Source: Chitinophaga sp.
Lineage (GTDB): Bacteria; Bacteroidota; Bacteroidia; Chitinophagales; Chitinophagaceae
Assembly: GCF_017745275.1 (NCBI RefSeq)
Contig: NZ_JAGHZS010000001.1
Span: 1 to 64,000 of the forward strand
Length of the DNA stretch: 64,000 nt
Direction of reading: 5' to 3'
Positions within the stretch are counted from its first letter, which is position 1. Every line of letters begins with the position of its first letter. Shown piece by piece: positions 1 to 64,000 of the stretch. The notes under the pieces are model-generated. The model was not told the DNA's origin. It ran no database searches and saw nothing but the letters and a program-made list of their open reading frames with translations. The translations under genes were made by a program, and so were the position numbers.

Positions 1-14
1 CGCTCTGGTCATTC

Positions 15-58
15 GCTTTTATAGCTTTTTGCTTTCAGCTTTATGCTTTCGGCTTCTA
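15..58. repeat. Heptad-repeat palindrome, right half only (cut by window start)
   Basis: GC dinucleotides at 15, 24, 31, 38, 45 and 52 give spacings of 9-7-7-7-7, with the units reading GCTTTNN. This is the same spacing seen in the right arms of the copies near 9.6 kb and 47.2 kb, so this is probably the right arm of the same dispersed element with its left arm outside the window. It abuts the 3' end of the minus-strand nucleotidase gene. Seen directly: the period; inferred: the missing arm. Confidence 0.7.
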
Positions 59-751
59 CAATATTTCCCGCAGTTCCTTCAGATGTCCAATCACATAAGT
101 GGGCTGAAAATCCACTGGTGGCTTGGCAGGGTTAAAATACACCTGATCCATTCCTACTGTGTGCGCCCCTTTGATATCCAGCTCCATCGCATCTCCGATC
201 ATAATACTTTCTCCTGCATGTGTCCCGGCTTTGCCGAGGGCAAAGTCGAAAATTTCCCGGTAAGGCTTAAGACTACCGGCCAGTTCGGAGGTAATGATGT
301 GTGTAAAGAAGTGATCAATTCCTGCATTTTTCATTTTCAACAATTGGGTTTCTTCAAACCCATTGGTGATCATGTGCATGGGATATTCCTTTGCTGCCAG
401 GTATTCCAGCGTTTCTTTTGCTTCCGGAAATAATGCTTTTTTATACGGCAATATTTGCAGGAACTCTTCACTGATCTGTTGGGTCAGCTTTTCATCTCCA
501 ATCTTGAAATCCACCAGGGTAAGGCGAAAACGCTTGTCGCGCAATTCACGGCGGGTAATGAATCCTTTGCGGAAACGATCCCACAAACGCTCGTTGTGCT
601 CCACATAGGAAACGGAAAACGCCTCAAAAGATGGTATTCCTCTACGCTCTAAAGCATGGCTGTTGTACAGCTCCAGCAAGGTTTCCTGTTCGTTGGTTTC
701 AAAGTCCCAGAGGGTATGATCCAGGTCAAAGAAAAGATGTTTGTACCTCAT
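56..751 (-). CDS. yjjG: YjjG-type HAD-family noncanonical nucleotidase
   Basis: Predicted cytoplasmic HAD-superfamily phosphatase of 231 residues, the usual length of YjjG/YfnB nucleotidases, which dephosphorylate pyrimidine nucleoside monophosphates, including damaged ones, and so clean the nucleotide pool. HAD motif I is FFDLDHTLW with nucleophile Asp9 and acid Asp11; motif II is the ITNG segment near residue 135; motif III lysine lies in SLKP; motif IV is IGDAMELD. I use ATG at 751, not the upstream in-frame start at 769, because a Bacteroidota -7 element on this strand occupies 766-759 and would otherwise be translated. The gene runs into a heptad-repeat palindrome at its 3' end. The family call is firm; the exact substrate is inferred. 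Confidence 0.85.
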   Translation of the reverse strand: MRYKHLFFDLDHTLWDFETNEQETLLELYNSHALERRGIPSFEAFSVSYVEHNERLWDRFRKGFITRRELRDKRFRLTLVDFKIGDEKLTQQISEEFLQILPYKKALFPEAKETLEYLAAKEYPMHMITNGFEETQLLKMKNAGIDHFFTHIITSELAGSLKPYREIFDFALGKAGTHAGESIMIGDAMELDIKGAHTVGMDQVYFNPAKPPVDFQPTYVIGHLKELREIL

Positions 752-758
752 GACGCCG

Positions 759-766
759 CAAAGGTA
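759..766 (-). promoter_or_regulatory. -7 promoter element for the nucleotidase, near-leaderless
   Basis: On the minus strand the bases read TACCTTTG, an exact match to the Bacteroidota -7 consensus TAnnTTTG. Only 7 bases separate it from the ATG at 751, so transcription would begin within a few bases of the start codon. No clear TTG at the -33 position. Confidence 0.6.
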
Positions 767-847
767 CAAAATACCTCCCAGAAGGCAGGAAGCGCGGCCT
801 TATGTTAACAGTAAATTGCTTATTTTACTGCACTAATCAACGACACT

Positions 848-1549
848 ATGAATGCAGTAATTACAGGCGCCAGCAAAGGCATTGGAAAAGCCATTGCGGA
901 AAAACTGGCGCTGGAAGGCTTTAATGTGGCCATTTGTGCAAGAAATGCCGCCACCCTGGAAATGGCTAAAGCAGATATTCAACAGCAAAATCCGGCAGTA
1001 ACCGTGTTGGCGGAAGTGGTAGATATGGAAGATAAATCACAGGTACTGGCCTTCGCAGAAAAAATTAAATTCACGTTCCCTGCTGTAGATATCCTTGTAA
1101 ATAATGCCGGCATATTTGTGCCTGGTAGTCTCCATGAAGAAGCTGAAGGCCTGCTGGAAAAGTTGATGGCAGTGAATGTTTACAGCGCTTATCATCTCAC
1201 AAGATCCTTATTACCCGCTATGATCAGCGAACGCAAAGGTCATATCTTCAATATGTGCTCTACGGCCAGCTATGCCGCCTATCCTAACGGAGGCTCCTAT
1301 AGCATCACCAAATATGCCCTGCTGGGCTTTACCAAAAACCTGCGGAAAGAATTAATGCCACATAATATCCGGGTTACTGCGGTAAGTCCCGGTCCAACCC
1401 TTACCGCTTCCTGGGAAGGCTTTGATGCACCTCCTGACAGGCTCATGCCAGCGGAAGACATCGCCAGCGTGATCTGGTCTGCCTGGACCCTCGCCAAACA
1501 AACCGTTATCGAGGAAATTATGCTCAGACCTATGCTGGGCGATATTTAA
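848..1549 (+). CDS. Short-chain dehydrogenase/reductase (FabG-like)
   Basis: Classical SDR oxidoreductase of 233 residues, slightly shorter than the usual 245-250. The NAD(P)-binding TGASKGIG motif lies at residues 6-13, the structural NNAG at 85-88, and the catalytic triad is Ser138, Tyr151 and Lys155 in the YSITK motif. The CAR segment after the second strand (residues 30-32) leaves a basic Arg, which in this family often goes with NADP preference. Cytoplasmic, no signal peptide. It stands alone, divergent from the nucleotidase and about 150 bp before batD, so context gives no substrate. FabG itself is possible, but an isolated SDR of unknown substrate is the safer reading. Confidence 0.85.
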   Translation: MNAVITGASKGIGKAIAEKLALEGFNVAICARNAATLEMAKADIQQQNPAVTVLAEVVDMEDKSQVLAFAEKIKFTFPAVDILVNNAGIFVPGSLHEEAEGLLEKLMAVNVYSAYHLTRSLLPAMISERKGHIFNMCSTASYAAYPNGGSYSITKYALLGFTKNLRKELMPHNIRVTAVSPGPTLTASWEGFDAPPDRLMPAEDIASVIWSAWTLAKQTVIEEIMLRPMLGDI

Positions 1550-1687
1550 CACCTTCCTTATTTCGGAAATATGTTATTTAGAGATACACATTCAAGACAT
1601 ATTATCTAAATAACTAAATAAGAACATATTAAAATGTTTTAACTAACTTTTAACGGCGGCGTACAGCGCTTCAGGCGCGGCTTTGGT

Positions 1688-1695
1688 TAAATTTG
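1688..1695 (+). promoter_or_regulatory. -7 promoter element before batD
   Basis: The bases TAAATTTG match TAnnTTTG exactly and end 11 bases before ATG 1707. A TTG-initiated longer reading frame (from 1683) would run through this element, so it supports the ATG at 1707 as the start. No clear -33 TTG. Confidence 0.45.
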
Positions 1696-1706
1696 TTGAC
1701 ATAATT

Positions 1707-3650
1707 ATGATGTACAGATATAGCATAAGGAAGTGTATTTACTCCATTTTGTTTTGTTTAGGACTGGTTGCCTGCGCCTCCGCGCAAGAGTTCCGCTTTA
1801 CGACTACTGTGAGCAATAACACCGTGACGCAGGACGAACCTTTCCAGATCCAATTTATGCTGGAAAATGGGGTGAACGTTGCCAGCTTTACACCACCCAG
1901 CTTTAAAGACTTTGAAGTATTACAAGGTCCTTCGCAAATGCAGGGACAATCCATCTTCAATGGCAAACGTTCTGAATATATTGCATTAAGTTACCTGCTA
2001 CAACCCAAGCACGTGGGCAGCTTTACCATCGCCGGCGCACAGGCCCGCGTAAACGGTAACATCGTTAAATCAAACCCGGTTTTAATTGAAGTAAGAAAAG
2101 GCAATGCGCAGCCACAACAGCAGCAATCGCCTTCACCATCTGCCGGATTCCCGCCACACCGCGGACAAAGCGGTGGAGAAGACCTCCCGGAAGGCTTCCT
2201 GAAGAAAGGAGAAGATATCAATGAAAAACTGAAGAAAAATATTTTCCTGAAGGTAGATGTAGATAAAACCAATTTATACGAAGGCGAACAACTAACGGCC
2301 ACGTATAAACTGTATACCCGTCTCCCAACGAATTCAAGCGTTACAAAAGTTCCGGCATTCAAAGGCTTCTCCGCTAAAGATATTGAACTGCCGAACCCAC
2401 CACAGGCCACCGAAGAAAGGATCAACGGCATCCCATATAAGGTATTCACTATCCGCAAAACACTCCTGTTCCCACTACAGTCCGGAACCCTGGAGCTGGA
2501 CCCGGTGGAAGTAGATAACCAGGTACGACTCGTGAAACTGGTAAGCAAAAAAGGAGGTAATCGCCCAAAAGATCCGTTTGAAGATTTCTTCAATGACCCG
2601 GCTTTTAAAGATCCCTTCTTTGATGACTTCTTTAACCGTCCCGAAACAGAATACCAGGACGTTCCGTACAAAATACAGAGCGCCCCGATTAAAATAAACG
2701 TGAAACCCGTTCCTGTTGAAGATCGCCCGGTGAGCTACAATGGCGCCGTTGGTAAATTCAACATGACCGCCGTTATCGATAAAAACAAATTAACAACTGA
2801 CGATGCACTGACCCTTAAAGTTACCGTCAGTGGCCAGGGTAACGTAAACCTGCTCAACTCTCCTAAAATAGAGGTGCCTACCGGCTTCGACAAATACGAT
2901 CCTAAAGTAACAGACAATATAGAAAAGAACAGCAACCCACTCTCCGGCAGCCGTACTTTCGAATATGTACTGATGCCGCAGGAAGCGGGTGATCATACTA
3001 TTCCGGCAGTGGAATTCTCTTACTTCGATCCGGTAGCCAACAGCTATAAAACACTGCGCTCCCAACCATTCCCGGTACACATCGAGCAAGGCAAACATAT
3101 TAAACAGGATAAACAGGACTTCAGCGCCGGCAAAAATGAACTGGTGAGAAACAGTACGGGTATACCCGATTGGACCCGGAATCATAGCTGGTTCCTGCTC
3201 AGCCCATGGTTCTACATCTTACTGTTGCTGCCAGTACTGATTGCTGCAGGCCTTATCTTCTACAAACGCAGAAAAGATTACAATACCACCAATGCTGCCA
3301 TGCTGAAGCATCGCTACGCCAACAAAGTAGCACTGAAAAGACTTGAACTGGCTGCCCGTTACCTGAAAGAAGGAAAGGATAAAGCATTTTACGAAGAAAC
3401 CTCCCGCGCCGTTTGGGGATACCTCAGTTCCAAACTGAAAATACCCATGGCCGATCTGAGTAAACAACTGGTACAGGATAAATTGAGCGCCCGCAGCATT
3501 AACGGTAGCAATACCCACGACCTGTTTAACCTGATAGATAACTGTGAAGTGGCCCTTTATGCGCCAGGGCAGGACAATCGCAAAATGCAGGGTACCTACG
3601 AACAGGCGGTGACCATTATCACTAACCTGGAAGGAGCATTGAAGAATTAA
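1707..3650 (+). CDS. batD: BatD family protein
   Basis: Predicted inner-membrane-anchored periplasmic protein of 647 residues in the BatD family, part of the Bacteroides aerotolerance (Bat) system in which MoxR-BatA/B/C/D/E are thought to form a membrane complex protecting against oxidative or envelope stress. It has a signal peptide ending near CASA-QEF, repeated Ig-like beta-rich segments, a low-complexity Gln/Pro stretch around residues 140-165, an acidic Phe-rich segment with repeated DPF motifs, a C-terminal transmembrane helix (WFLLSPWFYILLLLPVL) and a cytosolic alpha-helical tail. The next gene, 20 bp on, is BatE-like, so the two form an operon. The usual upstream partners moxR, batA, batB and batC are absent here. 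Start chosen at ATG 1707 (1710 is also possible). Confidence 0.85.
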   Translation: MMYRYSIRKCIYSILFCLGLVACASAQEFRFTTTVSNNTVTQDEPFQIQFMLENGVNVASFTPPSFKDFEVLQGPSQMQGQSIFNGKRSEYIALSYLLQPKHVGSFTIAGAQARVNGNIVKSNPVLIEVRKGNAQPQQQQSPSPSAGFPPHRGQSGGEDLPEGFLKKGEDINEKLKKNIFLKVDVDKTNLYEGEQLTATYKLYTRLPTNSSVTKVPAFKGFSAKDIELPNPPQATEERINGIPYKVFTIRKTLLFPLQSGTLELDPVEVDNQVRLVKLVSKKGGNRPKDPFEDFFNDPAFKDPFFDDFFNRPETEYQDVPYKIQSAPIKINVKPVPVEDRPVSYNGAVGKFNMTAVIDKNKLTTDDALTLKVTVSGQGNVNLLNSPKIEVPTGFDKYDPKVTDNIEKNSNPLSGSRTFEYVLMPQEAGDHTIPAVEFSYFDPVANSYKTLRSQPFPVHIEQGKHIKQDKQDFSAGKNELVRNSTGIPDWTRNHSWFLLSPWFYILLLLPVLIAAGLIFYKRRKDYNTTNAAMLKHRYANKVALKRLELAARYLKEGKDKAFYEETSRAVWGYLSSKLKIPMADLSKQLVQDKLSARSINGSNTHDLFNLIDNCEVALYAPGQDNRKMQGTYEQAVTIITNLEGALKN

Positions 3651-3670
3651 CTACTTAATGAAAGGCGAAA

Positions 3671-4453
3671 ATGCGGAACTACCCACATACTAAATCATTC
3701 TTTTTAGCAATAGCCTGGCTGCTGACAGCCATCGTTAGCCAGGCACAAACAACTCAAAGCAGCCCGCAGCAACGCTTTGAGCAGGCCAACCAGCTTTTCA
3801 GTCAAAGCAAGTATACCGAAGCTGCCAAAACCTATCAACAGTTGCTGGATGAAGGACATACTCAAAAAGAGCTGTACTTCAATGCCGGCAATGCCTGGTA
3901 CAAAGCAGGCAAAAACGGGCAGGCGATATATAACTATGAAAAAGCATTGCAGTTGTCGCCCAACGATGCAGCTGTAAAACATAATCTCGCTATTGCCAAC
4001 CAGAAAGTAAATGGCTTTGTAGAAGAATTGCCGTTGGTATTTTTCCAACAGTGGTGGCTACAGTTACAACATCTTCATAAAGCCAATGGATGGGCAATAG
4101 GCACGGTGCTGTTCTGGTGGTTGCTGATAGCTGGTATCTTACTCAATACTTATGTTCCCGGGTGGAAAAATAAATTCCTGCGCTGGGGCAACTATGCGCT
4201 GGGCGCTTTATTTGCGCTGTATCTGCTCATGGCTGTTGATACTTATCTTACCTCCAACAATCATCAATCTGGTATTGTGATGAACAGCAATATCAAGGCA
4301 AAAACATCCCCTGATGAAAACAGTCGTGATGCGTTTGAAGTAGGAGAGGGCATGAAAGTACATATTACCGATGCCACCGCAGATTTCTGTAAAATAGAGC
4401 TGGCAGACGGCAAAAACGGATGGATCAGTTGCGCTTATATCAAGCGTTTATAA
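3671..4453 (+). CDS. batE: BatE-like TPR and SH3 membrane protein
   Basis: 260-residue protein with BatE architecture: an N-terminal signal peptide (cleavage near SQAQ), two to three TPR helices (residues about 33-115, with YFNAGNAWYKAGKNGQAIYN typical of TPR), two central transmembrane helices (about 137-158 and 175-192), and a bacterial SH3-like domain at the C terminus containing the GWISCAYI ending typical of SH3b repeats. It probably works with BatD in the envelope: TPR and SH3 parts would recruit partners. It follows batD by 20 bp. Its last 6 bases overlap the 3' end of the oppositely oriented LytTR regulator gene (4448-4453). Confidence 0.8.
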   Translation: MRNYPHTKSFFLAIAWLLTAIVSQAQTTQSSPQQRFEQANQLFSQSKYTEAAKTYQQLLDEGHTQKELYFNAGNAWYKAGKNGQAIYNYEKALQLSPNDAAVKHNLAIANQKVNGFVEELPLVFFQQWWLQLQHLHKANGWAIGTVLFWWLLIAGILLNTYVPGWKNKFLRWGNYALGALFALYLLMAVDTYLTSNNHQSGIVMNSNIKAKTSPDENSRDAFEVGEGMKVHITDATADFCKIELADGKNGWISCAYIKRL

Positions 4454-5194
4454 CCGTTCTATACGCAGGAGGAAGTCGTGTTTCTTTTCGCGGGCGACCG
4501 GAATGCTAAAACCATCGCACATAATTATTTCGCCGCCATCTCCTTTAATATACTTATCCATAAAGGACAGGTTTACCAGGAAGCTGCTATGCACCCTGAA
4601 AAAGCCTTTATCAGACAGCCATTCCTCCATTTCAGGGAGGGTGCGGCATACCATCACAGACATATCTGGGTTCTGTAAATGCAGCCGGGTTTGGCTACCG
4701 GCAGATTTGCAATAAATAATATTCCGGGCAGATACCATACGCAGTCCATCGAGGGTTGGCAGGGCCAGTCTTTCCTGCTGATGCAACTGCTCCTGCAGGA
4801 ACTGCAGCAATGCCGCCACCTTTTCCCGGCTACCGGCACGGGCTTGCTGGCCGGCTTTCTCCACGGCCTGTTTCAGCTCTGTAATGTCAATGGGTTTAAG
4901 AAGATAATCCAATGCGCTGTGGTGAATGGCTTGCAGGGCGTACTGGTCGTAAGCAGTAATAAAAATCACGATAAAGTCGTGATGACTGCAGGATTCCAGT
5001 ACTTCGAATCCGTCCATACCGGGCATTTCCACGTCGAGGAAAATCAGCTGAGGGCGTAGTTCATTAATAGCGGAAACGGCAGAAACACCGTTATTACAAA
5101 CTGCCAGGACTTGCACGTGCGGGCAATATCTCTCCAGCATCATTTGCAATGCATCCCGACTATGTTTTTCGTCGTCCACGATAATGGTACGCAT
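4448..5194 (-). CDS. LytTR-family response regulator
   Basis: 248-residue cytoplasmic DNA-binding response regulator of the LytR/AlgR class. Receiver domain residues 1-120: acidic pocket Asp7/Asp8, phosphoacceptor Asp54 in FLDVEMPGMDG, conserved Thr in FITAYD and Lys in LLKPID. A Gln-rich linker leads to a LytTR domain (about 142-245) with the typical FFRVHSSFLVN segment. The LytS-type kinase gene lies 124 bp upstream on the same strand and is the likely partner, but that kinase has a damaged ATP site (see its entry), so phosphorylation may come from elsewhere. 3' end overlaps batE by 6 bp. Targets unknown. Confidence 0.9.
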   Translation of the reverse strand: MRTIIVDDEKHSRDALQMMLERYCPHVQVLAVCNNGVSAVSAINELRPQLIFLDVEMPGMDGFEVLESCSHHDFIVIFITAYDQYALQAIHHSALDYLLKPIDITELKQAVEKAGQQARAGSREKVAALLQFLQEQLHQQERLALPTLDGLRMVSARNIIYCKSAGSQTRLHLQNPDMSVMVCRTLPEMEEWLSDKGFFRVHSSFLVNLSFMDKYIKGDGGEIIMCDGFSIPVAREKKHDFLLRIERL

Positions 5195-5318
5195 TTGAGT
5201 CAGATTATATGAGTGTTCCCGGTATTACAGATTGTAGGTATCTGCCAGTATGGTCGTTTTATTCAAAAAAAATCCATGTAGAAATTAAGCAATTACCTGC
5301 ATATTACCAATTAAAGAC

Positions 5319-6128
5319 TCAGCCCGCCAGGGATTGACGGGTGCCAACGTGTTGCATGCTGATAATGAGGCGGTTACCGGTAGGGCGCTGTTCGGCGTTA
5401 TATACCTGTAAGGCTTTTATGCTGGCCTGCATATGGTATTTTTCGCTCATCATGTATAATCGTTCCGCGGCAATGTCAATCCCGGAGGCTTGCCGCTCGC
5501 CGGTGCTGTCCAGTACTTCTGTGATCAGGATACCATTGTCTTCCAACTGGATAAACAGCCGGTCTTTTTCTTTGCAGATGGTAATCACCAGTTCTCCGCC
5601 GGTTTTTTCGGGCCGTAGCAGAATACGGTGCCAGATAGCATATTGCACATATGGCTGGATGATCAGGGGAGGGATGAGCGTGAATTGTTTGTTGACCTCT
5701 GGTTGTACATTCAATTGGTATTTGAATTGTTCATCGAAGCGCAACTGTTCCAGCTGTATATACAATTCAAGGGCATCCAGCTCATCCTGCAGGGATATCC
5801 ATTCTTTATTGAAATTGCCGATCATCAGCCGCATCAGGCGGGAAAACCGGGTCAGATACAGGGAGGCCATATCTGTACTGGTAGTAAGAATATAATGATG
5901 AATAGCGTTGAGGCTATTGAATATAAAATGCGGGTCCATTTGCGCCTGGAAGGCATGTAGTTCCAGGTTGATCAGTGCATGGTGTTTGGTTATTTCTTTC
6001 GCTGAGGCTCTCCTGATTTTTCTTTCCCGGAGGATAAAAAAGACGATTAGGGTAACGAGACTTAACAAAAAAAACAGCCAGAACGGCCACTCCGCCGCAA
6101 AGACTATTTCTAAGTAGTAATGTGCCAC
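5319..6128 (-). CDS. LytS-type sensor kinase with degenerate ATP-binding site
   Basis: 269-residue membrane protein: one N-terminal transmembrane helix (about 14-33), a short helical linker, the His_kinase domain with QMDPHFIFNSLN (phosphoacceptor His67), and a C-terminal HATPase-like domain. The ATP site departs from the family: the N-box VEN triad is VQY at 161-163, so the Mg/ATP-contacting Asn is Tyr; the G1 box DNGxG is DNGIL at 197-201; the G2 region reads GIDIAAERL instead of GIGLxNxxxRL. It is probably a pseudokinase or a partner that must be phosphorylated by another kinase. Start is GTG 6128: an in-frame stop sits two codons upstream and no internal Met precedes the His box. No extracytoplasmic sensor domain. 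Followed by the LytTR regulator. Confidence 0.8.
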   Translation of the reverse strand: MAHYYLEIVFAAEWPFWLFFLLSLVTLIVFFILRERKIRRASAKEITKHHALINLELHAFQAQMDPHFIFNSLNAIHHYILTTSTDMASLYLTRFSRLMRLMIGNFNKEWISLQDELDALELYIQLEQLRFDEQFKYQLNVQPEVNKQFTLIPPLIIQPYVQYAIWHRILLRPEKTGGELVITICKEKDRLFIQLEDNGILITEVLDSTGERQASGIDIAAERLYMMSEKYHMQASIKALQVYNAEQRPTGNRLIISMQHVGTRQSLAG

Positions 6129-6266
6129 GTTTTAGGTTTACCGGAAGATTATCTTCTCATATAAGCGAAATAAATATCGGCTAATTAATCTCCGTAAGAA
6201 AGGGGGATTTACTACGAGGTAGAAATTTAAAGGAAAACGGGGAGAATGGGGTGAAAAGTGGCGGAA

Positions 6267-6376
6267 TAGCTTTTAGCTGTTAGGCATTAGCTTTTAGTAA
6301 ATTTTGCAGCTATCATGATAGGTTTGTTATTCGCTGCATTTACCAAAAGCTAACTGCTAAAAGCTCTTTTTATGCT
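6267..6376. repeat. Heptad-repeat palindrome
   Basis: Left arm has units AGCTTTT, AGCTGTT, AGGCATT, AGCTTTT in register (period 7); right arm has the complementary AAAAGCT and ACTGCTA units. The core is AAATTTTGCAGC on the left and GCTGCATTTA on the right, close to the core of the copy at 53.7 kb. It fills the gap between the LytS-type kinase gene and the stop codon of the OmpR-type regulator, whose final GCA TAA lies in the right arm. Confidence 0.8.
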
Positions 6377-7080
6377 TCTGTAAATTTATATCCAACACCT
6401 CTTACTGAGTGGAAGTAGCGGGAGTTACGGCTGTCTTCTTCGAAGTATTTCCGGAAGTTGAGAATAAAGTTATCGATGGTACGTGTGGTAGGGTATACGT
6501 TGTAGCCCCAAACCACCTGCAGTATCTTTTCACGGGTAACTACTTCTCCTTTGTTTTCGATCAGCAATTTCAACAACATGGCTTCTTTCTTACTCAGCTC
6601 ATAGTGCTTGCCGTCTTTACCTACGCATTCCTGTGCGGCAAAGTCGATCATATTATCTCCGAAGCGGTATACATTGGGAACGCTGTCTTTATCCTGGATC
6701 TTCTTATTTTTTACAATGAGTTTTTCCACGCGCAGCAGCAGTTCTTCCAGGTTAAACGGCTTGGTCATATAGTCGTCGCCACCTTTTTTGAGTCCAAGTA
6801 CCCGGTCGGCGCTACTATTTTTAGCGCTGAGGAACAGGATGGGTATTTCGTTATTTTGGATGCGGATATTTTCGCATACCGCGATGCCATCCATCTCCGG
6901 CAACATAATATCCAGTATAATGAGATCGAAATATTCGTTTTTAACTGCTTTCAGCGCAGCTGTGCCGTTGTCGACTGCTGTTACCTCATATCCTTCCAGC
7001 TCCAGGTTCAGCTTCAGCGCTTCCTGAAGATTTTCTTCATCCTCCACCAGCAGTATTGATGCCTTTGTCGCTTCCTTCAT
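6370..7080 (-). CDS. OmpR/PhoB-family response regulator
   Basis: 236-residue DNA-binding response regulator. Receiver domain: acidic pocket Glu13/Asp14, phosphoacceptor Asp57 (LDIMLPEMDG), switch residues in FLSAK and Lys107 in TKPF. C-terminal winged helix from about 140 to 234, with TRTIDNFILNFRKYFE as recognition region and the closing RGVGYKF typical of the family. It lies 63 bp downstream of a full histidine kinase on the same strand, so the pair is a two-component system, apparently co-transcribed with gldH and perhaps yicC. Its last codons and TAA overlap a heptad-repeat palindrome. The genes it controls cannot be told from the sequence. Confidence 0.92.
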   Translation of the reverse strand: MKEATKASILLVEDEENLQEALKLNLELEGYEVTAVDNGTAALKAVKNEYFDLIILDIMLPEMDGIAVCENIRIQNNEIPILFLSAKNSSADRVLGLKKGGDDYMTKPFNLEELLLRVEKLIVKNKKIQDKDSVPNVYRFGDNMIDFAAQECVGKDGKHYELSKKEAMLLKLLIENKGEVVTREKILQVVWGYNVYPTTRTIDNFILNFRKYFEEDSRNSRYFHSVRGVGYKFTEA

Positions 7081-7143
7081 GTGTTATTGTTTGATGTTAC
7101 ATCGAATCCGGATTCTCTGGTATTCCTCAATTCGTTATCTAAT

Positions 7144-8163
7144 TTACGCCGTTTGCACGGAATATTCAGGCAAGGTTATTTCAAAGCAGCTACCGGCAGG
7201 TGTATTATCCTTCACGATGATATTGCCACCATGTTGTTCCACTATTTTGGCGGTGAGGAACAGGCCCAGGCCAGATCCTTTGGCTTTGCGGGTGTTTTCA
7301 TTTCCTACCCGGTAAAATTTCAGGAAGATTCTTGCTTTTTCTTCCTCCGGTATCCCCGGTCCTTCATCGATTACCTGCAACTTTAGGTTTCCGCCGCTTT
7401 CAAAGAGTTTTACAATGATGGTGGTATTCTTAGGTGCATACTTCGCGGCATTTTCCACCAGGTTACTCAGTATAATCTGCAACGTTAGTTTGTCGCCCTC
7501 AAGCCATACATCTGGTAAAATCTGGGCTTGTATCTGGTGGGTACCAATACGGCCGTCCAGGTCTTTGATGCTGTTGGTTACCAGTGCTGAAAAGTCGAGT
7601 GGTTCTTTATACAGCTGATACTTATGTGTTTCCAGTTGCGCTGCCAGCAGAATATTATTACAGAGCTGATCCAGGCGATTGGTTTCACGAATGGTATTAT
7701 TAATGAGCTTCAACTGCTTTTCCTCATCCAGCCGGTGTTTCCGGATGGTTTCAAGATTGAGCTTAGCGGCGGCAATGGGTGATTTCAGTTCATGCGTTAC
7801 TGCCATCATAAAGTTTTGCTGCTGCCGGCTGAGCTTCATATATTTCCACACGGCCCTATATACAAAGAGTGCGCCGAGTAAAATGATACCCAGGAAGATA
7901 ACGCCTTCGCCCAGGTATTTGAAAGAGCGCATGTGCTCTTCCTTGTTAATCCGCTGTAGTTCCAGCTGATGTTCAACAGGCTGGGCTAGACTATCTACCC
8001 GTAAATAAAGATTTTTTCGTTCAAAGCCGCTGATCTGTTCACTTTGCCTGAACAGCAGAATGCCCCACCATACCAGGGCAGCGATGGTATATGCCAGTAC
8101 TAAAAAATAAACGAGGGAAACAGATTTGCCCTCCTGCATTTTATGGAAAATCTTCTTCATCAT
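7144..8163 (-). CDS. Membrane sensor histidine kinase
   Basis: 339-residue kinase with two transmembrane helices (about 17-38 and 85-103) enclosing a short periplasmic segment of about 45 residues, then a HisKA dimerisation domain with phosphoacceptor His124 in THELKSPIA and an intact HATPase domain: N-box NLVENAAKYA, G1 DEGPGIP, G2 GSGLGLFL. With so small a periplasmic part it probably senses membrane state or a partner protein rather than binding a large ligand. The start codon overlaps the gldH stop by 4 bp (ATGA), showing translational coupling, and the OmpR-type regulator follows. Kinase call is firm; the signal is unknown. Confidence 0.92.
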   Translation of the reverse strand: MMKKIFHKMQEGKSVSLVYFLVLAYTIAALVWWGILLFRQSEQISGFERKNLYLRVDSLAQPVEHQLELQRINKEEHMRSFKYLGEGVIFLGIILLGALFVYRAVWKYMKLSRQQQNFMMAVTHELKSPIAAAKLNLETIRKHRLDEEKQLKLINNTIRETNRLDQLCNNILLAAQLETHKYQLYKEPLDFSALVTNSIKDLDGRIGTHQIQAQILPDVWLEGDKLTLQIILSNLVENAAKYAPKNTTIIVKLFESGGNLKLQVIDEGPGIPEEEKARIFLKFYRVGNENTRKAKGSGLGLFLTAKIVEQHGGNIIVKDNTPAGSCFEITLPEYSVQTA

Positions 8164-8648
8164 TGCCTGGTACCGGCTTTCTCAACCCGCAAGCCAACAT
8201 TCATCACATGGGGTAGCGGGTTTTGCCGCATATTCTGTTCAAAGGTAAACTTGTAAATACCTGGTTTATTGAGAATGGCGCGCTGTTGTATGAAAACCCG
8301 GTGTTCATAAATATCATCCAGACCAGAACCTGCCCATTTACCTGTTACATCGGCGAGGGGCAGCTCTACGCGTTGCTCCTTCACCGTACTATCGCCCGGC
8401 GTTTGCGTGCCTACCACCAGCCAGATATTGCTATAAGGATAGGCGTCTGTATGCCGGATATTGACGTAAATATTGTACAGGTTTGCGGTGTCTTCCGGTG
8501 TTATTTTTACTTCAAAAGACGGTTTATAATCATAGGACCACTCATGCCCCGGAATCTCCAGGTTCTTCTCATAAGTGTCTAATTTAGGCGGCTTGCAGGC
8601 TGCAGCCAATAATAACAACCCTGCTGTGGCCAGAAATAGTTTGTTCAT
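8160..8648 (-). CDS. gldH: Gliding motility lipoprotein GldH
   Basis: 162-residue predicted lipoprotein: the signal peptide ends in LAAAC with lipidation Cys18. The body (YEKNLEIPGHEW, YNIYVNIRHTDAYPYSNIWL, RVFIQQRAILNKPGIYKF) matches the pattern of GldH, a lipoprotein required for gliding in Flavobacterium-type bacteria, where it is linked to the GldKLMN/Spr type IX secretion and motility machinery. It lies 15 bp downstream of yicC and overlaps the histidine kinase start by 4 bp, so the motility lipoprotein and the two-component system are made from one transcript, an arrangement worth noting for how motility might be regulated. Confidence 0.85.
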   Translation of the reverse strand: MNKLFLATAGLLLLAAACKPPKLDTYEKNLEIPGHEWSYDYKPSFEVKITPEDTANLYNIYVNIRHTDAYPYSNIWLVVGTQTPGDSTVKEQRVELPLADVTGKWAGSGLDDIYEHRVFIQQRAILNKPGIYKFTFEQNMRQNPLPHVMNVGLRVEKAGTRQ

Positions 8649-8663
8649 ATGGTATTCGCCTTA

Positions 8664-9539
8664 CTATAAAACGTTTAAAACTTGTTCTTTGGCTTTTTCC
8701 AATTCATCCTTCATCAGCACCACCCATTGTTGTATCCCGGCATCATTGGCTTTGGAGCCGGTGGTATTTATTTCACGACCTATTTCCTGTAAAACAAATC
8801 CCAGTTTCTTGCCTTTGGCTGCATCTGTGTCTTTCAATATTTCCATGAAATAGCGCAGGTGATTTTCCAGGCGGGACAATTCTTCTGAGATATCAAGTTT
8901 TTCCAGATAGAAGATGAGTTCCTGTTCAAGACGGTTGCTGTCTACGTTTTCCTTGCCCACATGCTCTGCCAGCAAGCCTTCCAGGCGTTGACGGATACGG
9001 TCTTTACGCAACGGATCCAGTTCACGTACCTTTTGCATAGACGCGTCAATATTTTCTATGCGCTGTTTCAGATCCGCTTCCAGCATCTGTCCTTCATCAA
9101 TACGATGAGTATCCAGATCTGTTAATGCCTGACGCAATGTGCTTTCCACATCTTTCCACTCTTCGTCTGTCATTTGCTCTGTAGCCGGGCTTACCACTTC
9201 CGGTAACTTCATCAGCACATTAAGCATATCACTCTGTGGTAAATCCAGTTGGTCGGCCAGCGTGGTGATAGACTGGTAATAATATTTTGCGAGATCAGTA
9301 TTAATCACAACCGGTCGGGTAGCGCCATTCTGACGGATATTGATCGTTGCATCCAGGGTACCGCGTTGCAGGGTTTGTTGCATCAGGGTACGGATGTCGA
9401 ATTCATAGGGTTTCAACAAAGGAGAAAACTTCAGATTCACTTCAAACTGCTTACCATTCAGCGATTTGATCTCCACTACGATACTAGTTTCGCCTCTTGT
9501 GCTTTCCGCCCTTCCGAAGCCGGTCATTGATTTCAGCAT
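8664..9539 (-). CDS. yicC: YicC-family endoribonuclease
   Basis: 291 residues, the normal size of YicC/YloC proteins. The N terminus MLKSMTGFGRA and the C-terminal REINTTGSKANDAGIQQWVV are hallmark blocks of the family; a central coiled-coil region (about 150-200) and ISEELSRLENHLRYF are also typical. YicC is known as a stress-related ribonuclease, reported to act on small RNAs in Escherichia coli. Cytoplasmic. First gene of the minus-strand run yicC-gldH-kinase-regulator. A heptad-repeat palindrome lies between its start and the next upstream gene. Confidence 0.92.
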   Translation of the reverse strand: MLKSMTGFGRAESTRGETSIVVEIKSLNGKQFEVNLKFSPLLKPYEFDIRTLMQQTLQRGTLDATINIRQNGATRPVVINTDLAKYYYQSITTLADQLDLPQSDMLNVLMKLPEVVSPATEQMTDEEWKDVESTLRQALTDLDTHRIDEGQMLEADLKQRIENIDASMQKVRELDPLRKDRIRQRLEGLLAEHVGKENVDSNRLEQELIFYLEKLDISEELSRLENHLRYFMEILKDTDAAKGKKLGFVLQEIGREINTTGSKANDAGIQQWVVLMKDELEKAKEQVLNVL

Positions 9540-9570
9540 AATAGAAATTTGTAGGTGACAAACCTAGTTA

Positions 9571-9677
9571 AAAAAGCTGAAAGCGGAAAGCCTAAAGCAA
9601 AAAGCTATTGAAGCGAAGATCAGAGCAGATCTTCGCTTCAATAGCTTTTTGCCCGGAGCTTTATGCTTTCAGCTTTC
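9571..9677. repeat. Heptad-repeat palindrome
   Basis: Long hairpin. Left arm: AAAGC units every 7 bp, then AAAAAGCTATTGAAGCG; apex is a separate perfect palindrome (AAGATC, loop AGAGCA, GATCTT); right arm: CGCTTCAATAGCTTTTT, then GC units spaced 7 bp. Right-arm spacing is 9-7-7-7-7 as in the copies at 1 and 47 kb. The right arm runs into the end of the pseudouridine synthase gene, whose last codons AAG CTG AAA GCA TAA are heptad sequence. Confidence 0.88.
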
Positions 9678-10248
9678 TATAAATCTCTTCCCGGCTCAAC
9701 TGGATGATATCTCCCGACTGCATGCCAGCGATGGTAATGTCTTCCATGCGGTAACGGACAAGCCTCAACGTAGGAAAGCCAACGGCCGCGGTCATACGTC
9801 TTACCTGCCGGTTCTTCCCCTCTGTCAGCACCATCCGGATCCAGGGGGCGGGGATGCTTTTACGAAAGCGGATAGGAGGGTTGCGGGGCGGCAACACGGG
9901 TTCTTCGGTAAAGATGGCTGCTTTACAACGTTTGGTACGATACAGCTTTCCATCCACATTAATCTGCACTCCCGCCTGTAGTTGGTGTATGGCTTCCGGA
10001 GTAACGGCGCCATCTACCTGTACCCAATATTCTCTTTCGTGAGCCCGGCTGGGCAGGAGCAGCCTTTGATTAAGCGCTTTATCATTGGTGAGGATAAGCA
10101 GGCCTTCACTGTCGTAATCCAGTCGTCCTACAGGATACACATCTGACGGCACTTTGAAATAATCTGCCAGGCAAGCCTTATTCCCTTCGGGGGTAAAGCG
10201 TGTCAACACCTCATATGGTTTATATATAATATAATAATTAAGCGCCAC
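9661..10248 (-). CDS. rluE: RluE-type 23S rRNA pseudouridine synthase
   Basis: 195-residue RsuA/RluB/E/F-family enzyme without the N-terminal S4 domain, as in RluE, which makes a pseudouridine in 23S rRNA. Catalytic Asp44 lies in PVGRLDYDSEGLLILTND; the C-terminal KNRQVRRMTAAVGFPTLRLVR block is the second family signature. Start is GTG 10248 giving MALNYYIIYKPYEV, the expected N terminus. The final residues KLKA and the stop codon are encoded by a heptad-repeat tract, so the repeat has become part of the coding sequence. Divergent from the Crp/Fnr gene by 53 bp. RluE is favoured by size and lack of S4; RluB or RluF would carry S4. Confidence 0.85.
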   Translation of the reverse strand: MALNYYIIYKPYEVLTRFTPEGNKACLADYFKVPSDVYPVGRLDYDSEGLLILTNDKALNQRLLLPSRAHEREYWVQVDGAVTPEAIHQLQAGVQINVDGKLYRTKRCKAAIFTEEPVLPPRNPPIRFRKSIPAPWIRMVLTEGKNRQVRRMTAAVGFPTLRLVRYRMEDITIAGMQSGDIIQLSREEIYRKLKA

Positions 10249-10260
10249 GAATACTTTGCT

Positions 10261-10291
10261 TTGGTTAAGGAGCCGTAAATTAGTACTTTTG
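10261..10291 (+). promoter_or_regulatory. Promoter of the Crp/Fnr regulator gene
   Basis: TTG at 10261-10263, a 20-bp spacer and TACTTTTG at 10284-10291 match the Bacteroidota consensus TTG-N19..21-TAnnTTTG exactly. The ATG at 10302 is 10 bases further on, so the mRNA should have a 5' leader of only a few bases. No FNR box precedes it. Confidence 0.8.
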
Positions 10292-10301
10292 CAAATTGAT
10301 T

Positions 10302-11012
10302 ATGGCTACATCGTTCCACAATCCTTCGTGCCAACACTGTAAGGATCGTTTTTCATCAATATTCTGCAAAGCGGAACTATGCAATCTGGAGCAAATTTCA
10401 GAGGCAAAGGTATGCTCTGTCTATAAAAAAGGACAGGTCATCTTCCACGAAGGAGCTTATCCCTTCGGCGTTTATTGTATTAACGATGGCAAAATCAAAC
10501 TCTCCCACAGTGGCGACGATGGACGCGAACAAATTATCCGCCTGGTCAAAGCCGGTGATATCATGGGTTATAAAGCACTGCTGAGTAACGAACGATATAC
10601 CGCCACCGCTACCGCACTGGAAGATTCTTCTATCTGCTTCGTACCTAAAGATCTGTTTCTCAGCGTACTACAGAAAGATGCGTCCCTTTCCTTTGAAATG
10701 ATGCGCATCCTATCCAGTGAATTACGCAAAGCAGAACTGAGAATTACTCACCTGGCCCAGAAACCGGTAAGAGAACGTCTTGCAGAAACCATCCTCTTTA
10801 TCAGGGAAACCTACGGCCTCGAAGCCGATGGCCAAACCCTCAGCGTACGCCTCTCCCGCGAAGAAATCGCCAACCTTGTAGGCACCGCCACCGAATCCGC
10901 TATCCGCCTGCTCTCCGAATTCAGGAAAGATGGCATGATAGAACTCGAAGGCAAAAAAATCCGCCTGCTCAACCTCACTGAAATTATCAGGACCGCCAAC
11001 CTACAGGACTAA
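10302..11012 (+). CDS. Crp/Fnr-family regulator, FNR-like
   Basis: 236-residue transcription factor: N-terminal extension, cyclic-nucleotide-fold sensor domain (about 30-150), dimer helix, and C-terminal helix-turn-helix (about 168-215). Four cysteines cluster at the N terminus (Cys10, Cys13, Cys22, Cys27), and more lie in the sensor domain, so an oxygen-labile iron-sulfur cluster is plausible, as in FNR. The recognition helix reads GTATESAIRLL: Glu and Arg are placed as in FNR's ETISR, with Ile replacing the FNR Ser. Start at ATG 10302; a TTG two codons upstream is less likely. It lies directly before the cbb3 oxidase genes, two of whose promoters carry FNR boxes, so it is very probably their oxygen-responsive activator. 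Confidence 0.85.
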   Translation: MATSFHNPSCQHCKDRFSSIFCKAELCNLEQISEAKVCSVYKKGQVIFHEGAYPFGVYCINDGKIKLSHSGDDGREQIIRLVKAGDIMGYKALLSNERYTATATALEDSSICFVPKDLFLSVLQKDASLSFEMMRILSSELRKAELRITHLAQKPVRERLAETILFIRETYGLEADGQTLSVRLSREEIANLVGTATESAIRLLSEFRKDGMIELEGKKIRLLNLTEIIRTANLQD

Positions 11013-11056
11013 CCACGTCCTTTCCTTTCGCTAACCCCATAATGGGCCAGCTAATG

Positions 11057-11121
11057 TGATAAATATCATATTCTTCCTTGACGCATGTCATTGTACCCCC
11101 TCGCGGCTACCGATACTTTTG
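11057..11121 (+). promoter_or_regulatory. ccoI promoter with twin FNR-type boxes
   Basis: Box 1 is TGAT-AAAT-ATCA at 11057-11068; box 2 is TTGAC-GCAT-GTCAT at 11078-11091; their centres are 22 bp apart, about two helical turns. A promoter follows: TTG 11091-11093, 20-bp spacer, TACTTTTG 11114-11121. With a start site a few bases beyond, box 2 centres near -41.5 (class II position) and box 1 near -63.5. The geometry is the same as at 13707-13771. Confidence 0.8.
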
Positions 11122-11140
11122 TATCAGTAAAACATCTGCC

Positions 11141-11293
11141 ATGTTCTCTTATGCTATCATCAATTTTCACAAACGCCCGCCCGGAAACCTGTGCCGTGTA
11201 ATTGCCAATAAATTCCATTTTCCTACCTGCCGCTCTCACGGACATACGATGATCATCTCCCAACAAAATATTAACTACGTAATTATAAACTAA
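11141..11293 (+). CDS. Possible 50-residue leader ORF ahead of ccoI
   Basis: After the FNR-controlled promoter an ATG at 11141 opens a 50-codon frame ending in TAA whose last A is the first base of the ccoI ATG (TAATG overlap), an arrangement that allows translational coupling. The peptide (MFSYAIINFHKRPPGNLCRV..., then FPTCRSHGHT) has two Cys and three His residues, which could bind copper, but it matches no family I know and has no visible ribosome-binding site. It may equally be a chance open frame in a 165-base leader. Confidence 0.25.
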   Translation: MFSYAIINFHKRPPGNLCRVIANKFHFPTCRSHGHTMIISQQNINYVIIN

Positions 11294-13731
11294 TGGCTAC
11301 CTCTTCGCATACGCAAACGTCTGTCACCTGCTACCATTGCGGGGAAGACTGCACCGATCCCGATATTACACTACAGGAAAAAGTATTCTGCTGCCAGGGC
11401 TGTAAAACGGTGTATGAAATATTACACCAGTACGACCTTTGCGAGTACTACGATCTTAATAACAAACCCGGTGTGAATCAACGTATCACTGTGCGAAGCG
11501 ATAAGTTTGCCTTTTTGGATGATGAAAAAATTGCACAGCAGTTATACTTATACAAAGACGATACACAAGCGCACGTAAATTTCTATATCCCACAAATCCA
11601 CTGCAGCTCCTGCTTGTGGCTGCTGGAAAATTTACACAAACTGGAAGCAGGCGTACAACGTGTAACCGTTAACTTTAGTAAGAAAGAAGTACTGATCATC
11701 TTCTCTCATCCGGCTACTTCACTACGGAAGGTAGCGGAAACACTCACTGCTATTGGATATGAACCCTATATCAGCTTGCAGGACCTGCAACATAAAAAGC
11801 CGGGGCCCAATCGTACACTGGTATATCAGCTGGGGGTAGCCGGATTTTGTTTCGGTAATATCATGCTGCTAAGCTTCCCGGACTATTTTGCCAGCGCCGG
11901 GGGACTGGACGCCACCTTCAACAGTCTTTTCCGTTATATGAACCTGGCACTGGCGCTGCCCGTACTCCTCTACAGTGCACAAGCCTTTTATAAATCCGCC
12001 TGGAGCGGATTAAAACACGGTTTCCTGAACATCGATGTTCCTATTGTACTGGCCATCTTCGTTACTTTTACCCGCAGCCTGGTAGAAGTAATACAGGGAA
12101 ATGCCGGTTACTTTGATTCTATGACAGGCATCGTTTTCTTTATGCTGATAGGGAGGGTTTTACAAGACAAGACCTACCAGGGGCTTTCCTTTGACAGAGA
12201 TTATACCGCCTATTTTCCTATAGCCGTCAGCGTTATTAAAGACGACCAGGAGATACCCACCACCTTACCTGCCATCAAAACCGGCGATACCATCCTGGTT
12301 CATAACAATGAACTGATTCCGGCTGATGGCATCATTGTAAGGGGCAAAGCCCTGATCGATTACAGCTTTGTTACCGGCGAATCTGCCCCCGTCAGTAAAG
12401 CCATCGGCGAAATTATTTATGCCGGCGGGCGACAACTGGAAGGCAATCTTGAAATACTGACCATTAAAGAAGTGGCCCAAAGCTATCTGACCAGCTTGTG
12501 GAACCGCGATGAGCTGAAACAAAAGGCGGTGGAACCCATGTCGTTTGTTCATTTACTAAGCCGGTATTTTACCTGGGTAGTATTATCCATTGCCGCTATC
12601 ACAGCTGGCTACTGGGCTATTCACGAACCAGCGCGTATATGGCCTGCCGTTACCGCGATCCTGATCATTGCCTGTCCATGTGCGTTGTTATTGGCCTCTT
12701 CATTTACCAACGGACATATACTACGCATCCTCAGCCGCCAAAAACTTTACCTGCGTAATGCGCAGGCTATCGAAAACATGGCGGACACCACGCATATCAT
12801 CTTCGATAAAACAGGTACGCTCACCGGCAAAGCTGGTAGCTCGGTCATGTATTATGGTACCCGGCTAACACCTGAACAGGAACAACAAATTGCAGTATTG
12901 GCCACACACTCCACCCATCCACTCAGCCAGGCGATTGTACAATATTGCGGCACCCCAGCCAACAATACAGTAGATGATTTTCAACACTTTACAGGTAAGG
13001 GCGTATGCGGTTGGGTAAATGGATTTTTTATTCGCCTCGGTAACGCCAACTTCACCGGCGCTTATAAAAAAAACGAGCCCGATGGTAGCGTTGTATATGT
13101 ATCCATTAACGAAAAATTTTTGGGGTCATTCACTATCCAAAACACGTATCGTAGCGGATTACGGCAACTGATGCAACAACTGCAAACACAGTATCCGCTG
13201 TCTGTACTTTCCGGAGATAATAATAACACGGCCTCACAGCTACGAAAACTCATGGGCGGCCACGCGATCTTACGCTTTGAACAACAACCTGCCGATAAAC
13301 TTGCCTATGTGATTTCTCTTCAACAACAAGGGAAAAAGGTGATGATGATTGGCGATGGGCTCAATGATGCCGGAGCACTAAAACAAGCTGATATCGGCAT
13401 TTCTTTAACGGAAGACAGTAACAATTTCACACCTGCCAGCGATGGTATTATGGCGGCGGAACAACTGCCCTTACTATTCAATTTCATACAGTTATGTAAA
13501 GCCAACAAGCGAATTATCCTGGTGAGTTTTGCTTTATCTCTCCTATATAATATTACTGGGTTATACTTTGCGGTACAAGGGATTTTATCTCCGTTAGTTG
13601 CCGCTATCCTAATGCCTGCCAGCTCTATCAGCATTATACTGATCACTTATGCCTGCAGCGAATGGCAGGGCAAAAAGCTTAACCACGGCGCGTTACGCCA
13701 AAGGGATGATAAAAATCATATTCCTGATTGA
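11293..13731 (+). CDS. ccoI: Copper-transporting P1B-type ATPase CcoI/FixI
   Basis: 812-residue heavy-metal P-type ATPase for copper delivery to cbb3 oxidase assembly. Cytosolic N terminus has a Cys-rich zinc-finger-like segment typical of CcoI (Cys13, 16, 20, 33, 34, 37) followed by a heavy-metal-associated domain with CSSC at 104-107. The transmembrane metal site is CPC at 461-463; phosphorylated Asp505 lies in DKTGT; the hinge is GDGLND at 687-692. It is first in the cbb3 run and has its own twin-FNR-box promoter. Downstream the second FNR promoter begins inside its 3' end (13707). The neighbourhood of ccoS, ccoNO, ccoG and ccoH makes the role secure. Confidence 0.95.
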   Translation: MATSSHTQTSVTCYHCGEDCTDPDITLQEKVFCCQGCKTVYEILHQYDLCEYYDLNNKPGVNQRITVRSDKFAFLDDEKIAQQLYLYKDDTQAHVNFYIPQIHCSSCLWLLENLHKLEAGVQRVTVNFSKKEVLIIFSHPATSLRKVAETLTAIGYEPYISLQDLQHKKPGPNRTLVYQLGVAGFCFGNIMLLSFPDYFASAGGLDATFNSLFRYMNLALALPVLLYSAQAFYKSAWSGLKHGFLNIDVPIVLAIFVTFTRSLVEVIQGNAGYFDSMTGIVFFMLIGRVLQDKTYQGLSFDRDYTAYFPIAVSVIKDDQEIPTTLPAIKTGDTILVHNNELIPADGIIVRGKALIDYSFVTGESAPVSKAIGEIIYAGGRQLEGNLEILTIKEVAQSYLTSLWNRDELKQKAVEPMSFVHLLSRYFTWVVLSIAAITAGYWAIHEPARIWPAVTAILIIACPCALLLASSFTNGHILRILSRQKLYLRNAQAIENMADTTHIIFDKTGTLTGKAGSSVMYYGTRLTPEQEQQIAVLATHSTHPLSQAIVQYCGTPANNTVDDFQHFTGKGVCGWVNGFFIRLGNANFTGAYKKNEPDGSVVYVSINEKFLGSFTIQNTYRSGLRQLMQQLQTQYPLSVLSGDNNNTASQLRKLMGGHAILRFEQQPADKLAYVISLQQQGKKVMMIGDGLNDAGALKQADIGISLTEDSNNFTPASDGIMAAEQLPLLFNFIQLCKANKRIILVSFALSLLYNITGLYFAVQGILSPLVAAILMPASSISIILITYACSEWQGKKLNHGALRQRDDKNHIPD

Positions 13732-13771
13732 GTAAAGTCATAGTAGTGGCCGGTAGCAGGAATTACCTTTG
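13707..13771 (+). promoter_or_regulatory. Second twin-FNR-box promoter, for cupin-ccoS-ccoNOQP operon
   Basis: Box 1 TGAT-AAAA-ATCA at 13707-13718 lies within the last codons of ccoI; box 2 TTGAG-TAAA-GTCAT at 13728-13741 overlaps its stop codon. Centres are 22 bp apart and the -7 element TACCTTTG is at 13764-13771: every distance equals that of the ccoI promoter. The -33 position reads TAG rather than TTG, fitting dependence on an activator. Confidence 0.78.
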
Positions 13772-13833
13772 CTATCACACGAAACATACATAGTATAATC
13801 TAAGCAAACCTCAATTAAGCTCGCATGAAATGA

Positions 13834-13917
13834 GCGTGTAAACAGTCACTAAAAAAAGACGACTGTTTACACGCAGCGGGTGAGGCATGCCGGGAATGCA
13901 ACATTGTATTACCTCAC
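13834..13917 (+). other. Structured 5' leader of the cupin-ccoS-ccoNOQP transcript
   Basis: Two hairpins can form in the roughly 150-base leader. The first is a perfect 14-bp stem, GCGTGTAAACAGTC (13834-13847) with GACTGTTTACACGC (13861-13874), closing a 13-base A-rich loop. The second pairs GTGAGG (13880-13885) with CCTCAC (13912-13917) and can hold an inner GCAT/ATGC stem. No U-tract follows, so it is not an ordinary terminator. It could stabilise the mRNA or be a protein-binding site. Confidence 0.55.
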
Positions 13918-13929
13918 AACAAATTGTAA

Positions 13930-14220
13930 ATGAAAGGTATGAACGTAATGCAGGTAGCAGGAAATGAAAGAGTGAAGAGTTGTGCTATTCTGAAAACCAA
14001 TCGCTTTGATGCCACGCTGCTCATTATGCAGCAGGGGCACCAGATTCCACCACATACATCGCCGCAAAATGCGATGGTATTAATACTCGAAGGGAAAGTC
14101 GCTTTTATGCTAAATGAAGAAATAACAATTTTAGAAACCGGGGATGTTTTCTCTTTCCAGGCCAACGAAATACACGCTTTGCAGGCACTGGAAACAACCC
14201 GGTTTATTCTCATTAAATAA
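13930..14220 (+). CDS. Small cupin-domain protein
   Basis: 96-residue single-domain cupin. Motif 1 is recognisable as GHQIPPHTSPQNAMVLILEG (two His) and motif 2 as LETGDVFSFQANEIHAL (one His), so a metal site with His ligands is plausible. Cytoplasmic, no signal peptide. It is the first gene after the second FNR-box promoter and lies 7 bp before ccoS, so it is co-transcribed with the cbb3 oxidase. Small cupins are not part of the textbook cco set; here it may be a metal or redox-linked accessory factor or a regulator. Function unknown. Confidence 0.75.
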   Translation: MKGMNVMQVAGNERVKSCAILKTNRFDATLLIMQQGHQIPPHTSPQNAMVLILEGKVAFMLNEEITILETGDVFSFQANEIHALQALETTRFILIK

Positions 14221-14227
14221 CATAACC

Positions 14228-14386
14228 ATGGGCGTTATCATCATTTTATTAGGAGTCAGCTTACTGGTAGCAATGGGGTTTCTGGCCGCTTTTATCTGGT
14301 CTGTAAAAAACGGGCAGTTCGAAGATGATTTCTCGCCGGCACACCGCATCCTGTTTGATGAAAAGAAAGATAACGTAAACGAATAA
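14228..14386 (+). CDS. ccoS: cbb3 oxidase assembly protein CcoS
   Basis: 52-residue protein with one N-terminal transmembrane helix (IIILLGVSLLVAMGFLAAFIW) followed by SVKNGQFEDDFSPAHRILFDE, the standard CcoS pattern. CcoS is needed for cofactor insertion in cbb3 oxidase maturation. I place the start at ATG 14228, 7 bp after the cupin stop; a longer upstream reading frame would overlap the cupin and lacks the right N terminus. Followed by ccoNO 30 bp on. Confidence 0.9.
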   Translation: MGVIIILLGVSLLVAMGFLAAFIWSVKNGQFEDDFSPAHRILFDEKKDNVNE

Positions 14387-14416
14387 ACGCATTTATCAAC
14401 ACCTTTAAATACCACT

Positions 14417-16561
14417 ATGTCTCTCGAAAAATTTTATTACGACAACCGCACGGTAAAATGGTTTGCCTACGCCTGTGTGTTCTGGGGTTTAATAGGCATG
14501 CTGGCAGGTCTGTGGGCCGCCCTGGAGCTGGTGATCCCCGGTCTTAACGCTGGATTTGCCCCAATTACTTTTGGCAGGCTGAGACCCGTACACACCAATG
14601 CCGTGATCTTTGCCTTTGTGGGTAATGGTATATTCATGGGCGTGTACTACTCGTTGCAACGGCTGTGTAAAGCCCGTATGTTCAGCGATCTCCTGAGCAA
14701 AATACATTTCTGGGGATGGCAGGCCATCATTGCCGGTGGCGCGCTCACCTTGTTCCTCGGCTACACCACCGGTAAAGAATATGCAGAACTGGAATGGCCG
14801 TTTGATATCGCTATTACGCTGATCTGGCTGGTGTTTGGTGCAAATATGCTCGGTACTATTCTGCGCAGGCGCGAGTCGCATTTATACGTGGCCATCTGGT
14901 TCTTTATCGGCACCTGGGTAGCCATTGCGATGTTACATATTATTAACTCTTTCGAATTCCCTTTATCCCTGTTCAAAAGTTACAGTTGGTATGCGGGTGT
15001 ACAGGATGCGCTGGTGCAATGGTGGTATGGACACAATGCGGTGGCCTTCTTCCTCACTACGCCCTACCTCGGCCTGATGTATTACTTCGTTCCCAAAGCG
15101 GCTAACAGACCAGTATATTCTTATCGCTGGTCTATTATTCACTTCTGGTCACTGATTTTTATTTACATCTGGGCGGGCCCGCATCACCTGCTGTATACAG
15201 CCTTACCTGAATGGGCGCAGTCGCTGGGAACGGCCTTTAGTGTCATGCTCATTGCACCATCCTGGGGAGGTATGCTCAATGGTTTACTCACGCTTCGCGG
15301 CGCCTGGGACCGGGTAAGAGAAGATGCTATTCTTAAGTTCTTTGTGGTAGCGCTTACCTGCTATGGTATGGCCACTTTCGAAGGACCAATGTTATCATTG
15401 AAAAATGTAAATGCTATCAGTCATTATACCGACTGGACCATTGCCCACGTACATGTTGGCGCCCTGGGCTGGAATGGTTTCCTGACCTTCGGTATTCTCT
15501 ACTGGCTGATTCCACGCATATTTGCTACACAGCTATATTCCCGTAAATGGGCTAACACCCACTTCTGGATTGGTACCCTCGGCATTATCTTTTATGTAAT
15601 TCCGCTTTACTGGGCAGCCTTTACACAAAGTATGATGTGGAAACAGTTTACAGAAGAAGGACAACTGAAATACCAGTTCCTGGAAACCGTTACTACTATC
15701 GTCCCTATGTATGCGCTGCGTGCAGTAGGAGGTGTGTTATATCTCAGTGGGTTGACGCTGATGATTGTGAATCTTACCAAAACCATTCGCCGTGGCTCTT
15801 TCGTAGCCAATGAAGCGGCTGAAGCGGCGCCATTGCCAAAAGTAATTCCCACACATGGTAAAGCACACTGGCATAACTGGATAGAACGCCGTCCGCTGCA
15901 ACTGGTGGTATTCAGTCTCATCGTAGTAGCCATTGGAGGCATACTGGAAATGATGCCCACCTTCCTCATCAACAGCAATGTACCTACTATCAGCAGTGTG
16001 AAACCATATACACCATTGGAGCTACATGGCCGTGATATCTACCTGAGAGAAGGTTGTTATACCTGTCACTCTCAAATGATACGTCCTTTCCGTGATGAAG
16101 TGGCCCGTTATGGCGAATACTCCAAAGCTGGTGAGTTTGTATATGACCACCCTTTCCAATGGGGCTCCAAACGTACCGGCCCGGATTTGGCGCGCATAGG
16201 CGGTAAATACCCGGACTCCTGGCACTTTAACCACATGCTGGATCCTACGTCAATGTCGCCTGGTTCTATCATGCCTGCCTATCCCTGGCTGTTTGAAGAC
16301 CGGGTAGATAAAAGTAAAACACCGGCGATGATCAATGTAATGCGCAAGCTGGGCGTGCCCTATACAGCAGGTTATGAGCGACAAGCCATCACCGATCTCG
16401 ACAAACAGGCACAGGACATAGCGGCCTCCCTGCAGAAAGATAAACTTCCTATCAAAGCAGATCGTGAAATCATTGCATTGATTGCCTATCTGCAGCGCAT
16501 GGGTAAAGATATTAAGCTGGCGCCCAAACCTGCTCCAGTCACCGATAATGCAACCTTTTAA
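14417..16561 (+). CDS. ccoNO: Fused cbb3-type cytochrome c oxidase subunits CcoN and CcoO
   Basis: 714-residue fusion of the catalytic subunit CcoN (about 1-485, twelve transmembrane helices) with the monohaem cytochrome CcoO (about 500-714). CcoN part: haem/copper histidines in RPVHTNAVIFAF (His59), WWYGHNAVAFFL, GPHHLLYTALPEW and IAHVHVGALGWNG. CcoO part: membrane helix LVVFSLIVVAIGGILEM, haem c site CYTCH at 547-551, and axial Met candidate in PGSIMPAYPWL. Together they form the high-affinity terminal oxidase that reduces oxygen to water under microaerobic conditions. Fused ccoNO is known in Bacteroidota. Ten base pairs separate it from ccoQ. Confidence 0.97.
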   Translation: MSLEKFYYDNRTVKWFAYACVFWGLIGMLAGLWAALELVIPGLNAGFAPITFGRLRPVHTNAVIFAFVGNGIFMGVYYSLQRLCKARMFSDLLSKIHFWGWQAIIAGGALTLFLGYTTGKEYAELEWPFDIAITLIWLVFGANMLGTILRRRESHLYVAIWFFIGTWVAIAMLHIINSFEFPLSLFKSYSWYAGVQDALVQWWYGHNAVAFFLTTPYLGLMYYFVPKAANRPVYSYRWSIIHFWSLIFIYIWAGPHHLLYTALPEWAQSLGTAFSVMLIAPSWGGMLNGLLTLRGAWDRVREDAILKFFVVALTCYGMATFEGPMLSLKNVNAISHYTDWTIAHVHVGALGWNGFLTFGILYWLIPRIFATQLYSRKWANTHFWIGTLGIIFYVIPLYWAAFTQSMMWKQFTEEGQLKYQFLETVTTIVPMYALRAVGGVLYLSGLTLMIVNLTKTIRRGSFVANEAAEAAPLPKVIPTHGKAHWHNWIERRPLQLVVFSLIVVAIGGILEMMPTFLINSNVPTISSVKPYTPLELHGRDIYLREGCYTCHSQMIRPFRDEVARYGEYSKAGEFVYDHPFQWGSKRTGPDLARIGGKYPDSWHFNHMLDPTSMSPGSIMPAYPWLFEDRVDKSKTPAMINVMRKLGVPYTAGYERQAITDLDKQAQDIAASLQKDKLPIKADREIIALIAYLQRMGKDIKLAPKPAPVTDNATF

Positions 16562-16571
16562 ATAACGCATC

Positions 16572-16751
16572 ATGAAGTTCATTAACTATCTGGAATCCAT
16601 AGCTGGTATCAGCGTATATCCGATGACGTCGCTGCTGCTGTTGTTTACCTTCTTTATAGGTGCTTCTCTATGGGCTTTTAAAGCAGATAAGAAAATGGTG
16701 GATCGGATCAGCCGAATTCCTTTAGACAATGATGAGACTAATCCCTTGTAA
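16572..16751 (+). CDS. ccoQ: CcoQ-like small membrane subunit
   Basis: 59 codons: MKFINYLESIAGISVYPMTS, then a hydrophobic helix (LLLLFTFFIGASLWAF) and a charged tail with DKKMVDRISRIPL. Size, single helix, and placement between ccoO and ccoP (10 bp on each side) identify it as the CcoQ-type subunit, which stabilises cbb3 oxidase. Sequence conservation in this family is low, so the call rests mostly on position and topology. Confidence 0.85.
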   Translation: MKFINYLESIAGISVYPMTSLLLLFTFFIGASLWAFKADKKMVDRISRIPLDNDETNPL

Positions 16752-16761
16752 AAGAAAATGT

Positions 16762-17832
16762 ATGAATAAACGATTTATACAGCTACTTGCCGGCTGTTTA
16801 TCAGGCGCACTGCCGGCTTTTGCAGATAGCGGAAGCAATGTTCCTTCTGAATTATATGATCCGGTGGCGTTGTTGCTGCTGGTGGTTATTGGTGGGTTAT
16901 TGCTGGCCATTATTATTCTTGGTAATGCCGTATTGGGAGCAATGGATATTTTTAGGGAGAAGATGAAGAAAGATGCCGGAAAAGCGTTGATCACCATCGG
17001 CGTTATCTCCCTGGTATTCCTTAGCCAGTCGGCGTTTGCAACGTCAGTGGTTACTACCGAAGCTAATCCTTATTTCACCCGTTTATCATCTACCTCTTTT
17101 TACCTGATGATATCTGTGATCATCGTGGAACTGGCCGTGATCATCAGCCTGCTGTTTGTATTGCGCTTCCTGGCAGGTATCAAACGGAAACGTAAACCTG
17201 CGAAGGCAACAGTACCAGGTAAACCTAAAGTGTCCTGGTTTGAAAAATTAAACAATACCAAAACCCTGGATGCGGCCGCAGAAGCAGATGAGGACATGGG
17301 CCATGATTTTGACGGCATCCATGAACTGAATAATCCAACACCACCATGGTGGAAGTGGGGATTCATTTTCACCGTATGCTTTGGTATCGTATACTTCTGG
17401 CGTACAGAAATCACCCACTCTGCGCCCAATCAACTGGAGGAACTGGCAGTCGCAGAAGAAAAAGCAGCTATTGCCAAAGAAGAATACCTGAAGAAGGCGG
17501 CCAATAATATCGATGAAAACAATGTGGTGTTGCTGACAGACGCCAACGATATCGCCGCCGGCCAAAAAATATTTGTGGCCAGTTGTGCACCCTGTCATGG
17601 GCCACAGGGGCAAGGAGTAGTGGGTCCTAACTTAACGGACGACTACTGGCTTCATGGCGGTAAAATCAACGACGTGTTCAAAACTATTAAATATGGTGTA
17701 GCGGATAAAGGGATGAAATCCTGGCAGGAAGACTTTTCACCGAAGCAACTGGCGCAGCTGGCCAGCTTTGTCAAGTCGATCCATGGCAGCAATCCGCCTA
17801 ATCCCAAAGAAGCACAGGGACAGAAAGAATAA
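16762..17832 (+). CDS. ccoP: cbb3 oxidase cytochrome c subunit CcoP, monohaem
   Basis: 356 residues from ATG 16762; an earlier in-frame ATG would overlap ccoQ and spoil the signal-like N terminus (MNKRFIQLLAGCLSGALPAFA). Three further hydrophobic helices precede residue 150, then an N-terminal CcoP-type domain (PPWWKWGFIFTVCFGIVYFW) and one cytochrome c domain with CAPCH at 275-279 and axial Met candidate in DKGMKSW. Only one CxxCH is present, whereas proteobacterial CcoP usually carries two haems. It passes electrons to CcoO/CcoN. The extra N-terminal helices are more elaborate than in proteobacterial CcoP. Confidence 0.92.
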   Translation: MNKRFIQLLAGCLSGALPAFADSGSNVPSELYDPVALLLLVVIGGLLLAIIILGNAVLGAMDIFREKMKKDAGKALITIGVISLVFLSQSAFATSVVTTEANPYFTRLSSTSFYLMISVIIVELAVIISLLFVLRFLAGIKRKRKPAKATVPGKPKVSWFEKLNNTKTLDAAAEADEDMGHDFDGIHELNNPTPPWWKWGFIFTVCFGIVYFWRTEITHSAPNQLEELAVAEEKAAIAKEEYLKKAANNIDENNVVLLTDANDIAAGQKIFVASCAPCHGPQGQGVVGPNLTDDYWLHGGKINDVFKTIKYGVADKGMKSWQEDFSPKQLAQLASFVKSIHGSNPPNPKEAQGQKE

Positions 17833-17862
17833 GCAGGCAAGCAGGGATAAAAAAGTACAAAC

Positions 17863-19248
17863 ATGAGTAACAGCACATTCAGAGATACGATAGCCACCGT
17901 TGATAAGCAAGGCAAGCGCAACTGGATTTTTGCGAAGCAGCCTAAAGGCCGCTGGTATAATATCCGTAGTTGGGTGAGTCTTTTCTATTTTAGTGTTTTC
18001 TTTAGCCTGCCGTTTATTTCCATAAATGGCAGGCCCTTATTCCTGCTGAATGTGATAGAGGGAAAATTCATTCTCTTCGGTGCCATCTTCTGGCCACAGG
18101 ACTTCTTCATCTTTGGGCTGGCCATGCTGGCTTTCATTATTTTCATTGTAGTATTTACCATGGCTTTCGGACGGCTTTTCTGTGGCTGGATGTGCCCACA
18201 AACCATCTTCATGGAAATGCTGTTCCGCCGCCTGGAATACTGGATAGAAGGCGATGCCGCGGCACAGCGGATGCTGCAGCAATCGCCCTGGAACACCAAT
18301 AAAATTATTCGTAAAACAGGTAAGCACCTGGCTTTTTACGCATTGTCGTTTTTGATAGCCAATATGTTCCTGGCATATATCATTGGTGCAAAAGCACTGG
18401 GCCGTATCATCACCGAGCCACTATCCGCACATACAGGAGGCTTTATTGCGTTGCTGGTATTTTCCGGTGTGTTCTATGGCGTGTTTGCTTTTATGCGGGA
18501 ACAGATCTGTACCATTGTATGCCCATACGGCCGCCTACAGGGTGTATTACTGGATAAAAACTCCATACTGGTAGCCTACGACTACGAAAGGGGAGAACCC
18601 CGTGCTAAGTTCCGCAAAACCGATACAAGTGCACATGGCGATTGCATCGACTGTATGCAATGCGTGAAAGTATGCCCAACAGGCATAGACATACGAAATG
18701 GTACCCAGCTGGAATGCGTAAACTGTACCGCCTGTATTGATGCCTGCGATTTTATGATGGAACAAACCGGTCGGGCAAAGGGGCTGATACGCTATGCTTC
18801 CGAAAATGGTATCGCTCAAAAACAACCTTTACGCTTCACTACCAGGCTGAAAGTATATAGCACCATACTGGCATTACTGCTGATAGTGATCACCTTTATG
18901 CTGGGCAGCCGTAAGCCGGTAAGTGGTACCATTATGCGCACTGCAGGCATGCTGTACCAGGAACAGGGCACAGATAGTCTCTCCAATCTCTACCGCATTA
19001 AACTGGTTAATAAAACCACGAAAGATATCCCGATAGAACTGAAGCTGGAAGATGAAAACGGCATAGTGTCCATGATAGGCAACCCCGTAATTCATGTGAA
19101 GGCAGAAGGACAGGGAGAAGGTACCTTTTTCATTGTATTACCCAAAACAAGGGTGCATCAACGCAAGTCCACTTTCTACATAGGACTCTATGAACATAAC
19201 GAAAGAATTACACGTTTACGTACCACCTTTCTGGGACCGGTACAATAA
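17863..19248 (+). CDS. ccoG: CcoG/RdxA polyferredoxin, cbb3 assembly
   Basis: 461-residue membrane iron-sulfur protein. Several transmembrane helices in the first 210 residues include the FCGWMCPQ motif and a second VCPYGRLQ; two ferredoxin clusters follow: CIDCMQCVKVCP and CVNCTACIDAC. The C-terminal part has another helix (VYSTILALLLIVITFMLG) and an Ig-like periplasmic domain (about 360-461). CcoG is reported to reduce Cu(II) for the cbb3 copper-delivery route. It is 30 bp after ccoP. Confidence 0.95.
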   Translation: MSNSTFRDTIATVDKQGKRNWIFAKQPKGRWYNIRSWVSLFYFSVFFSLPFISINGRPLFLLNVIEGKFILFGAIFWPQDFFIFGLAMLAFIIFIVVFTMAFGRLFCGWMCPQTIFMEMLFRRLEYWIEGDAAAQRMLQQSPWNTNKIIRKTGKHLAFYALSFLIANMFLAYIIGAKALGRIITEPLSAHTGGFIALLVFSGVFYGVFAFMREQICTIVCPYGRLQGVLLDKNSILVAYDYERGEPRAKFRKTDTSAHGDCIDCMQCVKVCPTGIDIRNGTQLECVNCTACIDACDFMMEQTGRAKGLIRYASENGIAQKQPLRFTTRLKVYSTILALLLIVITFMLGSRKPVSGTIMRTAGMLYQEQGTDSLSNLYRIKLVNKTTKDIPIELKLEDENGIVSMIGNPVIHVKAEGQGEGTFFIVLPKTRVHQRKSTFYIGLYEHNERITRLRTTFLGPVQ

Positions 19249-19286
19249 ACAGGTATCGATATAAACATCTTTTAAAACAGATTATC

Positions 19287-19724
19287 ATGAACTGGGGACA
19301 CAAGATTATCATTGTATTTGTAGTGTTTGCTGCTGGTATCCTGACACTGGTCACCAAAAGCATGCGGACCAAAATAGACATGGTGACGCCGGACTATTAT
19401 GGGGAAGAATTAAAATACCAGCAGGTGATAGACGGCAAACAAAATGCGGCTGGTCTTTCTTCACTTATTATCATTACCCAACCGGAAGAAGGCGTGCTGC
19501 TCACCTTTCCTCATGAGCTGCAAGGGAGGAAGATTACCGGCCAACTCACCTTTTACCGGCCTTCAGATTCCGGCAAAGATATACACCTCCCATTACAGGC
19601 AGACGATGCAGGTCATCAATTGATAAACAGGCAGTTATTTACCAAAGGTCAGTATCGTTTAAAGGTACAATGGACCATGAACGATCGCCCGTTTTACCAG
19701 GAACAAGCCATCCATATTAACTAA
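19287..19724 (+). CDS. ccoH: CcoH/FixH family protein
   Basis: 145 residues: one N-terminal transmembrane helix (IIIVFVVFAAGILTLVT) and a periplasmic beta-rich domain with the MVTPDYYGEELKYQQVID segment characteristic of FixH/CcoH. The protein helps assemble the cbb3 oxidase, probably as a stabilising membrane partner of CcoI and CcoN. It sits 38 bp after ccoG and 6 bp before the SafE-like gene. Confidence 0.9.
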   Translation: MNWGHKIIIVFVVFAAGILTLVTKSMRTKIDMVTPDYYGEELKYQQVIDGKQNAAGLSSLIIITQPEEGVLLTFPHELQGRKITGQLTFYRPSDSGKDIHLPLQADDAGHQLINRQLFTKGQYRLKVQWTMNDRPFYQEQAIHIN

Positions 19725-19730
19725 CCCAAA

Positions 19731-20447
19731 ATGAATGATATGATCGCCTCTTTTATGCTTGGTTTTGTAGGTAGTTTTCACTGCATTGGTATGTGTGGGC
19801 CTATTGCCCTCACGCTACCCGTCCAGCACCTTACCGGCGGCAAAAAGATGGCTGGCATCCTGCTATATAATGCAGGCCGTGTCAGCGCCTATGCCATCAT
19901 GGGACTCATCTTTGGATGGTTGGGTAAACAATTGTACCTGGGAGGCCTGCAGCAGTGGCTATCTATTATTACTGGTAGTCTTCTATTGCTGGTGGCTATT
20001 TTAAAGTATAGCGGTATCCGTTGGACCAGGGGGCCACAACCACCTAATGCCTTTACGCAAAAGATTAAGTTACACCTGGGTCAACTGTTACAACAACGGC
20101 GATTTCGCACACTATACGCTATCGGATTTTTGAACGGACTCCTGCCATGTGGACTTGTATACCTGGCCATTGCCGGCGCCATTGCCACCGGCGATGTGGT
20201 AAAGGGGACCTTGTTCATGGCCGCCTTTGGCGCCGGTACCATGCCTGCGATGATTGGCGTTGCTTCATTCAGTCACCTGATCACGCTCTCCGTAAGAAAT
20301 AAAATGCGCCGTATGATACCGGTAGTAGTGAGCCTGATGGGAGTTCTATTAATTCTCCGGGGCCTTAACCTGGGCATTCCCTACATCAGTCCTACCATGG
20401 TACCACACAGCGAACATGTTGTTAAAAATTGTTGTCATAAATCATAA
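19731..20447 (+). CDS. SafE/DsbD-like membrane protein, probable copper handling
   Basis: 238-residue polytopic membrane protein (about six helices) of the TauE/SafE-DsbD transmembrane superfamily found in cco clusters. Paired Cys motifs lie in FHCIGMCGPIALTLP at the N terminus and LNGLLPCGLVYLAIAG in the middle, repeated halves typical of the fold; the C-terminal tail ends HVVKNCCHKS, whose His and Cys residues could bind copper. Its position 6 bp after ccoH and 6 bp before hemN suggests a role in copper or thiol supply for oxidase assembly. Exact substrate unknown. Confidence 0.8.
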   Translation: MNDMIASFMLGFVGSFHCIGMCGPIALTLPVQHLTGGKKMAGILLYNAGRVSAYAIMGLIFGWLGKQLYLGGLQQWLSIITGSLLLLVAILKYSGIRWTRGPQPPNAFTQKIKLHLGQLLQQRRFRTLYAIGFLNGLLPCGLVYLAIAGAIATGDVVKGTLFMAAFGAGTMPAMIGVASFSHLITLSVRNKMRRMIPVVVSLMGVLLILRGLNLGIPYISPTMVPHSEHVVKNCCHKS

Positions 20448-20453
20448 GTCATC

Positions 20454-21812
20454 ATGAGCCTCATCAGTAAATATAACGTAGCAGCCCCCCGATATACCAG
20501 TTACCCTACCGTACCCTACTGGGAAGAAAACACCTTTAATGCCGACAGTTGGAAAGCGTTGTTAAAAAAATCTTTCCAGGAGTCTAATGGCAGGGATGGT
20601 ATCAGCATCTATATTCATCTTCCATTTTGCGAAAGCATGTGTACCTACTGTGGTTGCAATAAGTATATCACCGTTAACCATGGCGTAGAAGCACCTTATA
20701 TAGCAGCGTTGCTGAAAGAGTGGGAGCTGTATGTAAATACCTTCGGCAGCAAACCCCGCATCCGTGAATTGCATCTGGGAGGAGGAACACCCACCTTCTT
20801 CAGCGCCGAAAATTTATCGGCCTTACTCAAAGGCATTTACAGCCATGCAGAACTACTTCCGGATGCTTCCCTTAGTTTTGAAGGACATCCAGGCAATACC
20901 ACACCGGAGCATCTGCAAACATTATACAATCTCGGCTTCCGCAGAATCAGCCTGGGTATACAGGACTTCGACAGGCGGGTACAGGAAATCATCAACCGCA
21001 TCCAACCTTTTGAAATGGTAGCCTCTGTAGTTGAGAACGCCAGGAAGATCGGCTTTACTTCTATCAACTTTGATCTGATCTATGGCCTGCCATTGCAAAC
21101 ACTCAACAGCATACAAAACACCATCGACAAGGTGGTGAGATTACGGCCTGACCGTATCTCTTTCTACAGTTATGCACATGTACCCTGGATCAAGGGAACA
21201 GGACAACGCCGGTATACAGAAGCCGACTTACCCGGAGATGAAGAGAAAAGACAACTGTATGAACTGGGTAAGTTGCTATTAGACAGCAACGGTTATACTG
21301 AAATAGGTATGGACCATTTCGCATTGCCGGGAGAAGCCCTGCATACTGCTTTTAAACAGGGAAGATTACATCGCAACTTCATGGGGTATACTGTTACACA
21401 TACCTCCCTGCTGGTAGGTTTGGGAGCATCTTCCATTGGCGATAACTGGTACGCGTATGTGCAAAATGAAAAGAAGATTGATGTCTGGCAGGAGCTGGTT
21501 AACAAAGGCGAGTTCCCTATAGTACGGGGGCATATACTCAGTGAAGAAGATCTCTTGTTAAGAAAGCATATCCAGGACCTGATGTGCCACTTCGAAACTA
21601 CCTGGCAGAAGGCAGATACACAATGTGAAGCGGTGATAGAGGGGATAGAAAGATTGCAGGAGTTGGAGAAGGATGAACTGGTAACTGTACTTCCTCAAAA
21701 GGTGATGGTAACCTCTAAGGGCAAGCCTTTTATACGTAATATCTGTATGGCTTTCGACGCCCGCCTGTGGCGACAAGTACCACATTCACAATTGTTTAGC
21801 AAGTCTATCTAA
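20454..21812 (+). CDS. hemN: Oxygen-independent coproporphyrinogen III oxidase HemN
   Basis: 452-residue radical SAM enzyme that decarboxylates coproporphyrinogen III to protoporphyrinogen IX without oxygen, supplying haem for the oxidase when oxygen is low. The N terminus YNVAAPRYTSYPTVPYW is diagnostic of true HemN; the cluster motif is CESMCTYCGC with Cys59, 63, 66 and an extra Cys68 as in HemN; LHLGGGTPTF follows. It is the last gene of the run (6 bp after the SafE-like gene), sharing the FNR-controlled transcript, which makes physiological sense. The stop codon overlaps a short hairpin. Confidence 0.95.
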   Translation: MSLISKYNVAAPRYTSYPTVPYWEENTFNADSWKALLKKSFQESNGRDGISIYIHLPFCESMCTYCGCNKYITVNHGVEAPYIAALLKEWELYVNTFGSKPRIRELHLGGGTPTFFSAENLSALLKGIYSHAELLPDASLSFEGHPGNTTPEHLQTLYNLGFRRISLGIQDFDRRVQEIINRIQPFEMVASVVENARKIGFTSINFDLIYGLPLQTLNSIQNTIDKVVRLRPDRISFYSYAHVPWIKGTGQRRYTEADLPGDEEKRQLYELGKLLLDSNGYTEIGMDHFALPGEALHTAFKQGRLHRNFMGYTVTHTSLLVGLGASSIGDNWYAYVQNEKKIDVWQELVNKGEFPIVRGHILSEEDLLLRKHIQDLMCHFETTWQKADTQCEAVIEGIERLQELEKDELVTVLPQKVMVTSKGKPFIRNICMAFDARLWRQVPHSQLFSKSI

Positions 21813-22115
21813 ACAGTACATTTACTGTTTGGATACATCATCGGAGTAGTTGGAAAGCGTGATAAAGAATTGTTGCTGTTCTGACTACTCCGGTGAGCGA
21901 TAAAAAAATGGAAAAAAATTTGGGTGCAGCCGGATAAAAAAACCTTGTTAGCGGGTAAAATTCCCAAAAAGTATAAAAAATGAGGGGAGGTGTCCTGTTA
22001 CCTTCCTGCCATGAAAATGGTAAAAAGAGGAAGAGGCGATGGAGATAGTTTTTAGTAAGATAAAAATGTGATTCGCTGTAACGCTTTATTCGCGCGGGTT
22101 TCAGAGGCAATAAAA

Positions 22116-22145
22116 AAAGTCTGACCGTTTAAACAATCAGACTTT
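22116..22145. terminator. Terminator-like hairpin, T-run on the minus strand
   Basis: AAAGTCTGA (22116-22124) pairs with TCAGACTTT (22137-22145). A run of A on the left gives seven U residues for a minus-strand transcript; the plus side has only TTTCTTGTT. No minus-strand gene lies just to the right, so if it stops plus-strand transcripts it ends a 300-base hemN trailer. Confidence 0.55.
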
Positions 22146-22194
22146 CTTGTTATGTGAATGGGTTAGTAAGTACAGGGAAACAAAATTCCCTACA

Positions 22195-22273
22195 CAATAT
22201 TAAAAAGAATTTCATCACAAAAGAAAAATTTTACAAAAAAATTTATTCACACCACTAAAATAATTGTGGATAA
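22195..22273. other. Inverted DnaA boxes beside an AT-rich tract
   Basis: TTATTCACA (22243-22251) fits the DnaA box TTATNCACA, and TGTGGATAA (22265-22273) is the exact complement of TTATCCACA. They face each other 13 bp apart, next to a strongly AT-rich stretch at 22195-22245. This could be a DnaA-regulated site or part of an origin; two boxes alone do not prove oriC. Confidence 0.4.
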
Positions 22274-22343
22274 CAGCAGATTGAAACTTCCCCAACGATG
22301 TTATCATCTCCCCAAATTTTGATTATTGGAATTGTTGATTCAC

Positions 22344-22351
22344 TACCTTTG
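22344..22351 (+). promoter_or_regulatory. -7 promoter element of the lpxD-like gene
   Basis: TACCTTTG matches TAnnTTTG exactly; TTG at 22319-22321 lies 22 bp upstream. The ATG at 22386 follows after 34 bases, and this placement argues against the longer frame starting at 22326. Confidence 0.6.
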
Positions 22352-22385
22352 TTACTCTTTAACATTATTTAATAATTCAGAGTAT

Positions 22386-23333
22386 ATGAAGTTCGAAGCA
22401 CCTGTTGCAGTAACTGAAATAGCAGCATATATAGGCGCAGAGCTGATTGGCAACAGTCAATTGATGGCCACCGGCATCAATGAAATACATAAGGTAACAC
22501 CAGGAGATATCTCCTTTGTTGACTTTGAGAAATACTATGCCGCCAGTCTTAATTCTGCAGCAACCATTATCATCATTAACAAAAAGGTAGATTGTCCCGA
22601 AGGCAAGGCGATTTTGGTGCTTGATGACCCGTTCAGTGCTTATGTGAAACTGGTAAAAAGATTCAGACCTTTTGAACCGGCAACCAAAGCCATCAGCGAT
22701 AGCGCGGTGATAGGAGAGGGCACAGTGGTGCAACCCAACGTATTCATTGGTAACCATGTGCGCATTGGACGTAACTGCCTCATACATCCCAACGTTACTA
22801 TTTATGATCACTGTGTGATTGGCGATAACGTCATCATTCACGCCGGTACCGTGCTGGGTGGTGATGCTTTTTACTTTAAGAAAAGAGCAGAGCGGGAAGT
22901 GATGTACGATAAGCTGGAAAGCTGTGGCAGAGTAATCATAGAAGACAGTGTGGAAATAGGCGCTGGCTGTACCATCGACAAAGGAGTGAGTGGCGATACT
23001 ATCATCGGTCGCGGTACCAAACTGGATAACATGATCCATATCGGGCACGGTACGGTAGTAGGCAAGAACTGCCTCATTGCTGCACAGGTAGGTATTGCCG
23101 GTAAAGCACATATTGAAGACAACGTAATCCTCTGGGGACAGGTAGGCGTGAACAAAGACCTCACCATCGGAAAAGGTGCAGTGGTACTGGCGCAAAGCGG
23201 TGTACCTTCCAGCCTCGAAGGAGGTAAAGTATACTTTGGTTACCCGGTAGAAGATGCCCGTGCAAAAAAGAAAGAGCTTAGCTGGATCAAACGTATTCCT
23301 GAAATCTGGGAAAAGGTAAAAGATCTCAAATAA
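22386..23333 (+). CDS. LpxD-like UDP-3-O-acylglucosamine N-acyltransferase
   Basis: 315-residue left-handed beta-helix acyltransferase. An N-terminal domain (about 1-95, with VTPGDISFVDFEKYYAA similar to the LpxD uridine-binding domain) precedes hexapeptide repeats (about 100-280) including NMIHIGHGTVVGKNC, where the His matches the LpxD catalytic base, and the IAAQVGIAGKAHIED block typical of LpxD. A C-terminal helix closes the protein. LpxD adds the N-linked acyl chain during lipid A synthesis; Bacteroidota often have a second, shorter LpxD-like protein, and this may be that one, because no other lipid A gene is near. Start at ATG 22386. Confidence 0.8.
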   Translation: MKFEAPVAVTEIAAYIGAELIGNSQLMATGINEIHKVTPGDISFVDFEKYYAASLNSAATIIIINKKVDCPEGKAILVLDDPFSAYVKLVKRFRPFEPATKAISDSAVIGEGTVVQPNVFIGNHVRIGRNCLIHPNVTIYDHCVIGDNVIIHAGTVLGGDAFYFKKRAEREVMYDKLESCGRVIIEDSVEIGAGCTIDKGVSGDTIIGRGTKLDNMIHIGHGTVVGKNCLIAAQVGIAGKAHIEDNVILWGQVGVNKDLTIGKGAVVLAQSGVPSSLEGGKVYFGYPVEDARAKKKELSWIKRIPEIWEKVKDLK

Positions 23334-23346
23334 CATACTCAACAAC

Positions 23347-23381
23347 GGTTGTTTATCTGCCGGCAGTGCAGATAAACAACC
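23347..23381 (+). terminator. Terminator-like hairpin after the lpxD-like gene
   Basis: Perfect 14-bp stem GGTTGTTTATCTGC (23347-23360) and GCAGATAAACAACC (23368-23381) with a 7-base loop, 13 bases after the stop codon. No long U-run follows. Confidence 0.65.
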
Positions 23382-23423
23382 TTCCACCACTAATGCCCCC
23401 GTCATTCTAAACCCACTCACTTC

Positions 23424-24110
23424 ATGAAACCATTCTTTGCCGCTTTAATGGGTATGCTGCTCTGGAGTTGCAGCACCCCTAACAACACCCATACCACCCC
23501 TTCACTATATAGCAATGATCAGCAATGGACCACCGGGGTAAAAGATAGTTGGCTATCTGCCAAAACGCTCTCTTTAGGGGCATATACCACTACTTCCCGC
23601 AAAAACGGAGTGGCGGAGGCCACCTTCATCAAGGATCCTAAAAATGCCTTTAATTTCTACCTGGATGGCAATGATGAGCATCTCCTGGTGCAAACCATGA
23701 ATACAACTGCCATTGCTTTTGCCAATCGCAATTTGCCGGCTTATTTAAGTAGTTTGCCGGGCAATACGGACCTTCGCTACACTTTGATCAATGGCACCAA
23801 AAATGAGCCGCTAAAGCGCTGGGAAATGATTGTTAAATCCCCTCACTACCTGGAGCTAAATGATAATAAACCAGTAGGTGTACTCAGGTCAGCCGATATA
23901 GATATACGTATCACTGCCCATAATCGTTTTGGCAAGGTCAATTCTTATGAAAACATCTGCTATGAATTCCAGTATCGCGGACAACCTGTAGCAGCAGTAA
24001 AGCCGGGTGATAAATCAACAGGCAGTAAGCCCAAAGTATGGGTAAGTAAGGAGGCAGATCCTGAAATGACGAAAACACTGTCGGCTGCAATGGCCGCATT
24101 TTTATGGTGA
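23424..24110 (+). CDS. Predicted lipoprotein of unknown function
   Basis: 228 residues with a lipoprotein signal peptide: MKPFFAALMGMLLWSC, lipidation Cys16. The mature part has no membrane helix and no motif I recognise; it is rich in Asn, Thr and Lys. The region LRSADIDIRITAHNRFGKVNSY suggests beta structure. It starts 90 bp after the lpxD-like gene, beyond its hairpin, and ends 14 bp before the convergent epimerase gene. Probably an envelope protein; function unknown. Confidence 0.75.
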   Translation: MKPFFAALMGMLLWSCSTPNNTHTTPSLYSNDQQWTTGVKDSWLSAKTLSLGAYTTTSRKNGVAEATFIKDPKNAFNFYLDGNDEHLLVQTMNTTAIAFANRNLPAYLSSLPGNTDLRYTLINGTKNEPLKRWEMIVKSPHYLELNDNKPVGVLRSADIDIRITAHNRFGKVNSYENICYEFQYRGQPVAAVKPGDKSTGSKPKVWVSKEADPEMTKTLSAAMAAFLW

Positions 24111-24124
24111 TGTTGCGTTAGCTG

Positions 24125-25108
24125 TTATTTGCCGGCACGTTCTGCTAAGAAAGCGGAAGCAATTTGCTGGATCGTTTGTTCTAATGGCCGGAACCGGAAA
24201 CCCGGCAGTGCATTCAGCACCTTGGTATTTTCATAGGTAACTTTCATTTGTGCTGTGCGGGCTGTTTCTTTTGTTACCAGCGGATGCTTGCCGGTTAGCA
24301 TCCCCTTTATTTTCTCCAGGCGCCACACCACTTCTGCCATCCAGGGCTTCGCAGCAATATGAGGAGGCTTTTTGCCCAGGGCATGTGCCATCGTGGTAAA
24401 AAGACGCTGATAATCCCAATTGTCGGCAGAAAGGATAAAGCGCTCTCCCTGGATATCACTATCCATCAGCAGTATCATGGCTTTCACTACATCTGCTACA
24501 TCAACAAAGCCATTCACCCCTGTTGTATAGTAAGGGAACTCCTTCCAGGCGTTCTTCAGCAATGCCCCGGAACCATCGTCCCAGAAGCCGGCACCGAGAA
24601 TAATAGAAGGATTTACAATTACGGCATCCAGCCCTTCCGCCATCCCTCTCCACACTTCCATTTCTCCCTGGAACTTACTGATGCTATAGCGCGAGTTATT
24701 TTTGCTGTCTTCCCATTCACAGGCTTCATTTACGGCCGCATTCTCTCTTGCACGGCCAATAGCAGCCACAGAGCTTACATAAAGCAGTTTCTTTACACCA
24801 GCATCCAGCGCCATATTGACTACATTAGCCGTTCCTTCTACGTTAATCTTCAGCAGGCGGTCTTTGTCGGCCGACTGAAACGACACCATCGCCGCACAGT
24901 GATATACCTGCGTAACGTCTACCAGGGCGTCTTCCAGGGTGAAGATATCCAGGATGTCGCCCGGAACCCATTCTATTTTATCGGCAATATCCTGCAACCG
25001 GGGAGAAGGTTGTTGCCGGTACAATGCCCTTACAGGTTTACCTGCAGCAACTAATGCCCGAATTAAATGACTACCTAAAAACCCTGTTCCGCCGGTTACT
25101 AAAATCAT
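24125..25108 (-). CDS. NAD-dependent epimerase/dehydratase family protein
   Basis: 327-residue extended SDR. N-terminal nucleotide-binding motif TGGTGFLG (residues 5-12), active-site YSISK with Tyr and Lys, and VYHCAAMVSF near residue 70. The overall pattern (DVTQVYHCAA, NVEGTANVVNMAL, LLYVSSVAAIG) is closest to dihydroflavonol-4-reductase/3-beta-HSD-like members rather than to sugar epimerases with known substrate. Cytoplasmic. It is 44 bp downstream of a 3-hydroxyacyl-CoA dehydrogenase on the same strand, so a link to lipid metabolism is possible but unproven. Confidence 0.85.
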   Translation of the reverse strand: MILVTGGTGFLGSHLIRALVAAGKPVRALYRQQPSPRLQDIADKIEWVPGDILDIFTLEDALVDVTQVYHCAAMVSFQSADKDRLLKINVEGTANVVNMALDAGVKKLLYVSSVAAIGRARENAAVNEACEWEDSKNNSRYSISKFQGEMEVWRGMAEGLDAVIVNPSIILGAGFWDDGSGALLKNAWKEFPYYTTGVNGFVDVADVVKAMILLMDSDIQGERFILSADNWDYQRLFTTMAHALGKKPPHIAAKPWMAEVVWRLEKIKGMLTGKHPLVTKETARTAQMKVTYENTKVLNALPGFRFRPLEQTIQQIASAFLAERAGK

Positions 25109-25152
25109 GAAGACTAAATTCTAATGCTATAAGAGGTCCAAAAGTAATAAAA

Positions 25153-26004
25153 CTATTGTTCGTACCTGTAAAAACCCAATCCTGTTTTGCGTCCCAGCTT
25201 ACCATCTTTCACCCGTTGCTCCTGTAACACGTTCGGCTTAAAGCGGGGAGCATGTGCAAAGGCATCGTATAACGACTGCGTTACTGCCAGGTTCACATCA
25301 TTGCCGATCAGGTCCATTAATGCGAAAGGCCCCATTTTAAAGCCCACACTCTCCAACAGCTGATCAATAGTGCTGAAGTCGGCCGCACCTTGTTCTGCCA
25401 CATGCATGGCTTCCAGGTAATAATGCCTGGCCACCCTGTTAACAATAAACCCGGGGGCATCTTTCACCCGTACCGGCACTTTACCCATCTGCATCGCCAG
25501 CGTATACACTGCTTCTGCCACTTCGGGCGCCGTATGTTTTCCACTCACCACTTCCACCAGCTTCATCAGGTGTGCCGGGTTAAAAAAGTGCATCCCTACC
25601 ACCCTGGATGCATGGCTATCCACGGCCGCCGCAATGTCTGATACAGACAGGGAGGAGGTATTGGTAGCAAAAATAGTATCTGGTGAATTGATGGCTGCCA
25701 GTTGGGTAAACAGGGCTGTTTTAGCGGCTATCTTCTCTACAATTGCCTCAATGATGATGTCGGCTACACAATCTTCCAGCACCGTGGTAAAACGAAGCCG
25801 CTGCAAGGTGGCCGCCTGTTCTTCCGCTGTCAGCTTGCCTTTTGTTACGGCTACAGCCAGGCTCTTCTCTATTTGCGATTTCGCTTTATCCAGTCCTTCC
25901 TGCCGGATATCGAACAACAGTGTATTAAATCCGCTATAAGCTGCTATTTGTGCTATTCCGGCACCCATGGTACCTGCGCCACATACGGCTATAGATTGTA
26001 TCAC
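25153..26004 (-). CDS. 3-hydroxyacyl-CoA (3-hydroxybutyryl-CoA) dehydrogenase
   Basis: 283 residues, the usual length of single-function Hbd/PaaH enzymes that interconvert 3-hydroxyacyl-CoA and 3-oxoacyl-CoA with NAD. N-terminal Rossmann motif GAGTMGAGIAQ (residues 9-19), catalytic region VVGMHFFNPAHLMKLVEVV with the essential His, and PGFIVNRVARHYYLEA joining to the C-terminal helical dimer domain. It could serve fatty-acid or phenylacetate breakdown, or butanoate metabolism; no other beta-oxidation gene is in the window. A heptad-repeat palindrome lies just upstream. Confidence 0.9.
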   Translation of the reverse strand: MIQSIAVCGAGTMGAGIAQIAAYSGFNTLLFDIRQEGLDKAKSQIEKSLAVAVTKGKLTAEEQAATLQRLRFTTVLEDCVADIIIEAIVEKIAAKTALFTQLAAINSPDTIFATNTSSLSVSDIAAAVDSHASRVVGMHFFNPAHLMKLVEVVSGKHTAPEVAEAVYTLAMQMGKVPVRVKDAPGFIVNRVARHYYLEAMHVAEQGAADFSTIDQLLESVGFKMGPFALMDLIGNDVNLAVTQSLYDAFAHAPRFKPNVLQEQRVKDGKLGRKTGLGFYRYEQ

Positions 26005-26025
26005 TATCTGAGGTTTTTTCGTACA

Positions 26026-26100
26026 GAAAAAAAGCTATTGCAGCGACCAATGACCCGCTACAATAGCTTTTGCTTTATACATTTCGCTTTTTGCTTCATA
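26026..26100. repeat. Heptad-repeat palindrome, partly decayed
   Basis: Core stem AAAAGCTATTGCAGCG on the left and CGCTACAATAGCTTTT on the right around a short ACCAATGACC apex: the same stem foot as the copies at 9.6 and 47.2 kb. The right flank keeps GCTTT units with imperfect spacing; the left heptads are gone. It lies immediately 3' of pheS (minus strand). Confidence 0.78.
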
Positions 26101-26102
26101 GT

Positions 26103-27131
26103 TTATACCGCACCTTCGAATTGCTCCAGGAAACGGGTATCGTTTTCAGAGAACAGGCGTAAATCTTTAATCTGGTATTTCAACATGGTAATACGCTCTA
26201 TTCCCATACCGAAGGCAAAACCGGTATATTTTTCCGGATCAATACCGCAATTAGCCAGCACTTTTGGATGTACCATTCCACAACCGAGGATCTCTACCCA
26301 GCCGGTTTGCTTACACACCGGGCAACCTGTACCTCCGCAAATGAAGCACACAATGTCCATTTCAGCACTTGGCTCTGTGAATGGAAAGTAGGAAGGACGG
26401 AAACGGATACCTGTATTTTCGCCAAACATCTCTTTTACGAAGTGATACAGCGTTTGCTTAAGATCCGCGAAAGATACATTTTCATCGATATACAATCCTT
26501 CTACCTGGTGGAAGAAGCAGTGTGCACGGGCTGAAATGGTTTCATTCCGGTATACTCTTCCCGGGCTGATAATGCGGATAGGCAGCTTGCCTGCTTCCAT
26601 TACCCTTACCTGGGCAGAAGAAGTTTGGGTACGCAGCAACCAATCCGGGTTCTTGCTGATGAAGAAAGTATCCTGCATGTCACGGGCCGGATGGTTTTCC
26701 GGTAAGTTCAATGCGGTGAAGTTATGCCAGTCGTCCTCAATTTCTGGTCCCTCTGCAATGCTGAAGCCCAGACGCTCAAAAATGCGGATAATTTTATTCC
26801 GCACCAGGCTGATAGGATGACGGGTACCCAGGCGGTGTGGCGCCGCGGGTAAAGTATAATCAATATCGCCAGCATCTGCGCCGGTAGCATCTTTCAGATC
26901 ACTGAACTGCTCATAGCGCGACTCCGCGAGTTGTTTAAATTCGTTTAATATCTGCCCAAATTCTTTCTTACGGTCATTCGGTACCTGCTTCATCTCCCCG
27001 AAAAGAGCTTTCACGATACCTTTTGTACCCAGGAATTTTATGCGGTACTGTTCCAGATCCGCGGCGCCCGCAGGCGTAAAAGCCGCTATTTCTTCTTTGT
27101 AGGTGGCTATTTGCTGTACTAACTGTTCCAT
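26103..27131 (-). CDS. pheS: Phenylalanine--tRNA ligase alpha subunit
   Basis: 342-residue class II aminoacyl-tRNA synthetase subunit. An N-terminal coiled coil (about 1-90) is followed by the catalytic core: HPISLVRNKIIRIFERLGF, motif 2 region with RNETISARAHCFFHQVEG, and motif 3 GFAFGMGIERITMLKY. It also has a CFICGGTGCPVCKQTGW zinc-ribbon-like insert, common in PheS of this phylum. I start at ATG 27131; the longer frame begins with TTG inside the promoter. pheT is not adjacent. Confidence 0.97.
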   Translation of the reverse strand: MEQLVQQIATYKEEIAAFTPAGAADLEQYRIKFLGTKGIVKALFGEMKQVPNDRKKEFGQILNEFKQLAESRYEQFSDLKDATGADAGDIDYTLPAAPHRLGTRHPISLVRNKIIRIFERLGFSIAEGPEIEDDWHNFTALNLPENHPARDMQDTFFISKNPDWLLRTQTSSAQVRVMEAGKLPIRIISPGRVYRNETISARAHCFFHQVEGLYIDENVSFADLKQTLYHFVKEMFGENTGIRFRPSYFPFTEPSAEMDIVCFICGGTGCPVCKQTGWVEILGCGMVHPKVLANCGIDPEKYTGFAFGMGIERITMLKYQIKDLRLFSENDTRFLEQFEGAV

Positions 27132-27137
27132 AAACGA

Positions 27138-27145
27138 CAAAGATA
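27138..27145 (-). promoter_or_regulatory. -7 promoter element of pheS, near-leaderless
   Basis: Minus-strand TATCTTTG fits TAnnTTTG exactly. Six bases separate it from the pheS ATG at 27131, so the transcript would start almost at the start codon. Confidence 0.65.
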
Positions 27146-27229
27146 AGCGATTAGGAGTAAACTGTTGTGGGGGAGATAACCCATATTTGCCCGAAATAAC
27201 GTATATTTCATGAGCAAATCAGCGAGGGT

Positions 27230-28072
27230 ATGTCTGTCACGATACACATTACCTGGTTATTACTGGCCATAGCCATATCTGGCGCCTTTCTACTCCTTTT
27301 CGTCCATTACCGATCCCGTTACCTTCTTATCAAAGGCAATGAAAGAACTATGGTGTTACACACCAACCAGCAGGAGAAAGAGTTGCTATTACTCCGTAAA
27401 CAACTATCAGAACTAAAACTCCGCAGCCTCAAATCACAGGTAAATCCACATTTCCAGTTCAATTGCCTGAATGGCATCTACACCGCGCTGCTGACCGGCG
27501 AAACCACCCTGGCCCAGGAATATATCTGCGGATTTGCTCTTCTGCTCAGGAAAGTACTCCAGCTGGCCGACAAAAATTTCATCTCCCTGCAGGAAGAATC
27601 TGATATGCTGGAACTATACCTGAAACTGGAGCAACTACGCACCAACAAAGGATTTGAATATACTCTCAAAACGGATCCACGGATTTCACCATCTGCCCTG
27701 CAGGTACCTTGTATGCTGGTACAGCCATTTGTGGAAAACGCCATCTGGCACGGGTTAATGCATAAGGCAACAGATCGCCGGCTGCATATTGAATGGATGC
27801 AGCTGCAACAAAATTTATATGCATGTGAGGTTATCGACAACGGAATAGGCCGGGTACAGGCGCAGCAATACCATCATGAAGGCTTAAAAACGCACAGTCA
27901 TCACTCCAGGGGAATGGAAATATGCATGGAACGGGCTTCACTTTACCGCTCTATGTACCACACCCAATTCAATATAGAAATTACAGACCTGTCAGGAAAA
28001 GAAAACACCATACAAGGCACCCGCGTATGCATCACCTTTGAAATAGCCCCTGCTATGAATATACCGGGCTAA
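27230..28072 (+). CDS. Orphan LytS-type sensor histidine kinase
   Basis: 280 residues: one N-terminal transmembrane helix (about 7-27), a coiled-coil linker, His_kinase domain with SQVNPHFQFNCLN (phosphoacceptor His74), and HATPase domain with intact N-box VQPFVENAIWHG and G1 box IDNGIG. Unlike the kinase at 5.3 kb its ATP site looks functional. No LytTR regulator lies next to it, so it is an orphan; it might phosphorylate the LytTR regulator at 4.4 kb, whose own kinase looks dead. Its 3' end overlaps the convergent OmpR-type regulator gene by 4 bp. Confidence 0.85.
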   Translation: MSVTIHITWLLLAIAISGAFLLLFVHYRSRYLLIKGNERTMVLHTNQQEKELLLLRKQLSELKLRSLKSQVNPHFQFNCLNGIYTALLTGETTLAQEYICGFALLLRKVLQLADKNFISLQEESDMLELYLKLEQLRTNKGFEYTLKTDPRISPSALQVPCMLVQPFVENAIWHGLMHKATDRRLHIEWMQLQQNLYACEVIDNGIGRVQAQQYHHEGLKTHSHHSRGMEICMERASLYRSMYHTQFNIEITDLSGKENTIQGTRVCITFEIAPAMNIPG

Positions 28073-28755
28073 AAAATCAACTTATACCCAACACCGCGAA
28101 TATTCACAATCTGTACCCTGGAATCATCTTTCAGGTACCGGCGCAACTTGGTGATGAAAACGTCCATGCTGCGGGCATTAAAGAAGTTATCATCTCCCCA
28201 TAAATCCAGTAATACTGCCTTCCGCTCCATTACCTCATTCTTGTTGTTGTACAACCGCTGCAAAATAGCGGCCTCGCGGTGGGATAGAAATTCTACGGTA
28301 TTATTGCGGGTTAGTGTTTGCTTGGTATAGTTGAATACATATTGACCAATAGATACGGCACCTTCTTCCACTTCACGGGTGCCGGGGTTGTCCGCAAAAC
28401 GCTTTAGTAATGCGGTAATGCGTACAATCAGTTCATCCATACTGAAAGGCTTCTTCAGGTAATCATTGCCGCCCAGTTCAAAGCCCTTTACTACATCCAC
28501 AGTCTGCGATTTAGCCGTGAGAAAAATAATCGGGGTGAATTTATCCTGCTTACGGATTTCGGACGTCACCGTAAATCCATCCATGTTCGGCATCATGATA
28601 TCCAGCACCACCACATCCGGGTGTTCCTGCTGATATAAACGTAGTCCTTCTCTGCCATCGGCTGCATACAACATTTCGAAGCCCCGCATTTCAAGGCTGT
28701 CTTTTACGATCTGTCCAAGCTGTACTTCGTCTTCTATCAATAATACTTTTGCCAT
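28069..28755 (-). CDS. OmpR-family response regulator (RprY-like)
   Basis: 228-residue DNA-binding regulator. Receiver domain with phosphoacceptor Asp52 (VLDIMMPNMDG), FLTAK switch and KKPFSM; C-terminal winged helix ending in RGVGYKLIF. It is 20 bp downstream of a histidine kinase on the same strand; together they form a two-component system resembling RprXY of Bacteroidota. The divergent intergenic region upstream of the kinase carries 10-bp-phased direct repeats (30277-30346) that are good candidate binding sites for this protein, suggesting autoregulation and control of the GLPGLI/receptor operon. Confidence 0.92.
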   Translation of the reverse strand: MAKVLLIEDEVQLGQIVKDSLEMRGFEMLYAADGREGLRLYQQEHPDVVVLDIMMPNMDGFTVTSEIRKQDKFTPIIFLTAKSQTVDVVKGFELGGNDYLKKPFSMDELIVRITALLKRFADNPGTREVEEGAVSIGQYVFNYTKQTLTRNNTVEFLSHREAAILQRLYNNKNEVMERKAVLLDLWGDDNFFNARSMDVFITKLRRYLKDDSRVQIVNIRGVGYKLIF

Positions 28756-28775
28756 AGTTTCTTTATTTACGATGA

Positions 28776-30218
28776 TTATGCAGAAGGAATGATAAGGGTA
28801 AATTCACTGCCTTTGTCAGGCTCGCTATGCACCTGGATGGTACCATTGTGCATTTCCACAATCTTCTGCACATAACTTAAGCCTAAACCAAAACCCTTTA
28901 CATTATGCAGGTCGCCGGTAGGTACGCGGAAAAATTTATCAAAGATATTCCCCTGGTATACCTTCGGAATACCAATGCCGTTATCCTTCACCTTAATCTT
29001 TAAGATACCATTTTCCAGGCTGGTTTGTATATATAACTGCACCTGTTCTCCGGAATATTTAATGGCATTATCTACCAGGTTGTTGATAGCATTCGATAAA
29101 TGTGTTTTATCTACCTGTACCATTTTACCTGCCAGGTTATTATCATAGCGCAACTGCAACTGCTTCGTGGCTTTCAGCTGGTGATTGGAAAGGATGTTAT
29201 CAATCACTTCATTCAGATCTGTTTCTTCGCGAAACAGTTCAATATCTTCTTTTTCCTCTGCAGCAATATGCAGTACTTTTTCTACCAGGTCGGACAGGCG
29301 CTGTAATTCGTTTTTGGAGATGTCCAGGTACGTTTGCGTTTTTCGCTGATCATTCAACGCATTGAAATTCTGCAACGCTTCTACAGCCGCAGATACAGTA
29401 GCAATCGGCGTTTTCAGCTCATGCGTCATATTGTTGATAAAGTCGTTCTTTACTTCCGACAGCCGCTTCTGCTTCAGGATCGTTCGCAGCATATATATAA
29501 AACAGAGCGTTGTAAGCACCAGTAGCACCACAGAACTCAGGAGGGTCCAGATCATTTTCTGCAGGATAAACTGCAGGGGAGAATCGAAGCTGGCCTGCAC
29601 GAAGAGGTTGCTGGCCGGGTTAAAAGGAATCTTGGAGGTTTGGCGGGGCTCCCGTTTCCGGATACTATCCCGGAAGGTTTCCCTTTCAAAGCCACTATAG
29701 CTGAAGTGGAACGTGTCCAGTTTATAGGGGGTGGCTATTTGGCGGTTCGCCAGCTCTACTTTGAATACAGAATCCAGTTTAATAAGGTTGGTGCTATCAT
29801 TATGTAAGTTGCTGGTGATAAGGAATTCTGAAATTTGCCTGGCCAGGGTATCTGCATATACTTTGTTGGGAGAATCGCCGTGGAAAGCTTCTGGTGGGGG
29901 AGATCCCGGGAAGCGGTCAAACTCCCGCTGCCCACGGAATCGTTTTCCTTTGGGCACGCCAATTTCTTCCAATTGTTCCGCCAATCCACGCATCGGCTTG
30001 TTCAACGAATCTTTATCTTTTCCAAAATAGCGGATATAACGCCGCACATCTGAAAACTGCTTATTAAATACTGCCTGGCGCAGCGACTCATTAATTTCCT
30101 TGCTAAACTGCTCCTGTCTTAGCTTATAAGAATTATACAGCCAATACCCCTGGAATAGAAATATACCCAGTATACAAACAGACATCAGGATGAGGATATT
30201 TCTAATTCGTTGTCTCAT
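28776..30218 (-). CDS. Sensor histidine kinase with large periplasmic domain
   Basis: 480 residues from ATG 30218 (MRQRIRNILILMSVCILG); longer starts would put charged sequence before the first membrane helix and run through the operator region. Topology: helix at about 8-28, periplasmic domain of about 200 residues with an Arg/Gly/Phe/Pro-rich stretch (KRFRGQREFDRFPGSPPPE), second helix (LLSSVVLLVLTTLCFIYML), then HisKA with NMTHELKTPIA and HATPase with NNLVDNAIKYS, DNGIGIP and GFGLGLSY. All catalytic motifs are intact. The RG-rich periplasmic stretch resembles the low-complexity parts of the two exported proteins encoded divergently. Confidence 0.9.
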   Translation of the reverse strand: MRQRIRNILILMSVCILGIFLFQGYWLYNSYKLRQEQFSKEINESLRQAVFNKQFSDVRRYIRYFGKDKDSLNKPMRGLAEQLEEIGVPKGKRFRGQREFDRFPGSPPPEAFHGDSPNKVYADTLARQISEFLITSNLHNDSTNLIKLDSVFKVELANRQIATPYKLDTFHFSYSGFERETFRDSIRKREPRQTSKIPFNPASNLFVQASFDSPLQFILQKMIWTLLSSVVLLVLTTLCFIYMLRTILKQKRLSEVKNDFINNMTHELKTPIATVSAAVEALQNFNALNDQRKTQTYLDISKNELQRLSDLVEKVLHIAAEEKEDIELFREETDLNEVIDNILSNHQLKATKQLQLRYDNNLAGKMVQVDKTHLSNAINNLVDNAIKYSGEQVQLYIQTSLENGILKIKVKDNGIGIPKVYQGNIFDKFFRVPTGDLHNVKGFGLGLSYVQKIVEMHNGTIQVHSEPDKGSEFTLIIPSA

Positions 30219-30276
30219 GGAAGATTTTAAGATCCGTACAAAACTATCCATTCCGGGCTGAATACCGGCTAATCCC

Positions 30277-30346
30277 TTAACAGTAATTAACAGTAAATAA
30301 GGAAGATTAACGGTTACCAACCAGCCTTAACAGTAAATAACAGTAA
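30277..30346. promoter_or_regulatory. Five direct repeats phased at 10-bp multiples, candidate operator
   Basis: On an exact 10-bp grid: TTAACAGTAA at 30277, TTAACAGTAA at 30287, TTAACGGTTA at 30307, TTAACAGTAA at 30327 and ATAACAGTAA at 30337. All units face the same side of the helix. The array lies between the divergent kinase and GLPGLI genes, 67-136 bp upstream of the latter's ATG. Tandem direct repeats of about one turn are what OmpR/PhoB-type regulators bind. Confidence 0.75.
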
Positions 30347-30412
30347 ATAAAGCTTTTTAACCGAAAAAACGAACCTGAAAGAGCAATTTTGTTGTAACAA
30401 AAACAACCAGGT

Positions 30413-31189
30413 ATGAACCGAACTATCCGTTTACTTTTTGCAGCAGCTACGCTGCTTTCCGCCAGCAGCCCTGTATTAGCCCAGCAATCAGGCACTATTG
30501 AATATGAAGTAACTGCTAAAACAGATCCTGAACGCATGCGTGGCTTTCAACGCGGAAGCGATGATGCGCCGGAAATTCCCGATGTCATCACCTTTAAACA
30601 AACTTTTACCTTCAATAACAACATCGGTAAAATCACCACCGAACGCCCCGACTTCGGCGGCGGCCGCAGGCAGCGGCCGGAAGGCGACACCAGCAACCGC
30701 TTTGGCCGCCGGCCCGGCATGGGCGGAGGTATGGGTTTCCGTGGCAACAACGCCCAATACGTAGACCTGGCCAACAAAAAATATGAGCAGGTTTTCAGCA
30801 CCTTTGGCGATGATAAAAAAACATACTACACAGAAGAGGATTTTATTTTTACCGCTAATACCAAGTCGTCTGATAAAACTAAAAAAATAGCCGGATACAA
30901 CTGTAAAAAGGCCACCATACAGCTTAAAGACGACACCTACACCGTATGGTATACCACTGAACTGCCGTTTAGCTTCGCTCCGGTGAACGGTTTGTTACCC
31001 GAAAATAATGCCGTAGTACTGTCGGCAGAAGGCAGCAAACGTTCTTTCGTGGCCAAGAGCGTAAACCTGAAACCTGTTACAGATGCAGATCTTAGCCTCC
31101 CTGCCGGTGCAGAAAAAGTAACACAGGAACAAATGAGAGAGATCAGAAAACAGGAGATGGATAAATTACGTAAGCGGCAACAACAATAA
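30413..31189 (+). CDS. GLPGLI family protein
   Basis: 258 residues with a signal peptide (MNRTIRLLFAAATLLSASSPVLA). The pattern IAGYNCKKATIQLKDDTYTVWYTTELPFSFAP followed by NGLLPENNAV is the GLPGLI family signature; the family is restricted to Bacteroidota and has no proven function. An insert at about 80-115 is rich in Gly, Arg and Met. It is 41 bp upstream of a large outer-membrane receptor and divergent from a two-component system, so the three probably form one envelope module. Likely periplasmic. Confidence 0.85.
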   Translation: MNRTIRLLFAAATLLSASSPVLAQQSGTIEYEVTAKTDPERMRGFQRGSDDAPEIPDVITFKQTFTFNNNIGKITTERPDFGGGRRQRPEGDTSNRFGRRPGMGGGMGFRGNNAQYVDLANKKYEQVFSTFGDDKKTYYTEEDFIFTANTKSSDKTKKIAGYNCKKATIQLKDDTYTVWYTTELPFSFAPVNGLLPENNAVVLSAEGSKRSFVAKSVNLKPVTDADLSLPAGAEKVTQEQMREIRKQEMDKLRKRQQQ

Positions 31190-31230
31190 TAAATTTCATC
31201 CTAACTTCCCCTCCGCTGTTAAATTCATTT

Positions 31231-34104
31231 ATGAAGAAACTTATACAACTCTTGCTGGTACTGGGATTGAGCATACTGTATGCACAAGCCCAGGCCCAGC
31301 AAGGAAAGATTAAAGGCCAATTGACTGATTCCACCACGAAGGAGGCCATGCCCGCCGCCACCGTGGCGTTACTGAACGCGAAAGACTCCAGCGTTGCCAG
31401 TACCACCATGACAGATACTAAAGGTAATTTTGAACTGACCAATGTAGCAGATGGCGCCTACCGGCTCTACGTGAGCTTCCTGGGCTACAAACCCCTCAAC
31501 AAACAAATACAAATCACTCCCGACCGCAGAGATATTGCCCTCGGCAACATCGCCATGGGACATAAAGGCGTAGACCTGAACACAGTGGAAATTGAAGGTG
31601 AAAAACCACCCATCGTAGTAAAAAAAGATACGCTTGAATTTAATGCCGATGCCTTCAAAACTCGCGAAAACGCTGTAGTGGAAGACCTTCTGAAAAAATT
31701 ACCCGGCGTCACCGTGGATAAAGACGGCGCCATCACCGCACAGGGTGAAACCGTTACAAAAGTATTGGTAGACGGCAAACCTTTCTTTGGCAGCGACCCA
31801 AAACTGGCTACTAAAAACCTTCCCGCCAACATCATTGATAAAGTACAACTGATAGATAAAAAGTCGGACCAGGCGCAGTTCACTGGTATTGACGATGGAC
31901 AAACAGAAAAAACCATCAATATCACCATCAAAAAAGATAAGAAGAAAGGCATGTTTGGCCGGGCTACTGCCGGATATGGTACCGATGACCGCTTCGGTAG
32001 CTCCATCAGCTTAAACCGCTTCCGGGAAAACCAACAGGTATCGCTGTTAGGTGGCGGTAATAACGTGAACAATACAGGTTATACCGTACAGGATCAGATG
32101 AGCTTCAACTCTGCCGGCGGTGGTAGAGGAGGGGGCAGAGGCGGTGGTGGCGGCATGCGTGGCATGGCTTCGGGTATGGGCGCCAATAATCCCGGTATTA
32201 CCCGCAACTGGAATGCAGGTCTGAACTTTAACCAGGACTTCAATAAAAACCTGATCGTAAACGGCAGCTACTTTTTTAATGATACCAAAACGGATATAGA
32301 ACAAAAGCAAGCCAGGCAAACCTTTTCCCAGGATCAACACAAAAATCCTACCACCACCAACGACTATTCTACCTCTGCGTCGCAGACAGATAACAGCAAC
32401 AACCGCATTTCTGCCCGCATAGAATATACAATCGATTCATTGCACTCGCTGATTTTTTCACCTACCTATTCCCTCACCAATGGGAATAGCTATAGTGTTA
32501 CCAACAGTTCATCGCTTCTTAATAACAAAGATTCTATCAACAGAGGCAGTACTATCAACGACGGACAGGGCACCAACACCAACATCGGTGGAAGCCTGTT
32601 ATTCCGTAAAAAATTTAAAAAACAAGGCCGTTCACTCAGTGCGAACTTCAACTATAACAATAGTAGTAATGATCAGCAAAACTTTGTGAAGTCCAATTTC
32701 TTCTTCTTCAAAAATGACAGCATCAGTGCTTTTAACCAAAGAAACCAGGTCAATACCGACAGCCGCAACGCAGGCGTAAACCTGACTTATACAGAGCCCG
32801 TTGGAAGAGACCGGTACCTGGAAGCTAACTATGGGCTGACCAAATACACCAATACCAGCACGAAGTATACGTATGATTATGATGCTTCCAACAAGGATTA
32901 CAATATCATGAATGACTCGCTCAGTAATGTTTTCACCAACAATACGCTGAATCAGCAGGCTGGCCTGTCTTTGCGTACTACCAAACTGAAATACGACTAC
33001 TCATTTGGATTAAACGTACTGTTCAACAACCTGGATAATACTACCCATTCCTTCCTTACGGGAAAGGATACACTCATCCAGCAACATACCATTAATTTCG
33101 CGCCACAGGCGTCTTTTAATTATATGTTTTCCAAGAGCAAACGGTTACGCATCAACTACAACGGAAATACACAGCAGCCGAGTGTACAGCAACTGGCGCC
33201 CGTTCCGGATAACAGCAACCCATTGTACATTCAGTTGGGTAACCCGGATTTGAAGCCTTCTTTCAATAATAACCTGAACATTAACTTCAATCAGTTTAAC
33301 AACATTACTTTCCGTGGTATGTTTGCTTTCCTGAGTGGGTCTTATGCAGTGAATAAAATTATTAATGCCACCACGCTGGATACCAGCACCGGCAAGCAAA
33401 TGGTAAAACCTGTTAACGTAAATGGTTACTTCAGTTTACGTGGTATGGTGCACAACTCCATTCCTTTGTCGAAAACGCCGGGGCAAAACCTAAACACCGG
33501 CACCAACATAGGTTATACGCGGGATGTTACCATCGTAAACGGCAATACCAGCTATACCGGGACATTACAGATATCTCAATCTGCCAATGTAAATTATATG
33601 TACAAGGAGTTATTGGATGTATCAGTAGGTGGCAGCATTAATTATAACGGGGTCCACTATACGCAGGCGACTAATGTAAACCAGCAGGATACCCGCTACC
33701 TGGATTATAACATCAATGCGGATTTCAATATCAACCTGCCGAAAGGATTTATGATTGGCAGTGATATTACCTGCACCATGAACCGTAACCGGCCGGTGGG
33801 GTATAATCTTACCTCTACCATGTGGAATGCCAATATAGCGAAGTATGTATTCCCTAAAAAGCAGGGTATGATTAAGGTACAGGCTTTTGACCTGCTAAAA
33901 CAGTACGTGAGCGTTACCCGTACGGTGGCGGATACTTATATACAGGATACGCAAAGCAACGTGCTGCAACAATATTTTATGGTGAGTTTTACTTATTTCC
34001 TGAACCGTTTTGGTGGCAACAACAAACCGGGAGAGGGAGGAAATCGTATGGGCTTCCCCGGTGGCCGGGGTGGCGGAGGATTCCGTCAAATGAGAGGCTT
34101 CTGA
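31231..34104 (+). CDS. Outer-membrane beta-barrel receptor with carboxypeptidase-regulatory-like domain
   Basis: 957 residues: signal peptide (ending near AQAQA), an N-terminal CarboxypepD_reg-like domain (about 25-110: GQLTDSTTKEAMPAATVALL, then SFLGYKPLNKQI), a TonB-receptor-like plug (NAVVEDLLKKLPGVTVDKDG, VTKVLVDGKPFFG) and a long beta barrel of the OMP_b-brl_3 type to the end. There is a Gly/Arg-rich loop (about 290-315) and a Gly/Arg-rich C terminus ending in MRGF. No SusD partner follows, so it is not a classical glycan-uptake SusC. Cargo unknown. Paired with the GLPGLI protein; regulated perhaps by the divergent two-component system. Confidence 0.85.
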   Translation: MKKLIQLLLVLGLSILYAQAQAQQGKIKGQLTDSTTKEAMPAATVALLNAKDSSVASTTMTDTKGNFELTNVADGAYRLYVSFLGYKPLNKQIQITPDRRDIALGNIAMGHKGVDLNTVEIEGEKPPIVVKKDTLEFNADAFKTRENAVVEDLLKKLPGVTVDKDGAITAQGETVTKVLVDGKPFFGSDPKLATKNLPANIIDKVQLIDKKSDQAQFTGIDDGQTEKTINITIKKDKKKGMFGRATAGYGTDDRFGSSISLNRFRENQQVSLLGGGNNVNNTGYTVQDQMSFNSAGGGRGGGRGGGGGMRGMASGMGANNPGITRNWNAGLNFNQDFNKNLIVNGSYFFNDTKTDIEQKQARQTFSQDQHKNPTTTNDYSTSASQTDNSNNRISARIEYTIDSLHSLIFSPTYSLTNGNSYSVTNSSSLLNNKDSINRGSTINDGQGTNTNIGGSLLFRKKFKKQGRSLSANFNYNNSSNDQQNFVKSNFFFFKNDSISAFNQRNQVNTDSRNAGVNLTYTEPVGRDRYLEANYGLTKYTNTSTKYTYDYDASNKDYNIMNDSLSNVFTNNTLNQQAGLSLRTTKLKYDYSFGLNVLFNNLDNTTHSFLTGKDTLIQQHTINFAPQASFNYMFSKSKRLRINYNGNTQQPSVQQLAPVPDNSNPLYIQLGNPDLKPSFNNNLNINFNQFNNITFRGMFAFLSGSYAVNKIINATTLDTSTGKQMVKPVNVNGYFSLRGMVHNSIPLSKTPGQNLNTGTNIGYTRDVTIVNGNTSYTGTLQISQSANVNYMYKELLDVSVGGSINYNGVHYTQATNVNQQDTRYLDYNINADFNINLPKGFMIGSDITCTMNRNRPVGYNLTSTMWNANIAKYVFPKKQGMIKVQAFDLLKQYVSVTRTVADTYIQDTQSNVLQQYFMVSFTYFLNRFGGNNKPGEGGNRMGFPGGRGGGGFRQMRGF

Positions 34105-34128
34105 TAACCACTATTTATCATCATGAGA

Positions 34129-34181
34129 AAGGGCTATTGTTCAGCAAAATAACTGCTAAACAATAGCCCTTCTTCTTTTAA
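34129..34181 (+). terminator. Rho-independent terminator of the GLPGLI/receptor operon
   Basis: AAGGGCTATTG (34129-34139) pairs with CAATAGCCCTT (34161-34171); the inner CAGCA/TGCT can add pairs; a T-rich stretch CTTCTTTTA follows. It starts 24 bases after the receptor stop codon and may also serve the convergent gene. Confidence 0.8.
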
Positions 34182-34188
34182 TCATTTT

Positions 34189-34473
34189 TTAGGCAGATAC
34201 CGTACTCCTTCTTCCTGCTAATACCCGTTTCAATACCCATGAAATTGTAAATGTGGGGATGAAATCTGTTCCGGGAAATAATTCTTCCATAAAGTTAAAA
34301 ACGCTACCAAAGGTACCCAACGAACCGCCAAACATCCGATAGAAAATAATGGCGGAAATGGGCGCCCAAATAAAATCGCTGACCTCTCCTAACACCGGCA
34401 CCGCATAACTGGCGCATCCTAATAAATCCATCAGAATGCAAAACCATAAACTGGGAGTATATTTTTTTTCCAT
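34189..34473 (-). CDS. Small predicted membrane protein, unknown function
   Basis: 94 residues, with a basic N terminus MEKKYTPSLW and two hydrophobic stretches (FCILMDLLGCASYAVPVLG and FIWAPISAIIFYRMFGG). The sequence between LGEVSDFIWAPISA and FTISWVLKRV resembles a compact two- to three-helix membrane protein; I cannot assign a family. Downstream it meets the receptor operon's terminator. The 187 bp upstream to the next gene hold nothing clear except weak AT-rich sequence. Confidence 0.65.
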   Translation of the reverse strand: MEKKYTPSLWFCILMDLLGCASYAVPVLGEVSDFIWAPISAIIFYRMFGGSLGTFGSVFNFMEELFPGTDFIPTFTISWVLKRVLAGRRSTVSA

Positions 34474-34686
34474 ATCAACCTCCGCTTTTCAATACTTAAA
34501 CAAATTACTTACCAACTTTCAGATATTACCTGCAATTTAATATATAAACGTAACCCGGCCGCGGATAGTTCTACGTGAAAAATTAAAATCCGTATTTCCA
34601 CTCCTTTTTTTCTCCCTAGAGGTAGGAGGAGCTTGTAAGTACGCATAATTTCAACTACATTGATGGCTCTTAAAGCAATCCTTTTT

Positions 34687-35580
34687 ATGCACCAGGAAAA
34701 CTCACGCCGCGATATGATTAAAAAAGTAGCCACCATGGCTTTGGCATCCACTGCGCTATCTTCTCTCACTAACAGGGTTTCTGCCCATGAACGGGCCGTT
34801 GACGAGTCCTTGAAAGGCAAAATTAATCACTCGGTTTGCGCCTGGTGTTATAGCATGCCTTTGGATGAACTCTGTAAAGCCGCTAAAAAAATCGGCATTC
34901 ATTCTATTGATCTCGTGGATCCGAAAGACTTCTCCATTCTGAAAAAGAATGATATGATTACCGCCATGGTAGCCAGCAATGGCCCGGAATGGGGGATTAG
35001 CAAAGGATTTAATACCATTGCACACCACGATAAACTGGAAGAATATTTCAAGCACTACATCGATGAAACGGCCAAAGCAGGTTTCTCAAATCTCATCTGC
35101 TTTTCAGGCAACCGCAATGGCATGAGCGATTCGGAAGGCATCGCAAACTGCACAAAAGGCCTGCAGCGCATCATTGGCTATGCAGAAAAGAAAAAAGTAA
35201 CCCTGGTGATGGAACTGCTGAATAGTAAAGTAGATCATCATGATTACCAGTGCGACCACACCGCATGGGGCGTAGAGCTCTGTAAATCAGTGGGTTCCCC
35301 TAACTTTAAGCTGCTATATGACATCTACCATATGCAGATTATGGAGGGAGATGTGATCCGCAATATCCGTGATCACCATGAATATATTGCCCACTACCAC
35401 ACTGGTGGAGTACCGGGCCGTCATGAAATTGATGAAACCCAGGAATTATTCTACCCTGCTATTATGAAAGCGATTTATGAAACCGGCTTCAAAGGTCATG
35501 TGGCTCAGGAGTTTATCCCTGCACATAAAGACCAGATCGCCTCTCTCACTCAAGCCGTTGGCATTTGCGATATCGCTTAA
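34687..35580 (+). CDS. TIM-barrel isomerase-like protein with Tat-type signal (hydroxypyruvate isomerase family)
   Basis: 297 residues from ATG 34687 (34660 and 34663 are alternatives). The N terminus NSRRDMIKKVATMALASTA carries twin arginines followed by a hydrophobic stretch, so Tat export to the periplasm is likely. The mature part is an AP-endonuclease-2-like TIM barrel: metal-site motifs VMELLNSKVDHHDYQ, LLYDIYHMQIMEGD, YIAHYHTGGVPGRHE and HVAQEFIP match hydroxypyruvate isomerase-type enzymes. Export of such a barrel points to extracellular sugar metabolism, not the cytosolic glyoxylate route. Stands 57 bp before a permease gene. Confidence 0.8.
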   Translation: MHQENSRRDMIKKVATMALASTALSSLTNRVSAHERAVDESLKGKINHSVCAWCYSMPLDELCKAAKKIGIHSIDLVDPKDFSILKKNDMITAMVASNGPEWGISKGFNTIAHHDKLEEYFKHYIDETAKAGFSNLICFSGNRNGMSDSEGIANCTKGLQRIIGYAEKKKVTLVMELLNSKVDHHDYQCDHTAWGVELCKSVGSPNFKLLYDIYHMQIMEGDVIRNIRDHHEYIAHYHTGGVPGRHEIDETQELFYPAIMKAIYETGFKGHVAQEFIPAHKDQIASLTQAVGICDIA

Positions 35581-35636
35581 TTCATAAATATATCCTACTT
35601 TCGCGCAATAGTCCACCAAAACAGTAGGGTATATTA

Positions 35637-37091
35637 ATGAAAGATTATTACAAAAAGCCTTTAGCATGGCTGCTTCAGGAGTCGGCCGAAGAAAATAAGC
35701 ACACCCTGAAACGTACGCTGAATGGCTTCCAGCTCTTAATGCTGGGACTAGGTGTTATTATCGGAGCAGGATTGTTTTCCTTAACAGGACCAGCTGCCGG
35801 TAATAACGCCGGACCAGCCATCACTCTTTCCTTTATAGTAGCCGGCGTTGGTTGCGCTTTTGCGGGCCTCTGTTACGCTGAATTTGCCTCTATGATACCA
35901 GTGGCCGGTAGCGCATATACATACGCGTATACCACCATGGGAGAGCGACTGGCATGGATTATCGGCTGGGACCTGGTATTGGAGTTTTCCGTAGGCGCTG
36001 CCACGGTAGCCATTAGCTGGTCTAACTATCTCGTAGCCTTCCTGGCTAAATACGATATCTATATCCCGGCACAATTTGTCCATTCTCCGTTCGAAACCAT
36101 AACCCTGGCCAATGGAGTTACCACACACGGGTATTTTAACCTGCCGGCGGCCCTGATCATTATCCTGATGTCTGCCATCCTGATACGCGGCACCAAAGGA
36201 TCTGCCCTGTGGAACGCAGTAGTGGTGTCGCTGAAAGTAGGTGTAGTCCTCGTTTTTATTATCCTTGGCTGGAAGTATATACAGCCGGCTAATCTCACCC
36301 CTTACATTCCAAAAAATACCGGCAATTTCGGCGAATATGGCATTTCCGGCATATTAAGAGGAGCAGGCGTTATTTTCTTTGTATATCTGGGCTTTGATAT
36401 TGTAAGCACTGCCGCACAGGAAACCAGGAACCCGCGTCGCAATATGCCTATTGGCATCCTGGGTTCATTGGCGGTATGTACTGTCCTTTTCATTCTTTTT
36501 GCCCATGTACTCACTGGTCTCGCACCATACCAGGAGTTTAAAAACAACGCCGCGCCGGTGGCAGTGGCCATTGCACATACACCGTTTCACTGGCTGGGGC
36601 AAATGATCATCCTGGCTATTATTGTGGGCTATACTTCCGTAATACTGGTGGATTTATGGGGACAATCGCGGGTATTTTATGCGATGTCTAAAGATGGGCT
36701 GTTGCCGAAAATATTTTCGGAGGTGCATCCCCGTTACCGTACACCGTGGAAAAGCAATATACTCTTTTGTGTATTTGTAAGCTTGTTTGCCGCACTGGTA
36801 CCAATAAGGGTAGTAGGGGAGATGACCAGCATCGGCACCCTGCTGGCTTTTGTAATCGTATGCGCAGGAGTATGGATCATGCGGTATTCTATGCCGGATG
36901 CACCGCGTGCCTTCAAAACACCCTGGGTACCTTTTGTTCCCATTATGGGCATTCTTTGCTGCGCCGTAATGATGGCATTTCTTCCCTGGGATACCTGGTT
37001 GCGCCTCATTATCTGGATGGCCATTGGAATGCTGATTTACGAGTTTTACGGTAAAAAACACAGTAAAGTGCGGCAATCCCAACTGCCTTAG
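35637..37091 (+). CDS. APC-family amino acid permease
   Basis: 484-residue integral membrane transporter with about 12-14 helices. LGLGVIIGAGLFSLTGPAAG in helix 1 and the FDIVSTAAQETRNPRRNMP block after helix 6 are signatures of the cationic amino acid transporter (CAT/YfnA) branch of the APC superfamily, which imports amino acids with protons. Substrate not deducible. A -7-like TACTTTCG sits about 40 bases upstream. Its 3' end overlaps the convergent acetyltransferase gene by 4 bp (37088-37091). Confidence 0.9.
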   Translation: MKDYYKKPLAWLLQESAEENKHTLKRTLNGFQLLMLGLGVIIGAGLFSLTGPAAGNNAGPAITLSFIVAGVGCAFAGLCYAEFASMIPVAGSAYTYAYTTMGERLAWIIGWDLVLEFSVGAATVAISWSNYLVAFLAKYDIYIPAQFVHSPFETITLANGVTTHGYFNLPAALIIILMSAILIRGTKGSALWNAVVVSLKVGVVLVFIILGWKYIQPANLTPYIPKNTGNFGEYGISGILRGAGVIFFVYLGFDIVSTAAQETRNPRRNMPIGILGSLAVCTVLFILFAHVLTGLAPYQEFKNNAAPVAVAIAHTPFHWLGQMIILAIIVGYTSVILVDLWGQSRVFYAMSKDGLLPKIFSEVHPRYRTPWKSNILFCVFVSLFAALVPIRVVGEMTSIGTLLAFVIVCAGVWIMRYSMPDAPRAFKTPWVPFVPIMGILCCAVMMAFLPWDTWLRLIIWMAIGMLIYEFYGKKHSKVRQSQLP

Positions 37092-37630
37092 GCTTTCCAG
37101 TCGGACCGCAGTATCCCCATTACTACCATATCCACATACTGTCCATGCAGTTTGGCACTATGGCGCAGGATACCTTCTTTGGCAAATCCCAGCTTAATTG
37201 GGATTTGCCCGCTTCGCTCATTCTGCAGCACAAAGCGGATCTCAATCTTATTCAGGTGTAACTTTTTAAATGCGAAGGTGATCAGGCCCCTGCAGGCCAT
37301 GGTGGCAATACCTTTACGTTGAAAGGCTTCTGCTATCCAATACCCGATTTCCGCTTTCTGTAGCTGATGATCCCAGCCGTGCAAGTCTATCACACCACAA
37401 AACTGTTGCTGGTACCATATACCCAATGCAACAGCTTCCTGTTCTTCCGCCTTGCGGAGCATGAGTTGAATAAAACGCAGGGAATGTTCTTCATTGGTAT
37501 TGTAATCTACCCAGGGTAAAAATTTACGCAGACTTTTCCGCGACTGGTCCAGCTGCTTATATACCTGTGGAGCATCCTGCAGTTGCAACTGCCGCAGGTA
37601 TATGTTTTCATTGACTGTTATTTCGAACAT
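37088..37630 (-). CDS. GNAT acetyltransferase (RimJ/RimL type)
   Basis: 180 residues, a full single-domain GNAT. The N-terminal part YLRQLQLQDAPQVYKQLDQSR and the acetyl-CoA site IGYWIAEAFQRKGIATMACRGL, followed by LHLNKIEIRFVLQNERS, are typical of the RimJ/RimL/SpeG-like branch that acetylates protein N termini, ribosomal proteins, or small amines. Cytoplasmic. 3' overlap of 4 bp with the permease gene. Substrate unknown. Confidence 0.85.
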   Translation of the reverse strand: MFEITVNENIYLRQLQLQDAPQVYKQLDQSRKSLRKFLPWVDYNTNEEHSLRFIQLMLRKAEEQEAVALGIWYQQQFCGVIDLHGWDHQLQKAEIGYWIAEAFQRKGIATMACRGLITFAFKKLHLNKIEIRFVLQNERSGQIPIKLGFAKEGILRHSAKLHGQYVDMVVMGILRSDWKA

Positions 37631-37696
37631 AGCTGGATTTAAAAGGGGCGTTAAACTTACATCGATTTAACGTAAAATCCAACCTGCATTTATTAA

Positions 37697-37749
37697 TTAG
37701 CCGCTGGCCTTTAGCGTCGCTTACGAGCAACCTAAAAACCAACGGCTAA
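37697..37749. repeat. Possible decayed heptad-type palindrome
   Basis: Left arm TTAGCCGCTGGCCTTTAG (37697-37714) and right arm CTAAAAACCAACGGCTAA (37732-37749) pair at 15 of 18 positions. The left arm keeps AGC-type units 7 and 14 bp apart. It lies 3' of a minus-strand lipoprotein gene, the same placement as the clear copies, but the similarity is weak. Confidence 0.4.
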
Positions 37750-37771
37750 ATCCGGAGCACTGATTCCCGTA

Positions 37772-38395
37772 TTATTGTTTCGCCAGTAACTGTTGTCTGG
37801 CCATATCTTTCACTACCTGTTGTGCATACAAAACTGCCATTCTTTCTGTGGTTGGCGGATCGAAAGACTGTGACTGCACAGAATATAACATCTGTCCGCT
37901 CTTCAGGTCATACAAATTACCTTCCCACTGATATTTAGTGTTGTAGGTATAGTATCCGGGTGCATACATCCTGGAGTACCACATAGAGTAATAAGGCCAG
38001 AATCCATAGTAGCCATAAGGCTGATAATTAGGCACAAAAGTTCTTTCTCTGCCTCTGTCCAGCATTACAATGGTCATCACCTGGTTTACGTCACTCCCTT
38101 GTAATTGCTTCACCACTTCCTTCTCGGTCATTTTTCCTAATTCCTGGGGGCCATAAGTCTGTAGCGCCGATATTGCGTTGTATCCTTTCTTCCTAAGCTC
38201 TGCCACTGTATAATTTTCCATCTGGCTACGCAGGGTACGATCTCTCTGAGGTACCAGCGCCATTACCATTATTTTGTTATCCTTCTGCAACTGTTGCGCA
38301 TCATTAGAACGCCAGGAAGACGTTACTTTGGTGCTTGTACAGGCTGCCATGGCGAGGATTGCTAATCCTGCCATGAAAAGTCCCAGCTTTTTCAT
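37772..38395 (-). CDS. Predicted lipoprotein, DUF4136-like
   Basis: 207 residues with lipoprotein signal peptide MKKLGLFMAGLAILAMAAC (lipidation Cys19) followed by TSTKVTSSWRSNDAQ. The start of the mature part with its ...SWR... and the body with AELRKKGYNAISAL, LQGSDVNQVMTIVML and a Tyr/Pro-rich stretch (about 128-155) resemble Bacteroidota lipoproteins of the DUF4136 type, whose role is unknown. A YDLKSGQMLYSVQSQSF segment follows. Single gene, preceded by the strong terminator of the mqnC gene. Confidence 0.7.
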   Translation of the reverse strand: MKKLGLFMAGLAILAMAACTSTKVTSSWRSNDAQQLQKDNKIMVMALVPQRDRTLRSQMENYTVAELRKKGYNAISALQTYGPQELGKMTEKEVVKQLQGSDVNQVMTIVMLDRGRERTFVPNYQPYGYYGFWPYYSMWYSRMYAPGYYTYNTKYQWEGNLYDLKSGQMLYSVQSQSFDPPTTERMAVLYAQQVVKDMARQQLLAKQ

Positions 38396-38524
38396 ATTCC
38401 CTCCTTTAGTTTAATTAGTTCTACCAGTTAGACGTAGCAGGAGGCTTTTTGTAACATGTACAAGACAGTTTTAACAATTCTTTCTCAGTTGTTAATGATT
38501 TGCTAATGAATTGTTTATAAAAAG

Positions 38525-38557
38525 AAAAAGGCATCCCGGATGCCGGGATGCCTTTTT
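38525..38557. terminator. Strong terminator of mqnC
   Basis: A perfect 15-bp stem, AAAAAGGCATCCCGG (38525-38539) with CCGGGATGCCTTTTT (38543-38557), closes a 3-base loop. With an A-run on one side and a T-run on the other it can act in both directions; it lies 18 bases beyond the mqnC stop codon on the minus strand. Confidence 0.9.
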
Positions 38558-38574
38558 CATATAAATAACAGTTT

Positions 38575-39699
38575 CTAGTAGTTGATCACCTGCTCTTCTA
38601 TAGCAGCGGGGAGCTCTCTGAATTTGTAAAGCTGGGTGCGGAGCTGTGGTTCGAAACCAGCTTCACGTATCGCCTCCTGCATAGTCCGATAGGTAAACCG
38701 GTGTGGAGCGCCAGCAGCACTTACCACGTTTTCTTCAATCATAATAGAACCGAAGTCGTTCGCACCAGCATGTAAACACAGTTGTGCTACCTGTTTACCA
38801 ACAGTAAGCCAGGATGCCTGGATGTTCTTGATATTCGGCAACATGATACGGCTCATTGCAATCATGCGGATATACTCTTCAGCGGTAGTCATGTTGTGTA
38901 CACCACGAATCTTTGCCAGCAACGTATCTACGTCCTGGAATGTCCAGGGTATAAAGGCGGTAAAGCCATAGTGACCTTCCGGTTTTTCGCTTTGCACCTG
39001 CCGAATGTCTACCAGGTGTTCAAAGCGTTCCAATACGGTTTCCACGTGACCAAACATCATGGTAGCGGAAGAAGCAATATTCAGTTTATGGGCTGCACGC
39101 ATTACGTCCAGCCATTCCTGTGCACCGCATTTACCTTTGGAGATTAAACGACGTACACGATCATTCAATATCTCCGCACCTGCGCCGGGCAAACTATCCA
39201 TACCCGCTTCCTGTAAGGCGCGGAGTACTTCAATATGCGTACTCTTTTCCAGCTTGGTAATGTGTGCCACTTCGGGGGGGCCGAGGGTATGCAATCTTAA
39301 TTCCGGATATAATTGTTTCAGCTCTTTGAAGAGATCTACATAGAAACTAAGGCCCAATTCAGGGTGATGCCCACCTTGCAATAACAGCTGATCGCCGCCA
39401 TACTTCAGCGTTTCCTCAATCTTCTTTTTATACTCTTCAATGGGGGTAATATATGCCTCCTTATGGCCGGGAATGCGATAGAAGTTACAGAATTTGCAGT
39501 TGGCGGTACACACGTTGGTGGTATTCACGTTTCTGTCTATCTGCCAGGTAACCTTACCATGCGGTACCTGTTGTTTTCGTAGCTCGTTGGCTATCTCCAT
39601 CAGTTCCGCCAGCGGTGCGTTCTCAAACATATAAACACCCTCTGCTGCTGTCAGAAATCCGAAATCCTGCGCTTTCTTGTATAAATCCTGAAGTTCCAT
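38575..39699 (-). CDS. mqnC: Cyclic dehypoxanthinyl futalosine synthase MqnC
   Basis: 374-residue radical SAM enzyme of the futalosine route to menaquinone. Cluster motif CTANCKFCNFYR follows WQIDRNVNTTNV, the expected MqnC context; SLPGAGAEILNDRVRR, GFTAFIPWTFQ and the C-terminal QASWLTVGKQVAQLCLHAGA block are family hallmarks that distinguish it from MqnE. It cyclises dehypoxanthinyl futalosine. Cytoplasmic. No other mqn gene is in the window. It implies the organism makes menaquinone by this pathway, the quinone pool that would feed its cbb3 oxidase. Confidence 0.93.
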   Translation of the reverse strand: MELQDLYKKAQDFGFLTAAEGVYMFENAPLAELMEIANELRKQQVPHGKVTWQIDRNVNTTNVCTANCKFCNFYRIPGHKEAYITPIEEYKKKIEETLKYGGDQLLLQGGHHPELGLSFYVDLFKELKQLYPELRLHTLGPPEVAHITKLEKSTHIEVLRALQEAGMDSLPGAGAEILNDRVRRLISKGKCGAQEWLDVMRAAHKLNIASSATMMFGHVETVLERFEHLVDIRQVQSEKPEGHYGFTAFIPWTFQDVDTLLAKIRGVHNMTTAEEYIRMIAMSRIMLPNIKNIQASWLTVGKQVAQLCLHAGANDFGSIMIEENVVSAAGAPHRFTYRTMQEAIREAGFEPQLRTQLYKFRELPAAIEEQVINY

Positions 39700-39731
39700 T
39701 TGCTATGTTTCTAACCGGGAATAAACTTTAG

Positions 39732-39739
39732 CAAAGGTA
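39732..39739 (-). promoter_or_regulatory. -7 promoter element of mqnC
   Basis: Minus-strand TACCTTTG, exact match to TAnnTTTG, 32 bases before the ATG at 39699. No strict -33 TTG. Confidence 0.6.
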
Positions 39740-39834
39740 GTATTTAGGTAAATAACCGCCCGTAATAAATATATTTTATACGAACACTTTTTAATGTTAA
39801 ATTTAGAATTATATACATCCCTGCATCCCCCAGT

Positions 39835-41067
39835 ATGCTTAGACCAATTCTGTTACACGTTATGCTGCTATTGGCAGCCATCACCGGCACTTCAACCATG
39901 ACCTCAGCCGGTGTAGCAACACCCTGCGCTGATAGTACCCGCGATGCGGTGTTGATCACCCGCTTTCACTTTAAACAATACTATGGTGGCGTAGTTGTAG
40001 TACAGGCACAGGTTGGCGATTATCCGGATACGTTGCAGTTTATTCTCGACACCGGTAGCGCAGGCATTTCCCTCGATACCAGTACCTGCACACGACTGGG
40101 CATTAAAATGGAACCTTCCGACCGGATCATTAAAGGCCTGGGAAGCTCAAAACCAGTATCCTTTGCCCGCAACCATGCCCTCAGATTACCCGGCCTGACC
40201 GTAGATAGCCTCGACTTCCATATCAATGATTATGAACTGATTAGCCAGGTATATGGAATTCAGGTAGATGGGATTATGGGATTTAGCCTCCTGAGCAGGT
40301 TTATTGTGACCATAGACTATGACACGGAAGAGATTCTCATTTATTCCAAGGGAAAGTTTACGTACCCAAGAGGCGGACAGCTGCTGAAACCTTCGCTCAC
40401 ACAAATCCCGCTGATATCAGCTCCTTTAAGAACCAGCTTAAGAACCATCAATAACCGTTACTACTTTGATACCGGCGCCGGCATGTGCCTTTTACTGTCA
40501 TCACAGTTTGTGAACGACAGCAGCGTGCTGCAAGGCAAAAGACGCCGTACCAAAAAAATGATTCAAACAGAAGCCCAGGGGCTGGGAGGGAAGATGAGTA
40601 TGTCACTTACCACCCTCAATGAATTCCGTATTGGTAACTACAGCTTCCGGAATGTACCTACCTACATCTTTGATGATCAAACTAACGTTACCGCCTATCC
40701 TTTTTTGGGAGGAATGATTGGTAACGACTTGCTGAGACGCTTCAATATCACCCTCAACTACAGTAAGAAGGAAATATACATGATCCCGAATTCGCATTTC
40801 CGTGATATGTTCGATTACTCCTACACCGGTTTAATCATTTACCTGATCAATGGCCGGGTAGAAGTCACCGATATTATCAAAGGCTCTCCCGCAGAAAAGG
40901 CCGGGTTCAGGAAAGGCGATATCCTCATGGCGGTCAACAATAACCTGGGACCCAATCTACAGCTGTTCAGGGAGTTGTTAAAAAATATCGGCACCAAAGC
41001 CGTTTGCCTGATCAGCCGTGATAATGACCTAATCATCAAAAAGTTGCCAATAAAAAGCATACTTTGA
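39835..41067 (+). CDS. Two-lobed retropepsin-like aspartyl protease with PDZ domain
   Basis: 410 residues: signal peptide, then two pepsin-like lobes each with a DTG triad, FILDTGSAGISL (Asp72) and YFDTGAGMCLLL (Asp212), and glycine-rich flap-region segments; hydrophobic-hydrophobic-Gly follows each lobe (VDGIMGFSLL, GGMIGNDLL). A C-terminal PDZ domain (about 335-400: VTDIIKGSPAEKAGFRKGDIL) could bind substrates or partners. Both catalytic Asp residues are present, so a single chain can form the active site. Probably periplasmic or cell-surface. Followed 13 bp on by a paralogue with one damaged lobe. Confidence 0.85.
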   Translation: MLRPILLHVMLLLAAITGTSTMTSAGVATPCADSTRDAVLITRFHFKQYYGGVVVVQAQVGDYPDTLQFILDTGSAGISLDTSTCTRLGIKMEPSDRIIKGLGSSKPVSFARNHALRLPGLTVDSLDFHINDYELISQVYGIQVDGIMGFSLLSRFIVTIDYDTEEILIYSKGKFTYPRGGQLLKPSLTQIPLISAPLRTSLRTINNRYYFDTGAGMCLLLSSQFVNDSSVLQGKRRRTKKMIQTEAQGLGGKMSMSLTTLNEFRIGNYSFRNVPTYIFDDQTNVTAYPFLGGMIGNDLLRRFNITLNYSKKEIYMIPNSHFRDMFDYSYTGLIIYLINGRVEVTDIIKGSPAEKAGFRKGDILMAVNNNLGPNLQLFRELLKNIGTKAVCLISRDNDLIIKKLPIKSIL

Positions 41068-41080
41068 CGTTATTTGTGTC

Positions 41081-42001
41081 ATGTGGCGTTTTTTATGGAT
41101 AGTAACCGTAATTTCTTGTAGCACCCTCCTGTATGCCCATGCACAGCGTAAAAGCACTACATCGGCAGATGCAGGGGAAAATAAGAAACCGGTAGCAGTG
41201 ATCCCTTTTCAATTGGTGGACAAGCATGTGATTATTCCTGTACTGACTTCCGGCAGTACAGATACCCTTCATTTTATTTTCGACAGCGGGGCAGAAGTAA
41301 CCGTGTTACACACTAATACCGCTGCCCGGCTACATCTCAAAGGCGGCACAAACGCCTATATGAGCGGTATTAATAACGCGATGGCACAAACGTCGGTGGC
41401 CACCCTTAATGTGCTATACTTCGGAGACCAACGCCTCCCTTATGTAAAGGCTTACCTGGAAAACCTGGATGACCTCGGACCGGTAGACGGCATTATAGGC
41501 GTGGCTTTGATGAAGACTTTTATTGTAAAAATTGACTACCGCCAACAGCAACTAGTCTTGTATAAAGCCGGGAAAACTCCTACTAACAACGCCGGACGCT
41601 TACTGCATTTCCAGCTTAACTATACTACACCGATAATAGACGCTTCTATACAGTTGCCGAATGGCACCAGGCTTTCAGGTAATTACCACATCACCACTGG
41701 CGGCGACTATGGCATCCTTTTCAACTGGCCTTATGTTGATAAAAACAAACTCAATACCCTGCTACCCACCATCAATACCGACCGCGTACAGGATATGCTG
41801 AAAGTATTATACTACATCAATAGTTCGGTTCCCTCACTGGAAGTAGGTGGTCGCAGTTTAAAAAATGTACCTATCAGCTATAGCAAAGACATCGACGATC
41901 TGGGTGTTTTCACGGAAATGGCCGGCTCCATTGGCTATGACGTGTGGAAAGACTTTACTCTCACCATCAACTATGATCGTAAAGAACTATATCTCGAATA
42001 A
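41081..42001 (+). CDS. Aspartyl-protease-like paralogue with one lost catalytic site
   Basis: 306 residues: signal peptide (MWRFLWIVTVISCSTLLYAHA), then lobe 1 with FIFDSGAEVTVLHT (Asp68 in a DSG variant) and GPVDGIIGVALMKTF, and lobe 2 where the expected DTG reads TTG (Thr205-Thr206-Gly207 in YHITTGGDYGIL). No PDZ domain. The second catalytic Asp is missing, so it would need dimerisation like retropepsins, or is inactive and acts as a binding or regulatory partner of the preceding intact protease (13 bp upstream, same operon). Confidence 0.8.
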   Translation: MWRFLWIVTVISCSTLLYAHAQRKSTTSADAGENKKPVAVIPFQLVDKHVIIPVLTSGSTDTLHFIFDSGAEVTVLHTNTAARLHLKGGTNAYMSGINNAMAQTSVATLNVLYFGDQRLPYVKAYLENLDDLGPVDGIIGVALMKTFIVKIDYRQQQLVLYKAGKTPTNNAGRLLHFQLNYTTPIIDASIQLPNGTRLSGNYHITTGGDYGILFNWPYVDKNKLNTLLPTINTDRVQDMLKVLYYINSSVPSLEVGGRSLKNVPISYSKDIDDLGVFTEMAGSIGYDVWKDFTLTINYDRKELYLE

Positions 42002-42011
42002 ACTGTTAACC

Positions 42012-42120
42012 GTTAGCTATTAGCTAATAACCAATTGGCAAATGCAGCAGATAATAACGGCTGTACTGCCAATTTTTTGCTAAAAGCTAAAAGCTTGATG
42101 CTAAAAGCTGTCAAAAGCTA
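42012..42120. repeat. Heptad-repeat palindrome
   Basis: Left side has TTAGCTA units 7 bp apart, a core of CCAATTGGCAAATGCAGC, and after a spacer TGTACTGCCAATTTTTTGC; the right side has AAAAGCT units repeated at 7-bp spacing. The GGCAAATGCAGC core resembles AGGAAATGCAGCG of the copy at 53.7 kb. It lies just 3' of the second aspartyl-protease gene. Confidence 0.78.
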
Positions 42121-42162
42121 CCCGTAATTCCCTATTTTTACCATATTGACCAACAAAAAGAT

Positions 42163-43401
42163 ATGATCCATTATAATAAGTTTACGCTGGCAAACGGACT
42201 AAGAGTTATTGTTCACGAAGACCACACCACGCCTATGGCGGTCTTAAATGTACTGTATGACGTAGGCGCCAGGGATGAAAACCCTGCACAAACGGGATTT
42301 GCCCACCTCTTCGAACACCTGATGTTTGGTGGTTCCATCAACATTCCATCGTACGATGAACCCCTGCAAATGGCTGGTGGCGAGAATAACGCCTATACCA
42401 CCAGCGATCTGACCAACTACTATATACAGCTACCGGCAGAAAATATTGAAACTGCCTTCTGGCTGGAAAGCGATCGCATGCTCTCCCTGGCCTTTGATGA
42501 AAAAAGCCTGGATGTACAACGCAAAGTAGTTTCCGAAGAATTTAAAGAACACTATATCAATAAGCCTTATGGCGATGTATGGCATAAGATGCGGGAGCTG
42601 TCTTACAGCACTCACCCCTATCGCTGGATGACTATTGGTAAAGAGTTATCACATATTGAAAATGCAAAGCTGGAAGATGTAAAAGCATTTTTCTTTAAAT
42701 ACTACCGCCCGGCAAATGCAATCCTGACAGTTGCCGGTAATGTAACACCAGAACAGGTGAAAGCCCTTGCAGAGAAATGGTTTGGAGACATTCCATCCGG
42801 CGAGAAATATCAGCGTAACCTGCCGGTAGAACCACCACAAACAGCCGCACATAAATTGGAGGTAAAAGCCAATGTGCCACTGGATGCGCTGTACAAATGT
42901 TATCATATGTACTCCCGCACAGACAAACGTTACTACACCGCAGACCTTCTCTCTGATATCCTGGGTGGGGGTAGTTCTTCCCGCCTGCACCAGGTGTTGG
43001 TAAAAGAAAAGAAACTATTCAGTAATATTGAGTGTTATCATTTTGGAAGCCTGGATGCCGGATTACTGACTATTGAAGGTAAGCTGGTGAAAGGGGTAAA
43101 AATGAAAGATGCGGAAAAAGCCATTCAACTGGAGCTGGAAAAATTACAAAATGAAGTGATCTCGGAGCGGGAGCTGCAAAAAGTTAAAAACCGCGTAGAA
43201 AGCCTCCTCGCTTTTGAAGATATGAGCTTATTAAGCCGCGCCAACAACTTGGCATTTTATGAATTGCTCGGCGATGCAGCCCTGATGAACCAGGAGTTTA
43301 AAAATTATGACGTAGTAACGGCGGCCGAATTACATGAAGAAGCAAAGCTGCTTTTTGACGAAAAAAATTCAAATACCATTTACTATTACGCTGCAAACTA
43401 A
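42163..43401 (+). CDS. M16-family zinc metallopeptidase, catalytic subunit
   Basis: 412 residues, no signal peptide. Zinc motif HLFEH (His48, Glu51, His52) in GFAHLFEHLMFGGS is the inverted HxxEH of M16 (pitrilysin/processing-peptidase) enzymes; the further Glu ligand falls in the VVSEEFKEHY stretch. The C-terminal half carries the R/Y-type substrate-binding region (LLSDILGGGSSSRLHQVLV). It is followed by a homologous gene lacking HxxEH, the usual M16B heterodimer of active and inactive chains. Probably acts on peptides in the cytoplasm or envelope. Confidence 0.92.
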   Translation: MIHYNKFTLANGLRVIVHEDHTTPMAVLNVLYDVGARDENPAQTGFAHLFEHLMFGGSINIPSYDEPLQMAGGENNAYTTSDLTNYYIQLPAENIETAFWLESDRMLSLAFDEKSLDVQRKVVSEEFKEHYINKPYGDVWHKMRELSYSTHPYRWMTIGKELSHIENAKLEDVKAFFFKYYRPANAILTVAGNVTPEQVKALAEKWFGDIPSGEKYQRNLPVEPPQTAAHKLEVKANVPLDALYKCYHMYSRTDKRYYTADLLSDILGGGSSSRLHQVLVKEKKLFSNIECYHFGSLDAGLLTIEGKLVKGVKMKDAEKAIQLELEKLQNEVISERELQKVKNRVESLLAFEDMSLLSRANNLAFYELLGDAALMNQEFKNYDVVTAAELHEEAKLLFDEKNSNTIYYYAAN

Positions 43402-43444
43402 ATCTGTGGCTTGTTTACAGCCCATTACCGTTTAAATACGACTC

Positions 43445-44725
43445 ATGAACAGAACGATAGCCCCTCCCATTAAAGATGCGGTGGAATTTGATATAAAGCT
43501 GAAGCCATATGAACAGTTCAAACTGGACAATGGCATCCCCGTATATGTGATGAAATCCGATGAGCAGGAAACGCTGCAACTGGAACTGGTATTTCCAGCC
43601 GGCAGCTGGTATGAGAGCGAAAGCCTCGAAGCCGCTGCCACCAACTTTCTCATGAAAAATGGTACCAGCAAACATACTGCCCAGGAAATAAATGAAAATA
43701 TCGATTATCATGGTGCTTACCTTAACCGTAATGCCTACCATGAAAATGCAACTTATACCCTGCACTGCCTGACCAAACATGCGGAAGTATTGTTACCTAT
43801 GCTGCAGGAAGTAATAATGGATCCTATATTTCCGGAAGAAGAGCTGAGTCTTTACAAACAAAACCAGAAGCAAAAGCTGGCAGTAAACCTCTTGAAATGC
43901 GACTTTGTTGCCAACCGTTTTATTGATAAATACCTTTTCGGCGATTTCCATCCATATGGCCGCGTAAGCACCATGATGGCCTATGACGCACTGCAAACAG
44001 AAGGCTTGAAGGCCTTTTACAAGAAACATTATACTTACAATAACTGCAAAATATTTGTGGCGGGTAACCTGCCGGCCAACATGATTGCGTTGCTGAATAA
44101 ATTTTTCGGCAGCACGCCATGGAATGGAGAAACCAACCTGATAAAGCTGGATCTTCCTATTCAACCCGCAGAAGAAAAGAAGTTCAGGATTTTCAATGAT
44201 GAAAATGGCGTTCAGGGTGCTGTGCGGGTAGCCCGACATTTCCCGAACCGTTATCATCCTGACTTCCCTAAGATGCTGGTGTTAAACACCATTTTCGGTG
44301 GCTACTTCGGTTCCCGTTTAATGAGTAACATCCGGGAAGAAAAGGGCTATACATATGGCATCTATTCCCAGCTTTACAACTTCCGTCAAACCAGTGCGCT
44401 GAATATCCAAACAGAAGCGGGCCGGGATGTGTGTGAGGCCACCATTGCAGAGATCTACAAAGAGTTGACCCGCCTGCAGGAAGAGCCTGTACCACAGGAA
44501 GAACTGGACCTGGTACGCAACTACATGATCGGATCCATCCTGGGCGACCTGGACGGCGCATTCCAGCTTATTCAACGCTGGAAAAACCTGATCCTGAACG
44601 ACCTCGATGAAAATTATTTCTATAATAATATTCAAACCATCAAGACAATTACTGCAGAAGAATTGCAACAACTGGCTAAACAATATTTTACGCCTGGTGA
44701 TTTTTATGAATTGGTGGTGATTTAA
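43445..44725 (+). CDS. M16-family peptidase-like protein, non-catalytic subunit
   Basis: 426 residues homologous to the preceding protein, but where HxxEH should be it reads SLEAAATNFLMKNGTS, so it cannot bind zinc. The C-terminal half keeps FGGYFGSRLMSNIREEKGYTYGIY, the conserved Arg/Tyr substrate-binding block. In M16B pairs such a chain forms half of the chamber and presents substrate to the active chain. It lies 43 bp after its partner. The pairing is inferred from known M16B heterodimers. Confidence 0.9.
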   Translation: MNRTIAPPIKDAVEFDIKLKPYEQFKLDNGIPVYVMKSDEQETLQLELVFPAGSWYESESLEAAATNFLMKNGTSKHTAQEINENIDYHGAYLNRNAYHENATYTLHCLTKHAEVLLPMLQEVIMDPIFPEEELSLYKQNQKQKLAVNLLKCDFVANRFIDKYLFGDFHPYGRVSTMMAYDALQTEGLKAFYKKHYTYNNCKIFVAGNLPANMIALLNKFFGSTPWNGETNLIKLDLPIQPAEEKKFRIFNDENGVQGAVRVARHFPNRYHPDFPKMLVLNTIFGGYFGSRLMSNIREEKGYTYGIYSQLYNFRQTSALNIQTEAGRDVCEATIAEIYKELTRLQEEPVPQEELDLVRNYMIGSILGDLDGAFQLIQRWKNLILNDLDENYFYNNIQTIKTITAEELQQLAKQYFTPGDFYELVVI

Positions 44726-44752
44726 GAGTTATCTAAAAAAGAAAGTGCTCGA

Positions 44753-44788
44753 GAAAGTTTCCATAAATGGAAACTTTCTTTATTTTTG
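44753..44788 (+). promoter_or_regulatory. Palindromic operator and promoter of the toxin-antitoxin pair
   Basis: GAAAGTTTCCAT (44753-44764) is repeated in inverted form as ATGGAAACTTTC (44767-44778), 2 bp apart. TATTTTTG at 44781-44788, a perfect -7 element, follows after 2 bp, so the palindrome fills the space between the -33 and -7 positions. An Xre antitoxin bound there would repress its own operon. The same hairpin with its T-rich tail could also terminate the upstream peptidase transcript. Confidence 0.7.
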
Positions 44789-44805
44789 GGTAAACCATAT
44801 CATCC

Positions 44806-45147
44806 ATGTTTGACCCCAGATTTAAAGTGCTCTTTTTAGAGCCTGCAGCTCACTTTCTTGACATAGTACATGCGAAAGTCAGAGAAAAAATTTACGCTAA
44901 TATCTATAAAAGCAGATATGCTACAGATCCTGAGTTACTAAAGAAAGTACGGGATGATATCTGGGAATTCAGAACCCATTATGGAGGCATTCAATACAGA
45001 ATACTAGCGTTTTGGGACAATACTACCATAGCAGAGACATTGGTTATTGCCACGCACGGCTTTATTAAAAAAACAGACAAAATCCCTAAGAAAGAAATCA
45101 ATCGCGCCATAGCGCTTAGACGACATTATTTTCAAAGTAAGTACTAA
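44806..45147 (+). CDS. HigB-like toxin (Gp49/RelE superfamily)
   Basis: 113 residues. Pattern FLEPAAHFLDIVHAKVREKIYANI, then DDIWEFRTHYGGIQYRILAFWD and ATHGFIKKTDKIPKKEINRA is that of the phage-derived Gp49-like HigB family: the YRILAF strand and the HGFIKKTxKxPxxEIxxA helix are standard. These toxins are ribosome-dependent mRNA interferases. The Xre-type antitoxin gene follows 11 bp downstream, toxin-first order as in HigBA. Cytoplasmic. The AT-rich coding sequence suggests acquisition. Confidence 0.88.
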   Translation: MFDPRFKVLFLEPAAHFLDIVHAKVREKIYANIYKSRYATDPELLKKVRDDIWEFRTHYGGIQYRILAFWDNTTIAETLVIATHGFIKKTDKIPKKEINRAIALRRHYFQSKY

Positions 45148-45158
45148 ACCGCAAAAAA

Positions 45159-45485
45159 ATGAAAAAGAAACCATTGAAAACCTTCACGCTGGAAGAACAA
45201 CTAGACAAACACATTGGCCCCGTAGGCTCTGCTCCAAGAGAAAAATTCGAATTCGACCTTCAAATGGACCTACTCGGTGATATCATCAAAAAAGCACGGG
45301 AAACCCAACACCTTACGCAGGAACAATTAGGCAGCCTGGTAGGCGTACAGAAAGCACAAATTTCAAAGTTAGAAAACAACACTACCAGTGCCCGTCTTGA
45401 CACTATTTTGAAAGTATTCAATGCCCTGAAAGCAAAAGTTACTTTCAAGGTACAAATGGAAAATGAAGAGTATCTTTTCATATAA
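45159..45485 (+). CDS. Xre-family antitoxin (HigA-like)
   Basis: 108 residues. N-terminal half (about 1-50) is Lys- and Asp-rich and probably flexible; the helix-turn-helix (about 53-95: TQEQLGSLVGVQKAQISKLEN) is of the Xre/Cro type. It should neutralise the preceding HigB-like toxin and repress the operon through the palindrome at 44753-44778. C-terminal FKVQMENEEYLF is beta-like. Cytoplasmic. Confidence 0.88.
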   Translation: MKKKPLKTFTLEEQLDKHIGPVGSAPREKFEFDLQMDLLGDIIKKARETQHLTQEQLGSLVGVQKAQISKLENNTTSARLDTILKVFNALKAKVTFKVQMENEEYLFI

Positions 45486-45495
45486 ATGAACAGGC

Positions 45496-46299
45496 ATGGA
45501 AATTTCTGAAGACTATCTGTCAACGAATAAAGAGCTCTGGAATAAACGTACGGGCGTACATGTTACTTCTGATTTTTACGATGTTCCCGGCTTCCTGAAT
45601 GGCAATACTTCCTTAAAAGAAATAGAGTTGCAGCTGCTGGGAAACGTAAGTGGGCAAAACATCTTACACCTGCAATGCCACTTTGGGCAGGATAGCCTTT
45701 CGCTGGCCAGAATGGGAGCCAACGTTACCGGCATAGACCTTTCAGATGCCGCTATACAACAGGCCAATGCTCTTACAAAGCAATTACAACTGGAAAACAA
45801 CGCTCGTTTTATTTGCTGTGATCTCTATAGCGCACCGGCGCATTTAACGGGCTCATTTGACCGCGTATTTACGTCTTACGGCACTATTGGATGGCTCCCT
45901 GACCTGGATAAATGGGCAACAGTGATCAATCACTTTCTGAAGCCCGGAGGTGATTTTATTATGGTCGATTTCCACCCGGTATTGTGGATGTTGGATGATC
46001 AGTTTCAAAAAATTGCCTACGATTACTTCAATACAGAAACAATCATAGAAGAAACGACCGGCACTTATACCGACCGTAGCAGCAATATTAGAAACAAGTC
46101 TTATTCCTGGAACCACCCACTGAGTGACATCATTACGGCATTACTTGCCCGGGGACTGCAGCTACAGGTATTTCAGGAGTTCAATTATTCTCCTTATAAT
46201 TGTTTTCCTAACACGGTAGAGAAGGAGGGACGTTTCTACATCCGGGGACTGGAAGAAAAACTACCCATGGTATATGCATTTAAATTCTTCAAACCTTAG
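45496..46299 (+). CDS. Class I SAM-dependent methyltransferase
   Basis: 267 residues. SAM-binding motif I is NILHLQCHFGQDSLSLARMGA, where the glycine-rich loop is QCHFGQDS; motif II acidic residue lies in VTGIDLS; LKPGGDFIMVDFHP is the post-III motif. The CHFGQDSLSLAR form is typical of a Bacteroidota/Gram-positive group of small-molecule methyltransferases of unknown target. Begins 10 bp after the antitoxin gene and is followed 3 bp later by an LprI-like gene, so it may be transcribed with them, but a functional link is not evident. Confidence 0.85.
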   Translation: MEISEDYLSTNKELWNKRTGVHVTSDFYDVPGFLNGNTSLKEIELQLLGNVSGQNILHLQCHFGQDSLSLARMGANVTGIDLSDAAIQQANALTKQLQLENNARFICCDLYSAPAHLTGSFDRVFTSYGTIGWLPDLDKWATVINHFLKPGGDFIMVDFHPVLWMLDDQFQKIAYDYFNTETIIEETTGTYTDRSSNIRNKSYSWNHPLSDIITALLARGLQLQVFQEFNYSPYNCFPNTVEKEGRFYIRGLEEKLPMVYAFKFFKP

Positions 46300-46302
46300 C
46301 AT

Positions 46303-46707
46303 ATGAAATCACTTTTAATTTTCCTGCTATTGATGATGACCGGAGGCTTCGCTGCATTCTCGCAATCCCAGGGTGAGCTGAATAAACAAGCGGCACAGGA
46401 ATATAAAGATGCAGATAAAAAGCTGAATGAAATTTATCAGCTTATTCTGAAAGATTATGCCGCCAACAAAACGTTTATTCAAAACCTGAAAGACGCACAG
46501 CGTTTGTGGATACAGTTCCGGGATGCACAGGTAAAAGCCATGTATCCGGCATCTGCCAAAAGTTATGGTAGCGTGTTTCCTATGTGCAAAGCCAACTACC
46601 TGGCTGAACTTACTCACCAGCGAACAGATGCTCTCAGGGCATGGCTCAACGGACTCCCGCAAGGAGAGGTATGCACCGGCTCTATTGGCGATAAAGAGGA
46701 TCACTAA
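46303..46707 (+). CDS. LprI-like (DUF1311) secreted protein
   Basis: 134 residues: signal peptide MKSLLIFLLLMMTGGFAAFS, then the DUF1311/LprI N-terminal domain with KKLNEIYQLILKDY, LKDAQRLWIQFRDAQVKAMYP and a C-terminal CKANYLAELTHQRTDALRAWL, a standard layout. LprI-type proteins include a periplasmic lysozyme inhibitor, but most are uncharacterised. Only two cysteines are present, in the C-terminal half. Followed 57 bp later by a paralogue with the same fold. Confidence 0.8.
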   Translation: MKSLLIFLLLMMTGGFAAFSQSQGELNKQAAQEYKDADKKLNEIYQLILKDYAANKTFIQNLKDAQRLWIQFRDAQVKAMYPASAKSYGSVFPMCKANYLAELTHQRTDALRAWLNGLPQGEVCTGSIGDKEDH

Positions 46708-46764
46708 TAATCCGGCCATTTTATATAATATAAATTTCGTATATTTACTGTTCACACAGTACCT

Positions 46765-47166
46765 ATGCGAAACCTAATCCTATTCCTATTGGTTTTCCTG
46801 TGCACCGAAGCATATTCGCAAACCCGGCAATCAGCACTGGACACACTTGAAAACCGTTACCAGCAGTGCCTCGGCAATAGCCATACTATGTACAACTGTG
46901 CAGTGATTTATTACAAACAGCTGGATAGCCTGTTAAATCACACCCTGCAAAACCTCTATTCCAACCTGGCACCCGGCCGGCAGCAACAGCTACAAGCCGA
47001 ACAAGGCGCCTGGGAAGAGAAAAAAGAAGAGTATTTTAAGAAGATAGATGAACGCGTGGAAAAGATGCATAAACGCACGATGGAAGGCCTCGACGATGAT
47101 ATGATTTCTACTGATAACAAAGCTGCTTTCCTGAAAGCTCGTCTGTTAACATTACTTGCGATATAG
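46765..47166 (+). CDS. Second LprI-like (DUF1311) secreted protein
   Basis: 133 residues: signal peptide (MRNLILFLLVFLCTEAYS), then a DUF1311-like region: CAVIYYKQLDSLLNHTLQNLY, QLQAEQGAWEEKKEEYFKK and a closing KAAFLKARLLTLL helix. Cysteines are in the N-terminal part (CLGNSHTMYNC), the reverse of the preceding paralogue, so the two are not recent duplicates. Its stop codon is followed directly by a heptad-repeat palindrome. Confidence 0.75.
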   Translation: MRNLILFLLVFLCTEAYSQTRQSALDTLENRYQQCLGNSHTMYNCAVIYYKQLDSLLNHTLQNLYSNLAPGRQQQLQAEQGAWEEKKEEYFKKIDERVEKMHKRTMEGLDDDMISTDNKAAFLKARLLTLLAI

Positions 47167-47295
47167 CGCATAAAGCATAAAGCACAAAGCAAAAAGCTAT
47201 TGAAGCGAGTGATTAACGCGGATCATAAGAGTGGTTCTACGCGTTAATCACTCGCTTCAATAGCTTTTTGCTTTGTGCTTTATGCTTTATGCTTA
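47167..47295. repeat. Heptad-repeat palindrome, best-formed copy
   Basis: Left: TAAAGCA, TAAAGCA, CAAAGCA in register, then AAAAAGCTATTGAAGCG; apical stem AGTGATTAACGCG / CGCGTTAATCACT around a 19-base loop; right: CGCTTCAATAGCTTTTT and then GCTTTGT, GCTTTAT, GCTTTAT. The paired arms extend over about 50 bp. It lies between the convergent LprI-like and arginase-fold genes and could end both transcripts. Confidence 0.9.
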
Positions 47296-47300
47296 ATTTA

Positions 47301-48440
47301 CTAGAGTCTTTCCTGGTGCCGCAACCATCTCTCTGGCATTTCATTGTTGCTGGCCATGAGATAATCGTTATAAGCACAGGGAACAAATTCCCGGTCGGGT
47401 AATTGCATCCACCAGCGGCCTGTTTTTTTACTTTTCAGAAATACGGTTTCTATATCGGAAAAGGCTATATGAAATTCCCAGAAAGCGTCTCTGTCTTCCA
47501 GCAGCGCTTCTTTATTTTTCACCGCACGTCCATCCATAAAGTACCAGAGCATTTGGGCTATTTGTCGCGCTGTCAGTTGTTCCTTATCCTTCTCGGGGCG
47601 ATATCCGTAAATACCGAAAGAGGAGAGGCGACTGCTCATACCAGCGTAACGAGCCAGGGAGCAGGCTTCTTCGCCGCTAAATCCATTAGGGGAAAGCTGA
47701 TTGGCTGGCGCATCTGTATGCCTGATAATGTTAATATCCAGGCTGAATAAATCAGAGTGTCGCAATACCGGTTCTGCCTCTTCCATATTCTCCCGGATAC
47801 GTCCCAGGCGATAGCAATCAAAACGTAATTTATCCAACGTTTCTAACATGCGGGGATGTACGAAATAGCTTTGAAAACCAAGGTGGTTGTAATGGCGGAG
47901 ATAATTGGGTTGTTCTGTTAGAATATCCATTAAAAAACGTTCACTGCGCACGTTGGAGTCTTCTTTCAGATCAATCAGGGCATCCGCTACGGTAGCCTCA
48001 ATAATTAATTGCTGGGAAGCGTAAGCTTTATATTGTGCATAAGTAAGATCATGCGATCCTCCTAAAATAATTACGGTTTTATTCGCCGCCAATAGCTCTG
48101 CCAATACTGTTTTCATGGCGGCATATGCATCTGCCAGGAAGGCGCCGGATTGCAGGTTACCTACATCAGCCAACTTAATATTACGGTGCCAGTTATATAA
48201 CCGGTAAAATTCACGGCGTATGGCGTCAGGTCCGCCGGTAGCGGATTTGCCGGAAGTGCTTCCCCTTTCTTCTCCAACACCTAATAAAATGATATCAGCT
48301 TCATCTATGTCTGGCTGGTGATTGTCTTCATACACATCTATCACACCGCCAACCTGGAATGGGTCATATTCCTGGTCATCGTTGAGAAAAGCTTTAGAAA
48401 CAGGATACAGAAAATCCTGCAGGTGTGAAAAATCTGCCAT
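47301..48440 (-). CDS. Arginase/agmatinase-fold protein with incomplete metal site
   Basis: 379 residues with the ureohydrolase fold of arginase, agmatinase and formimidoylglutamase. GGSHD near residue 130 supplies His130 and Asp131. The second motif, normally DAHxD, reads DALIDL (Asp153, Leu155, Asp157), losing the His; the third, normally SxDxDxxDP, reads SLDINIIRHTDAP (Asp235, Asn237), losing one Asp. Two of the manganese ligands are therefore replaced, so normal hydrolase activity is doubtful; a one-metal enzyme or a non-enzymatic role is possible. An N-terminal extension of about 45 residues and the C-terminal WWMQLPDREFVPCAYNDYLMA are extra to typical arginases. Convergent with the LprI-like gene. 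Confidence 0.75.
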   Translation of the reverse strand: MADFSHLQDFLYPVSKAFLNDDQEYDPFQVGGVIDVYEDNHQPDIDEADIILLGVGEERGSTSGKSATGGPDAIRREFYRLYNWHRNIKLADVGNLQSGAFLADAYAAMKTVLAELLAANKTVIILGGSHDLTYAQYKAYASQQLIIEATVADALIDLKEDSNVRSERFLMDILTEQPNYLRHYNHLGFQSYFVHPRMLETLDKLRFDCYRLGRIRENMEEAEPVLRHSDLFSLDINIIRHTDAPANQLSPNGFSGEEACSLARYAGMSSRLSSFGIYGYRPEKDKEQLTARQIAQMLWYFMDGRAVKNKEALLEDRDAFWEFHIAFSDIETVFLKSKKTGRWWMQLPDREFVPCAYNDYLMASNNEMPERWLRHQERL

Positions 48441-48556
48441 CAGTAAATTAGATTTAATTGATGGCGAACTTACAACAAGAATTTAAAAAAGCAAGTCGGA
48501 CAGATAAGACTGCGGGTCAAAACTATTATAACGGGAATTTTGTAGAGGTAAAGCTA

Positions 48557-48805
48557 CTAGTTCTTGTGAATAATAAATTCGAAAGGCTTATGTGACTTAC
48601 GTGAAATTGCTTTTTCCAGCACAGATCGTTTGCTGGTAATACGGCTTTTGTTACAATCCATAACTTCCATAACTGCACAGAGATAATCCATCGTTTCAAT
48701 CAACGAAAGCATTTCGCTGATTTGTCTCACCGCAGATTGTATCTGCTGCTCCGTGTACCTATCTTCATGTAGCAGGATTAGTAAATCTCTATCTACAGGT
48801 TTCAT
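48557..48805 (-). CDS. Short hypothetical protein
   Basis: 82 residues, charged and mostly alpha-helical by composition (DLLILLHEDRYTEQQIQ, IETMDYLCAVMEVMDC, SKRSVLEKAISRKSHKP), no signal peptide or membrane helix. No family recognised. The frame has normal codon usage and an ATG with AT-rich upstream sequence, so it is likely real, but there is no context: 116 bp from the arginase-fold gene and 364 bp of non-coding DNA upstream. Confidence 0.5.
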   Translation of the reverse strand: MKPVDRDLLILLHEDRYTEQQIQSAVRQISEMLSLIETMDYLCAVMEVMDCNKSRITSKRSVLEKAISRKSHKPFEFIIHKN

Positions 48806-49169
48806 GAATAAAAAATTTGACTGTTCCCCGAAATATTGTTTGGCCAGGTATCAAGGATAATCTCAAAAGATAAGGTAAAATTGTTTGTTGTCAGTCGTTG
48901 CTAAAGTCTTCGTTAGTTGTCAAACAGATCGCTATCAGTGCATTCTTTTTTTATTCATGGTGGGACATCCGCAATCGTTCTTCTTAAAAACTTTACACCC
49001 CTCCATTGCTAAACTTCCACAAAGAAAAATGATCACCATCCATTTTATACTTTTCATACTGCAGTTTAATATACTTAGCTGTGATTAAAATCCTGTCTAA
49101 AAGAGTTTACTGTTTCTTAACAATCCCCTTTTGTAATTTAAGCTAAATTCGTAAAAAATATTAAATTAT
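48806..49169. other. 364-bp region with no recognisable gene
   Basis: AT-rich stretch between the short hypothetical protein and the glycosyltransferase. A 67-codon frame at 48885-49088 begins with TTG and does not look like a protein. I see no strong hairpin; a near -7 sequence TAAATTCG lies about 30 bp before the glycosyltransferase start. It may hold the promoter regions of the two flanking genes and little else. Confidence 0.5.
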
Positions 49170-50264
49170 TTGTCCACAATCCGAACCGACCGAAAAATTC
49201 TTGTAGTTCCCCTTGATTGGGGCCTTGGCCACGCCACCCGAGATATTCCCTTGATCCATGAGATGCTAAACGCAGGTTGTCAGGTATTTATTGCGGCAGA
49301 AGGTAAGCATGCTGCCTTGTTACAGCAGGAATTTCCGCAACTGACCGTACTTCCGCTGCCGGGTTATCGTATTCAATACGCGCAAAAAGGAAAGTTCTTT
49401 GGGCTGAAAATTATTCAGCAAATCCCCAAAATTTACCGGGCTATACAGTATGAACAACGCTGGCTAAAAAAGATAGTCGCTGAGTATCAAATAAATGCAG
49501 TGATTTCCGACAATCGCTTCGGGTTGTATCATAAAAAGATTCCCACCGTTTTTATCACCCACCAACTACTGATAAAAACACCTTTCGGCGGATGGATAGA
49601 GCGGACCCTGCAAAAAATAAATTATCGTTTTATTAACAAATACAGCGCCTGTTGGATCCCGGATTTTGCGGGCGACAACCACCTTTCCGGTGAACTCGCA
49701 CACCCGGCCCAATTACCGCCACATACCACCTACATTGGCTGCCTGAGCCGCTTTGAGCCCCGCAACAATGTGGAAAAGAAATACGATCTGCTGGTACTGA
49801 TCTCCGGACCTGAACCACAACGTTCTAACCTGGAAAAAATGATCCTGGATCAGATTAAGTCCCTGCAAATCACTGCTTTGATAGTAAGTGGCAAACCCGG
49901 TACGCCACAACATGAACAGATAGCTCCCGGCGTAAAACAGGTAAACCACCTGAATGCAAGCGAATTGAATGAAGCCATGCTGGCATCCGATATGGTGTTA
50001 AGCCGCTCTGGTTATACTACCCTCATGGATCTCGCGAAACTGAATAAAAAAGCAATTCTTATTCCTACCCCCGGGCAATCTGAACAGGTATACCTGGGTG
50101 AATACCTGATGGAAAAAGGATATTTTTATTCGCTTCCGCAAGAACAATTCAACCTGAAAACAGCACTGGAAGCAGCATCCCGCTTTCCGTTCCGTTCTTT
50201 TCATCACGACCAGGACATGTTCCAGTATAAAAAAGTAGTGCAGGAATTTGTACAATCCCTTTAA
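49170..50264 (+). CDS. MurG-like/family 28-type glycosyltransferase
   Basis: 364 residues with a GT-B fold. N-terminal RKILVVPLDWGLGHATRDIPL is a family signature (HATR nucleotide-sugar loop); the C-terminal nucleotide-sugar domain shows LSRSGYTTLMDLAKLNKKAI and IPTPGQSEQVYLGEYL, similar to MurG and MGT-type glycosyltransferases. Cytoplasmic face of the membrane presumed. The start is TTG at 49170: no ATG lies in frame before residue 30, and the conserved N terminus must be included. Acceptor unknown; it may build a glycolipid or cell-surface glycan. A terminator follows its stop. Confidence 0.8.
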   Translation: MSTIRTDRKILVVPLDWGLGHATRDIPLIHEMLNAGCQVFIAAEGKHAALLQQEFPQLTVLPLPGYRIQYAQKGKFFGLKIIQQIPKIYRAIQYEQRWLKKIVAEYQINAVISDNRFGLYHKKIPTVFITHQLLIKTPFGGWIERTLQKINYRFINKYSACWIPDFAGDNHLSGELAHPAQLPPHTTYIGCLSRFEPRNNVEKKYDLLVLISGPEPQRSNLEKMILDQIKSLQITALIVSGKPGTPQHEQIAPGVKQVNHLNASELNEAMLASDMVLSRSGYTTLMDLAKLNKKAILIPTPGQSEQVYLGEYLMEKGYFYSLPQEQFNLKTALEAASRFPFRSFHHDQDMFQYKKVVQEFVQSL

Positions 50265-50277
50265 CCAATACGAAAAG

Positions 50278-50313
50278 AGGCTGCCTGTAATTAAAACAGA
50301 CAGCCTCCTCTTA
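50278..50313 (+). terminator. Terminator of the glycosyltransferase gene
   Basis: GAGGCTG-C-CTGT (50278-50289) pairs with ACAG-A-CAGCCTC (50297-50308), one internal mismatch, followed by CTCTTAG. Fourteen bases after the stop codon. T-rich tail is short. Confidence 0.65.
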
Positions 50314-50422
50314 GTTGGCATAAGGATGATATCATTATTGATTCATTTGCTGCAGTGCAAATTCAAAATTCGCAAAACCCGCTGCGGTATTGCTACTGCG
50401 GGAAAAAATAATGATCATCTTC

Positions 50423-50752
50423 CTAAATATTTTTTACTTCTGCTCCTATAAAAATTTTATCTCCTACAATAGCCACCGGACGTTTCAAAAAAGAATATTC
50501 CTGTAAAATCAAATCGCGATAATCCGATTCTTTTAACTCTTTCTCGTGTAAACCCATAGGGCGGTACTGCTGGGACCTGCGACTAAACAGCGACTCATAA
50601 CTGCCAGACAATGCATGCATTTCGTCGATTTGCGCAGGGGTAATTTTGTCTTTCTTGATATCCTGTAAAACAAATCCACGCGCTTTGGCATCCGTTTCTT
50701 CCAATATTTTTTTGCAGGTACTGCAGGTCGACAAATAATAAATTTTATTCAT
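50423..50752 (-). CDS. ArsC/Spx-family thioredoxin-fold protein
   Basis: 109 residues, single ArsC-fold domain. N-terminal redox motif CSTC (Cys10, Cys13), then FVLQDIKKDKITPAQID, SLFSRRSQQYRPMG and a C-terminal SFLKRPVAIVGDKIFIG with the cis-Pro, all features of the YffB/Spx/ArsC family. Either an arsenate-reductase-like enzyme or a YffB-type glutathione-linked protein; the CxxC pair recalls Spx but the RNA-polymerase-binding features are not evident. Divergent from polA with 96 bp between, in which a minus-strand TAACTTTA resembles a -7 element. Confidence 0.8.
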   Translation of the reverse strand: MNKIYYLSTCSTCKKILEETDAKARGFVLQDIKKDKITPAQIDEMHALSGSYESLFSRRSQQYRPMGLHEKELKESDYRDLILQEYSFLKRPVAIVGDKIFIGAEVKNI

Positions 50753-50809
50753 TCCTTTCTTTTTTTCTGTGCTAAAGTTACACCCTCACCGTATATTGTG
50801 GTACTATCT

Positions 50810-50817
50810 TAATTTTG
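50810..50817 (+). promoter_or_regulatory. -7 promoter element of polA
   Basis: TAATTTTG matches TAnnTTTG exactly and lies 31 bases before the polA ATG at 50849. No consensus TTG at the proper distance. Confidence 0.5.
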
Positions 50818-50848
50818 CAGATTAAAATTAAATCTTGTAGGTTTAGCG

Positions 50849-53665
50849 ATGGAAAAGAAATTATTTTTACTGGACGCCATGGCGCTGATATACAGGGCTT
50901 ATTACGCCCTTATCAGGAATCCCCGCATCACCAGCGCGGGTCGGAATACCAATGCGCAGTTTGGATTTACCACTACTTTACTGGATCTCATCAATAAAGA
51001 AAAACCTACTCATATAGCCGTTGCGTTTGACACGCACGCACCTACAGAGCGACATACTACCTACACGGATTATAAAGCCAATCGTCAGGATGCTCCGGAA
51101 GACCTGCTCGATGCATTACCCGATATTAAGCGCATCATTGAAGGATTTAATATCCCGGTAGTAGAGCTGGATGGTTATGAAGCGGATGATGTAATTGGTA
51201 CCCTGGCCTGGCAGGCCGCCGATGCAGGATATACAGTATACATGGTAACCCCGGATAAAGATTACGGACAATTGGTTAGAGATAATGTATTTATCTACAA
51301 ACCGCCGTACATGGGCAACAAAGAGGAAATCATGGGCCCTAAAGAGGTTTGTGAAAAATGGCAGATCCAGGATGTACATCAGGTCATTGATATCCTCGGC
51401 CTCATGGGAGATGCTGTTGATAACATTCCCGGAATTGCCGGTATCGGTGAAAAAACAGCCATGAAACTCCTGGCCCAGTATCATTCTTTAGAAAACATAC
51501 TGGAAAACGCCGATAATATTGGCGGGAAAATGGGCGAGAAAATCAAAGCCGGCCGCGAAGCTGCTATCCTGTCGAAAGAACTGGCCACCATCATTACCGA
51601 TGTACCGGTAACTTTCCACGAAGAAGATTTCTGCATTACCGACTGTGATAAAGAAAAACTGACCAGCATCTTTACGGAACTGGAGTTTAAAACCCTTGGT
51701 AAAAGGATTTTGGGAGATGGATTTGGCGGTAGTAGCGCTGCTGAAGCCAAACCAAAGGTCGTGCAAACAGACCTGTTTGGAACCGCTATTATAACAGAAG
51801 AAGTTACGATCACTACTGAAGTGATTGAAACAGGCAACATCCTGATGGCGGATAAAAATATTCATAACACGCCCCACCAGTACGATGTAATAGATACCGC
51901 CGAAAAGAGAGCCGCTTTACTGCAACAATTGTTACAGCAGAAGGAAGTGTCTTTTGATACGGAAACCACCGGTACCGATGCCAATGAAGCGGAGATCGTA
52001 GGTATGAGTTTCGCCTTTAAAAAGGGAGAGGCCTACTACATTCCTTTACCGGCCGACCAGGCCGCTGCCCGTGCCATTATTCATGAATTTATCCCGTTGT
52101 TTCAGCATAAAAGCATTGTGTTGGTAGGACAAAATGTGAAGTATGATATGCTGATCCTGAAATGGTATGGTGTAGATATTACCACCACGGTGTTTGATAC
52201 CATGCTGGCGCATTACCTGATTGAGCCCGAAGGCCGCCGGAGCATGGACGTGTTAAGTGCCCAATACCTCGGCTACGAACCGGTTTCCATAGAAACCCTC
52301 ATTGGTAAAAAAGGAAAGGGACAAGGCAATATGCGGGATGTGGAAATAGAAAAGATTAAAGAATATGCTGCGGAAGATGCCGATGTTACACTCCAGTTAA
52401 AAGACAAATTTTTGCCCATGCTGCCTGAAAAAGGGGTGGACAAAGTATTTTACGATATAGAAAATCCGCTGGTACCGGTACTCACGGATATGGAGTACGA
52501 AGGTATCGCCCTCGATACCCTTGCACTGGCTGACTATTCGAAAGAACTGGAAACAGAAATCAAGCGGGCAGAAGAAAGTGTATATGAACAGGCGGGCGTA
52601 CGTTTCAAACTGGCATCTCCCAAACAGTTGGGAGAAGTATTATTTGAAAAATTACAACTGGATCCTAAAGCCAAAAAAACACGTACCGGCCAGTATGCTA
52701 CCGGCGAAGACGTGCTGCAAAAACTTTCCAACAAACATAAAATTGTAGAGGATATCCTCATTTTCAGGGAGCTGAGTAAGTTGAAATCTACCTACGTAGA
52801 TTCGTTACCGTTATTGCTTAACAAGCGGACTAACCGGGTACATACTTCCTATAACCAGGCGGTAGCTGTGACCGGGCGCTTAAGCTCCAATAATCCCAAC
52901 CTGCAAAACATTCCTATTCGTACAGACAGGGGCCGTGAAATTCGCAAGGCCTTTATTCCGCGCAACGAGGAATACGTGTTACTGTCTGCCGACTATTCAC
53001 AGATAGAGCTACGTATTATTGCGGCTATCAGTGGAGATAAAGAGATGTCTGCTGCTTTTCAGAATGGGATAGATATCCACACCGCCACAGCGGCCAAAGT
53101 ATACAATGTAGCGTTGGATGCAGTTACGTCAGACATGCGTCGTAATGCGAAAAGCGTAAACTTCGGTATCATTTACGGCGTGAGTGCTTTTGGGTTATCA
53201 GAAAACCTGGGAATTCCGCGTGCGGAGGCGAAAACACTGATCGATAATTATTTCGCACAGTATCCGTCTATTAAGCAATACATGGAAGACCAGGTGAAGT
53301 TTGCGCAGGAAAACGGTTATGTACAAACGTTATTGGGGAGGAAAAGATGGTTAAAAGACATCAATTCATCCAATGCGGTAGTACGTGGTTTTGCAGAGCG
53401 GAACGCCATCAACATGCCTATTCAGGGTACGGCGGCCGACATGATTAAGCTGGCCATGATATCCATTCATAAAGCCTTTAAAGAACGGAACTTCAAGTCC
53501 CGTATGCTGTTGCAGGTACATGATGAATTGGTATTTGATGCCCATCGTTCAGAATTAGAGATGATTAAACCCCTTATATTAGATCTTATGCGCAATGCCT
53601 TACCATTATCTGTTCCGGTAGAAGCGGAACTGGGTACTGGTAATAACTGGCTGGAGGCGCACTAA
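50849..53665 (+). CDS. polA: DNA polymerase I
   Basis: 938 residues, the full three-domain enzyme for Okazaki-fragment processing and repair. 5'-3' exonuclease domain (1 to about 290: FLLDAMALIYRAYYAL, DGYEADDVIGTLAW, GDAVDNIPGIAGIGEKTA). 3'-5' proofreading domain with an intact DxE at Asp370-Glu372 in SFDTETTGTD, so proofreading is expected. Polymerase domain from about 580 to the end with catalytic Asp715 (LLSADYSQIELR), RRNAKSVNFGIIYGVSAFGL (finger helix) and Asp892 in VHDELVFD. Single gene with its own -7 element; a heptad-repeat palindrome begins 4 bases after its stop. Confidence 0.98.
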   Translation: MEKKLFLLDAMALIYRAYYALIRNPRITSAGRNTNAQFGFTTTLLDLINKEKPTHIAVAFDTHAPTERHTTYTDYKANRQDAPEDLLDALPDIKRIIEGFNIPVVELDGYEADDVIGTLAWQAADAGYTVYMVTPDKDYGQLVRDNVFIYKPPYMGNKEEIMGPKEVCEKWQIQDVHQVIDILGLMGDAVDNIPGIAGIGEKTAMKLLAQYHSLENILENADNIGGKMGEKIKAGREAAILSKELATIITDVPVTFHEEDFCITDCDKEKLTSIFTELEFKTLGKRILGDGFGGSSAAEAKPKVVQTDLFGTAIITEEVTITTEVIETGNILMADKNIHNTPHQYDVIDTAEKRAALLQQLLQQKEVSFDTETTGTDANEAEIVGMSFAFKKGEAYYIPLPADQAAARAIIHEFIPLFQHKSIVLVGQNVKYDMLILKWYGVDITTTVFDTMLAHYLIEPEGRRSMDVLSAQYLGYEPVSIETLIGKKGKGQGNMRDVEIEKIKEYAAEDADVTLQLKDKFLPMLPEKGVDKVFYDIENPLVPVLTDMEYEGIALDTLALADYSKELETEIKRAEESVYEQAGVRFKLASPKQLGEVLFEKLQLDPKAKKTRTGQYATGEDVLQKLSNKHKIVEDILIFRELSKLKSTYVDSLPLLLNKRTNRVHTSYNQAVAVTGRLSSNNPNLQNIPIRTDRGREIRKAFIPRNEEYVLLSADYSQIELRIIAAISGDKEMSAAFQNGIDIHTATAAKVYNVALDAVTSDMRRNAKSVNFGIIYGVSAFGLSENLGIPRAEAKTLIDNYFAQYPSIKQYMEDQVKFAQENGYVQTLLGRKRWLKDINSSNAVVRGFAERNAINMPIQGTAADMIKLAMISIHKAFKERNFKSRMLLQVHDELVFDAHRSELEMIKPLILDLMRNALPLSVPVEAELGTGNNWLEAH

Positions 53666-53668
53666 TAC

Positions 53669-53760
53669 AGCTTTTAGCCATTAGCTTTTAGCTTTTAGGA
53701 AATGCAGCGAAAACTATCCGCTACATTTCCTAAAAGCTAAAAGCTAATGGCTAAAAGCTA
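53669..53760. repeat. Heptad-repeat palindrome, near-perfect arms
   Basis: Left arm AGCTTTT, AGCCATT, AGCTTTT, AGCTTTT then AGGAAATGCAGCG; 9-base loop; right arm CGCTACATTTCCT then AAAAGCT, AAAAGCT, AATGGCT, AAAAGCT. The arms are complementary over about 40 bp, heptad for heptad, including the variant AGCCATT unit, so the two arms must be kept matched. It lies 3' of polA. Confidence 0.92.
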
Positions 53761-53832
53761 TTTTAATGCTAATGACTAATGGTAAGTGCTGGCATACTTG
53801 TATTTCCCAAAACAGTTTACTAGTTTTCAAAC

Positions 53833-54357
53833 ATGATCCAAACACCTCGACTACAATTGTTGCCGTGCTCACTGGAGCATTTCGAATTGCTATTACAGGG
53901 CAACGATCACCTGGCCGACCTGCTTGGTATTTCTATACAGGAAGGGTGGACCGAGTATCCGGAGATGGTCCTGGTAGCATATGATAAGTTACGGAATGAT
54001 CCGGCCATGCTGGGCTGGTTCTTTTATCTCGTTGTGCATCGCGCAGACCAGCGTCTTATTGGGGCCGGTGGCTTTAAAGGCAAACCCAATGATGAGGGCC
54101 TCGTAGAGATGGGGTATGAAATTACCGCTGACTACCGGGAACAGGGATTAGGCACCGAAATGGCCGAAGCCCTGATACGCTTTGCATTCGGACACTCTTA
54201 CGTAAAGCGCGTTATTGCCCATACAGAAGAAGAATACAATGCTTCCGTTAAAATATTACAAAAAGCAGGAATGCGATTTGTGGGAACAATAAAAAATAAA
54301 GAAGGAGAAGATCTTTGGGAGTGGGAGATTACCCGGGATCAATACCAGGAAAGATAG
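53833..54357 (+). CDS. GNAT-family acetyltransferase
   Basis: 174 residues, single GNAT domain. N-terminal TPRLQLLPCSLEHFELL, acetyl-CoA site EMGYEITADYREQGLGTEMAEALIRFAF and C-terminal AHTEEEYNASVKILQKAGMRFVG are the RimJ-like pattern. Cytoplasmic; substrate not deducible. It follows the heptad palindrome after polA by about 70 bp and ends 113 bp before the aminopeptidase gene. Confidence 0.85.
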   Translation: MIQTPRLQLLPCSLEHFELLLQGNDHLADLLGISIQEGWTEYPEMVLVAYDKLRNDPAMLGWFFYLVVHRADQRLIGAGGFKGKPNDEGLVEMGYEITADYREQGLGTEMAEALIRFAFGHSYVKRVIAHTEEEYNASVKILQKAGMRFVGTIKNKEGEDLWEWEITRDQYQER

Positions 54358-54429
54358 CACCAATTCCCCCGAAAGCTGTAGCAAGCTCCGTTCATCCATC
54401 TTTTCGCCGGTCAAATACCTGCTTTCCCT

Positions 54430-54437
54430 TATTTTTG
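54430..54437 (+). promoter_or_regulatory. -7 promoter element of the C1-type aminopeptidase gene
   Basis: TATTTTTG matches TAnnTTTG exactly, 33 bases before ATG 54471. A long upstream in-frame extension (from 54315) would translate this element and lacks a signal peptide, so the ATG at 54471 is preferred. Confidence 0.55.
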
Positions 54438-54470
54438 GTCCTTGTTTTTAAAACTTATCATTTTACACTC

Positions 54471-55616
54471 ATGAAGAAATGGATGATGTGTGCAGCCATG
54501 CTTTGCAGCGTAGGCGCATTTGCACAAAACAGTACCAATGTGGAGGGAAGTAAATACCAGTTCACAGTAGTTAAAAACCTGGATGCAGGAGATGTACAAA
54601 ATCAGGGACGCACCGGTACTTGCTGGTCTTTCTCCGGTTTGTCCTTTTTTGAATCAGAATTACTGCGTAACGGTAAAAACAAGGGGCTGAATCTCAGTGA
54701 AATGTTTGTGGTACGTAAAATGTATCCGTTGAAAGCAGCTAATTATGTACGCATGCACGGTAAAGCCAACTTCGGTGAAGGTGGTGGATTCCCGGATGAT
54801 CTGTTGTGCCTCCGTGAATACGGCCTGGTTCCACAGAGCGTATACGATGGTAACAAAGACAAAATGTATAACCATGCTGAAATGGAAAGCCTCCTGGAAG
54901 GTATGGTCAATAAAATAGGCAATGCCAACGGCACTATCAACCCTAACTGGAGCAAAGCATTTGATGGTGTACTGAATGCCTATATGGGAGAAGCACCTGA
55001 AAAATTCCAGTATAACGGTAAAAGCTACACGCCGCAGTCTTTTGCTAAAGAGCTGGGGCTCAATGCTGACGACTATGTGCTGATTTCTTCTTTTACACAT
55101 CATCCTTACAATTCACAGTTTGTTCTGGAAGTACCGGACAACTGGAATTGGGAGAAAGTATACAACGTAAACCTGAATGACTTTACCAACATCGCCGAAA
55201 ATGCGATCCTGAATGGTTACACCATTGCATGGGCTGCCGATGTAAGCGAAAAAGGTTTCAACTTTAAAGATGGACTGGCTATTGTTCCGGAAAAAGACTG
55301 GGCCGATATGTCAGCTGAAGAAAGAAGAAACGCTTTCCTAGAGCCTGGTAAAGAAAAAACCATCACTCCGGAACTGCGTCAGCAGGCATTTGATAATTTT
55401 GAAACACAGGACGATCACGGTATGCACATTGTAGGCCTGGTAAAAGATCAGAATGGCAACAAATACTTCCGTGTGAAAAACTCCTGGGGTACTGATAATC
55501 CAGGATCCGGATACTTCTACGCTTCTGAACCTTACTTCGCTTATAAAACCACCTGCTTCATGGTAAACAAAAAAGCGTTGCCTGCAGATGTAGCTAAGAA
55601 ACTGGGTATAAAATAA
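54471..55616 (+). CDS. Exported C1-family aminopeptidase (bleomycin hydrolase type)
   Basis: 381 residues from ATG 54471, with signal peptide MKKWMMCAAMLCSVGAFA. Papain-type active site: Cys51 in QGRTGTCWSFSGLSF (preceded by the oxyanion Gln), His in DDHGMHIVG and Asn in VKNSWGT. The whole is similar to PepC/bleomycin hydrolase (peptidase C1B), which are hexameric cysteine aminopeptidases; most are cytosolic, but Bacteroidota encode exported forms. It probably trims peptides in the periplasm or outside the cell. Strong terminator after the stop. Confidence 0.88.
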   Translation: MKKWMMCAAMLCSVGAFAQNSTNVEGSKYQFTVVKNLDAGDVQNQGRTGTCWSFSGLSFFESELLRNGKNKGLNLSEMFVVRKMYPLKAANYVRMHGKANFGEGGGFPDDLLCLREYGLVPQSVYDGNKDKMYNHAEMESLLEGMVNKIGNANGTINPNWSKAFDGVLNAYMGEAPEKFQYNGKSYTPQSFAKELGLNADDYVLISSFTHHPYNSQFVLEVPDNWNWEKVYNVNLNDFTNIAENAILNGYTIAWAADVSEKGFNFKDGLAIVPEKDWADMSAEERRNAFLEPGKEKTITPELRQQAFDNFETQDDHGMHIVGLVKDQNGNKYFRVKNSWGTDNPGSGYFYASEPYFAYKTTCFMVNKKALPADVAKKLGIK

Positions 55617-55634
55617 TCGCTTTTAAAAAGCAGC

Positions 55635-55671
55635 AAAGAGGTGGTTCGGTAATACCGGGCCACCTCTTTTT
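55635..55671 (+). terminator. Terminator of the C1-type aminopeptidase gene
   Basis: AAAGAGGTGG (55635-55644) pairs with CCACCTCTTT (55660-55669); the stem continues through two T-G pairs and CGGT/ACCG to a 3-base loop, and TTTTT follows. Nineteen bases after the stop codon. Confidence 0.9.
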
Positions 55672-55825
55672 CGTTAGCGCCAAACGACTCTTCTCCCCGG
55701 TCGCTAACCGCATTTTTAGCATCTTCCAAAGGTATTTATCTCCCGAAAAATATATTTGCTATAGGCAAATATATTTACTTGACTTAGTCAATTTTTACCG
55801 GCCAACATCAATATAGTAAAAGATT

Positions 55826-56122
55826 TTAATGTTTCCCTTCGAGTTGTTGTGTGTAAGAATAGTTGCCTAAACGGAGTTTTACAGGCAGCCCGGTACTCTT
55901 TTGCCAAACCCATTCCTTTTTACAAAAAAAACCGAAATGTTGTTGGTAATAAGCATCCGGAGAAAGCCTGTAAACAGGATAAACCGGCGGAGGAGCAGGA
56001 GGAATATGAGCGGGTTTGGGAGGCGGCAATAACTTCACCGGCTTCAGGGCAAAGGTTTGCGCGCCGGCTGCGTAACCGGTCAACAAAAGTCCTGTCATCC
56101 ATATCCATCCTCGCCTTTTCAT
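55826..56122 (-). CDS. Small exported proline-rich protein
   Basis: 98 residues: signal peptide (MKRRGWIWMTGLLLTGYAAGA), then a Pro-rich stretch (about 32-50, KLLPPPKPAHIPPAPPPVYP) and a C-terminal part with aromatic residues (HFGFFCKKEWVWQKSTGLP, LRLGNYSYTQQLEG). No family known to me. It is 12 bp downstream of the YciO-type gene, so perhaps co-transcribed. The upstream side toward the aminopeptidase is an AT-rich 150-bp gap with only the terminator. Confidence 0.65.
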   Translation of the reverse strand: MKRRGWIWMTGLLLTGYAAGAQTFALKPVKLLPPPKPAHIPPAPPPVYPVYRLSPDAYYQQHFGFFCKKEWVWQKSTGLPVKLRLGNYSYTQQLEGKH

Positions 56123-56134
56123 AAAAAAATTTTA

Positions 56135-56752
56135 TCAGGAGATTTCTTCAAAACTGCCAATTCCTTCACGAATCAGCACCGGTTCTGGTCCGGTGCAATC
56201 TACTACCGTTGAAAAACCCATTCCACCAGGACCACCATCTATCACGATGTCCACCTGTTTTCCGAACTTCTCATAAATAATTTCCGGGTCCGTATACTCT
56301 TCCACGTAGTGATCTATTGGAAGGGTAGTACTCATCAGCGGATTGTCCAGCTCCTTCACAATGGTGCGGCAAATATTATTATCCGGCACCCTGATACCTA
56401 CCGTATCTTTCTTTGTTTTTAACAACTTTGGCACCATCCGGCTGGCGGGCAAAATAAATGTATATGGTCCCGGCAATGCTTTTTTCAGCATCCTGAATAC
56501 AGGCGTATCCACACTTTTAGCGTAGTCAGATAAATGACTGAGATCATAACAGATAAAAGAGAAGTTTGCTTTTTTGGGATCTATCTGTTTAATCCGCGCT
56601 ATCCGCTCTATGGCTTTGTGTTGCGTAATATCACAGCCCAAACCATATACCGTATCAGTGGGGTATATAATAATCCCTCCATCCTTCAGACATTCGATGA
56701 TTGTTTTTAAATGGCGCGGATTCGGGTTATCTGGGTGTACGTTTAATAGCAT
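56135..56752 (-). CDS. YciO/Sua5/YrdC family protein
   Basis: 205 residues, a YrdC-like RNA-binding domain. KDGGIIIYPTDTVYGLGCDI is the N-terminal signature; KKALPGPYTFILPAS and KKDTVGIRVPDNNICRTIVKEL follow. No C-terminal Sua5 domain. Sua5/YrdC proteins make threonylcarbamoyl-AMP for the tRNA t6A modification; the length and details (KKANFSFICYDLSHL) are closest to YciO, whose own activity is less clear. Cytoplasmic. The family call is firm, the exact member is inferred. Confidence 0.85.
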   Translation of the reverse strand: MLLNVHPDNPNPRHLKTIIECLKDGGIIIYPTDTVYGLGCDITQHKAIERIARIKQIDPKKANFSFICYDLSHLSDYAKSVDTPVFRMLKKALPGPYTFILPASRMVPKLLKTKKDTVGIRVPDNNICRTIVKELDNPLMSTTLPIDHYVEEYTDPEIIYEKFGKQVDIVIDGGPGGMGFSTVVDCTGPEPVLIREGIGSFEEIS

Positions 56753-56827
56753 ATATAAAGTTAATGATTGTGTTTCACTTTCAGCTTTTTAGCCTACCTT
56801 TCGTCCCGATTTTTCTAAACCTACGCG

Positions 56828-57544
56828 ATGAATTTAAAAGGCATTGTTCCCAGAACGTGGAGGAGATTGAAGAGGGTACTACTGGTTTTAATTGTTGCAC
56901 AATTTATTTATATCATCCTGTTGAAATGGGTGAATCCGCCTATTACCATTACTGAAATCGCCAGCTGGTTCAGCCTCTGGGGCACAGATAAAAAACTGCA
57001 CAAAACATGGGTGAGCTATGATGAAATATCACAACATGCCAAGCTCGCTGTAATTGCCAGTGAAGATCAGCTCTTCACCGATCACAATGGCTTCGACTTT
57101 AAGTCTATCGAAAAAGCCATGAAGCATAACCAACAAAGTAAAAAGATAAAAGGTGCCAGCACTATCAGTCAGCAGGTTGCTAAAAACGTATTCCTGTGGC
57201 AGGGCCGTAGCTGGTTCCGCAAAGGGCTGGAGGTATATTTCACGTTTATGATTGAGAAGATTTGGGGGAAACAACGCATTCTTGAAGTATATCTCAACGT
57301 AGCTGAAATGGGAGAGGGCATATTTGGCGTAGAAGCCGCCGCCCAGGCCAATTACAATAAAAATGCGGCCAGTCTTAACCGTGAAGAGGCTGCCATGATC
57401 GCTGCCTGCTTACCTAACCCGATTAAATACACGATTAATCCGCCTGCCCGGATTACCAGTTATCGTCAACGAAAAATCCTGATACAAATGCGCAACCTGG
57501 CGCCGGATCCGGATATTATGGAACTGGTAGTGGGCACAAAATAA
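56828..57544 (+). CDS. mtgA: Monofunctional peptidoglycan glycosyltransferase MtgA
   Basis: 238 residues: an N-terminal transmembrane helix (about 16-33) and a GT51 glycosyltransferase domain without a transpeptidase part. Catalytic Glu79 is in IASEDQLFTDHNGFD; KGASTISQQVAKNVFLW and RILEVYLNVAEMGEGIFGVEAA are the second and third GT51 motifs. It polymerises lipid II into glycan strands on the periplasmic side. Single gene, divergent from yciO; a near -7 element TACCTTTC lies about 35 bp upstream. Confidence 0.95.
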   Translation: MNLKGIVPRTWRRLKRVLLVLIVAQFIYIILLKWVNPPITITEIASWFSLWGTDKKLHKTWVSYDEISQHAKLAVIASEDQLFTDHNGFDFKSIEKAMKHNQQSKKIKGASTISQQVAKNVFLWQGRSWFRKGLEVYFTFMIEKIWGKQRILEVYLNVAEMGEGIFGVEAAAQANYNKNAASLNREEAAMIAACLPNPIKYTINPPARITSYRQRKILIQMRNLAPDPDIMELVVGTK

Positions 57545-57550
57545 AATCAC

Positions 57551-58069
57551 CTATTGCAGCAATGCCTGTACACCTGCTATGGCAAGGGCTTCGCGCTCCT
57601 CGTAAGTTCCTTTGATTTCCAACCATGGAACACCGGAGGCAGTAACAATGTCTTTATAAACCTGGTAGAAATAGCTACGCATGGCCGGATCAGGGTATTC
57701 TCTTTGCGGATCTTCTTCCCAGGGCAAATCAATATAAGTCAGTAAATATAGGTCGCAATGCTGTTGAGCCAACTGCTTTAAAATGCGCGGATCACAGTTA
57801 CCGTATTTATGCTCACTCCATACTTTTATCACGTATAGATCCGTGTCGCAAATGAGCACCCTGTTGGCTTTCCCGGCCTGCTGCCGCTCCAGCGCCAATT
57901 GTCCGGCAGCTATTTCCAGCAAATCCGCTTGCTCATACGGACGATCCAGCTGATCAATGTATTCCCGGGCATATTCCGGCGTCCACACGGTGTTAAAGTG
58001 GGCCGCAAGCTTTTCACTGAGCGTACTCTTTCCTGTAGATTCAGGTCCTATAACAACTACTTTCTTCAT
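57551..58069 (-). CDS. NadR-like ribosylnicotinamide kinase
   Basis: 172-residue AAA-type P-loop kinase matching the C-terminal kinase domain of NadR: Walker A GPESTGKST (residues 8-16), VWTPEYAREYIDQ, and LICDTDLYVIKVWSEHKYG with DTD and TYIDLPWEEDPQREYP lid residues. The N-terminal adenylyltransferase domain of full NadR is absent. It should phosphorylate nicotinamide riboside to NMN. pnuC, the riboside channel, precedes it with a 4-bp ATGA overlap, so import and trapping are coupled, a strong functional inference. Confidence 0.88.
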   Translation of the reverse strand: MKKVVVIGPESTGKSTLSEKLAAHFNTVWTPEYAREYIDQLDRPYEQADLLEIAAGQLALERQQAGKANRVLICDTDLYVIKVWSEHKYGNCDPRILKQLAQQHCDLYLLTYIDLPWEEDPQREYPDPAMRSYFYQVYKDIVTASGVPWLEIKGTYEEREALAIAGVQALLQ

Positions 58070-58689
58070 TTATCAGATGTTTCTTTTTGCTGCACAATCG
58101 CCTTCCAGTCGTAATATCCGAATACAGCAATGATAAATAAAAAGATGGTCAGAGAAGCAGTCAGATACAGGTGCTTATATATCAACAACGGTATAGCCAC
58201 CAGGTTGGAGATGTTCAGCAATATCCAGTTCTCCAGCTTCCGCTTGGCTAACAACCACATGCCAGCACAGGCACTGGAGGAAACAAAAGCATCCATTACC
58301 GGCACATTGGAATCGGAGAAATGACTTAGCAGGAAATAAAAAATTCCCCAGCCACCAAGTGCAATAATAATAGCTGTATACAACTCCCTGCGGTTACTGC
58401 GCGTAACTGGTGTAGCCGGTTCAGCAGGGCCTTTCTTTGCCCAATATATCCAGCCATATATACTCATAATCAGGTAGTATGCATTCAGGGTGGCATCAGC
58501 ATAAAGCTTGAAATGCTCCTGTGATAAGAGCCAGGTGTAAATACCAGTGCTGATAATACCGGTAGGATATACCAGTATGTTATTATTTTTTTGGAAGATG
58601 ACCGACAGCACAGCAAAAAATACAGCGATTCCTTCCAGTAGGGTCATCTGATGCAGTCCTTCTAAAAAGCCCTGGTATAAATCATTCAT
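58066..58689 (-). CDS. pnuC: PnuC nicotinamide riboside transporter
   Basis: 207 residues with about seven transmembrane helices. The helix YPTGIISTGIYTWLLSQ, YYLIMSIYGWIYW and RKLENWILLNISNLVAIPLLIYK match PnuC, a facilitator for nicotinamide riboside. The gene order pnuC-kinase with overlapping start and stop gives uptake plus phosphorylation for NAD salvage. A perfect 17-bp hairpin sits 33 bp upstream of the ATG. Confidence 0.92.
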   Translation of the reverse strand: MNDLYQGFLEGLHQMTLLEGIAVFFAVLSVIFQKNNNILVYPTGIISTGIYTWLLSQEHFKLYADATLNAYYLIMSIYGWIYWAKKGPAEPATPVTRSNRRELYTAIIIALGGWGIFYFLLSHFSDSNVPVMDAFVSSSACAGMWLLAKRKLENWILLNISNLVAIPLLIYKHLYLTASLTIFLFIIAVFGYYDWKAIVQQKETSDK

Positions 58690-58721
58690 GGTGCGAAAGT
58701 GGATAAATATTTCCAGATTTC

Positions 58722-58762
58722 GTACATCGTTGTTGTGGATCTATACCACAACAACGATGTAC
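58722..58762. other. Perfect 17-bp hairpin between the PNGase F-like gene and pnuC
   Basis: GTACATCGTTGTTGTGG (58722-58738) is the exact complement of 58746-58762, with a 7-base loop ATCTATA. It lies 6 bp beyond the stop of the PNGase F-like gene and 33 bp before pnuC. There is no U-tract on either side, so it is either an unusual terminator, a processing site, or an operator or leader structure for NAD salvage. Neither known NAD riboswitch class is recognisable. Confidence 0.7.
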
Positions 58763-58768
58763 AAACCG

Positions 58769-60463
58769 TTATTTCTTTTCTCCTATCAGTGTACCAGACA
58801 CATTCCAGAAGCTCTGACTGGTACCTTCCGGCTTGCCTTGCGGAATAGCCACCTGGATGGTATGCCAACCCGGCGTAATATCCGGCAGTGAAATAATTAC
58901 CGGCGATGTAAGCGTACCCGGGCACCAGTTAGAACGACTCAGGTCTGAAGAAGACAAGCCATTTCCGAAATTGCCGGAAGCCGGATTAGAAAGGCGATAA
59001 GTAGCACAATCGGTACGCCATGGAATGAAGTGGTATACACGTTTGCCGTCTACAAAAATCTCGTTCTGTTTAGGATTGAATTCATCGCCGCCGCCCCAGC
59101 CGCCATGGCCGGTAGTAAGGAAGCGCAATTGTACATTTTTAAGTCCTTCCGGAATATTTACACGTACTTTCAATGAGTCTTTATCAAACAGGGTCGCGTA
59201 TTCCTGTCCGGCCATTTCCATTAAGTTGGTAGTATTGAAAACCGGGTAGATCCAGTTGGGAGCAGGGCGGTTTTCATCTTCCGGATCACCTGGATAATAT
59301 TTAAGGCTAAGACTTACTTTATGACCTCCTTTATCGTAGTTGCCAATATATACTCCCAGCCATACATCACCCTGCAGGCGGTTGTGTAGCTCGGTAATAT
59401 CCTGTTTATAGATAACGGAATCCGCCCAGTTGTAACCGGCTATTTTCACCTGGTTATTAAACTGGCGTACGCCGAATGGTGTGAAGAAACGTAGTATTTC
59501 CAGTGTTGGTAAATAGTTGTCCGTGGCTACCATTCCGTGGTAGTTATTCCCGTTATTGGCAGTAAACAACGGTAACGCCTGTACGCCTTTTTGCAACCCA
59601 TCCAGGAAAGACGTGGCTTTATCTGCGGGAATCATAAATACGGAACCGGTTCTGTCGTACGCATCTCCATTGGAATATTGGGTCAGCTCTGCGAAAAGGG
59701 TTTCTCCTTTCTTTATAGCCGGCAGCGATACTTTTTTCAGTATTACGGTGCCGCCTGCGTAATGATAGGTTTGGTTCATTTGTTCCCCGGTGGGATTAGG
59801 CTGGTTATTTCCCCAGCTTATCTGCTCCTGGTTAAACACGGGGAAGGTAGTGTAACGGCTGTCGATTACCTGCCGCATATAGGCTGCATCGTCAACCAGG
59901 GTACCGGTATTGGAAGGCCAGGCCAGTTCTTCCGGGGTAATTTTACGATAGGTAATTTTCTTTGCAATGGTTTCACTGTTGCCATTCCGCACCATTCTGA
60001 GTACCAGCCCCAGGCCAGGAGCAATAGTGATATTGGGCGTGCCTTTCAGCGCCAGTGCATTAGTATACCACACTTCAATGGTGTTGGAGCGAATAAACAG
60101 TTTTGCTTTCTTACACACATATCCCAGTATGGTAGCCGTATCGGGGAGGAGCTCCGGTGTGGCGTATTCGCTAAAGTTCTTTTTCAGCGTGTATACTTCA
60201 TTGTTAGGAAGGCTTAACACCTGCAGGCTGGCTTGTTCCTGCAATTGCAGGTATTGCTGTTCCTTTTGTTTGCCTTTACCTGCAATGATGTGTGCGCGTT
60301 GCTGATCGATAAACAATTGCAGCTCATTGCCAGGAACGGCTTTGCCGTTGCTGCCAAAGCCGTAGGTAATAACGGCGCTTGTACTGTCCACTCTTTTCTT
60401 GCCCTGGGCCCATGCCGGTTGTATCGTCACTGCAATACCGGCTAATAACACTAAAAACTTCAT
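58769..60463 (-). CDS. Secreted PNGase F-like amidase fused to a GLPGLI-like domain
   Basis: 564 residues: signal peptide (to about 20), a GLPGLI-like domain (about 25-175, with LGYVCKKAKLFIRSNTIEVWYTN and APGLGLVLRM), then peptide:N-glycosidase F-like domains. NGDAYDRTGSVFMIP places Asp270 like the catalytic Asp60 of PNGase F; GGDEFNPKQNEIFVDGK places Glu461 like Glu206; SRSNWCPGTL matches a conserved WCPG block. A clear counterpart of Glu118 is not seen. It probably removes N-glycans or related glycans from proteins outside the cell. The GLPGLI fusion is unusual. Confirming the domain boundaries needs an HMM search. Confidence 0.8.
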   Translation of the reverse strand: MKFLVLLAGIAVTIQPAWAQGKKRVDSTSAVITYGFGSNGKAVPGNELQLFIDQQRAHIIAGKGKQKEQQYLQLQEQASLQVLSLPNNEVYTLKKNFSEYATPELLPDTATILGYVCKKAKLFIRSNTIEVWYTNALALKGTPNITIAPGLGLVLRMVRNGNSETIAKKITYRKITPEELAWPSNTGTLVDDAAYMRQVIDSRYTTFPVFNQEQISWGNNQPNPTGEQMNQTYHYAGGTVILKKVSLPAIKKGETLFAELTQYSNGDAYDRTGSVFMIPADKATSFLDGLQKGVQALPLFTANNGNNYHGMVATDNYLPTLEILRFFTPFGVRQFNNQVKIAGYNWADSVIYKQDITELHNRLQGDVWLGVYIGNYDKGGHKVSLSLKYYPGDPEDENRPAPNWIYPVFNTTNLMEMAGQEYATLFDKDSLKVRVNIPEGLKNVQLRFLTTGHGGWGGGDEFNPKQNEIFVDGKRVYHFIPWRTDCATYRLSNPASGNFGNGLSSSDLSRSNWCPGTLTSPVIISLPDITPGWHTIQVAIPQGKPEGTSQSFWNVSGTLIGEKK

Positions 60464-60532
60464 GCTGGCATTCTGGTTTTAATAATAAAAAAGGCCTGGC
60501 AACACTAAAGGCTGCAGGCTAACCATTAAAAA

Positions 60533-60559
60533 AAAGCACAGCCATAAAGACTGTGCTTT
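60533..60559 (-). terminator. Terminator of nfu
   Basis: AAAGCACAG (60533-60541) pairs with CTGTGCTTT (60551-60559). On the minus strand a run of about eight U follows the stem. It lies 31 bases beyond the nfu stop codon. Confidence 0.85.
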
Positions 60560-60590
60560 CGTTTAACACTATCATTCACTCAACTATGGC

Positions 60591-61187
60591 TTATTCTGCT
60601 TCTGCCACCACTTCCTTTACTTCAGGGATCATACGCTTCATCATGCCTTCAATACCGGCTTTGAGCGTAATCATGGAAGAGGGACAGCCTGAGCAGGAAC
60701 CCTGTAACATCAGTGTAACCGTGCCGTTTTCATAATCTTTGAACTGAATGGCGCCGCCATCCATTTCAACAGCTGGTTTCACATAGTTTTCAAGTAATTC
60801 CTTGATACGTTTTACCACATCTGTATCGTCTGCGCTCACTTCATTGCTGGCAGTATCTTTAGTGATTACTACCTCATCTTCGTTGATAACAGGGCGGGAG
60901 TCTTCCAGGTATTCTTTCAGGAAGGCTTTTACCGTAGGAATTATATCGTTCCAGTCAGTTTCGCTGGTTTTGGTAAGCGTAATAAAGTTAGCCATGATAA
61001 ATACCCCTCTGATAAAAGGGAAGCTAAACAACTCAATGGCCAATGGCGATGGTTTAGCGCTGGCTTCATCCGGGAAATCAATGCTTTTACCAGGATACAG
61101 GAGTTTGTTTGCCACAAACTTCATCGTTTCCGGGTTAGGCGTCATTTCCGTATATATGCTGATGATTGGATTTCCTGTTTTAATCAT
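60591..61187 (-). CDS. nfu: NfuA-like iron-sulfur cluster carrier
   Basis: 198 residues: an N-terminal Nfu domain (about 1-95: YTEMTPNPETMKFVANK and FPFIRGVFIMANFITLTK) and a C-terminal NifU-like domain with the cluster-binding CSGC in LMLQGSCSGCPSSMITLKAG. Nfu carries Fe-S clusters from the scaffold to target enzymes and the dimer holds a bridging 4Fe-4S. Relevant here because the window has several Fe-S enzymes (HemN, MqnC, CcoG, the FNR-like regulator). Single gene with a proper -7 element and terminator. Confidence 0.92.
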   Translation of the reverse strand: MIKTGNPIISIYTEMTPNPETMKFVANKLLYPGKSIDFPDEASAKPSPLAIELFSFPFIRGVFIMANFITLTKTSETDWNDIIPTVKAFLKEYLEDSRPVINEDEVVITKDTASNEVSADDTDVVKRIKELLENYVKPAVEMDGGAIQFKDYENGTVTLMLQGSCSGCPSSMITLKAGIEGMMKRMIPEVKEVVAEAE

Positions 61188-61207
61188 TTTATCCTAATTT
61201 ACTAATG

Positions 61208-61215
61208 CAAAGGTA
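61208..61215 (-). promoter_or_regulatory. -7 promoter element of nfu
   Basis: Minus-strand TACCTTTG, exact match to TAnnTTTG, 20 bases before the ATG at 61187. Confidence 0.65.
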
Positions 61216-61342
61216 ACATTTTTCAGGCAGACTTTCGGGACAGATCTCACCGTTTGCTATTGAAAATAACAATTTGCTTATAGGCATTAGTGATACCCCA
61301 CATTCCCTGGCATCTTCTTTATAATTATACAATTTTTTTGTC

Positions 61343-61858
61343 ATGTTATTAAAAGAACTTTCCCCGAAAATTCAGGCGGCATTGAACCAGCAGGTGGAAA
61401 TGGAAGCTGCCTCTTCCCAATATTACCTGGCGATGGCCTCCTGGTCTGAAGTCGAAGGCTACAATGGTATAGCCCAGTTCCTTTACCGGCACTCAGACGA
61501 AGAGCGTACGCACATGCTGAAACTGCTGAAATTTGTCAATGAACGCGGCGGACACGGCCTGGTGCCTGCGCTGAAGCAGCCTACCGTGAAATTCAAAAAC
61601 ATCCATGAGATTTTTGAGCAGGTATTTAGCCATGAGCTGGCGGTATCAAAAGAAATTAATAACCTCGTGGACATGTGCCTCAGCGAAAAAGATTATGCCA
61701 CGCATAACTTTTTACAATGGTATGTAACGGAGCAGATCGAAGAGGAGCGCCTTGCCCGGCATATTCTCGACAAATTAAAGCTGATAGGAGAGGATAAGGG
61801 CGGACTGTACATTTTTGACCGTGATCTGGCTACACTGGACACCAACGATAAACATTAA
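61343..61858 (+). CDS. ftnA: Non-haem ferritin
   Basis: 171 residues, a bacterial ferritin subunit with four-helix-bundle fold. Ferroxidase residues are visible: Glu in QVEMEAASSQYYLAMASW, HSDEERTHMLKLL (Glu and His) and FLQWYVTEQIEEE. The 24-mer stores iron and detoxifies Fe2+. Divergent from nfu across 155 bp, so iron storage and Fe-S delivery share an intergenic region. No Fur box is obvious in it. Confidence 0.95.
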   Translation: MLLKELSPKIQAALNQQVEMEAASSQYYLAMASWSEVEGYNGIAQFLYRHSDEERTHMLKLLKFVNERGGHGLVPALKQPTVKFKNIHEIFEQVFSHELAVSKEINNLVDMCLSEKDYATHNFLQWYVTEQIEEERLARHILDKLKLIGEDKGGLYIFDRDLATLDTNDKH

Positions 61859-61892
61859 AAAAATCCACATTCCATTTATTGCTGCCACTTAT

Positions 61893-61900
61893 TACTTTTG
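61893..61900 (+). promoter_or_regulatory. -7 promoter element of mgsA, near-leaderless
   Basis: TACTTTTG matches TAnnTTTG exactly and ends 8 bases before ATG 61909. A longer frame starting at a TTG at 61879 would run through it. Confidence 0.65.
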
Positions 61901-61908
61901 TAACAGAT

Positions 61909-62361
61909 ATGCAAACCACGAAAGTATTAAAAGCACGTAAGCGGATCGCACTCATTGCACACGATCATAAAAAGGCGGAGCTCATTGAATGGGCCGTTTA
62001 TAATAAAACGGTTTTAAGCCGCCATGAACTATACGCCACCGGTACCACCGGGATGCTGATAGAGCAGGCGCTGGATATATCCGTCAGAAAGTTGCTGAGT
62101 GGCCCCCTGGGCGGCGATCAGCAAATTGGTGCACTGGTAGCTACAGGCGAGCTGGATGTCATCATTTTCTTCTGGGATCCTATGGAAGCTTTGCCACATG
62201 ATCCGGATATCAAGGCCCTGCTTCGTTTGGGCGTGGTTTGGAATATTCCGATGGCGATGAATCGGTCTTCTGCAGACTTTTTGCTCACCTCTCCATTGAT
62301 GCACGAAGAATATGAGGCCAGCCTGCCGGATTACAGCCAGTATACCAAAAGAAAGGTATAA
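61909..62361 (+). CDS. mgsA: Methylglyoxal synthase
   Basis: 150 residues from ATG 61909, the usual MgsA length. IALIAHDHKKAEL, TGTTGMLIEQALDISVRKLLSG, SGPLGGDQQIGALVATGELDVIIFFWDPM and the HDPDIKALLRLGVVWNIPMA block are all strongly conserved; the catalytic Asp is in GPLGGDQQIG. It converts dihydroxyacetone phosphate to methylglyoxal and phosphate, a bypass used when phosphate is scarce and sugar phosphates accumulate. Cytoplasmic, single gene. Confidence 0.95.
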   Translation: MQTTKVLKARKRIALIAHDHKKAELIEWAVYNKTVLSRHELYATGTTGMLIEQALDISVRKLLSGPLGGDQQIGALVATGELDVIIFFWDPMEALPHDPDIKALLRLGVVWNIPMAMNRSSADFLLTSPLMHEEYEASLPDYSQYTKRKV

Positions 62362-62455
62362 CTACGGCTATCCGTTTTTCCGTCTTTATAAATTTTTCAT
62401 GCCGCTAACAGCAGTGCCAGGCAAATTTTCCGTACTTTAAATAAAAGCTTCGGGA

Positions 62456-64000
62456 ATGAGAATTGTTTTTACCCTTTTCTACGCTACCCTGTTGGCGGGT
62501 ATTACCTTGCAAACCAATGCGCAAACCGATAGCAGTAAGGCTTCCCGGGATTCGGCGGCAGACTCGCAACTGGTATTGACAACCCGGCTGCTCCGGGAAA
62601 ATGACTCCCTCCAAAAAGCAGACGAAGCCCGGAAAAAAGAATTGCAGCAACAACTGCTCCTAAGCAATGACCAGCAGAAAAAAGAATTGCAGGAAAAGCT
62701 CCATGCAATTGAACAAGCCGACTCCCTGAAAAAAGTTGCGAACCTACAGCGCATCAATCAACTGAAAGCCACGCACACCGGTATTCCGGTTGTTCCATTT
62801 GGCGATACCCTCTTTTATGTTTACAATAAACTGGGGCCGCTGCAACCCAGCGACCGCGCGCAAAATATTGACCATAAGCTGGCGCAGTTAGCCAGTGATC
62901 CCTTTTTCACAGCAGATTCCATTCGCCCTATACCCAATGAAAACAATATAGACGTCGCCTATAATGATCTGGTACTGCTCAGTGTTACCGATGACGACGC
63001 CCTCTGGCTGAACCAGGATAAATTAATGGTGGCGCAGCAGTATGCCGACGCTGTTAAAACCGCACTGATAAAGCAAAAGAAAGATACCAGCCTGCAAAGT
63101 ATATTGATCCGCATCGCCTGGCTGCTGTTAATCATCGTCGTGTTTTCTACCATCGTATATGGCATCAATCGCTTGTTTAAACGCTTGCGAACCAAAGCCG
63201 TCAGGCAAAAAGACCTGTATTTTAAAGGCGTGAAAGTGAAGGAATATGCCCTGCTGAACCAGCAGAAACAAATCGGGATCGTGCTTACCGCGTTACGGAT
63301 TGCCCGGATCATCCTCATCCTGTTTATCTTCTATATCACCCTGCCATTTGTGTTCAGCATATTCCCCTGGACCAAAGGCATTGCGGATAAGCTCATCGAC
63401 TGGACACTATCTCCGGTTAAATCCATTGTTCTGAGCTTTGTTCATTATCTCCCTAAATTACTCACTATACTGGTGATATACTTTATTACCCGTTACCTGG
63501 TGAAACTGGTGAATTACCTGGCAGAAGAAATTGCTGTAGGCAATCTTACTATTAATGGTTTCTACGCCGACTGGGCAAGGCCTACCGCTACCGGCATCAA
63601 ATTTCTGCTATATGCATTTATGTTTGTAGTGGTGTTTCCTTACTTGCCGGGATCGGATTCAAAAATATTCCAGGGGGTATCCGTTTTTCTCGGCATTCTC
63701 TTCTCACTCGGTTCTTCTTCCGCCATATCCAATGTGATAGCGGGCTTTGTAATTACGTATATGCGTCCTTTTAAGATCGGTGACCGGGTAAAAATAGGGG
63801 ACATCACCGGGGATGTGATCGAAAAGAACCTGCTGGTAACACGGTTACGCACTATAAAAAATGAGGAGATCACGGTTCCCAATGCCAGCATCTTAAACGG
63901 CCATACAATTAATTTTACTACTTCCAGTAAAGATCTCGGCCTGATTCTGCACACTACTGTCACTATTGGCTATGATGTTCCCTGGAAACAGGTACATGAA
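62456..64000 (+). CDS. MscS-family mechanosensitive channel, 3' end outside window
   Basis: 515 codons are present without a stop. Signal peptide (MRIVFTLFYATLLAGITLQTNA), then a long coiled-coil periplasmic part rich in Gln, Lys and Glu (about 35-100), a globular region, at least five transmembrane helices (about 220-450), and an MscS pore and beta domain: GSSSAISNVIAGFVITYMRP, then FKIGDRVKIGDITGDVIEKN and TIKNEEITVPNASILNG. The extra N-terminal module makes it one of the large MscS-like channels (MscK/YbdG type), which open under osmotic downshock. The frame continues past 64000. Confidence 0.85.
   Translation, partial: MRIVFTLFYATLLAGITLQTNAQTDSSKASRDSAADSQLVLTTRLLRENDSLQKADEARKKELQQQLLLSNDQQKKELQEKLHAIEQADSLKKVANLQRINQLKATHTGIPVVPFGDTLFYVYNKLGPLQPSDRAQNIDHKLAQLASDPFFTADSIRPIPNENNIDVAYNDLVLLSVTDDDALWLNQDKLMVAQQYADAVKTALIKQKKDTSLQSILIRIAWLLLIIVVFSTIVYGINRLFKRLRTKAVRQKDLYFKGVKVKEYALLNQQKQIGIVLTALRIARIILILFIFYITLPFVFSIFPWTKGIADKLIDWTLSPVKSIVLSFVHYLPKLLTILVIYFITRYLVKLVNYLAEEIAVGNLTINGFYADWARPTATGIKFLLYAFMFVVVFPYLPGSDSKIFQGVSVFLGILFSLGSSSAISNVIAGFVITYMRPFKIGDRVKIGDITGDVIEKNLLVTRLRTIKNEEITVPNASILNGHTINFTTSSKDLGLILHTTVTIGYDVPWKQVHE

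Follow-up and report, generated by a model that had tools for sequence, protein, structure and literature searches.

Heptad-armed palindromes at gene 3′ ends in Chitinophaga: terminator-like hairpins whose arms may be rewritten

Short dispersed palindromes were reportedly described in Nostoc by Elhai and colleagues in 2008. These cyanobacterial SDR units are said to be palindromes of 21–27 nt that show compensatory changes, are nested, and are embedded in heptameric repeats; we liken them to the palindromes of Chitinophaga by description only. Better documented are the GGGAATC heptamers of Xanthomonas, for which the available part of the description (PMC4692102) gives 186 and 183 arrays in two genomes, 89–93% of them intergenic. 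These arrays lie almost exclusively nearer to the 5′ neighboring gene, 7–8% of them are found between divergent genes, and in 70 and 75 cases they are paired as inverted repeats. A preference for 7 bp has been linked to polymerase slippage in an earlier survey, as cited in the accessible parts of PMC4692102 and PMC4679880. According to the portion available, the P6b stem of the Nostoc tRNA-Leu intron varies by the number of its units and by indels of other elements (PMC3488679), and template switching is described as producing mirrored multi-base changes and perfect stems in one event (PMC8794818, in part).

Here, we analyzed a 64,000-nucleotide stretch of Chitinophaga DNA (the window) together with its genome (G000; 7.94 Mb, window included) and relatives. 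Our preferred reading, to which we assign a probability of roughly 0.55, is that the heptad palindromes are bidirectional, terminator-like 3′-end hairpins with arms grown by 7-bp slippage and matched by replication template switching.

Two types of palindrome and their position at gene ends

The palindrome at 53.7 kb possesses arms of 51 nt each (53659–53709 and 53719–53769) that are 92% complementary and enclose a loop of 9 nt. Its predicted fold amounts to −66.6 kcal/mol compared with −21.3 ± 2.9 kcal/mol in shuffled sequences (z −15.5), and none of 200 shuffles equals it. The left arm reads AGCTTTT-AGCCATT-AGCTTTT-AGCTTTT and the right arm AAAAGCT-AAAAGCT-AATGGCT-AAAAGCT. Each heptad pairs with its counterpart, the variant unit included, just as the first-pass annotation had described. 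The 938-amino acid gene 5′ of the palindrome presumably encodes DNA polymerase I (polA).

The other copies listed in that annotation also proved real in a fold-back search and with covariance models, which were built from 18 type A and 17 type B copies (two of the latter from other genomes). The annotation had seen one family; the copies do form a dispersed fold-back family, but two types had been pooled. Type A has the 5′-arm units AGCNNTT and the core AGCAAAATGCAGCGAAGATC (window copies at 6.3, 42.0, and 53.7 kb), and type B has the 5′-arm units AGCNNAA and the core AGCTATTGNAGCGAATGAT (copies at 0, 9.6, 26.0, and 47.2 kb). ATTACGA is a third kind of unit in the same genome. The copy that had been placed at 1 kb exists but is a half palindrome at the window edge, which is the first base of the contig (C11); a contig start within a type B palindrome is expected if such repeats break the assembly. 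The decayed candidate at 37.7 kb is taken as real because the orthologous slot of a relative (G034) holds a clear type A-like hairpin.

Table 1. Coordinates of the palindromes, of related slots, and of the polA-like gene in the window
Feature	Position	Strand	Remarks
Type B right half, cut by window/contig start	1..56	no strand	37.5 bits; 5′ end missing
Type A palindrome	6265..6368	no strand	67 bits
Type B palindrome	9573..9676	no strand	89 bits; five relatives have the low-coordinate arm only
Degraded type B palindrome	26021..26097	no strand	39 bits; complete in G034, diverged in G018/G019
Decayed type A copy	37692..37754	no strand	22 bits, E 0.02
Degraded type A palindrome	42013..42102	no strand	40 bits
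Type B palindrome bounded by convergent stop codons	47168..47292	no strand	130 bits; 53-nt arms, 100% complementary
polA-like gene, 938 aa	50849..53665	+	stop codon ends 3 nt before the 53.7 kb palindrome
Type A palindrome, 53.7 kb	53669..53759	no strand	covariance model 86 bits
53.7 kb, 5′ arm heptads	53669..53696		
53.7 kb, inner core	53697..53709		AGGAAATGCAGCG
53.7 kb, loop	53710..53718		
53.7 kb, complementary 3′ arm	53719..53759		
Ordinary terminator-like hairpin and T-tract	55635..55669	no strand	type A heptad palindrome in the G034 slot
Slot with remnant single heptad arm	56753..56866	no strand	CTTTCAGCTTTTTA; palindrome only in G034 among genomes seen

As the annotation had anticipated, further copies are present genome-wide. 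G000 contains 64 exact matches to AGCTTTTAGCTTTTAGC and 286 to the core half-site AAAGCTATTGNAGCG, with 0 matches to either reversed control. Among the matches listed, which come from the first contigs, the half-sites mostly stand in facing pairs ∼25 to 220 bp apart. Both covariance models return at least 150 scored matches in G000, and as each palindrome can be hit on either strand, this corresponds to at least 75 places per model. The model searches scored up to 150, 59, or 36 candidates per genome, and copy numbers taken from them are lower bounds. Three relatives contain 35, 49, and 65 core half-sites and the other 56 of 60 Chitinophaga genomes 0–3. A longer core pattern is found in 13 stretches among the genomes of 84,980 species, a set from which the window's own genome may be absent; all 13 are from Chitinophaga (hostae, polysaccharea, and sp. 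Ak27). In the loops of three type B elements (L035, L050, and L057), nested palindromes with 9-bp units (CAGGATTAAACTGATTATACTGATTTT-like) give an onion-like build.

For the survey of positions, we used 1.22 Mb of G000, consisting of 464 kb of contiguous DNA (window included) and 40 stretches that were picked for carrying elements; element density is therefore biased, and position is assumed to be unbiased. Genes were called with a dicodon-based finder, and palindromes were required to have a stem of at least 20 bp. None of the 148 long palindromes lies wholly within a gene, though 85% of this DNA is coding, in line with the proposed enrichment at gene 3′ ends. Tandem gaps hold 69 of them, convergent gaps 68, and divergent gaps 8, and 3 at the edge of a stretch were not placed. 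The statement that the elements always follow a gene is correct for all seven interior window copies but not absolute genome-wide, where 137 of 145 placeable palindromes occupy gaps with at least one bordering stop codon, the other 8 being situated between divergent genes. The same DNA contains 380 tandem, 113 convergent, and 133 divergent intergenic gaps of at least 50 bp. Elements with heptad arms are found in divergent gaps in 7 of 110 cases versus 133 of all 626 gaps (Fisher p 0.0001); the unpicked 464 kb by itself gives 2/28 versus 49/221 (p 0.08), which is suggestive and not significant.

The best arm period among the 148 palindromes is 7 in 91 and 14 in 29. Intergenic arrays of period 7 number 27 in the 464 kb, 22 of them inside palindromes, compared with 10, 2, 1, 0, 0, and 1 for periods 5, 6, 8, 9, 10, and 11. 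This preference for 7 bp agrees with the survey as cited in the accessible text of PMC4692102 and PMC4679880.

Heptad stems have a median length of 43 bp. Measured from the stop codon, the outer edge of the 112 heptad-armed palindromes has a median position of −2 nt (n = 103; 80 within 10 nt), which clearly differs from the +11 nt of the 36 non-heptad palindromes (n = 34; 16 within 10 nt). Heptad arms run into the end of the gene in 61 of 103 cases, compared with 4 of 34 among the non-heptad hairpins of G000; the outer arms thus extend beyond what an ordinary terminator needs. Among convergent heptad elements, 42 of 50 leave no more than 15 nt to either stop codon. It looks as if the heptad arms grew outward until they reached the genes.

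Arm pairing and orthologous slots in relatives

Pairing was counted in the 43 type B copies that have both exact half-sites; the others were left out. The variable core base N agrees in 41 of the 43. Heptads 1–4, counted outward, are the same in both arms in 40, 31, 28, and 16 copies (shuffled means 23.8, 9.6, 7.0, and 8.5), and heptad 5 is the same in one. The strict matching of arms that had been claimed thus applies to the inner heptads but decays outward. In alignments A2 and A1, 27 and 14 cells are changed on both sides with pairing kept, a number reached by 0 of 500 shuffles and not by slid controls (1–6 and 0–2). The predicted covariation between the arms is therefore present and, together with the gene-end position, supports the suggestion of a terminator- or 3′-end-like fold-back family.

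The type B core AGCTATTGNAGCG is flanked by A- and T-rich tracts, and the full arm runs past the T tract. In type B copies with both exact half-sites, at least 5 of the 8 nt that follow the inner arm are T in 78 of 80 arms, both strands considered; the pattern itself fixes the first of these T. As in intrinsic terminators, the hairpin follows just after the stop codon, and the inner stem of type B is followed by a U-tract.

For the polA-like gene, 3′ ends from 20 relatives were examined, of which 17 are usable (L097, L099, and L108 were dropped for wrong orientation). Judged by reading the folds, 16 of the 17 have a hairpin close after the stop codon; the exception (G001, L110) shows a weak fold. 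The hairpin itself differs: it is a type A heptad palindrome in G034, a ∼55-nt palindrome in G018 and G019, and a short classical terminator in distant species. The 55.6 kb slot is occupied by an ordinary hairpin and T-tract in the window, G018, and G019, and by a type A element in G034. It is mainly because this slot swaps an ordinary hairpin for a heptad palindrome that we call the element terminator-like.

Other slots are less uniform. At 58.7 kb, the hairpins of the window and G034 differ, and G018 and G019 possess a gap of 27–30 bp without a hairpin. The 47.2 kb slot contains a full palindrome in G018 and a short, collapsed hairpin in G019. A related element occupies four of the seven interior window slots in G034 (6.3, 26.0, 37.7, and 53.7 kb), the DNA of which is 77–90% identical to the window in blocks. 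Ordinary-looking hairpins with both arms unlike those in G034 are also seen at 23334–23423 and 58690–58768 of the window.

G018 and G019 (blocks 91–95% identical) allow a count of single pairs. In 31 orthologous hairpins with 504 pairs, 428 pairs are unchanged, 56 are changed on one side, 18 are double compensated, and 2 are double uncompensated; 42 gapped and 21 unpaired positions were left out. The 18 double compensated pairs compare with 1.3 expected by independence, and all fall into four hairpins (8, 4, 3, and 3), with no hairpin containing one or two. Among one-sided changes, 19 of 56 retain a G-T pair. In the polA slot, between flanks that are 97–98% identical, three pairs have changed in both arms, and the loop is present in inverted orientation. 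For the window and G034, the alignment is poor and the signal weak, with 14 double compensated pairs (4.8 expected) versus 20 double uncompensated ones, gapped (17) and unpaired (26) positions as well as divergent gaps being left out.

The arms of more distant elements use other units. The type B model matches 34 of 60 Chitinophaga genomes and 10 of 98 genomes of a family sample, G000 included. Going by reading of the best matches, congeners enclose a core like GNAGCGRAGAT...AGCG in arms of AAGAATG (G057), ACGAATT (G053), or ACGAATT and AGCTTTT (G027), and in G042 an 8-bp unit encloses a similar core. The best matches in other genera have heptad arms (GGTAGAA in G109, GGTGAAA in G066, GCNTAAA in G113, among others) without this core.

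In stretches of 80 to 464 kb from each of 12 genomes, heptad arms account for 16 of 28 palindromes in G000, 16/22 in G053, 12/12 in G049, 6/6 in G024, 4/6 in G113, 13/30 in G067 (which also has 8-bp and 9-bp units), 4/8 in G034, 2/4 in G057, and 2/9 in G018; the samples of G019 (0/6), G014 (0/6), and G143 (0/1) contain none. The stretches of G053, G057, G049, G024, G113, and G067 were placed at model matches and so reveal kinds, not density. Several unrelated types of unit coexist within one genome, and across species it is the 7-bp step and the gene-end site that recur; the unit does not. Palindromes in G053 and G067 (L195–L199 and L220–L224) also display 8-bp (ATTTGGTT and AATAACTG) and 9-bp (CACTAAGGC) units, and 100 kb of G067 contain 30 long palindromes.

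Two slots carry lone arms. At 9.6 kb, a single arm of GCTTTNN units, lacking both the core and the opposite arm, is present in G034, G004, G002, G018, and G057. In G000, the slot is filled by the type B palindrome, and the end of the upstream gene now falls within this palindrome. Of the three more distant genomes, G043 has no arm, and G041 was not counted (wrong orientation). In G020, a type A-like element with an interrupted arm (L255) follows the gene that matches 9661–10248 of the window. Read by eye, the two outermost heptads in the new arm of G000 (AGCATAA and AGCTGAA) are identical to their counterparts in the arm of G034, G004, G002, and G057; G018 differs in one of them, and the old arm of G000 has one of its outer two heptads altered (AGCGGAA). 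These heptads hint that the new arm may be a copy of the arm at that very site. Among the genomes compared at 56.8 kb, a palindrome is confined to G034. Lone arrays occur in G018, G019, and G057, remnants in G000, G002, and G004, and arrays built from another unit in G041 and G043; G020 has no array. Lone arms could also result from repeated loss of one arm.

In Bacteroidota, the −7 promoter element is TAnnTTTG. The lone arrays of the window (∼9.54–9.60 and 56.78–56.80 kb) and their orthologues are located just upstream of −7-like boxes, and a promoter role may keep single arms.

Origin and spread of the elements

The reading as slippage-grown, template-matched terminators starts from four observations: the position at stop codons, the covariation of the arms, the orthologous slots occupied by other hairpins, and the mirrored block changes in close relatives. 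A dispersed core is enclosed by long arms of tandem 7-bp units. We suggest that polymerase slippage at the hairpin extends the arms by 7 bp at a time and that replication template switching, by copying one arm onto the other, would keep them complementary. In another lineage, the arms would be rewritten with new units, and slot and 7-bp step would persist. Judging from sequence, transcription would stop at the elements from either side. The clustered double changes and the loop inversion fit template switching because they are its expected traces, according to the part of PMC8794818 available. Counting against this reading are the overlap of the outer arms with gene ends, slots without a hairpin (58.7 kb in G018 and G019), the restriction of concerted changes to four hairpins, the weak signal between the window and G034, the samples of G019, G014, and G143 that contain no heptad arms, and the non-significant shortage of divergent sites in the unpicked 464 kb.

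Slippage and template switching at one place do not account for a core at more than 100 places. Tentatively, the terminators might copy themselves in the absence of a transposase: a stalled polymerase would switch to the heptads of another copy or to its own other arm, copy core and arm, and overwrite the slot, with a lone array serving as the seed for a palindrome. The 9.6 kb slot, with one arm in five relatives, and the 56.8 kb slot, with a palindrome in G034 only, fit such self-copying.

Dispersal would also be explained by a MITE-like or SDR-like mobile palindrome, the core hairpin of which an enzyme recognizes as single-stranded DNA or RNA, with terminators as preferred targets. The uneven half-site numbers among the 60 genomes, the type A element at 55.6 kb in G034 that is absent in three other genomes, and the recurrence of the core in congeners with different arms are in its favor. 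REP-associated tyrosine transposase, which the first-pass annotation had considered along with REP/MITE-like mobility, gives 0 matches (Y1_Tnp, PF01797; Y1 family searched) in G000 (99.99% complete), whereas the same search is positive in 5 of 14 control genomes, and we reject a REP/RAYT element. The 20–40-bp palindrome with a GTAG or CGTC tag at its end is not seen in type B; for GTAG to arise, the core N must be T, as it is on both sides in 27 of 43 copies, and the GTAG then lies towards the center.

Target duplications around the 112 elements do not exceed chance (3 or more nt, 37 versus 34.1 shuffled; 4 or more, 14 versus 11.6; 7 or more, 0 versus 0.3), with edges imprecise enough that short ones may be missed, and a MITE is rejected on this ground. 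Conserved terminal inverted repeats are not found either: the outer heptads vary, heptad 5 is unrelated between copies, and it is the center that is conserved. At four of the seven interior slots, moreover, G034 (77–90% identical in blocks) has a related element. Neither of two split loci that were read contains an autonomous partner. One of them, the 47.2 kb slot of G034, has ordinary-looking genes and no element; in the other (L070, C11 of G000, ∼254.65–256.2 kb), a two-ORF insert within a type B loop parts two convergent genes, and from its sequence the insert looks like an insertion sequence of the IS3 kind. Taken together, we consider an enzyme-driven palindrome unlikely.

Ordinary RNA hairpins would arise from selection for pairing, through single compensatory mutations and heptads that converge by general slippage, with no templated rewriting. 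The arm covariation and the G-T pairs kept in 19 of 56 one-sided changes are what selection would leave, and heptamers are over-represented among bacterial repeats (PMC4692102 and PMC4679880, as far as accessible). Stepwise compensation is nevertheless hard to reconcile with double changes that come in clusters of 3 to 8 and never as one or two, and the loop inversion in the polA slot is no point mutation, which makes this explanation improbable. DNA-level sites tolerated at gene ends (uptake signals or sites bound by nucleoid or cruciform-binding proteins) would account for a symmetry on both strands, and uptake sequences of some other bacteria do occur as paired terminators, but the complete change of units between species, the several types per genome, so unlike a fixed recognition sequence, and the unrelated hairpins in orthologous slots leave them very little credibility.

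We also considered a six-frame stop cassette, as TTTTAGC units stop every frame on both strands; this cannot be general because AGCAGAA and AGCAAAA units contain no stop.

Long perfect stems are hard to evolve through point mutation. In this genus, well over 100 natural copies per genome keep their slot, hairpin, and 7-bp step while the sequence is replaced, and pairs of close species may reveal individual rewriting events. Three questions thereby become testable: whether terminators are built and maintained by template switching, why 7 bp is the favored step of tandem repeats in bacteria, and whether small palindromes can spread in the absence of a transposase. Covariation in stems of this kind may reflect a mutational process and not solely selection on RNA structure.

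Comparison with described systems

The first-pass annotation had not recognized the palindromes as a named family. Indeed, Rfam at gathering score gives 0 matches in the window, and neither Rfam nor the open-access literature yielded a name; the 47.2 kb copy has no match in one phage collection and the 53.7 kb copy none in one plasmid collection. There are nevertheless kindred heptameric repeats 3′ of genes in Xanthomonas (PMC4692102). In the open-access literature, we found no prior description of the core, the change of units between species, the fit to stop codons, or the mirrored changes.

REP/RAYT elements are likewise dispersed extragenic palindromes, but the accessible part of PMC3733652 gives them 20–40 bp and a GTAG or CGTC tag. 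The hairpins attributed to template switching belong to RNA genes in the available text of PMC8794818, which does not describe hairpins of tandem units at gene ends as seen in Chitinophaga. In P6b of the Nostoc tRNA-Leu intron, degenerate 7-nt repeats pair as a hairpin, as they do here, yet the portion of PMC3488679 available concerns a single intron locus and not a dispersed gene-end family.

The closest match is to Xanthomonas. In both cases, tandem 7-bp units are mostly intergenic, lie on the 3′ side of genes, and in part form inverted pairs. The accessible description of Xanthomonas (PMC4692102) treats one G-rich unit, studied as a G-quadruplex, whereas Chitinophaga uses several units (AGCNNTT, AGCNNAA, and ATTACGA), none of which is G-rich and quadruplex-forming; a shared core, a change of units between species, and mirrored arm changes do not feature in that part of the description. 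On this basis, the Xanthomonas heptamers are the nearest relative in kind of the Chitinophaga palindromes, and they lower the novelty of the latter.
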